Origin: Oscillospiraceae bacterium
GTDB lineage: Bacteria; Bacillota; Clostridia; Oscillospirales; Ruminococcaceae
Length of the DNA stretch: 34,751 bases
Assembly: GCA_022508925.1 (NCBI GenBank)
Contig: JAFLUF010000015.1
Span: forward strand, 1-34,751
Reading direction: 5' to 3'
The notes below the pieces were generated by a model. That model ran no database searches. It had not been told where the DNA came from and saw only the letters and a program-made list of their open reading frames with translations. The number at the start of each line of letters is the position of its first letter. Within the stretch, counting starts at the first letter, position 1. Of the stretch, positions 1-34,751 are shown one piece after another. Position numbers and translations under genes: made by a program.

Positions 1-767
1 ATAATGTCCGCGTCGCACCATTTCGCAAGCTGGTGCTGGGTCATGGTCTTTCCCGTGCCGAAACCTCCGGGGATAGCCGCCGTGCCGCCTTTGGCTATGG
101 GGATAATGGTGTCGATCACGCGCTGTCCCGTAATAAGCGGGGTCGTCGCGCGAAGGCGGTTTTTTATCGGGCGCGGGATCTTTATCGGCCAGCGCTGTAC
201 AAGCGTAAGCTCCTTTTCCTCGCCGTTTTCGAGCTTTATTTTCAGTATAACGTCGTTTACGCGGTATTTTCCGCTTTCCGCAGCGAAAACCACCTCTCCG
301 CTTATATCGGGAGGCGCCATGCATTTGTGAGTGATGAGCGGCGTTTCGGGAGTCGTGCAGTAAATATCTCCGCCGCTTATCTTCTCGCCGACCTTTGCGC
401 AGACAGCAACGTCAAACTCGCGCTCGGTATCGAGCGAAAACAGGCTGCTTCCCTCGGTTACAAACGCTCCCGACAGTTTGGTCATATCCCGAAGCGGACG
501 CTCTATACCGTCGAAGATATTCGAGATTATCCCGGGACCTAAATTCGCGCAGACGGGCGCGCCCGTACCGAAAATAGGCTCGCCTACCTTTAAACCGGCG
601 GTGTCCTCGTATACCTGTATCGTCGTAAGCTCGTCGGTTATTCCTATAACCTCGCCGATAAGCCTGCGCTCGCCGACATAGACCATTTCGAGCATGGAAA
701 ACTCTCTGGCTCCCGCTGACTTTACGACAGGTCCGTTTATTGAATAGATCGTGTTCAAAATTTTCAC
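1..767 (-). CDS. ntpA: V-type ATPase catalytic subunit A, partial (3' part outside window)
   Basis: This is the catalytic, ATP-binding subunit of the V/A-type rotary ATPase; only about the first 255 residues are in the window. Translation of the minus strand gives an N-terminus with [20 protein letters not shown], the bulge region typical of A subunits, and near the window edge the Walker A motif GGFGTGKT followed by [14 protein letters not shown]. The usual A-subunit loop is GPFGxGKT, so the second Gly is a clade variant. Two starts are possible: GTG at 767, 12 bases after the stop of subunit E, or TTG at 758, which has AGGTG placed about 6 bases upstream; the TTG may be the true one. It is the seventh gene of the operon, and B and D presumably follow to the left of the window. 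Confidence 0.95.
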
Positions 768-779
768 CTACTAACCCGC

Positions 780-1364
780 TTACAATCTTAATTCTTTTTT
801 ATCCGAAAACGCGGCTGATTCGTCGTCGAGAGCCTTGTCAAGCGTGAGATCGCAGAACAAGCCTTTTTCCTCGTCAAGCGCGCCTATTCCGCCGAGTATG
901 ATGGTGCTGTCGGCTCTTATTTCATTTTTGCAGAGTTTTTTGAGCTTTTCGACATCCTTTGCGGCGCAGAGAATAACGCACTTTTCACCGAGAGCCTTTT
1001 GCGCTTTTTCAACCGACTTTTTAAGATAATTACCGTATTTTTCGCTTTCGGCAAAGAGCTTTAAGTCGTTTCTTATCTCCTCGAAAAAGCCGTCGATAAG
1101 CTCTTTTCTGTAAACGCGCACCGCCTTGGCGGTCTCATAGTCGCAGCGTGAAAGCTCGCGTTTATAGCGCTGTTCAAAGGCTGTCTGCTCGCGTCTGAGC
1201 TGTGAAATAGCCTCGCGCGCGGCGGCCTCTTCTTTTTCCTTGCCCGCGGCGCTTTTCTGGTCGCGTATCCTTGCCGTCAGAAGGGCTATCTCCTCGTCCG
1301 CCTGTTTGTTGACGTTCTCTTTGAACATCCGCATCTTATAGCGGTTTATTTCGTTTAAATCCAT
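780..1364 (-). CDS. ntpE: V-type ATPase peripheral stalk subunit E
   Basis: This 194-residue protein has a charged helical N-terminal half (about residues 1-100, rich in Lys, Glu, Arg and Ala, able to form a coiled coil) and a more globular C-terminal half with a VILCAAKDVEKLKKL-type segment. That is the architecture of subunit E, which pairs with the G/H subunit to form the peripheral stalk linking the A3B3 head to subunit I. Sequence alone is weakly conserved in this family, so the call rests mainly on size, helix content and its position between subunit F and subunit A. It starts at ATG 1364, with an AGGAG-type site just upstream. Confidence 0.88.
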   Translation of the reverse strand: MDLNEINRYKMRMFKENVNKQADEEIALLTARIRDQKSAAGKEKEEAAAREAISQLRREQTAFEQRYKRELSRCDYETAKAVRVYRKELIDGFFEEIRNDLKLFAESEKYGNYLKKSVEKAQKALGEKCVILCAAKDVEKLKKLCKNEIRADSTIILGGIGALDEEKGLFCDLTLDKALDDESAAFSDKKELRL

Positions 1365-1412
1365 AAAAATCTCCTATACCCAAAAAGGAAGGGCGAATAG
1401 ATCAAAGGTTTT

Positions 1413-1721
1413 TTACAGTTTAATTCCTATCGACTCTTCCACATATCGGCTTATTGATTCCGAGACCCCGCTTGAACCGTGGCGGTCGGGAATTTCAACA
1501 ATAAGCGGGCGGCGGCGGTTCAGCTTTATATCATAAACCTTATTTTTACAAAGCTCGGAGCATATCTGAGTCATAAGCACGACCGCTATCTCCTCGTCGT
1601 TTACCGCGTCGGAAAGCGCGGCGGATACCTCCTCGGCGGTGTGAGCCACAACGCCCTCTATTCCCGCTATGCGCATTCCCATTTTCGTGTCGATGTTGTC
1701 GCTTATAAGAAAAAACTTCAT
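1413..1721 (-). CDS. ntpG: V-type ATPase subunit F (NtpG in Enterococcus naming)
   Basis: This 102-residue protein begins MKFFLISDNIDTKMGMRIAGIEG and ends with RYVEESIGIKL. The opening beta strand followed by a conserved G-x-R-x-AGIEG loop and a C-terminal helix carrying S-x-x-I-x-x-Y/I-V-E-x-x-I-G-I-x-L is characteristic of subunit F, the small part of the central stalk that sits with subunit D and modulates coupling. It lies 21 bases after subunit K and 48 bases before subunit E, all on the minus strand, consistent with one transcript. Confidence 0.93.
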   Translation of the reverse strand: MKFFLISDNIDTKMGMRIAGIEGVVAHTAEEVSAALSDAVNDEEIAVVLMTQICSELCKNKVYDIKLNRRRPLIVEIPDRHGSSGVSESISRYVEESIGIKL

Positions 1722-1742
1722 ATTCCCCTCGAACCTAAAGAA

Positions 1743-2189
1743 TCAACCAAACAGAATAAGTATCGAAATAAGCAGACCGTAGATCGCGACGCCCTCGCCG
1801 AGAGCCACGAAGATAAGCGCCTTTGAGAATACTTTTTCATTTTCCGAGATCGCGCCGATAGCGGCGGGAGCGGCAGAGCCTACGGCAATTCCCGCGGCAA
1901 TAGAGCCTACGCCGGTCGAAAGCGCGGCGGCGAGATATCTCAGCCCCTCGCTGGCAAAAACATCGGAGGCAAGAACCTCGGCGGCTTCGGTCGTTTCGGC
2001 AAACGCTCCGGTAAACGGCAGAAGCGTCGTTACAAGCAGAACGCCGAAAAACGACGCGATATTTGTTATAATTGCGCGCTTCGCGTTTACGCTTTTACCC
2101 TTGCTTTTGCGGTAGAGCGCAACAAATATCGGCGACATGACAAGTGCCACTGCAACAAGCGGCAGAACGAAAAACATAATACTATCCAT
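1743..2189 (-). CDS. ntpK: V-type ATPase membrane rotor (proteolipid) subunit K
   Basis: This 148-residue membrane protein has four predicted hydrophobic segments (about 4-26, 40-62, 83-113 and 122-147). The second hairpin is a standard c-type unit: a glycine- and alanine-rich helix (GVGSIAAGIAVGSAAPAA) followed by a helix with the ion-binding carboxylate Glu132 in ALGEGVAIYGLL. The first pair of helices is not a matching hairpin with its own carboxylate. It is joined to the second by an acidic loop, TTEAAEVLASDVFASEG. No glutamine occurs anywhere in the protein, so the Gln ligands of the sodium-binding Enterococcus NtpK are absent. The coupling ion is therefore unresolved. It lies between subunits I and F. 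Confidence 0.92.
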   Translation of the reverse strand: MDSIMFFVLPLVAVALVMSPIFVALYRKSKGKSVNAKRAIITNIASFFGVLLVTTLLPFTGAFAETTEAAEVLASDVFASEGLRYLAAALSTGVGSIAAGIAVGSAAPAAIGAISENEKVFSKALIFVALGEGVAIYGLLISILILFG

Positions 2190-2224
2190 AGTTTTATCCC
2201 TCCGAAATAAAAATGATTTACAGT

Positions 2225-4180
2225 TTAATCAACGCTTACATCAAGCGTTACGGGTGAGAAATCCTTTCCGTTTCCTTCGTAGAAACGGCTGAAGACTTCG
2301 TAGAATTCAAGTCTCAGGACCTGTATCCCCGAAAGCAGACCTTCTATTCCCATAACAAGCAGATTTCCTATGATATAGGTTATGACCGTGCCGACGGTTA
2401 CGGGAGAATCCGGCTCCGCCGCTCCCGCAAGCTGGGAAACGACAAGCATGAAGCCCGCGTGTGAAAGCACAAAGCCGCCTATTCTGAGATAGCTCATTGT
2501 ATTTGACAAAAACGTTATCGCGCCCTCTAAAATGTCGATAAACGCCTCGGCTACGCTGAACTCAACGTGCCTGTGCTCGATAAGTCCCATAAGAGGATGC
2601 TTGAAAAAGATCAGCACTACAGGAACTATTATCAGAATAAGAACATACGGCAGGCTGAATACCTCAACTCCGAACAAAAACGTCGCGCCCGCGCCGAACA
2701 AAAGCGCGGTGTATATTACGGCGCCCGAAACTCCGTTTACCGCGAAAAGCGCTTCGCCATATTTTTTCGCGCGGAAGTTTTTGACAATGTTGAAGATTAT
2801 CGAAATAAGTATGAGTATCACGCCGAGTATAAGCGCGAAGATCAGTATTACCATCGCCGCCTGGAAAATGTTTTCGGGGTGTTCGGGTATTCCCAATCCG
2901 CTCAGCAGCTTGCAGACGCCGTGCCAGATATTCTCGCGGTGGTAAATGGGGGTTATTATCGTTTCGATTCCGAAAACCGAGCCGTAAACGCACCCGAAAA
3001 GCGCCGAAAAAATGCCGAGCCTTGTCATTATGGGAGCGAGGCCGTTTTTCGTAAATCTCGAAAGCACAAATCCCAACAGCGACACCAATAAGCCCTGTCC
3101 CACATCTCCGAACATGACCCCGAACATCAGCATATAGGTAAACGCGACGTAAGGCGTGGGGTCAAAGCCGCTGTAGCAGGGAAGTCCGTACATTCGTATA
3201 AACATCTCGAACGGACGGGTTATTATATTGTTTTTAAGCTTTACGGGAATTTCGTCCGAAGCGCCCTTTCGCTCTATCGGAATTTCGTCGCAGACGATAT
3301 CCTCTCCCGCTTTTTTCAGAAGTTCCGTCAGCCTGCCGCTTTCGACCGTGGGCGCGTATCCCGAAAACGAGAATCTCTCGCCCGAAATTATAACTTTTTG
3401 TCTCAGCTCGAAGCACTCCGACTTGAATTTGAGCTTTGATATCACCGCCGAAAGCTCGTCGCGCGTTTTATCCGAGAAATACGCAAGCTCTTCCTCAATT
3501 TTCTTTTTATTCGCTTCTTCGGCTGAGATGACTTCGACAAGCTTTTTCTCGGCGTTTTCGGCAGTGTCCTCGAGATAATCCGGAAGCCTCGTTCTCTCAA
3601 AACCGAGCACGTTCATTATTTCGTCCGAAAACTCCGCTACGTTGTTAGGACTGAAATAAATTCCGTATACATACTCGGGACTTCTTTCAAACGGAACGAA
3701 CACAAAGCACTTTTTCGTGTAATAGCCGAGCTTTGCCTCGTTTTCCGCGGGAAGTCTGCCTATGCGCGTTTTGATGTACTTAAGCGAGAAAAGGTCTTTA
3801 AACGAAACGTCAAGCCCGATAAGGTGCTTTACATAAGCGCTTGTGTGCTTATAGTCCTCGAGGGCGGCGTTTGTTTTTTCCAAAGCCTCTGTAAGCTCGG
3901 TAAAGCGCGAGCTTAAGTTTTCCGAGTATTCGGAAAACTCCTCGGGCATTTCGAAGCTTATCTCGTCAAAGGGGAGATTCTTTGCGGAAATTTTCAGATT
4001 TGACGCTAGGTCACCAAGCTTTGAAAGCGCCTCGCGGTATGGATTTTGTTCTCCGAGACCGCGCGTTTTTCCCGGAGAGGAAAACTGAAACACGCCGCTT
4101 TCACAGCATGCCGCCAGAGCCGCGTCGAGTTTCTGCGTTTTTCCCTCGACCGACCACAGCGACATTTTTTCTATCGCCAT
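2225..4180 (-). CDS. ntpI: V-type ATPase subunit I (a subunit, stator channel)
   Basis: This 651-residue protein has a cytoplasmic N-terminal half (about 1-330, with a helical hairpin and beta domains) and a C-terminal membrane half with seven or eight hydrophobic segments. The stator arginine that faces the rotor carboxylate is visible as Arg566 in the NTMSYLRIGGFVLSHAGF segment, a signature of the family. The YMLMFGVMFGDVGQGL motif at the start of the membrane domain is also typical. Length matches the usual 600-660 residues. It starts at ATG 4180, 25 bases after subunit C, and precedes the rotor gene. Confidence 0.97.
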   Translation of the reverse strand: MAIEKMSLWSVEGKTQKLDAALAACCESGVFQFSSPGKTRGLGEQNPYREALSKLGDLASNLKISAKNLPFDEISFEMPEEFSEYSENLSSRFTELTEALEKTNAALEDYKHTSAYVKHLIGLDVSFKDLFSLKYIKTRIGRLPAENEAKLGYYTKKCFVFVPFERSPEYVYGIYFSPNNVAEFSDEIMNVLGFERTRLPDYLEDTAENAEKKLVEVISAEEANKKKIEEELAYFSDKTRDELSAVISKLKFKSECFELRQKVIISGERFSFSGYAPTVESGRLTELLKKAGEDIVCDEIPIERKGASDEIPVKLKNNIITRPFEMFIRMYGLPCYSGFDPTPYVAFTYMLMFGVMFGDVGQGLLVSLLGFVLSRFTKNGLAPIMTRLGIFSALFGCVYGSVFGIETIITPIYHRENIWHGVCKLLSGLGIPEHPENIFQAAMVILIFALILGVILILISIIFNIVKNFRAKKYGEALFAVNGVSGAVIYTALLFGAGATFLFGVEVFSLPYVLILIIVPVVLIFFKHPLMGLIEHRHVEFSVAEAFIDILEGAITFLSNTMSYLRIGGFVLSHAGFMLVVSQLAGAAEPDSPVTVGTVITYIIGNLLVMGIEGLLSGIQVLRLEFYEVFSRFYEGNGKDFSPVTLDVSVD

Positions 4181-4205
4181 ATATTTTCACCACCTTATAA
4201 CACAC

Positions 4206-5240
4206 TTATAATACAAGCATTTTGAGGATATCTCCGCCGTTAAGTCCGTAGCGCACGCCCTCGACAAGGGTCTTTATGTTCTTAAGCTCTGTCGAAAGAC
4301 ATTGCGTAAGCGCAAAGTATACCACCGCGGGACTTTGCGAAAGGCGGATTGTTTTTTCAAGATTTTTAAAGCTTATCGACTCGGTAAGCAGCTCTATCGT
4401 TTCTTTGTTTGTGGCGTGACAGCCTTTTTTTTCAAGAACAAGCGCGATCTTCTCCACGCTTTTTTCTTTTGCGAGTTCTTCTATTTCGTCCGCGGAAAGC
4501 CTGTACTTAAACGGAATTAGCGCCGAGCGGTTTTCCTCTGAGGTTTGCCCCGAAAAGCGCGCCTTTCGGCAAAACGATACCACGTTTTCCATGTCGATCG
4601 TTTTTAAGACCGCGATCTTGAATTCCTTTTTCTCGCGCCCCCGAAATTCGTTTTCAATGGCTCTGAGCAGGTGGAAATAGTACTCCGAATACAGCGCGCT
4701 CTCAAAATCTGGAATACTTAAATTCCCCGTAACTATCGCGTCGGAGAGCATCTTTTTAAGCTTTTTGTCCGAGCAGTACTGCGATTTTTCGAGAACCTCG
4801 GCCGCCTGAGCGATATTTTCCGAGCTTGCCAGAGCGGGCAGATCGAGTCTTGAGTGCTTGGTGATAAAAGCCGGAAGCGACGCGATATAATAATCCGAGC
4901 TTTTTGAAAGCACCGCGCTTACCGCTGAGATTATCTGTTCTATCTCAAGCTTTGCCACGATAAATCTGAAATAGTTTTTACACCCGCTGTGATCGAAAAT
5001 ATGAAAGCTTTCGAAAACATCGTAGACCGCGCGCTTTAAAAGCTCTTCAAGCCTTCCGCGGTGGATAGTGCGGGAGCTTACGTCCGCAAGCGCTTTTTCA
5101 TACCTCGGCGTCTGCCTGAGATATTCGCACACGTCCGCGACGGTCTTCATTGACGAAAGACGCGCGTAGTCCTCTTTCGTAAGCCTTCGCCCGTATATCG
5201 CGCGGGATTTCGCGAGGACCGCGTTTGAATCAAACGCCAT
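4206..5240 (-). CDS. ntpC: V-type ATPase subunit C (central stalk socket, yeast d-type)
   Basis: This 344-residue, largely helical soluble protein is the size of the subunit C/d family, which forms the funnel between the rotor ring and the central stalk. Family-like features include an N-terminal AFDSNAVLAKSRAIYGRRLTKEDY segment (the family often has a comparable N-terminal Y/A-x-R-x-L motif) and a C-terminal ELKNIKTLVEGVRYGL helix. Start ATG 5240 lies one base after the stop of the preceding subunit, with GAGGGAT as the ribosome site inside the end of that gene, so the two are translationally close-coupled. Confidence 0.92.
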   Translation of the reverse strand: MAFDSNAVLAKSRAIYGRRLTKEDYARLSSMKTVADVCEYLRQTPRYEKALADVSSRTIHRGRLEELLKRAVYDVFESFHIFDHSGCKNYFRFIVAKLEIEQIISAVSAVLSKSSDYYIASLPAFITKHSRLDLPALASSENIAQAAEVLEKSQYCSDKKLKKMLSDAIVTGNLSIPDFESALYSEYYFHLLRAIENEFRGREKKEFKIAVLKTIDMENVVSFCRKARFSGQTSEENRSALIPFKYRLSADEIEELAKEKSVEKIALVLEKKGCHATNKETIELLTESISFKNLEKTIRLSQSPAVVYFALTQCLSTELKNIKTLVEGVRYGLNGGDILKMLVL

Positions 5241-5241
5241 T

Positions 5242-5550
5242 TTATCCCTCCGTTATACGAGAAATTATCTCTGATTTCCAGCGAGCCTTGTTTTCGGAAA
5301 AAATATCCGAAAGCTCTTTACAGCGGCGGTCCTTTTCCTTTTCCGCGCCCGAAAGCCTTTCGGAAAGGGTCTTCTCCTGTTCGCCGCGGAGCTTTTGTAT
5401 CCTTTCGCGCTCGGAGTCGATCTTTTCCTCGCGGGATTTCGCCTCGGCGTTTCCGACTTCAGCCGAGCGCTTCCGCTCCTCGTCTATCTCCGCCTGCGCG
5501 CGTGCCGCCGCTTTTTTGTCAAGCTCTACTATTTCATTTAATATTTTCAT
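5242..5550 (-). CDS. ntpF: V-type ATPase subunit G/H (NtpF-like peripheral stalk coiled coil)
   Basis: This 102-residue protein is almost entirely one charged helix (heptad-like Lys, Glu, Arg and Ala), beginning MKILNEIVELDKKAAARAQA. This is the pattern of the small subunit that wraps with subunit E to make the peripheral stalk. It is the first gene of the ATPase operon, as in most clostridial clusters. The ribosome site is a weak GAGG close to ATG 5550. Low-complexity sequence means position in the operon carries much of the identification. Confidence 0.85.
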   Translation of the reverse strand: MKILNEIVELDKKAAARAQAEIDEERKRSAEVGNAEAKSREEKIDSERERIQKLRGEQEKTLSERLSGAEKEKDRRCKELSDIFSENKARWKSEIISRITEG

Positions 5551-5620
5551 TTCGACCTCGTGTTTTATAAAAAAATTACAACAAAGCTTTCACCTGTATA
5601 AATATTTCTGTACATATTAT

Positions 5621-5649
5621 ATAATAAACCAAAAACCCGCTTACGTCAA
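5621..5649 (-). promoter_or_regulatory. Promoter of the V-type ATPase operon
   Basis: On the minus strand TTGACG (5649-5644) and TATTAT (5626-5621) are separated by 17 bases, giving a leader of about 60 bases before ATG 5550. This matches a sigma-A promoter. An overlapping TATAAT-like stretch adjoins the -10. Confidence 0.75.
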
Positions 5650-5724
5650 GAGGTATTTTGCACAAATATCAAAAAATTTGCAAAATTTTCATGTTGTTAA
5701 TTCTGACAAAATTCTGCCACACTA

Positions 5725-5754
5725 TTGACAAGGAGATTAGGAATATTGTATAAT
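5725..5754 (+). promoter_or_regulatory. Promoter of the flotillin gene
   Basis: TTGACA (5725-5730) and TATAAT (5749-5754) with an 18-base spacer are perfect sigma-A hexamers. A leader of about 50 bases runs to ATG 5810. The promoter diverges from the ATPase operon promoter about 75 bases away. Confidence 0.85.
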
Positions 5755-5809
5755 ATAATCAGCGCGTGAGTTGATTGCATTTACGCGTATGTGAAAGGAG
5801 TGTTTGTAT

Positions 5810-7333
5810 ATGCCGGAAGAATTGTATGTTCCCGTTATGATAGCCGCGGTGGTTGCTGTGGTTATTATAATAATGTTTGCGGCGGGCTATCGCAAGGCCC
5901 CGCCCGATAAGGCGTTTATCATAAGCGGTCTGCGCAGAAAGGCAAAGGTCGTTATAGGAAAGGCGTCGGTAAAGCTGCCGTTTTTCGAGAGATGCGACGT
6001 GCTTGAGCTTGCGCTTATGTCGGTCGATGTAAAGACCGCGCAGGCTGTTCCTACCGCCGATTATATCAATATCATGATAGACGCGGTCGTAAACGTTAAA
6101 ATTTCCCCCGCCCCCGAGACGATTGAAAAAGCCCAGCAGAACTTTCTCAACAAGAACGTTCAGTACATAACGGGCGTCGCGCGCGAGGTCCTCGAGGGAA
6201 ATATGCGTGAGATAGTCGGACAGATGCGTCTCGAGGAGATGATATCAAACCGTCAGGCGTTTGCCGATAAGGTAAGGCAGAACGCCGATCCCGACTTAAA
6301 GGCAATGGGTCTGGAGATAGTTTCGTTCAACGTACAGAATTTCGTTGACGACAACGGCGTTATCAACGACATGGGTATCGACAACACCATGCAGATACGC
6401 AAAAAAGCCGCTATCTCGAAGGCAGAAGCAGAGCGCGACATCAGGATAGCCCAGGCGGAAGCAAACCGAAAGGCAAACGACGCGAAGGTCGACAGCGAGA
6501 CCGCTATCGCCGTTCGTCAGAACGAGCTTGAAATAAAGCAGGCGGAGCTTAAGCGCTCGGCGGATATAAAGAAGGCCGAGGCGGACGCGGCGTATAAGAT
6601 CCAAGAGGAAGAGCAGCGCAAGACCATTGAGATAACCACCGCAAACGCCAATCTCGCCAAGCAGGAAAAAGAGGTCGAGATAAAGGCTAAGGAAGCCGAG
6701 ATAAAGGAAAGAGCGCTTGAGGCGGAGGTAAAAAAGACAGCCGAGGCGCAGAAATACGCCGCGCAGCAGAAGGCGGACGCGGAGCTTTATACCGTTTCCA
6801 AAAACGCCGACGCGAGAAAGTATGAGGACATCAGAAAAGCCGAAGCGGAGCTTGAAATAAAGAAAAACGAAGCGGCGGCGATCCTCGTTACAGCTCAGAA
6901 CGAAGCGGCGGCGGAAAAGGCAAAGGCAGAGGCGGCGCGCTTTGCCGCTGAGCAGGAGGCCGAAGGTATCCGCGCGAAGGGTCTCGCCGAGGCAGAGGCC
7001 GTAAGAGCGAAAGCTCTCGCGGAGGCTGAGGGTCTTGACAAAAAGGCGGAGGCAATGCGCAAGATGGAAGAAGCCGCGGTTCTGCAGATGTACTTCGAGC
7101 AGATGCCCGCGATCGCTTCGGCAATAGCAAAGCCGCTTGAAAACATCGACAAGATCACTATGTACGGCGACGGAAACACCGCAAAGTTAGTAAAGGATAT
7201 TACCGAAGCTACCACTCAGGCGTCCTCGGGTCTTCTCGACGGTCTGGGCGTAGACCTCAAGCAGATGCTGAGCTCTTTTGTTGAGCGCAAGGTGACCTCG
7301 GAAAATAACGAAAAACCCAAGCAAAACGTGTAA
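5810..7333 (+). CDS. floT: Flotillin-like SPFH-domain membrane protein (FloT/YuaG type)
   Basis: This 507-residue protein has one N-terminal membrane segment (residues about 6-26), an SPFH/band 7 domain (about 27-185, with APPDKAFIISG and KLPFFERCDVLELALMSVDVKT), a long Ala-Glu-Lys coiled coil (about 195-410) and a C-terminal oligomerisation part (QMYFEQMPAIASAIAKPLENIDKITMYG). Length and order match Bacillus FloT, which organises membrane domains and membrane fluidity. ATG 5810 is preferred over TTG 5804 because the AAAGGAG site at 5794-5800 is 9 bases from the ATG but only 3 from the TTG. No NfeD partner gene adjoins it here. Repeats such as AEAEAVRAKALAEAEG are normal for the family. Confidence 0.95.
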   Translation: MPEELYVPVMIAAVVAVVIIIMFAAGYRKAPPDKAFIISGLRRKAKVVIGKASVKLPFFERCDVLELALMSVDVKTAQAVPTADYINIMIDAVVNVKISPAPETIEKAQQNFLNKNVQYITGVAREVLEGNMREIVGQMRLEEMISNRQAFADKVRQNADPDLKAMGLEIVSFNVQNFVDDNGVINDMGIDNTMQIRKKAAISKAEAERDIRIAQAEANRKANDAKVDSETAIAVRQNELEIKQAELKRSADIKKAEADAAYKIQEEEQRKTIEITTANANLAKQEKEVEIKAKEAEIKERALEAEVKKTAEAQKYAAQQKADAELYTVSKNADARKYEDIRKAEAELEIKKNEAAAILVTAQNEAAAEKAKAEAARFAAEQEAEGIRAKGLAEAEAVRAKALAEAEGLDKKAEAMRKMEEAAVLQMYFEQMPAIASAIAKPLENIDKITMYGDGNTAKLVKDITEATTQASSGLLDGLGVDLKQMLSSFVERKVTSENNEKPKQNV

Positions 7334-7360
7334 CAGCTTACAGTAAACAATATATACAAA

Positions 7361-7386
7361 ATGCGGTCGTAATCATACGACCGCAT
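7361..7386. terminator. Bidirectional terminator between flotillin and FapA-like genes
   Basis: Perfect 11-base arms (7361-7371 and 7376-7386) enclose a 4-base loop. T-rich sequence follows on both strands (TTTATTT rightward, TTTTGTATAT leftward), fitting the convergent genes. Confidence 0.85.
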
Positions 7387-7417
7387 TGGGTTTATTTACT
7401 GCTTACCGTCAACTGTA

Positions 7418-8803
7418 TCATCTCAGCGGAACAAATATTATCTCGCCCTTGTCGACGATAGCCTTGACATTGTTTTCCACATTCTTCAAGTGCAGTATGC
7501 AGGAGTTTATTCTCAGCTTTACTCCCGGATAGATCATGCGCTTTGCGGAAACAGAGATATTTTGCATAAGCTCGAGGTCTTTGTCGATCTCCTCTATGCG
7601 TATCTTGTTCTTTTTGATCTCGTTCTGCATTTTGATGCGTGCTCTGACCGAATCGGACTTCATGGTCTCGCGCTCGGGCGAGAGCTTTCCGACCTTCGCG
7701 AACTCCGCAAGGGTGTTGAGGATCTTTCCGAGCTGATCTATTCTGTCTTCCATTTCCGTGATGCTCTTTACGAGATTGTCGCGCTCTTCGCTCAGAATAG
7801 CGTTGTTTCCGAGGGTAAGCTCGGTTTTGATATAATTCTCCGAGCCGATAACAGACGCCTCTATTCCGTCGAGGGCGGTATACTTTCCGCCCATCATAAC
7901 GCCCTTGCCCGAGGCAATGATTTTCCTGCCCGCGAAAATGTTTCCTCCGATAAACGATACGCTCTCAATGTTTCCTTTGGATTTAACGTTTGAGTTCTCG
8001 CAATATCCGAGTTTTATGTCTCCGCGCGCCTCTATGCTTGAGTTTACGCTGCCGATCTTTATGGTGATGCTTCCGTCCGCGTAAAGCTCGGCGTTATTTA
8101 CCGAACCGTAGACGTTGATGTCCTTTTTTGATGTAACTCTGAAGCCCTCAAAAACGCTGCCCTTTACAACAACGCTTCCGATAAAGTCTATGTTTCCGCT
8201 TGACACGTCAACGTCGCCGTTTATCACAAGGGTCTCGTCAACGCAGAACGCGCCGTTTTTAAACGAGAGATTTCCGCTTGTGGCGGCAATTATCTCTGTA
8301 TCGTCGTTTACAAGCGTTGTGCCGTTGCCGATATTGAGCTTTACGGGAACGCCCTTTTTCTGATTTACAACGCGCCCGGTAATATCCGTTCCGGGTTTTC
8401 CCTCGGTGGGCGGAGATATCCTTGCAATAGGCGTGCCCTGTGTTATATTTCTTACAAGACCGAGGTTCTTATAGTCAACGACTCCATGCTCGTTTTCTAC
8501 GGGTGACACCGACTGCTGAGGCTTATAAAAGTATTTGATCTCCCCGTCGATCCCGTTTTCCGGCGCTTCCCACTGCGCCACGCAGATATTTTCGTCGTAA
8601 AGCTTGCGCTCAACGGCTCTGGCGATCGCTTCCTTGAGAACGCCAAACGTGATGCCTTTTTCTTCAAGCGCCGACATAATTCTGTTTACAGAGATATCGA
8701 TACCGCCGTTTTCGGGTCTTGTGAAAGAAACGAAAGCCGTCGTGCGGTTTGGATCCATTGAGAGCTCGATCATCGAATGAACAACCAGTTTTTCGTCTGA
8801 CAT
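7418..8803 (-). CDS. FapA/DUF342-family polymer-forming protein
   Basis: This 461-residue protein has an N-terminal wing region (about 1-130) and a DUF342/FapA core from about residue 125 on (GLVRNITQGTPIARISPPTEGKPGTDITGR). The core continues as a right-handed beta-helix with rungs such as VINGDVDVSSGNIDFIGSVV and GDIKLGYCENSNVKSKGNI. Then comes a charged coiled coil (about 335-420) and a small beta tail. Relatives are named flagellar assembly protein A, but the family is widespread in non-flagellated Clostridia and its role is uncertain. Start ATG 8803 is favoured because GGGGGG lies 7 bases upstream; an earlier in-frame ATG at 8821 has no such site. Confidence 0.88.
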   Translation of the reverse strand: MSDEKLVVHSMIELSMDPNRTTAFVSFTRPENGGIDISVNRIMSALEEKGITFGVLKEAIARAVERKLYDENICVAQWEAPENGIDGEIKYFYKPQQSVSPVENEHGVVDYKNLGLVRNITQGTPIARISPPTEGKPGTDITGRVVNQKKGVPVKLNIGNGTTLVNDDTEIIAATSGNLSFKNGAFCVDETLVINGDVDVSSGNIDFIGSVVVKGSVFEGFRVTSKKDINVYGSVNNAELYADGSITIKIGSVNSSIEARGDIKLGYCENSNVKSKGNIESVSFIGGNIFAGRKIIASGKGVMMGGKYTALDGIEASVIGSENYIKTELTLGNNAILSEERDNLVKSITEMEDRIDQLGKILNTLAEFAKVGKLSPERETMKSDSVRARIKMQNEIKKNKIRIEEIDKDLELMQNISVSAKRMIYPGVKLRINSCILHLKNVENNVKAIVDKGEIIFVPLR

Positions 8804-8841
8804 ATAAAATCCCCCCCACATAACTTAAACTATATATTTAT

Positions 8842-8870
8842 ATTATATCATAACCGTACAGGAATTGCAA
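8842..8870 (-). promoter_or_regulatory. Promoter of the FapA-like gene
   Basis: On the minus strand TTGCAA (8870-8865), a 17-base spacer and TATAAT (8847-8842) precede the gene by about 40 bases. Confidence 0.7.
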
Positions 8871-8923
8871 CCGTATTTTTGCATAAATCCCGATTTTTTT
8901 TAAAATTTCTGAAAACCCGCGGT

Positions 8924-9841
8924 TCAGACATTTTTGGAAATATCAAACGGAGTTGTCTGATATACGAAATAGTTCAGCCAGTTTGTAAACAAAAGCGTAG
9001 AATGCGCTCTCCAGCAGAGCGGCGGCTCGTTGTCCGGATTGTCGCCCGGATAATAATGCTTTGGCATCTCGGGATCAAGTCCGCGTTCGAGATCGCGGCG
9101 GTATTCACTGTCAAGGGTCTTCGCGTCATATTCGGAGTGTCCCGTGATGAAAAAGCGCGAACCGCTTTCGTTTCCGACAGCGTAAACTCCCGCTTCGTCG
9201 GAAACAGACATAAGCCTGAGGTCGGAAATTTTAGCGATATCCTCCGCGCGCGTTTCGGTGTGGCGAGAGTGAGGCGCGAGAAACTCGCTGTCAAAGCCGT
9301 GGAAAAGCCGCGACTTTGGCGTGAGAAGCTTGTGCAGGAAAATCCCCGAGCATTTTTTCTCAAGCGGATATTTGGGTACTCCGTAGTGGTGATAAAGCGC
9401 CGCCTGAGCGCCCCAGCAGATATGAAGCGTGGAGTGAACGTGAGAAGTCGTCCAGTCCATTATCCCGCAAAGCTCTTCCCAGTAGTCCACTTCCTCAAAA
9501 TCAAGATGCTCTACGGGCGCGCCGGTGATTATAAAGCCGTCGAAGTTTTCGCTCTTTATTTCGTCAAAGCTTTTGTAAAACTCAAGCAGATGTTCCTGCG
9601 GAGTATTTTTGTTTGTATGCGACGAAACGCCCACAAAATCCACTTCTATTTGCAGAGGCGTGTTTGACAGACACCTGAGGATCTGCGTCTCGGTGGTTAT
9701 TTTTGTCGGCATGAGATTTAAAAGCCCGATTCTCAGCGGACGTATATCCTGATGAAGCGCGCGGTATTCGGTCATTACAAAGATATGCTCGTCCTCGAGC
9801 ACGCTCTGCGCGGGCAGTCCGTCGGCGATTTTTATCGGCAT
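8924..9841 (-). CDS. metAA: Homoserine O-acetyltransferase, MetA fold
   Basis: This enzyme activates homoserine by O-acylation in methionine synthesis. The 305-residue sequence is full length for the MetA glutamine-amidotransferase-like fold. Catalytic Cys142 is in [16 protein letters not shown]; His234 and Glu236 are in [10 protein letters not shown]. Residue 111 is Glu ([16 protein letters not shown]). In this family Glu at that position is associated with acetyl-CoA use and Gly with succinyl-CoA use, so acetyltransferase activity is inferred. The start at ATG 9841 has a GAAAGGAAT ribosome site. No promoter is seen between tRNA-Ser and this gene, only a terminator-like hairpin, so it may be expressed by read-through from the tRNA promoter. 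Confidence 0.96.
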
Positions 9842-9874
9842 TTACATCATTCCTTTCGTACAACACAAAGAAAA

Positions 9875-9898
9875 CGTCCCGTACAAATGTGCGGGACG
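9875..9898 (-). terminator. Terminator-like hairpin in the metAA leader
   Basis: Arms 9875-9884 and 9889-9898 (10 pairs including one G-T) with a 4-base loop are followed on the minus strand by TTTTCTTTG. The hairpin ends only about 33 bases before the metAA start codon, leaving no room for a separate promoter. It could end the tRNA-Ser transcript, or act as an attenuator. An alternative pairing GACGA/TCGTC just upstream overlaps the 5' arm. Confidence 0.7.
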
Positions 9899-9936
9899 AC
9901 GCTCGTCAGGTTAAATGCTGCAAGTGTTGGGCTGAA

Positions 9937-9969
9937 TTCTAACCTCTTACTTCTAACCTCTAACCTCTG
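9937..9969. repeat. Short tandem repeat between tRNA-Ser and metAA
   Basis: Two 14-base units, TTCTAACCTCTTAC (9937-9950) and TTCTAACCTCTAAC (9951-9964), differ at one position, and a partial third unit follows. No function is evident. Confidence 0.8.
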
Positions 9970-9971
9970 AT

Positions 9972-10061
9972 TGGCGGAGAACGAGGGATTTGAACCCTCG
10001 CGCCGGTCACCCGACCTACTCCCTTAGCAGGGGAGCCCCTTCACCACTTGGGTAGTTCTCC
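9972..10061 (-). tRNA. tRNA-Ser (anticodon GCU)
   Basis: The minus strand folds as a 90-base class II tRNA. Acceptor arms are GGAGAAC (10061-10055) and GTTCTCC (9982-9976), with discriminator G and an encoded CCA. The anticodon loop is CTGCTAA, giving GCU. A long variable arm (GTAGGTCGGGTGACCGGCGC region) and a GGTTCAAATCC T loop are present. Confidence 0.97.
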
Positions 10062-10093
10062 GAATGATGACCATATATTTAATCACGAAAGTT

Positions 10094-10122
10094 ATTATAA
10101 CATATTCCTTTTTATTTGTCAA
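10094..10122 (-). promoter_or_regulatory. Promoter of tRNA-Ser
   Basis: On the minus strand perfect TTGACA (10122-10117) and TATAAT (10099-10094) hexamers are 17 bases apart, about 32 bases upstream of the tRNA. Confidence 0.9.
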
Positions 10123-10212
10123 TAGCTTTTTAAAAAAACGGCGGAAAACGGAAAACTCCTCTTCGCATAAAAAGTTTTTTCGGGAATATATTGTACAAAG
10201 GAGGAATAAAAA

Positions 10213-10884
10213 ATGGAAAACGTTATTGACCTTACCGCGCCGGACAGGCCGTTAAGCATTGAGACAACAGCGGAAATAACCGCCGAGCCGCATACAGTCG
10301 AGGCCGTCGGTATACAGATAAGCGAACCTCAGTTGTCCGAGCTGCGCGCCCGCGAACGTTCGGCGGAGGACAGCCGCGCCTCGGCGAGGGCGGTCATGAT
10401 AATATCCGCCGTGTGCGGGGCGGCGGCGGGCACGGTTCTGGCGCTTACGGGAGCGGCAGACGAAGAGGCTTTATCCGCGCTGTCCGGGCGTATATCGGGG
10501 AGCTTCGGCGAGATTTTTCTCGGGCGCGCGATAAGCGGCGGAGCTGTCTTGCTGTTGGAATTTCTGCTGGGATTTTTCGCGTTTGGAGATTATGTTTCGT
10601 GGATATGTCCCGTTGCCGCGGGAATGGGCGGCGGATTTTTCATCGCCGCGCTTTGGGAGCCTGTTTTCCTCCCGTCGGAGATAGTGATATTGCTGGTAAT
10701 AATATTCGCGGGAGCAAACTCGGCGGTTTTTTCGCGGAAGCTTTTAGGGCTTGCTTCGGGCAGGCGCTCTTATCTGCGCGGAATGTCTGCGGCGGAATAT
10801 TCCGTGAGATTTGCCCTTATGCTTTCGGCAGTTATAGCCGCGGCGATTTACGAGGGAATAATCGCGGCGGTTTTTGTTCAGTGA
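10213..10884 (+). CDS. Multi-pass membrane protein, possibly SpoIIM-like
   Basis: This is a 223-residue protein of uncertain identity. Residues 1-60 are soluble and acidic (ETTAEITAEPHTVEAVG). At least four hydrophobic segments follow (about 61-82, 110-135, 138-165 and 195-222). The segment AVLLLEFLLGFFAFGDYVSWICPVAAGMGGG resembles the L-x-F-x-x-G-x-x-x-x-G pattern of the SpoIIM/DUF95 fold, and SpoIIM works in peptidoglycan remodelling at engulfment. That link is an inference from fold pattern only, and the long soluble N-terminus is not usual. GGAGGA lies 7 bases before ATG 10213. It is a single-gene unit closed by a strong terminator. Confidence 0.65.
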   Translation: MENVIDLTAPDRPLSIETTAEITAEPHTVEAVGIQISEPQLSELRARERSAEDSRASARAVMIISAVCGAAAGTVLALTGAADEEALSALSGRISGSFGEIFLGRAISGGAVLLLEFLLGFFAFGDYVSWICPVAAGMGGGFFIAALWEPVFLPSEIVILLVIIFAGANSAVFSRKLLGLASGRRSYLRGMSAAEYSVRFALMLSAVIAAAIYEGIIAAVFVQ

Positions 10885-10891
10885 TATACAG

Positions 10892-10921
10892 CGGCGCTCC
10901 GTCCTAAGACGCGGAGCGCCG
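10892..10921 (+). terminator. Terminator of the SpoIIM-like gene
   Basis: Perfect 10-base arms CGGCGCTCCG / CGGAGCGCCG are followed by a T run at 10921-10926, 7 bases after the stop codon. Confidence 0.9.
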
Positions 10922-10950
10922 TTTTTATGAATATCAGCGATATTGGCGGA

Positions 10951-11193
10951 TATAATAAAAGCCAAAATGCTTTTATTATACTGATTTAAATGCCCTCGCG
11001 CATACGCAAGCTTTCGGCTTGCTTCGTGCGTATCGGGCGATTATATCATTAATTCTTACGAATTTATGGTATAATAAAAGCATAGCTGCTTTTATTATAC
11101 GATTTAAATGCCCTCGCACATACGCAAATCTTCGATTTGCTCCGTGCGTATCGGGCGATTATACCATAAATTCTTACGAATTTATGGTATAAT
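10951..11193. repeat. Two tandem ~118-base hairpin-rich repeat units
   Basis: Unit 1 is 10951-11069 (119 bases) and unit 2 is 11070-11187 (118 bases), closed by an extra TATAAT (11188-11193). Each unit has three hairpins: (A) TATAATAAAAGC / GCTTTTATTATA around a 6-base loop; (B) a GC-rich hairpin within GCCCTCG...GTATCGGGC; (C) a 16-base arm foldback with TTAC loop, perfect in unit 2 (11158-11173 / 11178-11193). In hairpin B the 17-base core changes between units from GCAAGCTTTCGGCTTGC to GCAAATCTTCGATTTGC. Three stem positions change on both sides and pairing is kept. The array ends about 25 bases before the tRNA-Gln -35 box. No matching copy was noticed elsewhere in the window. Confidence 0.92.
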
Positions 11194-11217
11194 ATTTGGG
11201 AAAATTAAAAAAAGTAC

Positions 11218-11246
11218 TTGACAAAAAATAGGCACTGTGATATAAT
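11218..11246 (+). promoter_or_regulatory. Promoter of tRNA-Gln
   Basis: Perfect TTGACA (11218-11223), a 17-base spacer and TATAAT (11241-11246) lie 16 bases upstream of the mature tRNA. Confidence 0.93.
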
Positions 11247-11261
11247 CTTAATGTTAATCAT

Positions 11262-11336
11262 TGGGGCGTCGCCAAGCGGTAAGGCAACGGACTCTGACTC
11301 CGTCATTCGGGGGTTCAAATCCCTCTGCCCCAACCA
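11262..11336 (+). tRNA. tRNA-Gln (anticodon CUG)
   Basis: This is a 75-base class I tRNA. Acceptor TGGGGCG pairs with TGCCCCA (one G-T pair), discriminator A, encoded CCA. Anticodon stem ACGGA/TCCGT encloses loop CTCTGAC, giving CUG. The T loop is GGTTCAAATCC. Confidence 0.97.
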
Positions 11337-11375
11337 AACAAAAAAGCCTTGCGAAAGCAAGGCTTTTTTGTTTGG
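11334..11375 (+). terminator. Terminator of tRNA-Gln
   Basis: Perfect 19-base arms with a GAAA loop (11353-11356) include A-run and T-run faces, so the structure can end transcription on either strand. Its left arm overlaps the CCA end of the tRNA. Confidence 0.93.
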
Positions 11376-11377
11376 TT

Positions 11378-11496
11378 GCAAAGGGCTTCCCCGCTGCTTC
11401 GCAGCGAGGAAGCCCTTTGCTTGCGCGAATTTTTCCTTCGCCGACAGCCGTCGGCGATTTTGCTTGCTTTGCTCGCAAAACCGGAAAAAATCGCGC
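11378..11496. repeat. Nested inverted repeats (hairpin plus three-way junction)
   Basis: First, GCAAAGGGCTTCC (11378-11390) pairs with GGAAGCCCTTTGC (11408-11420), with an inner GCTGC/GCAGC stem. Second, GCGCGAATTTTTCC (11423-11436) pairs with GGAAAAAATCGCGC (11483-11496) with one mismatch. It encloses two further hairpins: TCGCCGAC/GTCGGCGA (11438-11457) and TTTTGC/GCAAAA (11458-11480). There is no convincing coding frame here. This and the next hairpin fill the gap between tRNA-Gln and the toxin gene. Confidence 0.85.
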
Positions 11497-11559
11497 GGGG
11501 TTGATGCACCGCCTATTTGTAGTTCTTGTCGAAAAAATTTTTTTATAAAGGTTACGCAT

Positions 11560-11598
11560 AAACCGTCGAATTGTGTCGAAAGACAAATTCGGCGGTTT
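11560..11598 (+). terminator. Hairpin with T run upstream of the toxin promoter
   Basis: Arms AAACCGTCGAATT (11560-11572) and AATTCGGCGGTTT (11586-11598) have one G-T pair, a 13-base loop containing GTC/GAC, and a T run. It would insulate the toxin-antitoxin promoter from upstream transcription. Confidence 0.75.
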
Positions 11599-11612
11599 TT
11601 ATGTTTCGGGTA

Positions 11613-11641
11613 TTGCTTTTTTCATAAAAGAGTGGTATAAT
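11613..11641 (+). promoter_or_regulatory. Promoter of the toxin-antitoxin pair
   Basis: TTGCTT (11613-11618) and TATAAT (11636-11641) are 17 bases apart, and TGG before the -10 makes it an extended -10 promoter. Confidence 0.75.
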
Positions 11642-11668
11642 ATAAGAAATATGATTAAGGTGTATTAT

Positions 11669-11935
11669 ATGGAGATCCGGTTTGATAAAAGAGCGAAGAA
11701 GTTTATTGAGGCACAGGACTCGTCCACAAAGCAAAGGCTCAGAAAAGGTATTGAGGGGCTTGCTCAGAAACCGCCTGTGGGCGATATTAAAACACTTCAA
11801 GGTTACTCCGACGGACGGCTCAGGCTTCGCGTCGGAAAATTCAGAATTATTTTCAGATATACTTCTGATGGGCAAATTGAAATTTTGCAGATTATGGATA
11901 TCGACAGCCGAGGGGATATTTACAAGCACAGTTAA
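11669..11935 (+). CDS. RelE/ParE-family toxin
   Basis: This 88-residue basic protein has the RelE/ParE fold pattern: N-terminal strand MEIRFDKRAKKFIEAQ, two helices (STKQRLRKGIEGLAQ), then LQGYSDGRLRLRVGKFRIIFRY and the final strand IEILQIMDIDSRGDIY. RelE members cleave ribosome-bound mRNA and ParE members poison gyrase; which applies here cannot be told. Start ATG 11669 is chosen because AAGGTG lies 6 bases upstream and the fold begins there. An in-frame ATG at 11651 would add six residues but sits almost at the transcription start. The toxin gene precedes its partner by 12 bases. Confidence 0.9.
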   Translation: MEIRFDKRAKKFIEAQDSSTKQRLRKGIEGLAQKPPVGDIKTLQGYSDGRLRLRVGKFRIIFRYTSDGQIEILQIMDIDSRGDIYKHS

Positions 11936-11947
11936 GGAGGGAGTAAT

Positions 11948-12160
11948 ATGTCAAATGCGGCACAGCAAATTGCGGGTATGGTAGATATGCTGCCCGAAAA
12001 TGACCAGAGGCTTGCTTACGAGCTTATAAAAAAGCTGGTTCTTGCGTGGGATCCCGATTTCACAAAAGTCACTCCGCAGGAAGCACAGATACTTGCCGAG
12101 GCGGAAGAACATTTCAAAAACGGCGAATACGCCGCAATGGAAGAGATCAACTGGAACTAA
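11948..12160 (+). CDS. Probable antitoxin partner of the RelE/ParE toxin
   Basis: This 70-residue acidic protein lies 12 bases after the toxin gene, with AAGGAGGG upstream of ATG 11948. A helical N-terminal half (AQQIAGMVDMLPENDQRLAYELIKKLVLAWD) may dimerise. An acidic C-terminal half (TPQEAQILAEAEEHFKNGEYAAMEEINW) has the look of a toxin-wrapping tail. No ribbon-helix-helix or helix-turn-helix DNA-binding motif is obvious. The antitoxin role is inferred from position, size and charge, not from a recognised antitoxin family. Confidence 0.78.
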   Translation: MSNAAQQIAGMVDMLPENDQRLAYELIKKLVLAWDPDFTKVTPQEAQILAEAEEHFKNGEYAAMEEINWN

Positions 12161-12194
12161 AATGGAATTGTCGAAAAAAGGTCAGATATAAAAA

Positions 12195-12223
12195 ATGCTC
12201 TCGCTGTGCGAGGGCATTTTTTA
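12195..12223 (+). terminator. Terminator of the toxin-antitoxin pair
   Basis: ATGCTCTCGC (12195-12204) and GCGAGGGCAT (12208-12217) pair, with one G-T, around a TGT loop and are followed by TTTTTT. Confidence 0.88.
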
Positions 12224-12357
12224 TGGCGCAAATGGCGGATTTTACGGAAAACGGTTGGATTTTATTGTCAACTATATACTATTTGAATTCGGAGCATTTG
12301 GTATAATTGCACAAAAAACTCGTTGAAAAATCGGCGGTTATTTTTGCGGCAAATACC

Positions 12358-12386
12358 TTGACAAAAAAGTATTTTTCGGGTATCAT
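12358..12386 (+). promoter_or_regulatory. Promoter of the pectate lyase gene
   Basis: TTGACA (12358-12363), a 17-base spacer and TATCAT (12381-12386) lie about 70 bases before ATG 12457. The remaining gap sequence (12224-12357) is AT-rich with nothing else recognised. Confidence 0.75.
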
Positions 12387-12456
12387 TAAAGATGAGATAG
12401 TTTTCGATATGGGATAGCTGTACCATTTTGAAAACAATAATGAGAAGGAGGATTTT

Positions 12457-15400
12457 ATGAAAACCAAAAGCACAAACAGGTTTGTCTCTATGGCTTTGGC
12501 GCTGATAATGCTGCTGACGTGCGTTTCGTTCGGCTCGCTGTCTTTCAGTGCGAAGGCGGCTGGGACGCCCCATACTTTTGAGTCGAAGAGCATGGAAGAA
12601 GTTAAAGATTCAGGTAAATGGCAAAATGGTGATGAAGTAAAATATGATGATTATTTTACACTTCATATGAGCGCCAGCTCTAAAATTGATTCAAGTACTA
12701 AAAGCTGGAGTGACGGTTATACATCAGGCCAGAGGCTTAACTTCGGCGGTACGCCTGTAGTTACAGGTAAAGCAAGGAATGTTATGTCTTTTAAAACATC
12801 TGCGGCTGCTACCGTGAAAGTATGGTATGCATTTAACAAGACAGACCGCATGATGACAATATGGGACGCAAAAACCGGCGACGTCTATGCTGAGGTGAAA
12901 GCCGATAGTGTTACTCCTAACACAACTGACGGTTTTTACTGGGAAACAAAAGTTGAAAAGGGCGAATACTATCTTGGAGCATCTCCAAACAGCAACTACA
13001 TTTTCAAGGTAGAAGTAACCGAAGAGGATTCCGAGCCTGTTGAGACTAAGGATTATACTATAACGGGCGAGCAGCTTTATACTCAGCTCAAAGACAACGT
13101 TACCGAATCCCTTGCAAAGATAACAGAAACTGTTAAATCGGGCACAAGCAACTATTTTACGATTTACTGGGATAAGGGCAGAGTTAATACAGATGATGAG
13201 AAGAATCGTGTCACGTTTGATGACGATTATAGCTCTCTTTATTCTTTTGACTTTAACGGCTATACCCGTACCAGTGACGAAAGCGGAAACAATTATCCCT
13301 GCAGACTTATTGAGTTTACTGCGGAGGATAAGGGCTACATAAAGATCTGGTGGAAAGCTGGCGGTGCCGGCAACGGACAGGAAGGCGCAAACGTGGGCAG
13401 ATATGTCCAGCTGTACTCCAAGACGGACGGAAAGGCTGTCAGGATAACGGACGCCGTAACCGACAAAGCAACCAGCGGATGTTACGTTTCTACTCTTACG
13501 TTTAGCGATGCCGGAACATACTATATAGGTACTCCTAACGGAACCTGCTCTTTCTACAAGATAGTTGTAACAGAGGGCGAGCTTCCCGAGATACCCCGCA
13601 CCGATTGGAAAGACATTGCTACTCCCGTTATAACTGAGGCAAAGGACGACGGCAGCGGCAAGATAATTGTTACCGTAAATGCTGACGTAAGCGATCTTGG
13701 CGGTGACAGTGTAACCGTTACCATGAAGGACTCAAATGGAGAAAAGATTGCTTCTAAGAGCTCTTCCAGCAGCAAGAAAGACAACTTACACACGTTTGAG
13801 TTTGAACCAACCGATTCGGGTACATACACCTTTACGGCGGCTCTGTCCCGAAAAGATGACAAGGATGGAAACAAGTTTGATGATAAGGTGAGCGCAGATG
13901 TAAATGCTTCGTTCTCTCTCCCCCTCGGCACACCCACTGTCGTCAGAGTTACCAGTAAGGGTGCAGGCGCTATTGAGATAGTTTGGGACGAGGTTAAAGA
14001 AGCTGACAGCTACACGATAGACGTGTACAAGGTCAGTGAAAACGCGCGCGCTATAGGCGGCGAATTTGTTAAATCGATACCCGGCATAAAGACCACAAAG
14101 TACACCGTTGAGGGTCTTGATGTAGGTTCAAATTACATCTTCAGAGTAGCTGCGGTTCGCGGCGACGAAACAACCTTTTCTGAAGAGTCAGAAGAAACAA
14201 CCGCTACTCCGGAAGCGCAGACTAAATGGTTCTATAACTACTTCGGTTCCGGTAGCAGCCTTGGCAAAAACTGCGGTTATGAAGAAAACGAGAACGGAAC
14301 CGTTACGGTATGGTCTGAAAATGGCGGCGGAAAATTAAACTCAAGCGGTGCTGATGGATTGTCGGCATACTATACCACAGTCTCTACGTCTGATCACTTT
14401 ACATTCCGCGCCAAGGTTCACGTTGACAGCGCAATCTACAATTCTCAGAGCGGCTTTGGTCTTTTCGCGCTTGACCATATGCCTGCAAAGAATGCGAATC
14501 CCGGAAATACGAACGAGTATTTCGTTGCTGCTTCTAAGATCGAGTATTATTATAACGATGAAGCCGATGAGGAATACAACATGGACAAGATCGGCAGCAG
14601 TATCAAAATGCATTTTGGTATCAGCGCGTGGTATAAGCACGGATACAATACCTTGGCAGAGACGAGTGCCGGATTCGCGACCGAAAACATCGAGTTATAT
14701 CCGTTGGAAACCTCTGCAAAGGGTAAGGGCACAGGTACTTATAACATAGTAGGCAATACCACCGGTTTGGAAGCAAGCTGTGAGCGGATCAATGAACTCA
14801 CTGATTTCATTTTTGAGATCGTAAGAAACAACACAGGTTATTTCCTGTCTTATTACACTGCTGACGGCGTTCTCGTAAGCACCAAGAAGTTCTACGATAC
14901 CGAAGCGCTCAGCCTTACCGATCCCGATAATGTTTATATCGGCTACTTTGCCGCAAGAGATGCTCGCGCGACTTTCGAGCTTATAGAGCTTAATGTTATC
15001 CCCGCGGATGAGGACGACTCTCCTGTTGAGGAAAGACCTATCAAGAAGATTACTCCTATCGTATCGATTGCTTCTGCTACTTCTTCCGCAAACACCCCCA
15101 ACTACGAGCTGCTTTTCAATGCGAATGTAGCGGGTACAGCGGATATTTACAGAGACGGTAAGTTGGTCGTTTCCGGCGTAAGCGTAGACGGATCCGATGA
15201 TTATACCGCTGTAACGGTAACGCTCGAGCAGGGTTATAACAGCATCGAAGTTATATTTTATCCCGATCCTGACCAGACTTTGCCCGAGTACACTACGCTC
15301 GCGTCGACCGAACCTGTATCGAAGCCGTTCAGAATAAGATACAGCACGGCTTACGAGAGTCTTAACAATCTCTATGTTTCGCCTAACGGTCTGAGCACCA

Positions 15401-16800
15401 ACAACGGCACAAAGGCGTCTCCGCTCAACATCTTTACCGCGATAAAGGTAGTACAGCCCGGTCAGAAGATAATTCTTATGGAGGGCACATACAAGCTCTA
15501 TGAGCAGCTTCTTATCGAGCGCGGTATGGACGGAACGGCTGAGGCTCCCATTTATATGATAGCCGATCCCGATGCTAAGTCGCGCCCGGTATTCGACTTC
15601 CAGGGCAAAAAGGGCGGAATCAAGCTCGGCGGCAGCTATTGGTATTTAAAGGGCTTTGATGTTACAAACGCAGGCGAAAAAACTCCCGGATTTATCGTAT
15701 CCGGAAATAACAACATACTTGACGATATCGTTACTCACCACAATACAGACACAGGTATCTATATCAAGGCGTACAGAGACACCAACGATCCCAAGAGCTA
15801 CTGGCCCAAGGATAACCTAATTCTCAACTGCACGTCTCATAATAACTGTGATTCCACTATGAATGACGCTGACGGATTTGCTGCTAAGCTTACCTGCGGC
15901 GCAGGCAATGTATTTGACGGCTGTATAGCTTATAACAACATTGACGACGGATGGGATCTGTATACAAAACCTACGAGTGGTCCTATCGGAGAGGTTACTA
16001 TCAAAAACTGCGTAGCTTATAACAATGGTTTCCTTGAGGGCGACAACGGTACAGGTGAAGGTAATGGATTTAAGATGGGCGGCGAAAACATCTCTGTTGC
16101 GCATGTAATCGAAAACTGCATATCCTTTAACAACAGAGGAAGCGGCTTTACAAGCAACAACAATCCTGCTGTAACCTTTAAGAACTGCACATCGTATAAC
16201 AACACTAAAAATAATATCAATCTTGTTTCAGGCTCGGTTGTAAGCAACACCAACTGGACTGTAAGCGGATACATCGGCTTCAGCGACAACGGTGAGACAG
16301 GTATCGACGCTCGCGACTTAAAGGGTACTCAGGTAAGAGCTGATGTTGAAAACAACACCAACTACTTCTGGAACGGCTCCAAGAGCCTGAACACCATCGG
16401 TTCTTCCGGTGTGGCTACGGCTGCTCTCAGCGCCGATGTTCCCGAGATCACCGCCGATATGTTCGTATCGCTTAACTTCAAGGGCAGCATAGCTCGCTAT
16501 GAAGACGGAACCATCAATATGGAAGGCTTCCTTGAGCTTGATGATACAAAGGCTCCTCTGGATTCGGGCGCGAGATTTACGAGGACAATGTCTGAGACAC
16601 CCCCTGAAATCGATATAGTTCCCGATCCCGAGATTCCTGAATCAGACAGTCCTTCGTCTTCGTCTTCTTCTTCGTTTAATCCCGGCAGCAACGATCCCGC
16701 GCCTCCTACCGGCGTAGAGTTTACATTCGTAATATTCACGATTGTAATCTCCGCGGCTGCTGCTATCGTTTTCTTCAAAAAGCGCAGAAGCAGTAAGTAA
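12457..16800 (+). CDS. Cell-surface pectate lyase (polysaccharide lyase family 9) with multi-domain N-terminus
   Basis: This 1447-residue secreted enzyme should cleave polygalacturonate by beta-elimination. A signal peptide (1-34, SFSAKA then cleavage) is followed by two related beta-sandwich modules (about 38-190 and 197-375). The modules end in EYYLGASPNSNYIFKVEVTEE and TYYIGTPNGTCSFYKIVVTEG. A fibronectin III domain follows (about 492-587), then a jelly-roll-like module (589-850), an Ig-like segment (860-965) and a right-handed beta-helix from residue 972 (LYVSPNGLSTNNGTKASPL). PL9 signatures are complete: calcium-site Asp1139 in DADGFAAKL, Asp1163, Asp1164 and Asp1167 in DDGWDLY, and the catalytic-base Lys1206 in GNGFKMGG. 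A Ser-rich linker precedes APPTG (1415-1419), a membrane helix and KKRRSSK, a sortase-type anchor with Ala in place of Leu. AGGAGG precedes ATG 12457. Confidence 0.95.
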   Translation: MKTKSTNRFVSMALALIMLLTCVSFGSLSFSAKAAGTPHTFESKSMEEVKDSGKWQNGDEVKYDDYFTLHMSASSKIDSSTKSWSDGYTSGQRLNFGGTPVVTGKARNVMSFKTSAAATVKVWYAFNKTDRMMTIWDAKTGDVYAEVKADSVTPNTTDGFYWETKVEKGEYYLGASPNSNYIFKVEVTEEDSEPVETKDYTITGEQLYTQLKDNVTESLAKITETVKSGTSNYFTIYWDKGRVNTDDEKNRVTFDDDYSSLYSFDFNGYTRTSDESGNNYPCRLIEFTAEDKGYIKIWWKAGGAGNGQEGANVGRYVQLYSKTDGKAVRITDAVTDKATSGCYVSTLTFSDAGTYYIGTPNGTCSFYKIVVTEGELPEIPRTDWKDIATPVITEAKDDGSGKIIVTVNADVSDLGGDSVTVTMKDSNGEKIASKSSSSSKKDNLHTFEFEPTDSGTYTFTAALSRKDDKDGNKFDDKVSADVNASFSLPLGTPTVVRVTSKGAGAIEIVWDEVKEADSYTIDVYKVSENARAIGGEFVKSIPGIKTTKYTVEGLDVGSNYIFRVAAVRGDETTFSEESEETTATPEAQTKWFYNYFGSGSSLGKNCGYEENENGTVTVWSENGGGKLNSSGADGLSAYYTTVSTSDHFTFRAKVHVDSAIYNSQSGFGLFALDHMPAKNANPGNTNEYFVAASKIEYYYNDEADEEYNMDKIGSSIKMHFGISAWYKHGYNTLAETSAGFATENIELYPLETSAKGKGTGTYNIVGNTTGLEASCERINELTDFIFEIVRNNTGYFLSYYTADGVLVSTKKFYDTEALSLTDPDNVYIGYFAARDARATFELIELNVIPADEDDSPVEERPIKKITPIVSIASATSSANTPNYELLFNANVAGTADIYRDGKLVVSGVSVDGSDDYTAVTVTLEQGYNSIEVIFYPDPDQTLPEYTTLASTEPVSKPFRIRYSTAYESLNNLYVSPNGLSTNNGTKASPLNIFTAIKVVQPGQKIILMEGTYKLYEQLLIERGMDGTAEAPIYMIADPDAKSRPVFDFQGKKGGIKLGGSYWYLKGFDVTNAGEKTPGFIVSGNNNILDDIVTHHNTDTGIYIKAYRDTNDPKSYWPKDNLILNCTSHNNCDSTMNDADGFAAKLTCGAGNVFDGCIAYNNIDDGWDLYTKPTSGPIGEVTIKNCVAYNNGFLEGDNGTGEGNGFKMGGENISVAHVIENCISFNNRGSGFTSNNNPAVTFKNCTSYNNTKNNINLVSGSVVSNTNWTVSGYIGFSDNGETGIDARDLKGTQVRADVENNTNYFWNGSKSLNTIGSSGVATAALSADVPEITADMFVSLNFKGSIARYEDGTINMEGFLELDDTKAPLDSGARFTRTMSETPPEIDIVPDPEIPESDSPSSSSSSSFNPGSNDPAPPTGVEFTFVIFTIVISAAAAIVFFKKRRSSK

Positions 16801-16830
16801 GCGAAAAACGCCTAAGGCAAAATAAAATTG

Positions 16831-16859
16831 ACCGCGCTCTGAAAAGGGCGCGGTTTTTT
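16831..16859 (+). terminator. Terminator of the pectate lyase gene
   Basis: ACCGCGCTC (16831-16839) pairs with GGGCGCGGT (16846-16854), with one G-T pair, followed by TTTTTT. Confidence 0.88.
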
Positions 16860-16869
16860 GTGCAAAATA

Positions 16870-16991
16870 AACGGGAGTCAAAAAGGCGAGCCGCCTTTGG
16901 CAATACGTCCCACACGTGGAACAGTGCCAAAGGCGGACACTCGAATAAGATGATACTTCTATACCAAACCCTCTCTAAAACAGCTCCCGTT
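16870..16991. repeat. Nested inverted repeat between convergent lyase and glmS genes
   Basis: The outer arms are AACGGGAG (16870-16877) and CTCCCGTT (16984-16991). Inside lies a perfect 12-base pair CCGCCTTTGGCA (16891-16902) / TGCCAAAGGCGG (16925-16936) around a loop that itself contains CCACACGTGG-like symmetry. Read leftward, the inner stem is followed by CTCGCCTTTTTG and may end glmS transcription. Confidence 0.8.
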
Positions 16992-16996
16992 GTTGT

Positions 16997-18823
16997 CTAT
17001 TCTGTTGTAACCGACTTCGCGAGATTGCGGGGCTTGTCGGGGTCGTTTCCGCGCAGAACGCTTGTGTAATAGGAAATAAGCTGAAGCGCGCATACTGTCG
17101 GCAACGGCAAAAGCATATCGGGCAGGAGCGTGTTGACGTCAAAGCGCAGATCAACTGTGTTTTCGGAAAACTCGGTCTCCTTTCGGCAAAGCGCGATTAT
17201 AAACGCCCCGCGCGCTTTCACCTCTTCCATATTGCTTATAGTCTTCGCGATAATATGAGACTGCGTCGCTACGGTAATAACGGGAATATTATCCTCGATA
17301 AGCGAGATAGTGCCATGCTTAAGCTCGCCCGCGGCATACGCCTCGCTGTGAATGTAGGTTATCTCCTTTAGTTTGAGCGAACCCTCGAGAGACAGGGCAT
17401 AGTCAAACCCTCGCCCGATAAAAAACAGCTTTTCAACATTTACAAGCCTTGAAGCGATAAACTGACACTCGCTGCTTCTTTCAATAACATCCGATATAGC
17501 CTTTGGAGCAAGCCCTATCTCACTCGTAAGCTTTTTCAGCTCGTCAAGAGAAATTTTCCCTCTCACATACGCGAACCTGAACGCAAGCAGATACATGACC
17601 GTTATCTGAACCATATACGCCTTTGTACTCGCGACGGCAATTTCCGGACCCGCAAGCGTATGGATGCACATATCCGCCGCGCGTGCTATCGCCGAGTATT
17701 TGACATTTACGACCGCGAGAGTTTTAGCTCCTCTTTCCTTCGCAAGCTCAAGTCCCGCCTTTGTGTCGGCGGTCTCGCCGCTCTGCGAAATAAGAATGAC
17801 CAGATCTCCCTCGCCGACTATCGGCTCCATATATCGAAACTCGCTTGCGACTTCGACCGTTACGGGAACGCGGGCAAGCTTTTCGATAGCGTATCTCGCG
17901 ACAATTCCAGCGTGCATCGCCGTTCCGCAGGCGACGATGAAAACACGGTTAACGTCTTTTAAAAACGCGTCGGAAATTCCGCACGACGAAAAATCCGGAA
18001 CGCCGTCTTTTACAATATCGTCGAGCGCTTTCTTTACAACATCGGGCTGTTCATGAATTTCTTTCAGCATAAAATGCGGAAAACCACATTTCTGCGCCTG
18101 CTCGACGTCCCACTCGGCAAGCTGCGTTTCTTTTTGAACAGGTATTCCGTGGGCGTCAAAATAGCTGGTTCCGCTTTCACGCATACAAACTATCTCGCTG
18201 TCCTCAAGCAGAACATATTTCTTTGTGTATTTCAAAAAAGCGGGAATGTCGCTGGCGATGAAGTATTCGCCCTCGCCTTCTCCGACAATAAGCGGGCTTT
18301 GCTTTCGGACGGCGTATACCCTGTCGGGAAAGTCCCTGAATAAAATTCCCAGCGCAAAGCTTCCTTTAAGCTCTTTCATTGTTTCGGTTATCGCCTTGAG
18401 GGGATTGCGCTCGGAATAGTAGTAATCAAGCAGACAAGCCGCAACTTCGCTGTCAGTCTGGCTTACAAACGTATAGCCCTGTTCGGTGAGAAAAGTTTTT
18501 AACTCGTTGTAGTTTTCGATTATACCGTTATGTACTATCGTGACTCTTCCGTTTGAGTGCGGATGTGAGTTTACGTCGGACGGTTCGCCGTGCGTTGCCC
18601 AGCGGGTGTGTCCTATTCCGCACATACCGTTAGGACTGCCCTCTTTTTCAAGCTTTTCGCGCATACACGAAAGCTTGCCGCGCGTCTTAACGGTTCTTAT
18701 CTCGCCGTTTTCAAACACGGCTATACCCGCGCTGTCATAGCCTCTGTATTCAAGCTTTTCGAGACCCTCCATAAGAACCTCGGTACAGCTGCGCCTGCCC
18801 AGATATCCGACAATTCCGCACAC
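16997..18823 (-). CDS. glmS: Glutamine--fructose-6-phosphate aminotransferase
   Basis: GlmS makes glucosamine-6-phosphate from fructose-6-phosphate and glutamine, the first step to UDP-GlcNAc and peptidoglycan. The 608-residue protein starts CGIVGYLGRR (Cys2, the glutaminase nucleophile after Met removal). It has the GHTRWATHGEPSD motif of the class II amidotransferase domain (1-220). Two SIS sugar-isomerase domains follow (CGTAMHAG, ISQSGETADT, then RGFDYALSLEGSLKLKEI). The C-terminus PRNLAKSVTTE is the canonical end. The start is GTG at 18823, with AAGGGGG about 9 bases upstream. The leader is only about 45 bases, so no glmS ribozyme precedes it. Confidence 0.98.
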   Translation of the reverse strand: MCGIVGYLGRRSCTEVLMEGLEKLEYRGYDSAGIAVFENGEIRTVKTRGKLSCMREKLEKEGSPNGMCGIGHTRWATHGEPSDVNSHPHSNGRVTIVHNGIIENYNELKTFLTEQGYTFVSQTDSEVAACLLDYYYSERNPLKAITETMKELKGSFALGILFRDFPDRVYAVRKQSPLIVGEGEGEYFIASDIPAFLKYTKKYVLLEDSEIVCMRESGTSYFDAHGIPVQKETQLAEWDVEQAQKCGFPHFMLKEIHEQPDVVKKALDDIVKDGVPDFSSCGISDAFLKDVNRVFIVACGTAMHAGIVARYAIEKLARVPVTVEVASEFRYMEPIVGEGDLVILISQSGETADTKAGLELAKERGAKTLAVVNVKYSAIARAADMCIHTLAGPEIAVASTKAYMVQITVMYLLAFRFAYVRGKISLDELKKLTSEIGLAPKAISDVIERSSECQFIASRLVNVEKLFFIGRGFDYALSLEGSLKLKEITYIHSEAYAAGELKHGTISLIEDNIPVITVATQSHIIAKTISNMEEVKARGAFIIALCRKETEFSENTVDLRFDVNTLLPDMLLPLPTVCALQLISYYTSVLRGNDPDKPRNLAKSVTTE

Positions 18824-18875
18824 AGTATATTTCCCCCTTGCGTATAATATATTCTATTCTATTCTCACAGATTTA

Positions 18876-18904
18876 ATTATATCACGAAAGACGGTAAAAG
18901 TCAA
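18876..18904 (-). promoter_or_regulatory. Promoter of glmS
   Basis: On the minus strand TTGACT (18904-18899), 17 bases, then TATAAT (18881-18876). Confidence 0.85.
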
Positions 18905-18941
18905 TAACCGCAACATCATGAATATGCTATACCAAAAATCA

Positions 18942-18968
18942 AAGCGCCGATAATTTTTATCGGCGCTT
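18942..18968 (-). terminator. Terminator of the AGCS symporter gene
   Basis: Perfect 12-base arms AAGCGCCGATAA / TTATCGGCGCTT with a 3-base loop lie 7 bases past the stop codon, followed on the minus strand by TGATTTTTGG. Confidence 0.88.
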
Positions 18969-18974
18969 AAAAGC

Positions 18975-20543
18975 TTATTTAACCGTTTCCTGCATATCTT
19001 CCAATTCTTCCAATACTTCAAGCTCCACATCCTTTGCGTGTTCCGCCTGAATTTCGGGATCGAATGAAAGTACAGGTTCTACGTTCTTATGCTTTATGCG
19101 GCGGTCGATATAGTTCTTTGTTATTTTCATGACCACCGGCAACAGCGCGATAACGCCGATGAGGTTGGGGATCATCATAAGTCCGTTGAAGGTATCCGAT
19201 ATATCCCACGCAAGAGACGAAGTCATGACCGCGCCGGAAATTATCATAAGCACAAAGAATATCTTATAGCCCTTTGCCGCTTTAAGTCCGAACAGATATT
19301 CAAACGACTTCGAGCCGTAATGCGACCAGCCTACGACCGTCGTAAACGCAAACAGCAGCAGCGCTACCGAGATAAAAATGCTTCCGAACTGCCCGAAAAC
19401 GTTCCCGAAGGAATCCGCGACAAGCGTCGCGTCGTCTGTGCCCTCGGCAACCGCTCCCGTTGTAAGGTCGATCTTGCCGCTTGACATAACCACCAGCGCC
19501 GTCATGGTACATACTACGATAGTATCCGCGAACACCTCGAAAATGCCCCACATACCCTGCTTTACAGGCTCTCTTACGTTAGACGCCGAGTGTACCATGA
19601 CCGACGAGCCAAGACCCGCCTCGTTTGAGAAAACACCGCGCTTAAAGCCTTGTATAATTGTTTTCATCGCGATGCCGACTCCGCCGCCGACTACCGCGGG
19701 AGCTGTAAACGCAAATCTGAAGATAGCCGCAAACATATCGCCGATAGAAGTTATATGTACGCAGATAACTACAAGACATCCCAGAACATACGCTATCGCC
19801 ATAAACGGAATTACCTTTTCCGCGAATGAGGCTATTCTGCTGAGTCCGCCGAGAATGATAAGCCCGGCCAAGATCATCAGTACAACTCCGACAATGACAG
19901 ACGTCCATTTTACATCGCCGAAAGCATAGCCCAGGTCAAGATTGCTGAGGATAGCGGAGTCAAGGTTTATGACGATCTTATTTATCTGACCCATGTTTCC
20001 TATTCCGAAAGAAGCCAGAACCGCGAAAACCGCGAACATCACAGCTAAGACCTTGCCTATGTACTTGCAGCCCTTATAGCCGCCCAGACCGTCGCGAAGG
20101 TAGTACATAGCGCCGCCGCTCCACTCGCCCTCTTTGTTCTTGCGGCGGTAGTAAATTCCGAGAATGTTTTCCGAAAAGTTTGTCATCATTCCAAAAAACG
20201 CGGCTATCCACATCCAGAAAACCGCGCCCGGGCCGCCTACGCATATCGCCGAGGAAACACCCGCGATGTTTCCTGTGCCGATAGTAGCGGCAAGAGCCGT
20301 ACAAAGCGCCTGAAACTGTGAAACAGAACCGCGCCCGTCCTCGTTTTTGCGAGCCTTGCTCTTTTTTGAAAACATTCCGCCGATCGTTTTCATCCACCAT
20401 TCTTTGATATGCGTGACCTGAAAGAACTTTGTGCATACCGTAAGAATGACGCCGGCGCCGATAAGCAGGATAAGTCCTAAGTTTGTCCAGACAAAGTCGT
20501 TTATGACGCCGTTTATTTCGGCAATTTTTTCTGCAATGTCCAT
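18975..20543 (-). CDS. Alanine/glycine:cation symporter (AGCS family)
   Basis: This 522-residue membrane protein has about ten hydrophobic segments and the AGCS signature region: SVSQFQALCTALAATIGTG followed by NIAGVSSAICVGGPGAVFWMWIAAFFG. Members such as AlsT, DagA and AgcS take up alanine, glycine or glutamine with Na+ or H+. The substrate here is not resolved. A basic stretch KKSKARKNEDGRG follows the first membrane helices, and the acidic C-terminal tail (LELEELEDMQ-like) is cytoplasmic. It is transcribed alone from its own consensus promoter. Confidence 0.96.
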   Translation of the reverse strand: MDIAEKIAEINGVINDFVWTNLGLILLIGAGVILTVCTKFFQVTHIKEWWMKTIGGMFSKKSKARKNEDGRGSVSQFQALCTALAATIGTGNIAGVSSAICVGGPGAVFWMWIAAFFGMMTNFSENILGIYYRRKNKEGEWSGGAMYYLRDGLGGYKGCKYIGKVLAVMFAVFAVLASFGIGNMGQINKIVINLDSAILSNLDLGYAFGDVKWTSVIVGVVLMILAGLIILGGLSRIASFAEKVIPFMAIAYVLGCLVVICVHITSIGDMFAAIFRFAFTAPAVVGGGVGIAMKTIIQGFKRGVFSNEAGLGSSVMVHSASNVREPVKQGMWGIFEVFADTIVVCTMTALVVMSSGKIDLTTGAVAEGTDDATLVADSFGNVFGQFGSIFISVALLLFAFTTVVGWSHYGSKSFEYLFGLKAAKGYKIFFVLMIISGAVMTSSLAWDISDTFNGLMMIPNLIGVIALLPVVMKITKNYIDRRIKHKNVEPVLSFDPEIQAEHAKDVELEVLEELEDMQETVK

Positions 20544-20575
20544 TTGTCAGTTCCTTTCATTTTAGTACAATAAAG

Positions 20576-20604
20576 ATTATATCACAATTGTGCCGAATTG
20601 TCAA
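20576..20604 (-). promoter_or_regulatory. Promoter of the AGCS symporter gene
   Basis: On the minus strand perfect TTGACA (20604-20599) and TATAAT (20581-20576) are separated by 17 bases. Confidence 0.9.
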
Positions 20605-20625
20605 CCCGACTAAATCTTGGTATAA

Positions 20626-21765
20626 TTACGAATTACGCGTTGAATAATACGCGAGTATAAGCTCGGTGACTCTGTTGTAGCTTCTTACTCCGTCCTCAAC
20701 TCCCTGAATGGTGATAAAGGCGTCGTTCGCGGAATGAGAAACCTCGTTTACCGTTCCCACTATCTCGTCGACGACCGTGCCTGTTCCGTGGGAGGAGTGG
20801 TCGTAGATATATCTGCTGTTAGCGGAGAGATCCGCCCTCATTCTGTCGTTGAGCAGACTGTTTGTCTCGACCCACATCTCATAGTCAAGCTCGTTTGAGC
20901 AGTAAGTAAACGCCAACATATATCCGGAATATCTATACTCGGGATAGTCGCTGTTTATGCATGACAAAAAAGCAAGGAAGTTGCATTCGTTCTCAAAAGC
21001 TATCCCGCGTGAGTGAGCGCTTTCGTGAGCCGCCGTTGCTGGTATGAGATAGTCGGGCTGGGCGATGTTTACGTTGCACTCGGCGAAAAACGGAAAGTAC
21101 ATTCCCGTTATGTGAGTATAAGACCACGCTTCGGACAGCATTACGGGCTTTTGTTTATTGACAGAGGTCCACAAAAACGGATAGTCTCCTACAAGCTTAT
21201 CATAACCGTTTCCCGCGCGCTTAAGCTCATTGGCGTAGCTTTCTGAGAGCTTTGTGGAGCCGTCGGCGTTTTTGCCGAGGTTTTCAGAGGCGGCTTTTGC
21301 TTCGTTCGCGAGAGTCCTGCATACCTCAAGAAGAAGCTCGGCGCTTTTGGGGGAGGTGTCGAGGTCCATTGTCTTTTCAAGCGGCAGGCGGTAATAATTC
21401 GCCCCGTGACAGATCATATACATCAGACACGCAAAAGAGAGAAAACCGCAGAAAGTTTTTCCCGCCTTTAAGAGGATTTTCTTCTTTTCGGACTTGTCTT
21501 CGCGTTTTCTTACTTTTCTGACAAGAAGAAACACTATAAGCGCGACGAGCGGCACGGCGAGTATGACCAGAAGCTCCGTAAGCGAAAAGAAGAAAAAGCT
21601 TGTTATAAACCCCACCGGCACGGTAACCGCCTTGAACAGTCCCCGCGAAAACACATATTCCGTGACCTCGGGGGGCATAATCGGAAGCAGCAAAAACATA
21701 AGCGCCGCCGCGATAAAAGGAATAAAAACCCAGAATTTACGGATAATAACCGACAGTCTTTTCAT
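20626..21765 (-). CDS. DUF3810-family membrane protein with HExxH motif
   Basis: This 379-residue protein has three N-terminal membrane helices (about 11-30, 50-82 and 101-121), then an extracellular domain. The domain contains PATAAHESAHSRGIAFENECNF, that is His247-Glu248-x-x-His251 with Glu258 or Glu260 seven or nine residues on, the layout of gluzincin zinc peptidases. DUF3810 proteins are common in Clostridia and Bacteroidia and their activity is not established; a peptidase role is an inference from the motif. AGGGTGAG precedes ATG 21765. The gene diverges from the penicillin-binding protein gene, which hints at a cell-envelope role. Confidence 0.88.
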   Translation of the reverse strand: MKRLSVIIRKFWVFIPFIAAALMFLLLPIMPPEVTEYVFSRGLFKAVTVPVGFITSFFFFSLTELLVILAVPLVALIVFLLVRKVRKREDKSEKKKILLKAGKTFCGFLSFACLMYMICHGANYYRLPLEKTMDLDTSPKSAELLLEVCRTLANEAKAASENLGKNADGSTKLSESYANELKRAGNGYDKLVGDYPFLWTSVNKQKPVMLSEAWSYTHITGMYFPFFAECNVNIAQPDYLIPATAAHESAHSRGIAFENECNFLAFLSCINSDYPEYRYSGYMLAFTYCSNELDYEMWVETNSLLNDRMRADLSANSRYIYDHSSHGTGTVVDEIVGTVNEVSHSANDAFITIQGVEDGVRSYNRVTELILAYYSTRNS

Positions 21766-21783
21766 TTAAACTCACCCTTGTCA

Positions 21784-21812
21784 ATTTTAACATATTCGCG
21801 GGAAAAATTCAA
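21784..21812 (-). promoter_or_regulatory. Promoter of the DUF3810 gene
   Basis: On the minus strand TTGAAT (21812-21807), 17 bases, TAAAAT (21789-21784). The -10 is only about 18 bases from the start codon, so the leader is very short. Confidence 0.6.
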
Positions 21813-21895
21813 GAATGTTTGAAAATATTCGGCAGTTTGCAAAATTTCACATAAAAAACATAGAAAAAAGTATTCCATTTTGGGAGAGAATATGT

Positions 21896-21901
21896 TATAA
21901 T
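21896..21901 (+). promoter_or_regulatory. Extended -10 promoter of the penicillin-binding protein gene
   Basis: TGTTATAAT (TG at 21893-21894, TATAAT at 21896-21901) fits an extended -10 promoter; the -35 region is poor. The leader to ATG 21968 is about 60 bases. Confidence 0.65.
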
Positions 21902-21967
21902 TATCATAGCTGTAAGTTTAATAAGCTCTCAGACAGATATACGGCACAGGGTTATGAGGTAGATTTT

Positions 21968-24337
21968 ATGAGTAAAAAAATTCGCTATATCAAGATAAAA
22001 GAAGAAAAGCTTCCGCAAAAAAGCTCAAAAAGAAAACAAAAGGTCCTTAAAAATGTCGGAAACGCTCTGACTATCGTCGGAACGACCATTTCATCCATGC
22101 TGCTTATCCTTGTAATTATGGTGTGTATTGTGGTCACTGTCGTAACGGTGTACATTCTCGACTTCGCGGATAACGGCTTTGACGCCAACCTTAAAGAATC
22201 GGAAATGGAGTTTGTGAGCTTTATTTACGCTTATGACAAGGACGAGCAAGAGGTTGAGGTAAGACGAATTACCGCTGGAGACAACCGTATCTGGAAGGAT
22301 TACGAGGAGATCTCCACGAACGTTGTAAACGCCATTATCGCGACGGAGGACAAGCGCTTCTGGGAGCATAAGGGCGTGGACTGGGGCAGAACCGTGTACG
22401 CGCTTTCCGCGGATGTGCTTAATCTCACGGGAAAAGGACAGGGCGGTTCGACTGTGACCCAACAGCTTATAAAGAACATCACAGGCGACGACGGCGTTTC
22501 GTGGGAGCGAAAGCTGCGCGAAATTTTCAGAGCGCTTTCGCTTGAGGAAAAATACACAAAGATCGACATTCTGGAGAGCTATCTCAACAGAATACCTTTC
22601 AGCGGCACGGTCTGCGGAGTGGGCGCCGCGGCGCAGTATTATTTCGGAAAGGACGTAAGCGAGCTTGATATAGCCGAGGCGGCGATATTGGCGGGAATTA
22701 TCAAAAACCCCACCGAGCGCTCGCCGTACGCTAACCTCGAGAAGTGCAAGGAGCGTCAGGAAACAGCGCTTTATAACCTCTACGAGCAGGGGTATATCAC
22801 ACTTACCGAGTATGAGGAGGCAAAGCTGGAGCAGGTCCAGTTCGCTAAGGTAGTTTTCGGCGATTCTTTCGGATATATCGACCCGCGTTCGCTTGAGACG
22901 CCTCCCGAAGAGGACGAAGAAGCCCCTTCCGAGGACGAGGACGGCTATGAGGCGTACAGATGGAACGAGTATGAGGTAACTCAGAACTGGTATGTTGACG
23001 CGGCTATACGTCAGGTCATAGAGGATTACGCGGATCTTAAGGGAATTACTTTTACCTCCGCAAGAAACGAGATATACGGCGGCGGATATAAGATTTATAT
23101 CAATATGGATATCGAGCTTCAGGAAAAGGTCGAGGAAGTATTTAGGGATCCGAAGATCGCCGTAAACAGCTATGATCCCAACGCGGAGGCTGAGGATCTG
23201 CTTCAGTCGGCGTGTCTTATCATGGACTATACCGGCACCGTACAGGCGCTTGTGGGAGGTCTCGGAGACAAGCCGGGAAACGACTGCTTCAACCGCGCGA
23301 CGATGGCGGAGCGCGCCCCGGGCTCGACGATAAAGCCTATCTCGGTTTATTCTACGGCAGTCCAGAAGAATTTTATCACATATTCAACGTTTATCCCCGA
23401 TAAGAAGATACCGACTCCCAAGGAGGACAATCCGAAGCAGATCTACTACTGGCCGGATAACTATAACAGAGCGGGCAATAACGGAGCGCTCATGCCGGTA
23501 TGGGAAGCGGTACGTCTGTCAAGAAACACGATTGCGGTGAGAGTTACTCAGATGCTTACCCCGCAGGCTTGTTATAACCAGCTTACGCAAAACCTCGGCT
23601 TTACCACTCTTCAGAGAAGCGATATCGCTTTGTCGCCGATGTCATTCGGCGCTCTTACGAGAGGTGTTACGCTTATGGAGCTTGCCGCGGCGTATCAGAT
23701 CTTCGGAAACAGAGGGGTTTACTACGAGCCTATGCTTTACAGCCGCGTTGTTGACGGCAGGGGAAATATTATTCTTTCGCAGGATTTCTACGGCGTTCAG
23801 GCTATAGACAGCGATACGGCGTGGGTCACGAACCGAATGCTCAGAACGGTCGTTACGGACCCGACAGGCTCGGGACGTTTCACAAACTTCGGTAAGGTTG
23901 AGGTTATAGGAAAGACGGGTACCTCAAACGACGGCAAAAACAAGGTGTTTATGGGACTTACGCCCGAGCATGTTACGGTAACATGGCTGGGTTATGACGA
24001 CGGACGCGAGATAAAGATAGATACCAGATACTGCTCGCAGATATGGCATGACGTAATGATGGTCGTTGAGGACTCTACGGTGGAAAACAAGTTTACCGCC
24101 GATTCAAACGTAATTGAAAGACAGTACTGTACGGTGACCGGTCTGCTCGCAAGCGATGACTGCGAGAAAACAAATATCGGGTATTACCGCAGGAGCGGTA
24201 TGCCGGGATATTGCTCGGGGTATTGCGACGAAGTTGCGGAGAGCATTCTGGCACGCTGGCAGGAATTGGACGAAGAGATGGCGCAAAAAGTACTTGAGGG
24301 AACATGGTCGGACGATACTCCCGTAAGGTATTATTAA
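21968..24337 (+). CDS. Class A penicillin-binding protein (transglycosylase/transpeptidase)
   Basis: This bifunctional peptidoglycan synthase of 789 residues has a basic cytoplasmic tail (KSSKRKQK), one membrane helix (about 34-66) and a GT51 transglycosylase domain with catalytic Glu127 in IIATEDKRFWEHKGVDWGRT and the GGSTVTQQLIKN motif. The transpeptidase domain has SxxK at Ser453-Lys456 (APGSTIKP), Ser518-Arg-Asn520 and Lys649-Thr-Gly-Thr652. An acidic insert PPEEDEEAPSEDEDGYE lies between the domains. The ATG at 21968 with GAGGT 7 bases upstream is preferred to an upstream in-frame start at 21815, which would lie before the promoter. Confidence 0.97.
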   Translation: MSKKIRYIKIKEEKLPQKSSKRKQKVLKNVGNALTIVGTTISSMLLILVIMVCIVVTVVTVYILDFADNGFDANLKESEMEFVSFIYAYDKDEQEVEVRRITAGDNRIWKDYEEISTNVVNAIIATEDKRFWEHKGVDWGRTVYALSADVLNLTGKGQGGSTVTQQLIKNITGDDGVSWERKLREIFRALSLEEKYTKIDILESYLNRIPFSGTVCGVGAAAQYYFGKDVSELDIAEAAILAGIIKNPTERSPYANLEKCKERQETALYNLYEQGYITLTEYEEAKLEQVQFAKVVFGDSFGYIDPRSLETPPEEDEEAPSEDEDGYEAYRWNEYEVTQNWYVDAAIRQVIEDYADLKGITFTSARNEIYGGGYKIYINMDIELQEKVEEVFRDPKIAVNSYDPNAEAEDLLQSACLIMDYTGTVQALVGGLGDKPGNDCFNRATMAERAPGSTIKPISVYSTAVQKNFITYSTFIPDKKIPTPKEDNPKQIYYWPDNYNRAGNNGALMPVWEAVRLSRNTIAVRVTQMLTPQACYNQLTQNLGFTTLQRSDIALSPMSFGALTRGVTLMELAAAYQIFGNRGVYYEPMLYSRVVDGRGNIILSQDFYGVQAIDSDTAWVTNRMLRTVVTDPTGSGRFTNFGKVEVIGKTGTSNDGKNKVFMGLTPEHVTVTWLGYDDGREIKIDTRYCSQIWHDVMMVVEDSTVENKFTADSNVIERQYCTVTGLLASDDCEKTNIGYYRRSGMPGYCSGYCDEVAESILARWQELDEEMAQKVLEGTWSDDTPVRYY

Positions 24338-24391
24338 ACGGGGACGAAAGGATCGGCGGCCGTAATTTGCGCTGATTTTCATTAAAAACAG

Positions 24392-24432
24392 ATTCAAGGA
24401 AAACTCAGCCGAAAAATGGGTTTTCCTTGAAT
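24392..24432 (+). terminator. Terminator after the penicillin-binding protein gene
   Basis: ATTCAAGGAAAAC (24392-24404) pairs perfectly with GTTTTCCTTGAAT (24420-24432), followed by a T-rich tail TATTTAC. Confidence 0.75.
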
Positions 24433-24479
24433 TATTTACAAACAGTATTTTTGTTGAAAAAATCAGAGGTGTGGAATTA

Positions 24480-25574
24480 ATGCGAAAAAAACATCTTTTG
24501 GCGGTTTTGCTTGCGGCGGCGGTTCTGGCAGGCTGTAACAGACCTTCGGACGGGAAAGTTCCCGAGTTCAGTTTTTCCTCGCAAATAACCGAAAGCAGCT
24601 TTGAAAGCAGCTCGCAGGATAATTCATCTGCGGAAAGCGAAGCAAGCTTGCCCGACGAAAAAATTCCCGAGAAGATCGAGGGAGAATATAAGATAGTTCT
24701 TGACCCGATAAACGAAAGAACTGTTGTTTGCGACAAAAACAAGGTCATCCTTACAGGCAGGATAAGCGGAGGATTTAAGCCGGCATTAAGTATCCCGCAC
24801 ACAGAGGAATACACACAAAACGGCGATTATTTCACATATACCGCTGTGCTTAAGGACGGATATACGGGATACGGAAATCTTACGATCTTCAAAAACTGTT
24901 ATGTAAGGATCAGCGCAAACAAGGGCGAGGCGGTATTTGTAGAGAACGCCGAGAGTCTTGAGGAAAACCAAAAGGCGGTACAAAACGCGATCGTACAGCC
25001 GCTCAGTCAGGTCTCGGAATATATCGCGATAAACGCCGATAAGGAAAAAATAGCGGAGGTTCTCGGAAAAATCACCGAAATAAGCAATAAGATTTGCGAC
25101 GGGCTTACAAACGACTATGACAAACTCAGAGCAATTTCAAACTGGGTCTCGGCAAATATATACTATGACTACGCGGCGTTTGACGCGGGGGTCCCCGCGG
25201 ATACGCTGACGCTTGATTATATGCTTAAAAACTCGTCGAGCGTATGCGGCGGGTATTCGAATATGACATCCGCGCTCGCGTCGGTTCAGGGAATAAAGGT
25301 GTATAACGTTCACGGAAGCGCCGTAAACAACCACCTTACCTTTGGCGAAAGAGAGCCCGGTTATCACGAATGGAACTATGCGGTTTTAGACGGGCGGATC
25401 ATCTGGATAGACGCGGGCTGGAACAGCCATTGCGTACGTTATGCCGACAGCAGGGGATATGTAAGCGGAGAAGTTACGGCAAAGTATTTCGATATAACTG
25501 CCGAGGCTCTGTCGCAGAATCACAGGTCAAAATACGCCGAGTACCGGGATTATTTCGCGCTTTTGGAGGAATGA
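24480..25574 (+). CDS. Transglutaminase-like lipoprotein
   Basis: This 364-residue protein has a lipoprotein signal (MRKKHLLAVLLAAAVLAGC, lipid-anchored Cys19), a Ser- and Glu-rich linker (about 20-60), a beta-rich middle, and a transglutaminase-like domain (about 190-320). The domain carries a full triad: Cys256 in SSVCGGYSNM, His296 in YHEWNYAVL and Asp311 in IWIDAGW. Many bacterial proteins of this type act as cell-surface peptidases or cross-linkers; the substrate here is unknown. ATG 24480 is preferred to GTG 24471 because AGAGG at 24465-24469 is too close to the GTG. The stop is 2 bases before the next gene's ATG, so the two genes form an operon. Confidence 0.92.
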   Translation: MRKKHLLAVLLAAAVLAGCNRPSDGKVPEFSFSSQITESSFESSSQDNSSAESEASLPDEKIPEKIEGEYKIVLDPINERTVVCDKNKVILTGRISGGFKPALSIPHTEEYTQNGDYFTYTAVLKDGYTGYGNLTIFKNCYVRISANKGEAVFVENAESLEENQKAVQNAIVQPLSQVSEYIAINADKEKIAEVLGKITEISNKICDGLTNDYDKLRAISNWVSANIYYDYAAFDAGVPADTLTLDYMLKNSSSVCGGYSNMTSALASVQGIKVYNVHGSAVNNHLTFGEREPGYHEWNYAVLDGRIIWIDAGWNSHCVRYADSRGYVSGEVTAKYFDITAEALSQNHRSKYAEYRDYFALLEE

Positions 25575-25576
25575 CA

Positions 25577-26365
25577 ATGATAGCGGCTGATTTGCATACT
25601 CATTCATATTTTTCGGGCGACAGCGAAGAGCCGACGCGCGAAATGGTAAAGTCGGCGGTTGAAAAGGGTTTGAAGACCCTCTGTCTTACGGAGCATCATG
25701 ATTTCGATTACCCCGAAAACGGGTTTGAATTAAATGTCAAAGAGTATAGAACCGAGCTGTTTCGCCTTAAAGACGAATTTTCCGACAAGATCGAGCTGTT
25801 GTTCGGGGTAGAGCTTGGGATAATGGGTTATCTTTCGGATAGGCTGAATGAGTTTGTAAAAGACCGCGGATTTGATTTCATTATAGCTTCTACTCATCTT
25901 GTGGACGGAAAAGACCCGTATTATCCCGAGTATTTTGAAAATCTCGGCACAAAAAACGGAATTTTAAGATATTTTGAAAGCACGCTTGAAAATATAAGCT
26001 CATACTCCGACTTTGATGTTTACGGACATCTCGATTATGTTGTGAGATACTCTGCTGAAAAATCTTACGACCCGATAGACTATCGCGAGATAATTGACGG
26101 AATTCTCAAAAAGCTTATCTCAATGGGAAAGGGTATTGAAATAAACACGGCGGGGCTTAAAGCTCTCGGTTATGTTCACCCGCACAAATTTATTCTCGAG
26201 AGATATCGCGAGCTTGGCGGTGAGATAATAACCGCAGGCTCCGACGCGCACGACAGAACGCGCGTTGCGGCGGGTTTTGGCGAGGCAGAGCAAGCTCTTA
26301 AAAGCGCGGGCTTTGAGTATTACACGGTTTTCAGAGCGAGAAAAGCGGAGTTTGTAAAGCTGTAA
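25577..26365 (+). CDS. hisK: PHP-family phosphatase, histidinol-phosphatase type
   Basis: This 262-residue metal-dependent phosphoesterase has the PHP motifs ADLHTHSYFSGD (Asp5, His7, His9), CLTEHHDF, IIASTHLVDGKDPYYPEYF, YGHLDYVVRY and AGSDAHDRTRVA. The arrangement and length match HisK/HisJ histidinol-phosphatases of Firmicutes, which remove phosphate from histidinol-phosphate. Other PHP proteins share the motifs, so substrate is not certain, and no other his genes are present nearby. Start ATG 25577 has GGAGGA 6 bases upstream inside the preceding gene. Confidence 0.88.
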   Translation: MIAADLHTHSYFSGDSEEPTREMVKSAVEKGLKTLCLTEHHDFDYPENGFELNVKEYRTELFRLKDEFSDKIELLFGVELGIMGYLSDRLNEFVKDRGFDFIIASTHLVDGKDPYYPEYFENLGTKNGILRYFESTLENISSYSDFDVYGHLDYVVRYSAEKSYDPIDYREIIDGILKKLISMGKGIEINTAGLKALGYVHPHKFILERYRELGGEIITAGSDAHDRTRVAAGFGEAEQALKSAGFEYYTVFRARKAEFVKL

Positions 26366-26440
26366 TATTAGAGCGAAAAAAAGATCTTTTAAAGTGGGTT
26401 TTCTATAAAGCATTTGGAAAGTAAAAATCAAATTATTCTT

Positions 26441-26531
26441 CTGAGGGGAAACTTTCTGAAGAAAGTTTAGCGTTTTTCGCCGCAGGTGAATAATGCGCCC
26501 TCAGACTCCCCTTCAAAGACTTTTTGTACAG
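26441..26531 (+). terminator. Hairpin element of the recurrent terminator family
   Basis: CTGAGGG (26441-26447) pairs with CCCTCAG (26498-26504), enclosing AAACTTTCT/AGAAAGTTT and another small hairpin. Then comes CTCCCCTTCAAAGACTTTTTG. It lies between the phosphatase and flavin reductase genes. The tail closely matches the one at 31883-31913. The flanking gap (26366-26568) otherwise shows only the AGGAGG site. Confidence 0.6.
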
Positions 26532-26568
26532 TTTTAAATTTTAATAATTTTTTTCAGGAGGTATTGTT

Positions 26569-27141
26569 ATGAAGAAAAATCTCGGAGCCGTCCCCGCGGT
26601 CTATCCTATGCCCGTGCTTATGGTAGCGGCATACGGCGAGGGCGAAAAGGTGAATGTTATGAACGCCGCGTGGGGAATGATATGCGATATGGACAAGATA
26701 GCGCTGTTTATCGATGAAGAGCATAAAACAACGCAGAATCTGCTTAAACGCAAGGCGTTTACCGTAAGCATAGCGGACAAGGAGCACATGGACGTTGCGG
26801 ATTTCTTTGGAATTGCGAGCGGAAACACCATGACCGACAAGTTTGAAAGGACAGGCTATAAAGCCGTAAAGAGCGGATTTGTCGACGCGCCGATAGTAGA
26901 GGAGTTTCCCGTTGTTATGGAATGCGAGCTTGCGGAGGTAGTAAAGACCGAGAATATGTACTGCATCGTCGGAAAGATAGTAAACACCGCCGCGGAAGAA
27001 GCCGTGCTTTCCGAAAACGGAAAGGTCGACCCGTCAAAGCTGAACGCGCTTATTTTCGATCAGTTCCAGAGCGGTTACTACGTTTCGGGCGAGCAGGTCG
27101 GCAAAGCCTGGAACGCGGGCAAGGCGCTTATGAACAAGTGA
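26569..27141 (+). CDS. Flavin reductase-like FMN-binding protein
   Basis: This 190-residue protein has the split-barrel flavin reductase-like domain. It begins NLGAVPAVYPMPVLMVAAYGEGEKVNVMNAAWGMICD, where N-x-M-x-A-A-W-G is the usual FMN-phosphate region. It continues with KTTQNLLKRKAFTVSIAD and DKFERTGYKAVKSGFVDAPIVEEFPVVMECEL. Anaerobe members are small flavoproteins that bind FMN and may pass electrons to partner proteins. The partner is unknown and no redox gene adjoins it. CAGGAGG is 9 bases before ATG 26569. Confidence 0.92.
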   Translation: MKKNLGAVPAVYPMPVLMVAAYGEGEKVNVMNAAWGMICDMDKIALFIDEEHKTTQNLLKRKAFTVSIADKEHMDVADFFGIASGNTMTDKFERTGYKAVKSGFVDAPIVEEFPVVMECELAEVVKTENMYCIVGKIVNTAAEEAVLSENGKVDPSKLNALIFDQFQSGYYVSGEQVGKAWNAGKALMNK

Positions 27142-27172
27142 ATTGAGGACTGACTTTCGGAGTAACAAAAAG

Positions 27173-27204
27173 TTTAGGGGAACCTTTTTAAAGGTTCCCC
27201 TAAA
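27173..27204 (-). terminator. Terminator of metG (usable on both strands)
   Basis: Perfect 15-base arms TTTAGGGGAACCTTT / AAAGGTTCCCCTAAA with a TT loop lie 4 bases past the metG stop, followed on the minus strand by CTTTTTGTT. It also sits 30 bases after the converging flavin reductase gene. Confidence 0.9.
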
Positions 27205-27207
27205 AAA

Positions 27208-29226
27208 TTATTCATCTCCGTCGCCGAATTGGCTCGGGTGGCGTGTGAAGAAATCAACGCGCGGTTCGAGGAATTTCAGCTTATGCGGCTTTCCTCCCGT
27301 AAAGTCGGACATCTTGTCGAATATCCTGTCCCAGCTCCAGAAGCTATCGTCAAGCTGCAAATATTCGAGCAGCATTTCCGTGCCCTTGGGAGCCATAGGG
27401 TGGAGCAAGACCGCCGCGGTTCTTATCATGTGGAACACATTGACAAGCGTCTTTTCGCGCAGCGCGTTGTCGTCGGTCTTGTCCGCGTCGCCGAGCGCCT
27501 TTGCCATATACTTGCTGGCTTTTCTGATATAGCTGTCGAGAACATACGTCGCCTGGTGAAACTCAAAGCGGTACATAAAGCGCTCGTAATCGAGCACAGC
27601 CTTTTCGGAATCCGCTATGATCTGCGCGTCTACCTCGCCCACGGGCATTTCTCCGTTAAAATACTTCTGCGTTGTGTAAAAACAGGTGCGTATAACGCGG
27701 TTGTAAACATTTGAAAGCAAAAATCCGTCCTTAACAACGGGGTCAGAGTCTTCGGGCTTTGCGGTGGGATTATAGGGCTTTGGCATAAAGCTTACGCTGC
27801 GCTGACCGAGCCCCAAGCCGAGAAAGTGCATTCTGAGCTGCTCGGCGGTGTAATGATCAAGCAGATCCGCCGCCATTGGCGGCTTTACCGCGCCCGAGCT
27901 TGAAGCCTTTTTGTCAAGGAACAGAATGTGGTTGTTAGCACAAAGTATAGGAAGCTGCATTTCTCCGTCCGGAGGGTTTGCGGAATTTTCGCCCTTCTGA
28001 AGCGCCATAAACATTCCCATTTCAGCCACGCCGTAGAAATAAATGTTGTCCGCGCCGATGAACTGGTAGACCTGCGCGTCCTTGCTGCACCAGAAGTCGC
28101 GCCACTCGTTCATGTCGCGTCCCTGTTTTTCGAGAGCCGCTTTCGTAAACGAGATAGGCGCCCAGAGGCTCTCGGGCCATACCCAGACGGTAAGCGGGTC
28201 TTCTCCCTCAAGCACGGGCGCGGGCACTCCCCACTCGATGTTTCCCGTAAGTCTGAACGGAACAAGCGTTTTTCCCGTACGATATCGAACGCCGTTTTGA
28301 GACAGCACTCCGCACGCCTCGTTCAATTCTTCGAGAGTGTTGAACTTTATCGTAAACGAAGGCTTTTTCGGCTCTTCGATAAACTCGTGAGCGGGCATCT
28401 GCGCCTTGATCTTTTCGTAGCTTTCCAAAAGCTCGTTTTTGATGTGGATAACAGGCTCTGCCAAGAATTCGGAGATCGTGCTTGAAACAAGCTTTCTGAC
28501 ATTCTTCTGCTTTGATATCTGCTCGGAATATTCCTTAAGCAGAGCGCTGTATGACGGCAAGTCGAAATACCAGTTTTCAACGTCCTTCATTACGGGCGTT
28601 TCACCCGTAAGCGTGCTTTTCGGGTCGATAAGGCTTTCGGGCATATACTGGTGTCCGAGGTCGCATTCGTCCGCATAACCTTTTTCGCTCTGACATCCGT
28701 CTACGGGGCATTTTCCGATAACCTGTCTGCCGTTGAGAAAACAGCCCGCCTTTTCGTCGAAAAACTGCTTGGTGCTTATTTTTTTCAGGTGGCGGTTTTC
28801 ATAAAGACGGCGAATGAATTCGTCGGTATATTCGTTGTGTATCTCGGCGGTTCTCCCGAGACCCGACGCTCCGAAAATGTTTAGGCTTATCATATAGTCG
28901 TCAAGAGTCTGCTTTTGCGCCTTATGGTTTTCCTCAACAAAATCGCGGATAGTGCCATTAAAGCCCGTCTCCTCGCACAGCTTCCGATAGCTTTCGGCGA
29001 TAGGCGAGCCGTAGCAGTCCGTTCCGGAAACGAAAATAACGTTATCCTTTCCTATCCTGTCGCGCAAAAAACGCGCGTAAACGTCCGCAAATACAAACAC
29101 TCCGCCGATGTGCCCGAAATGGAGCTTTTTGTTTCCGTAAGGCATTCCGCCCGTGATTATCGCGCGCTTGGGAAACTCGGGACGGGGAATGCTTTTGGGG
29201 TCAAATGCCTTTTTCTCTTCGCTCAT
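27208..29226 (-). CDS. metG: Methionyl-tRNA synthetase, variant lacking the C-terminal tRNA-binding domain
   Basis: This enzyme charges tRNA-Met. The 672-residue protein has the class I HIGH-type motif His36-Phe-Gly-His39 (KKLHFGHIGGVFVFADVYARFLR) and a zinc-knuckle-like insert (CPVDGCQSEKGYADECDLGHQYMPE). Its KMSKS-equivalent loop reads Lys440-Ala-Ser-Ser-Ser-Gly, so the Met and second Lys are replaced. An anticodon-binding helical domain follows (about 505-640). It ends soon after (QFGDGDE), without the EMAP-like C-terminal domain found in many bacterial MetRS. An insert of about 70 residues (LEEYKI-like, EEPKKPSFTIKFNTLEELNEACGV) splits the Rossmann part. It may be a clade-specific MetRS. 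Confidence 0.9.
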   Translation of the reverse strand: MSEEKKAFDPKSIPRPEFPKRAIITGGMPYGNKKLHFGHIGGVFVFADVYARFLRDRIGKDNVIFVSGTDCYGSPIAESYRKLCEETGFNGTIRDFVEENHKAQKQTLDDYMISLNIFGASGLGRTAEIHNEYTDEFIRRLYENRHLKKISTKQFFDEKAGCFLNGRQVIGKCPVDGCQSEKGYADECDLGHQYMPESLIDPKSTLTGETPVMKDVENWYFDLPSYSALLKEYSEQISKQKNVRKLVSSTISEFLAEPVIHIKNELLESYEKIKAQMPAHEFIEEPKKPSFTIKFNTLEELNEACGVLSQNGVRYRTGKTLVPFRLTGNIEWGVPAPVLEGEDPLTVWVWPESLWAPISFTKAALEKQGRDMNEWRDFWCSKDAQVYQFIGADNIYFYGVAEMGMFMALQKGENSANPPDGEMQLPILCANNHILFLDKKASSSGAVKPPMAADLLDHYTAEQLRMHFLGLGLGQRSVSFMPKPYNPTAKPEDSDPVVKDGFLLSNVYNRVIRTCFYTTQKYFNGEMPVGEVDAQIIADSEKAVLDYERFMYRFEFHQATYVLDSYIRKASKYMAKALGDADKTDDNALREKTLVNVFHMIRTAAVLLHPMAPKGTEMLLEYLQLDDSFWSWDRIFDKMSDFTGGKPHKLKFLEPRVDFFTRHPSQFGDGDE

Positions 29227-29266
29227 AAATTACGTTATCCTTCCAAGTAATGAAATTTACTTTACT

Positions 29267-29295
29267 ATTCTACCACAATTCGGAAAAAAAATCAA
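29267..29295 (-). promoter_or_regulatory. Promoter of metG
   Basis: On the minus strand TTGATT (29295-29290), 17 bases, TAGAAT (29272-29267). The leader is about 35 bases and holds no T-box. Confidence 0.7.
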
Positions 29296-29311
29296 GATAC
29301 TAATACAGAGT

Positions 29312-29342
29312 TTTAGGGAGAACGCTTTCGGTTCTCCCTAAA
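29312..29342. repeat. Hairpin upstream of the metG promoter
   Basis: TTTAGGGAGAAC (29312-29323) pairs with GTTCTCCCTAAA (29331-29342). It resembles the stem at 27173-27204 but lacks a clear T run, so a terminator role for the ammonium transporter gene is only possible. Confidence 0.55.
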
Positions 29343-29382
29343 TAACTTTTATCTCGTCCCGACTATTGCCGAGGGAAATATA

Positions 29383-29487
29383 CAGACTGTCGATAAACCC
29401 TCATTTGCTGTGTCAGGCGCCCCACGGCAGCCACAAAGGATAGCCGTGGCACGCCTTCCTTGCAACTGAGGGTTTCTCAACAGTCTG
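29383..29487. mobile_element. MITE-like inverted-repeat element, full copy
   Basis: This 105-base imperfect palindrome has outer arms CAGACTGTCGATAAACCCTCA and its near-complement TGAGGGTTTCTCAACAGTCTG. Inside, CCACGGC pairs with GCCGTGG. The first 60 bases recur with a few changes at 34689-34751. It contains no coding frame. It lies between metG and the ammonium transporter gene and could also act as a transcription terminator (TTTTTTG follows rightward). Confidence 0.8.
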
Positions 29488-29528
29488 TTTTTTGTTCTGC
29501 ACAATTTATTAAAATTTGATTTCTGTTT

Positions 29529-31295
29529 CTATTCATTATCTTGAAGAGCGTCGTATCCGCTTTCGCCGGTCCTTACCTTGATAACGTCCGCAACGTCGTA
29601 GATGAATATCTTTCCGTCGCCTATGCTTCCCGTGTAAAGCACTTCTTTCGCTGTCTCAACGACTGTTTCAACAGGCACCTTGCATACAACGATCTCCATT
29701 TTTATCTTCGGCAGCAGATGAGTTTCAAGCGGAACGCCGCGGTACATTTCCGTAGAGCCTTTTTGCATTCCGCAGCCCATAACATTTGTTACCGTCATGC
29801 CCGTAATGCCGATCTTGCTCATCGCGTTTTTGAGCAGTTCAAAGCGGTCGGTCTTTGTGATAATAACGACCTTGGTCATGCTCGCGCCGCCTTCAGAGGG
29901 TACATATTTTTTGTGTACGACGGGCACTGCCTGTTCTGTAGAAGCCACCATTTCGAGAGTATCGACCTCTTTCTCCTTGCCGGAAGAGGAGACCTCGACC
30001 TGCATAGAGGGCACAAAGTCCGCGTAGGAAGAGGGAAGACCGTGCTCGGTAGAATCGAGTCCGACAACCTCCTCGTGACGTGAAACACGCAGACCTATCG
30101 TCTTTTTGAGGATAAGGAACGTGAGAGAGATCATCACTCCCGTCCATGCGAGGATAGACACCATGCCGAGAAGCTGAATGCCAAGCTGATCAAAGCCGCC
30201 TCCGTAGAACAAGCCCGTGATACCGTTCTGACCCTTGCCGGTAGCAAACAGACCTACCGCGACAGTTCCCCACATACCGTTGAAGAAGTGCACCGCGACC
30301 GCGCCCACGGGATCGTCGACCTTGAGCTTATAGTCGAGAAGCCATACGCCGAAGCATACCAAAAATCCCGAAACAATACCTATTATCAGCGATCCGAGAG
30401 CGTCCGTATCCGCACACGGAGCCGTTATCGCTACCAGACCCGCGAGAGACGCGTTAAGGCACATCGAAACGTCGGGCTTGCCGTGCTTAAGCCATGTGAA
30501 GATCATCGTCGTACAGGTAGCCACTGCGGGAGCTATTGTTGTTGTAAGGAATATGTTGGCGAGGTATTCTACGCTCGAAGCCGCCGCGCCGTTAAAGCCG
30601 TACCAGCCGAACCAGAGAATGAATACGCCCAGCGCGCCGAGCGTCATAGAGTGACCGAGAATAGCTCTCGGCTTTCCTTCTTTATCGAATTTTCCGATAC
30701 GGGGACCTACCATTGCCGCGCCGATAAGCGCCGCCATACCGCCGACCATGTGGATAGCCGTCGATCCCGCAAAGTCAACAAATCCCATACTCGCAAGCCA
30801 GCCGCCGCCCCATACCCAGTGCGCCTCGATAGGGTAGATGACAGCACTTAAGATACCCGAGTAAATGCAATAGGTCGAAAACTTTGTGCGCTCTGCCATT
30901 GCGCCCGAAACAATCGTAGCGGTCGTAGCACAGAAAACGAGGTTGAATACAAACTCCGCGCAGCGGTCAAAGCTGTTGAAATTTGCGAGGATATCAAGCG
31001 TAGGAACGCCCACAAGTCCGAAAAGCGCGTCCTCGCCGAGCATAAGTCCGAAGCCTAAAAAGATGAAAACAACTGTGCCTATACAGAAGTCCATCAGGTT
31101 TTTCATTATGATGTTGCCGGCGTTTTTGGCTCTTGTCATACCGGTCTCGACCATCGCGAAGCCGCACTGCATAAAGAACACCAGCGCCGCTCCTATAAGA
31201 AACCATATACCGTTTCCGTCGCCGACGTTAAACATTTCGGCGTCTACTATTTCCTGGACGCTTGCTTCAGAAAGCGTCGTAAGATGCTGTAACAT
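29529..31295 (-). CDS. Ammonium transporter AmtB fused to a C-terminal PII (GlnK-type) domain
   Basis: The fused protein is 588 residues. Residues about 25-405 are an AmtB channel (GIWFLIGAALVFFMQCGFAM, AHWVWGGGWLASMGFVDFAG) with the twin pore histidines His182 and His336. After a linker (about 406-470) comes a complete PII domain (473-580). It has the T-loop GCGMQKGSTEMYRGVPLETHLLPK, the B-loop GSIGDGKIFIYDV and RTGE. Tyr518 and Arg519 match GlnK Tyr46 and the pore-plugging Arg47, but the uridylylation Tyr51 position is Leu523. Normally AmtB and GlnK are separate genes. ATG 31295 is chosen because AAAGGAG is 9 bases upstream; a TTG at 31331 lies in the leader hairpin's T run. Confidence 0.95.
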   Translation of the reverse strand: MLQHLTTLSEASVQEIVDAEMFNVGDGNGIWFLIGAALVFFMQCGFAMVETGMTRAKNAGNIIMKNLMDFCIGTVVFIFLGFGLMLGEDALFGLVGVPTLDILANFNSFDRCAEFVFNLVFCATTATIVSGAMAERTKFSTYCIYSGILSAVIYPIEAHWVWGGGWLASMGFVDFAGSTAIHMVGGMAALIGAAMVGPRIGKFDKEGKPRAILGHSMTLGALGVFILWFGWYGFNGAAASSVEYLANIFLTTTIAPAVATCTTMIFTWLKHGKPDVSMCLNASLAGLVAITAPCADTDALGSLIIGIVSGFLVCFGVWLLDYKLKVDDPVGAVAVHFFNGMWGTVAVGLFATGKGQNGITGLFYGGGFDQLGIQLLGMVSILAWTGVMISLTFLILKKTIGLRVSRHEEVVGLDSTEHGLPSSYADFVPSMQVEVSSSGKEKEVDTLEMVASTEQAVPVVHKKYVPSEGGASMTKVVIITKTDRFELLKNAMSKIGITGMTVTNVMGCGMQKGSTEMYRGVPLETHLLPKIKMEIVVCKVPVETVVETAKEVLYTGSIGDGKIFIYDVADVIKVRTGESGYDALQDNE

Positions 31296-31335
31296 AATTA
31301 CTTGCTCCTTTGTAAATTTAGTGCTTAACAAAAAC

Positions 31336-31384
31336 GGGAGCTATAAGCGGAAAATCGCGCGCCTGATTTCCGCTCATAGCTCCC
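31336..31384 (-). promoter_or_regulatory. Terminator-like hairpin in the amtB-PII leader
   Basis: GGGAGCTAT (31336-31344) pairs with ATAGCTCCC (31376-31384), then one mismatch, then AGCGGAAA (31346-31353) with TTTCCGCT (31367-31374). On the minus strand GTTTTTGTT follows. It begins within about 10 bases of the predicted transcription start and ends about 40 bases before the start codon, so it would have to be read through for expression. Confidence 0.75.
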
Positions 31385-31397
31385 TTGCTACGACCAT

Positions 31398-31426
31398 ATT
31401 ATACTCGCAAAAAACAGATTTGTCAA
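31398..31426 (-). promoter_or_regulatory. Promoter of the amtB-PII fusion gene
   Basis: On the minus strand perfect TTGACA (31426-31421) and TATAAT (31403-31398) are separated by 17 bases. Confidence 0.9.
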
Positions 31427-31672
31427 TAGATTTTTGCAAGATTTTTAATCTAAACTTGCATTTTGTATCTTTTTACAAAAATATACCACTTCAGGTGTAA
31501 TTATGCTGCAAATTTTACAAAAAGTGGATTTTACTGCGGAAAATCGGGCTTATAATTTGTGGGAATTAGAATAATATGAATATTTTACCGTTGTTACGAT
31601 TAATTGGAAATCATATTTTGAGAGAAATTTGCAGAAAATATTGACGTAAACTTTCAAAAAGGAGTTGAGCTT
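31427..31672. other. AT-rich gap between the amtB promoter and the small glycine-rich gene
   Basis: About 245 bases without a convincing coding frame. It holds the AAGGAG site (31659-31664) of the next plus-strand gene and a few TATAAT-like hexamers (for example near 31550), none with a matching -35. No clear promoter for the small gene was identified. Confidence 0.5.
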
Positions 31673-31837
31673 ATGTCAAATCGCGCATCGGGAATAATCA
31701 AGGGCGCCGCCGCGGGGATCGCCGTAGGCGGAGCGACCTTCGCCGCTGTAAGGTACTTTTCGGACAACCGCCGCATTCGGCGCAAAACCGCGGCAAAAGC
31801 CGCGAAAATTATCGGCACGTTTATGGATATGATGTAA
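31673..31837 (+). CDS. Small glycine-rich YtxH-like protein
   Basis: This 54-residue protein begins MSNRASGIIKGAAAGIAVGG. A glycine/alanine zipper-like helix (GIIKGAAAGIAVGGATFAA) is followed by a strongly basic stretch (DNRRIRRKTAAKAAK) and a hydrophobic end IIGTFMDMM. AAGGAG lies 8 bases upstream of the ATG and a strong hairpin closes the unit, which supports it as a real gene. Short proteins of this type are frequent in Clostridia and are loosely assigned to the YtxH-like group; their function is unknown. A role at the membrane is inferred only from composition. Confidence 0.8.
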   Translation: MSNRASGIIKGAAAGIAVGGATFAAVRYFSDNRRIRRKTAAKAAKIIGTFMDMM

Positions 31838-31847
31838 AAATATTTTC

Positions 31848-31881
31848 GGGGGAAAACCTTTCTGTAGAAAGGTTTTCCCCC
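31848..31881 (+). terminator. Terminator after the small glycine-rich gene
   Basis: GGGGGAAAACCTTTCT (31848-31863) pairs perfectly with AGAAAGGTTTTCCCCC (31866-31881). Then comes AACCCCTTTTCCAAAGACTT. The same style of stem and tail occurs at 26441-26531. Between the gene at 31837 and the converging gene at 31921 it probably serves both. Confidence 0.85.
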
Positions 31882-31920
31882 GAACCCCTTTTCCAAAGAC
31901 TTTTAATAAAGCTGCAAGCA

Positions 31921-32538
31921 TTATGCGAAATCAAAATATTCCTTTTCGATAAACTCAACTTTTACATTTCCGCTGCAAGCGTCAACAAGTTTTGCTTCAA
32001 GCTCCTTCGCAAATTGCTCGCGTACATAGACCGTGACTTTCACGTTGTCCTCAAATTTTTCTTCGGCTGTTTTAGCGCCAAGCTCCTCAAATATTTTCGC
32101 GAGCTTTCCGTAAAGCGAGTATTCTACTGAAATTTCGGCTTTGGCGGCGAGCGCCATTTCCTTTATCTTAGCCGCGGAGACTGCGTCGGAGGCGGCTTTG
32201 GTGTATGCTCTCACAAGTCCGCCGGCACCGAGGAGAACTCCGCCGAAATAGCGCGTGACTACACAGCAAACCCCGCTTAAACCCTCTTTCTGCAACACCT
32301 CGTAGATCGGAACGCCCGCCGTTCCCTGCGGCTCTCCGTCGTCCGAGTGCCGCGCGCCGCCGTCCTTTAAAATGTACGCGTAGCAGTTGTGGCGGGCTTT
32401 TCTGTGCATGGCGCGTATCTCTTCGATAAACCTGACCGCCTCTTCTTCATTTTCAACGGGCGCGAGATATCCGATAAACTCGGATTTTTTCTCCTCAAAC
32501 CTTGCCTCAACGCGCCCTTCAATGGTTTTATACTCCAT
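31921..32538 (-). CDS. YigZ/IMPACT-family protein
   Basis: This 205-residue protein has the IMPACT N-terminal domain: KKSEFIGYLAPVENEEEAVRFIEEIRAMHRKARHNCYAYIL, then HSDDGEPQGTAGVPIYEVLQKEGLSGVCCVVTRYFGGVLLGAGGLVRAY, the strongest motif of the family. A small UPF0029/DUF1949 C-terminal domain follows (about 135-205). E. coli YigZ and eukaryotic IMPACT are the references; the bacterial role is not settled. ATG 32538 is preferred to an upstream in-frame start because AAGGAG is 4 bases upstream. It follows rpmE, from which it is separated by a terminator. Confidence 0.94.
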   Translation of the reverse strand: MEYKTIEGRVEARFEEKKSEFIGYLAPVENEEEAVRFIEEIRAMHRKARHNCYAYILKDGGARHSDDGEPQGTAGVPIYEVLQKEGLSGVCCVVTRYFGGVLLGAGGLVRAYTKAASDAVSAAKIKEMALAAKAEISVEYSLYGKLAKIFEELGAKTAEEKFEDNVKVTVYVREQFAKELEAKLVDACSGNVKVEFIEKEYFDFA

Positions 32539-32565
32539 TTTGCTCCTTGTTTCAACTACAAAAAA

Positions 32566-32589
32566 CACGCGCGTCAGACGACGCGCGTG
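32566..32589 (-). terminator. Terminator of rpmE
   Basis: Perfect 10-base arms CACGCGCGTC / GACGCGCGTG with an AGAC loop are followed on the minus strand by TTTTTTG, 27 bases past the rpmE stop. Confidence 0.92.
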
Positions 32590-32616
32590 AAACTGTTATA
32601 ACTTTCTTTTCGGCGA

Positions 32617-32820
32617 TTACTTTCCGAGATTATAACGCTTATTAAATCTGTCAACGCGTCCGCCGCTGTCAACGAGCTTCTGCTTGCCCGTGAAGAAAGG
32701 GTGGCACTTTGAGCAAATTTCAACTCTTATGTCCTTTTTCGTGGAACGTGTTTCGATTACGTTTCCGCAGGCGCATCTGATAGTTGTCGCTTCGTATGCG
32801 GGATGAATACCCTCTTTCAT
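32617..32820 (-). CDS. rpmE: 50S ribosomal protein L31, zinc-binding form
   Basis: This 66-residue protein has the L31 pattern [20 protein letters not shown], then [29 protein letters not shown]. Four cysteines, Cys16, Cys18, Cys36 and Cys39, are present, which marks the zinc-containing C+ paralogue rather than the zinc-free YtiA type. Start ATG 32820 has AGGTGAG upstream; an ATG 39 bases earlier is in frame but would be outside the family's usual length. Confidence 0.98.
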
Positions 32821-32864
32821 TCTTCTCACCTCACAAAATTTGCTGTACATAAACTGCAAAAGTA

Positions 32865-32893
32865 ATTATAACACAATTCTCACGAAAAATCAA
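32865..32893 (-). promoter_or_regulatory. Promoter of rpmE
   Basis: On the minus strand TTGATT (32893-32888), 17 bases, TATAAT (32870-32865), with a TG at the extended -10 position. Confidence 0.8.
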
Positions 32894-32940
32894 GGGAATT
32901 TCCTAAAATATTCTTGTGTCAAATTAAACAAATTATTCTC

Positions 32941-34653
32941 TCAAATTCCGAGAATTTTAGTAAATTCGCCCGACAGCTCTTTCTGTATCTCCACAGCGAT
33001 ATCTCTCGCGGGAGCCTTTGTGGTGTAATAAACCTTTATCTTAGGCTCTGTGCCGGAGGGTCTGATGATAATGCTCGCGTCGTCCTCAAGGTTATATGTG
33101 ATAACATCCGACTTGGGAAGCTTTATCTCGCTCTTTGAGCCGTCGGCTTCAACGCGGACGCTTGCCTTGTAGTCCGTTGTAGCAAGCACCTTAAGTCCGC
33201 CGATGTTGTTTATGGACGATGAGCGGAGATTTGCCATGATCTCTTTCATCTTGGTCATGCCCGCTTCGCCCTCAAAGCCGAAGTTTTCAACCTTGTTGAG
33301 GAACACGCCGTACTCGTCGTAAAGGCGCTTTCTCGCCTCTATCATCGAAATTCCCTTTGAACGGTAAAACGCCGCCATTTCGCAGATAAGCATCGAAGCC
33401 ACTACCGCGTCCTTGTCGCGCACATATCCGCCCGCGAGATAGCCGTAGCTCTCTTCAAAGCCGAATACATAGCGCTCTTCTTCGCCCGCGGCTTCAAGAA
33501 GACCTACCTGCTCGCCGATGTACTTAAATCCGGTGAGAACTTCTCTCAGCTCTACGCCGTACTTTTTAGCTATCGCCTTTGTAATATCGGAAGTCACGAT
33601 AGTCTTTACAGCCACGGGATTTTTCGGCATTCTGCCAAGTTCAAGACGCTCTCTGCACACATATTCAAGCAGCAGCGCGCCGGTCTCGTTTCCGGAAAAC
33701 AGCTCGTAGCCGTCGCCGTCGGGAACGGCAATTCCCACGCGGTCGCAGTCGGGGTCGGTAGCAAGCATGAGGTCGGGCTTTTCCTTGTCGCAGAGCTTAA
33801 GTCCTACAGCAAGCGCCTCGCGAATCTCGGGATTCGGGAACGGGCAGGTCGGGAAGTTTCCGTCGGGATTTTCCTGCTCGGGAACGACTACGACATTCGT
33901 AACTCCGATCTCCGAAAGAATTCTTCTTACGGGCTTGTTTCCCGTTCCGTTGAGCGGAGAATAAACCACCTTGAGACCGCTCTTTGCCACAACGTCGGTG
34001 TGGAGGCTCTGCTCCTTTACCTTTGCGATATAAGCGTCGATAACGCTGTCATCGATGTAGCTTATTGTTCCGCTGTCAACAGCCGCCTTGAAGTCAGTGG
34101 ACTTAACGCCGCTGAATGTATCGATATTGTTTATCTTCGCGAGGACCGCGTCTGCCGCCTCGGAGGTCATCTGACAGCCGTCAGCGCCGTAAACCTTATA
34201 GCCGTTGTATTTCGCGGGGTTATGAGAAGCCGTTACGACGATCCCCGCTCCGCATTTGAGATGGCGAACCGCCCATGAGAGCATGGGAGTAGGCATAAGC
34301 TCTTTGTAGATATGTACCTTTATTCCGTTTGCCGCGAGGACCTCAGCCGCGCTCTCGGCAAAATATGTTGATTTGATACGGCTGTCATAGCCTATGGCTA
34401 CGCTCTTTTCAATGCCGCTTGAAAGAATGTATTCCGCAAGACCCTGCGTTGCCTTTTTTACCGTATAGACGTTCATGCGGTTTGTGCCCGCACCGATAAC
34501 TCCGCGAAGTCCCGCTGTTCCGAATTCAAGCTCGCGGTAAAAGCGGTCGCTTATCTCCTCGGGCTTATCCTTGATCTGCTCAAGCTCGGTCTTAAGGTCG
34601 GGGTCTTCAACCGCCTTTTCAAGCCAGAGCTCGTATTCCTTCTGAATGTCCAT
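32941..34653 (-). CDS. pgcA: Phospho-sugar mutase (phosphoglucomutase/phosphomannomutase, PgcA type)
   Basis: This 570-residue alpha-D-phosphohexomutase should interconvert hexose 1- and 6-phosphates, linking glucose-6-phosphate to nucleotide-sugar and polysaccharide synthesis. The motifs are complete. The active serine Ser143 is in TASHNPAKYNGYK. The metal loop is Asp300-x-Asp302-x-Asp304-Arg. The sugar-binding GFEESYG is at 398-404 and the phosphate-binding RPSGTEPK at 531-538. The N-terminal FGTAGLRGVIGAG is typical. The length and sequence match Bacillus PgcA rather than GlmM or the shorter PgmB. AGGAGG is just upstream of ATG 34653. Confidence 0.97.
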   Translation of the reverse strand: MDIQKEYELWLEKAVEDPDLKTELEQIKDKPEEISDRFYRELEFGTAGLRGVIGAGTNRMNVYTVKKATQGLAEYILSSGIEKSVAIGYDSRIKSTYFAESAAEVLAANGIKVHIYKELMPTPMLSWAVRHLKCGAGIVVTASHNPAKYNGYKVYGADGCQMTSEAADAVLAKINNIDTFSGVKSTDFKAAVDSGTISYIDDSVIDAYIAKVKEQSLHTDVVAKSGLKVVYSPLNGTGNKPVRRILSEIGVTNVVVVPEQENPDGNFPTCPFPNPEIREALAVGLKLCDKEKPDLMLATDPDCDRVGIAVPDGDGYELFSGNETGALLLEYVCRERLELGRMPKNPVAVKTIVTSDITKAIAKKYGVELREVLTGFKYIGEQVGLLEAAGEEERYVFGFEESYGYLAGGYVRDKDAVVASMLICEMAAFYRSKGISMIEARKRLYDEYGVFLNKVENFGFEGEAGMTKMKEIMANLRSSSINNIGGLKVLATTDYKASVRVEADGSKSEIKLPKSDVITYNLEDDASIIIRPSGTEPKIKVYYTTKAPARDIAVEIQKELSGEFTKILGI

Positions 34654-34688
34654 TGATAAAAGTCCTCCTTCAAATTAGTGCATTATTT

Positions 34689-34751
34689 CAGACTGCCGAT
34701 AAACCCTCATCTGCTTTGTCAGCCGTACCACGGCAACCAGATGGTTAGCCG
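34689..34751. mobile_element. MITE-like inverted-repeat element, partial copy at window edge
   Basis: CAGACTGCCGATAAACCCTC followed by ATCTGCTTTGTCAGCCG matches the left arm of the element at 29383-29487 with a few differences, including the inner CCACGGC. The right arm lies beyond the window. It sits about 35 bases upstream of pgcA and may carry or replace its promoter region. Confidence 0.75.

Follow-up and report, generated by a model that had tools for sequence, protein, structure and literature searches.

Tandem units upstream of tRNA-Gln

We analyzed a 34,751-nt stretch of DNA (the window) from the draft assembly of an Oscillospiraceae bacterium (genome G000; 2.18 Mb, 136 contigs). Positions 10951–11193, upstream of the gene for tRNA-Gln, hold two direct-repeat units with three hairpins each. 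TATAAT stands at the start of each unit (10951 and 11070, a spacing of 119 nt) and a further TATAAT at 11188–11193 closes the array, followed by the tRNA promoter. This organization had been put forward in a preliminary description of the locus and is borne out by the sequence and its predicted folds. The features are:

10949–10956, plus strand: left direct repeat of unit 1 (GATATAAT), the -10-like target before insertion (orthologous empty sites)
10957–11075, plus strand: inserted body of unit 1, ending in TATGGTATAAT (direct repeat families D1 and D2)
10951–10980, plus strand: hairpin 1 of unit 1, arms 10951–10962 and 10969–10980 (inverted repeat I6, 100%; fold)
10992–11038, plus strand: central hairpin H2 of unit 1, GCCC...GGGC with internal loops (fold; family-wide covarying pairs)
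11040–11075, plus strand: hairpin 3 of unit 1, inner arm mostly complementary to the terminal -10 copy (fold; alignment A1)
11076–11193, plus strand: inserted body of unit 2, ending in TATGGTATAAT (match to covariance model R1)
11070–11099, plus strand: hairpin 1 of unit 2, whose 5' arm begins with the terminal -10 copy of unit 1 (inverted repeat I4; fold)
11110–11156, plus strand: central hairpin H2 of unit 2 (fold)
11158–11193, plus strand: hairpin 3 of unit 2, a perfect 16-bp palindrome ending in GGTATAAT (inverted repeat I5, 100% complementary)
11218–11246, plus strand: tRNA-Gln promoter, TTGACA-N17-TATAAT (sequence; same promoter kind in relatives)
11262–11336: tRNA-Gln, downstream of its own promoter

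The predicted folds have energies of -46.5 kcal/mol (z -6.8) for unit 1 and -50.1 kcal/mol (z -9.1) for unit 2, and for neither unit was any of 200 dinucleotide shuffles as stable. The covariance model R1 matches unit 1 at 10946–11075 (112.9 bits, E 1.1e-17) and unit 2 at 11065–11193 (129.7 bits, E 7.8e-21). The hairpin cores of the two units, GCAAGCTTTCGGCTTGC and GCAAATCTTCGATTTGC, differ at positions 5, 6, 7, 12, and 13. Three positions had been described as altered on both arms with the pairing kept; this holds for two pairs (G-C to A-T and C-G to T-A), whereas position 7 changed on one side only (T.G to C-G).

The tRNA-Gln promoter, with TTGACA at 11218–11223 and TATAAT at 11241–11246, is intact and separate from the units, and the same kind of promoter precedes tRNA-Gln in L278–L281 and L283. 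The target in the window is a weak -10-like site upstream of this promoter; 17 nt upstream of the left repeat of unit 1, the match to TTGACA is 3/6. Most likely, the pair of units arose either by tandem duplication or by insertion of a second element at the -10 box belonging to the first. In another tandem pair, L141 (657–780 and the adjoining unit), the hairpin 1 inner arm common to both units fits TAGAAT and the -10 of the second unit is TATAAT; the shared TAGAAT-type arm points to duplication of the whole unit at that locus.

Downstream of the array, a perfect 22-bp inverted repeat (11331–11378) begins within the 3' end of tRNA-Gln and is perhaps its terminator. Farther on lie a small ORF (11663–11932) with a match to ParE_toxin (7e-08) and a gene for a 1447-aa protein (12457–16800) with matches to fn3 and right-handed beta-helix.

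A dispersed family of repeats

Using blastn, we found the unit at 20 places of G000 outside the window (E<1e-7); about half of these are cut at contig ends, and some may be halves of one copy. Copies were collected with nhmmer and then with R1, an earlier extraction by regular expression having given only four. Alignment A1 comprises thirty complete copies. The consensus structure has 38 pairs, 20 of which show at least one double change that preserves the pair.

At E≤0.001, R1 detected the element in 27 of 61 genomes, namely 25 of the 37 genomes of the genus, where G013 counts on the sister form L074 only, and 2 of the 24 genomes outside it; the matches per genome include some antisense hits on the same copy. 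At E≤1e-6, 295 genomes sampled from the order included 25 carriers, and 391 from the class included 14; these are lower bounds from draws that overlap, include G000, and were filtered more strictly. The named carriers are assemblies of uncultured Clostridia and Oscillospiraceae, including one from the colon of a water deer. The preliminary description had proposed a covariance-model search across Clostridia genomes and a copy count in the parent genome, with a chance local duplication as the alternative outcome. Both have now been carried out, and the unit recurs in its own genome as well as elsewhere in the genus, order, and class, which is more than chance.

In other families of the order and class, the sequence of H2 is mostly different, and the order of parts is kept in most of the copies shown, running from TGNTATAAT through hairpin, complement, H2, complement, and hairpin to TGNTATAAT. 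The exceptions, L074 (52–187), L249 (1501–1641), and L255 (1501–1629), represent a sister form with a similar H2 and different terminal hairpins, whose arms in L255 are like ATAGCAAACG...CGTTTGCTAT. Judged by eye, the copies in L074 and L255 lie downstream of a TATAAT and not on it. H2 and the element ends may evolve as modules. No match was found in 50,697 phage records at E 0.01, and viral contigs contained no exact match to an H2 pattern. Genome G036 has five partial copies, which we considered as ends of a longer autonomous element; all five sit at contig ends, and this candidate was dropped.

Empty and filled alleles

A search of relatives with the joined flanks concerned 19 loci, 11 of which were inspected. 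An uninterrupted relative exists for L125, L040, L124, L123, L130, L149, L126, L003, and L015, with 67–100% identity across the joint; the flanks of L015 also gave a two-piece match in G006. For 10 of the 19 loci, no clean empty site was among those inspected. The counterpart of L109 in G000 is a deletion remnant, and only one flank of L008 aligned. The joined flanks of L097 had matches spanning the joint at 69% identity in G006 and G000. The start of tmRNA, found in 25 of 32 loci, offered a further comparison. Its promoter is empty in G007, carries the element in G002, G005, G000, and G006, and carries a deletion remnant in G010. The window locus itself is empty in G007 (L280, GGAAATAATATT) and G005 (L281, GGAAATAATAAT), where GGAAATAAT takes the place of GGATATAAT plus the two units of G000. 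Both relatives share the same upstream gene end (by eye), a similar terminator region, and the tRNA-Gln promoter.

Empty orthologous sites therefore exist at eleven loci in all, nine from the joined flanks together with the tmRNA promoter and the window locus, and they establish insertion. Where the comparison is clean, adding the element to the empty allele gives the filled one, in which a -10 box stands on either side. At three loci, the filled left end is TATAAT and the empty -10 differs, being TAGAAT at L040 (in two relatives), TACAAT at L003, and TATACT at L015; the alternatives are an ancestral TATAAT and a later change of the left copy. The comparisons demonstrate copies that are dispersed, that have empty counterparts, that were inserted at a -10 box, and that have a -10 copy on both sides. 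Among the roles suggested earlier for the units, that of a mobile palindromic element is the one upheld by the dispersed copies and the eleven empty loci, and we consider it very likely that the units are a mobile element found at -10 boxes.

Two loci retain the left -10 and hairpin 1 with the remainder deleted, namely L168, which is the tmRNA promoter of G010, and L211, the ortholog of L109 in G000. These remnants show decay following insertion.

Association with promoters

For the analysis of promoters we took 100 R1 matches from 90 fetched sources and kept 78, after removing 7 orthologous duplicates, 6 antisense matches, 4 tandem copies, 4 with a short left flank, and 1 containing N (22 together). 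Exactly 17 nt before the left TATAAT, TTGACA is matched at 5/6 positions or better in 47 of the 78 copies and at 4/6 or better in 59, leaving 19, the window's included, below 4/6. Spacers of 16 and 18 nt gave no match of at least 5/6 in 78 copies each, and none and one, respectively, of at least 4/6. The mean match was 4.41 at spacer 17 versus 1.05–2.04 at the other spacers from 5 to 44.

As a control, a -35 of at least 5/6 precedes 36 of 99 TGNTATAAT sites outside the element and 62 of 427 TATAAT sites; the -10 motif explains part, but not all, of the -35 enrichment. Furthermore, N17 is the chief spacing of non-element promoters in the fetched DNA as well (107 of 153 spacer counts, some homologous promoters being retained). 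Because other promoters are mostly N17 and TGNTATAAT sites are often promoters anyway, the strict 17-bp spacing becomes a weaker argument for targeting guided by RNA polymerase.

Wherever a -35 is seen, the element has the promoter's own orientation, and the -35 and -10 of the host promoter remain together beside the element. A ribosome-binding site with an ORF start occurs within 260 nt downstream of 28 of 70 copies and divergently upstream of 15 of 77; proximity to a downstream ORF start is a weak tendency only. Such a strong promoter association could also reflect a host regulatory element or a protein-binding array, the latter already listed as a possible role of the units, placed at promoters by selection. 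However, the positions vary between related genomes with clean empty alleles, and the targets are mixed, including tmRNA, a tRNA recognized by eye, and assorted coding genes. The empty sites largely refute this explanation unless the targets form a shared regulon, and we consider it very improbable.

Agreement between target, ends, and hairpin arms

In each terminal hairpin, a -10 copy is paired with a complement internal to the element. We compared the ends in the 58 of 78 copies in which both were usable, using a filter for hairpin 3 arms that agree at 7 or more of 10 positions; expected values come from shuffles confined to three coarse genome groups. Left and right carry the same base immediately before TATAAT in 43 of 58 copies (28.3 expected, p≤5e-5). 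The inner arm of hairpin 1 fits the left end in 32 of 58 (22.5 expected, p 0.0015), and that of hairpin 3 fits the right end in 57 of 58, a count that the filter favors.

Four copies are particularly informative. The unusual target of L125, TTGTATAAT, appears in the empty site, at both ends and, complemented, in the inner arm of hairpin 3. In L149, the A of the target recurs at either end and in the inner arms of hairpins 1 and 3. L120 carries C at both ends, the right following the left, and the usual, unchanged inner arm. In L130, the A of the target, present in both empty sites, is found on the left and in hairpin 1, and the right end and hairpin 3 have G. All four of these copies can be accounted for if insertion duplicates about NTATAAT and one hairpin arm is then corrected against the other, in either direction; the choice of the target by a complement borne by the element accounts for two or three of them.

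By inspection of A1, the tips of the body lack terminal inverted repeats, AAAAGC/AATCGC on the left being unrelated to the inward right tip ATTATACC. One possibility is that a DDE transposase mobilizes the element as a miniature transposon and leaves an ordinary target-site duplication, some 6–8 bp long. Direct repeats of (N)TATAAT flank the body, L120 resembles a fresh duplication, and the portion of PMC3049150 that deals with duplications gives them as typical of miniature inverted-repeat elements (MITEs). Yet the same picture of an (N)TATAAT copy at both ends would come from a copy borne by the element. In addition to the missing terminal inverted repeats, the target complements lying inside the element and the failure of L130 to repeat the base of its target contradict this reading, which we judge unlikely.

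DNA hairpins, RNA structure, and the origin of covariation

If pairing were kept at the level of RNA, G.U pairs would be expected to outnumber A.C pairs. On an alignment that was itself fitted to the structure, the ratio of G.T to A.C mismatched pairs was 52:38 in all and 37:36 after removal of one pair at the base of H2. By hairpin, the ratios were 14:11 for hairpin 1, 29:14 for H2, where 15 of the G.T pairs come from one basal position, and 9:13 for hairpin 3. The mismatched pairs have no bias toward an RNA strand.

A small RNA or 5' leader held by selection on RNA pairing, as the preliminary description had also envisaged, would agree with the pair-preserving double changes, with the stable folds, and with the asymmetric internal loops of H2, which persist in most copies. 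The near-balanced mismatches speak against it, with no clear G.U excess in hairpins 1 and 3 and an excess in H2 owed mostly to the one basal pair. Moreover, hairpin 1 overlaps the -10 with its 5' arm, which would precede the expected start of transcription, and a transcript from that promoter should therefore not form this hairpin. Rfam at gathering scores reported nothing in the window besides the two tRNAs, and copies are present or absent between related genomes. We regard a structured RNA as highly unlikely. The best sub-threshold Rfam hit over 10900–11260, lactis-plasmid RNA, was rejected at 28.6 bits versus a cut-off of 70.

The matched arms can also be explained by mutation. In 4 of 86 copies (L015, L096, L112, and L144), the TCC side of H2 has been swapped for the exact complement of the opposite arm, and the replacement in L015 complements that copy's own variant arm. 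Similarly, the orthologous copies L002 and L105 differ at a single site (1 of 126 nt), and the difference restores the pair with the unusual target TACAAT. Template switching between inverted repeats, which matches their arms, is described as an established mechanism in the relevant part of PMC8794818. With such a quasipalindrome mark in H2, arm covariation can arise by mutation and is no proof of selected RNA structure. Selection for structure is therefore not a safe reading of the covariation noted earlier.

Whether the arms are matched by quasipalindrome template switching, with little or no selection on pairing, is in our view evenly balanced, and such matching would be compatible with mobility. 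This explanation has to face the persistence of the internal loops of H2, an architecture kept across the class, something that calls for constraint or for functional masters that go on being copied, and six orthologous copy pairs (1, 2, 7, 0, 1, and 1 differing sites) in which no base pair changed on both sides.

A model for the element and its movement

Overall, we consider the units likely to represent a non-autonomous mobile element of about 120 bp with DNA hairpins, situated at promoter -10 boxes. Its anatomy is target -10, small hairpin, target complement, H2, target complement, small hairpin, and -10 copy. Insertion would occur directly 3' of the -10 box (mostly TGNTATAAT), and the element ends in a second copy of the box; insertion 5' of the -10 would look alike for the six letters, but what precedes the right -10 is in most cases element sequence. 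The host promoter would still be used, and its transcripts would now begin within hairpin 1 and read through the element.

On the analogy of IS608, we tentatively propose a guide mechanism in which the element moves as folded single-stranded DNA and its internal -10 complements pair with the target and with the ends. A trans-acting enzyme would mobilize it, perhaps into the melted -10 strand of active promoters, and the arms may be kept matched in part by template-switch (quasipalindrome) correction. More speculatively still, and with some doubt, the element could represent a class of mobile DNA whose own folded single strand base-pairs with the melted -10 strand, which rebuilds the -10 at its opposite end and thereby spares the host promoter, and whose internal complements adopt the sequence of each new target.

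The enzyme search covered Y1_Tnp only, in draft genomes that may hide an autonomous copy. Of the 25 genomes of the genus searched, 18 are carriers and 7 are not; Y1_Tnp was found in 3 and 1 of these, respectively, which amounts to no association in drafts that may be incomplete. It was not found in the drafts of G001, G005, G007, G010, G012, and G022, nor in that of G042 from another family. By eye, no transposase was recognized beside the copies among the 14 largest clusters of flanking ORFs, the largest of which (5 loci) looks like an ABC transporter ATPase. Mobilization of a REP-like element by a Y1 transposase of the IS200/IS605 or RAYT type would agree with insertion 3' of a retained target and with the placement of hairpins beside sequences complementary to the cleavage site, as the IS608 sections of PMC5934647 describe. 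Given that Y1_Tnp was not found in 15 of the 18 genus carriers searched, all drafts, we hold this to be improbable.

The -10 box comprises the most essential six bases of a promoter; an element that hits it and yet leaves a copy on each side would explain how one genome can hold many promoter insertions, including the one at tmRNA. If transcribed, the element lengthens host transcripts by leaders of about 120 nt. Natural filled and empty alleles make it possible to test the open promoter complex as a target of transposition, as well as the share of template switching in the apparent compensatory evolution of palindromes.

Comparison with known mobile repeats

According to the part of PMC5934647 that treats target recognition, IS608 inserts 3' of a retained tetranucleotide, and short guides near its hairpins pair with the cleavage and target sites. 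The present element resembles IS608 and the IS200/IS605 family in the target kept in the left flank, as the empty sites confirm, in insertion precisely on its 3' side, in terminal hairpins without terminal inverted repeats, and in short sequences that pair with the target. In contrast to IS608, its complement, placed on the inner side of each hairpin, is Watson-Crick and up to about 8 nt long. It also targets the promoter -10 and has no internal transposase gene, and Y1_Tnp was not found in most carriers searched.

Bacterial MITEs such as Correia, RUP, BOX, and SPRITE are, in the excerpts of PMC3049150 and PMC10969869 that concern them, small, dispersed, palindromic, and non-autonomous, many of them flanked by duplications. 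The present element is likewise small, palindromic, and non-autonomous, its dispersed copies being present or absent at the same site between genomes, but it has no terminal inverted repeats and its -10 target recurs at the opposite end. Correia either brings promoters with it or was found just downstream of one (PMC10969869, same excerpt), and neither excerpt describes a -10 target. REP/REPIN sequences with their RAYT partners likewise consist of folded palindromic DNA that is dispersed and sometimes arranged in arrays, as far as partial accounts of them go. The present element differs in having three hairpins and about 120 bp, and a Y1/RAYT partner was not found in most carriers searched; no GTAG/CGTC tag was noticed at the element ends in A1. 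Among the open-access papers listed, we noticed no description of an element aimed at the -10 box.

The element would therefore work like a guide-paired single-strand transposon and look like a MITE. By its ends it departs from MITEs, and by the Y1_Tnp results in the carriers searched it departs from both IS200/IS605 and REP/RAYT. In a comparison that leaves aside the stem-loop families reported earlier from other Clostridium species (PMC2267715, in part), we place it among the small non-autonomous mobile repeats, as a new form.
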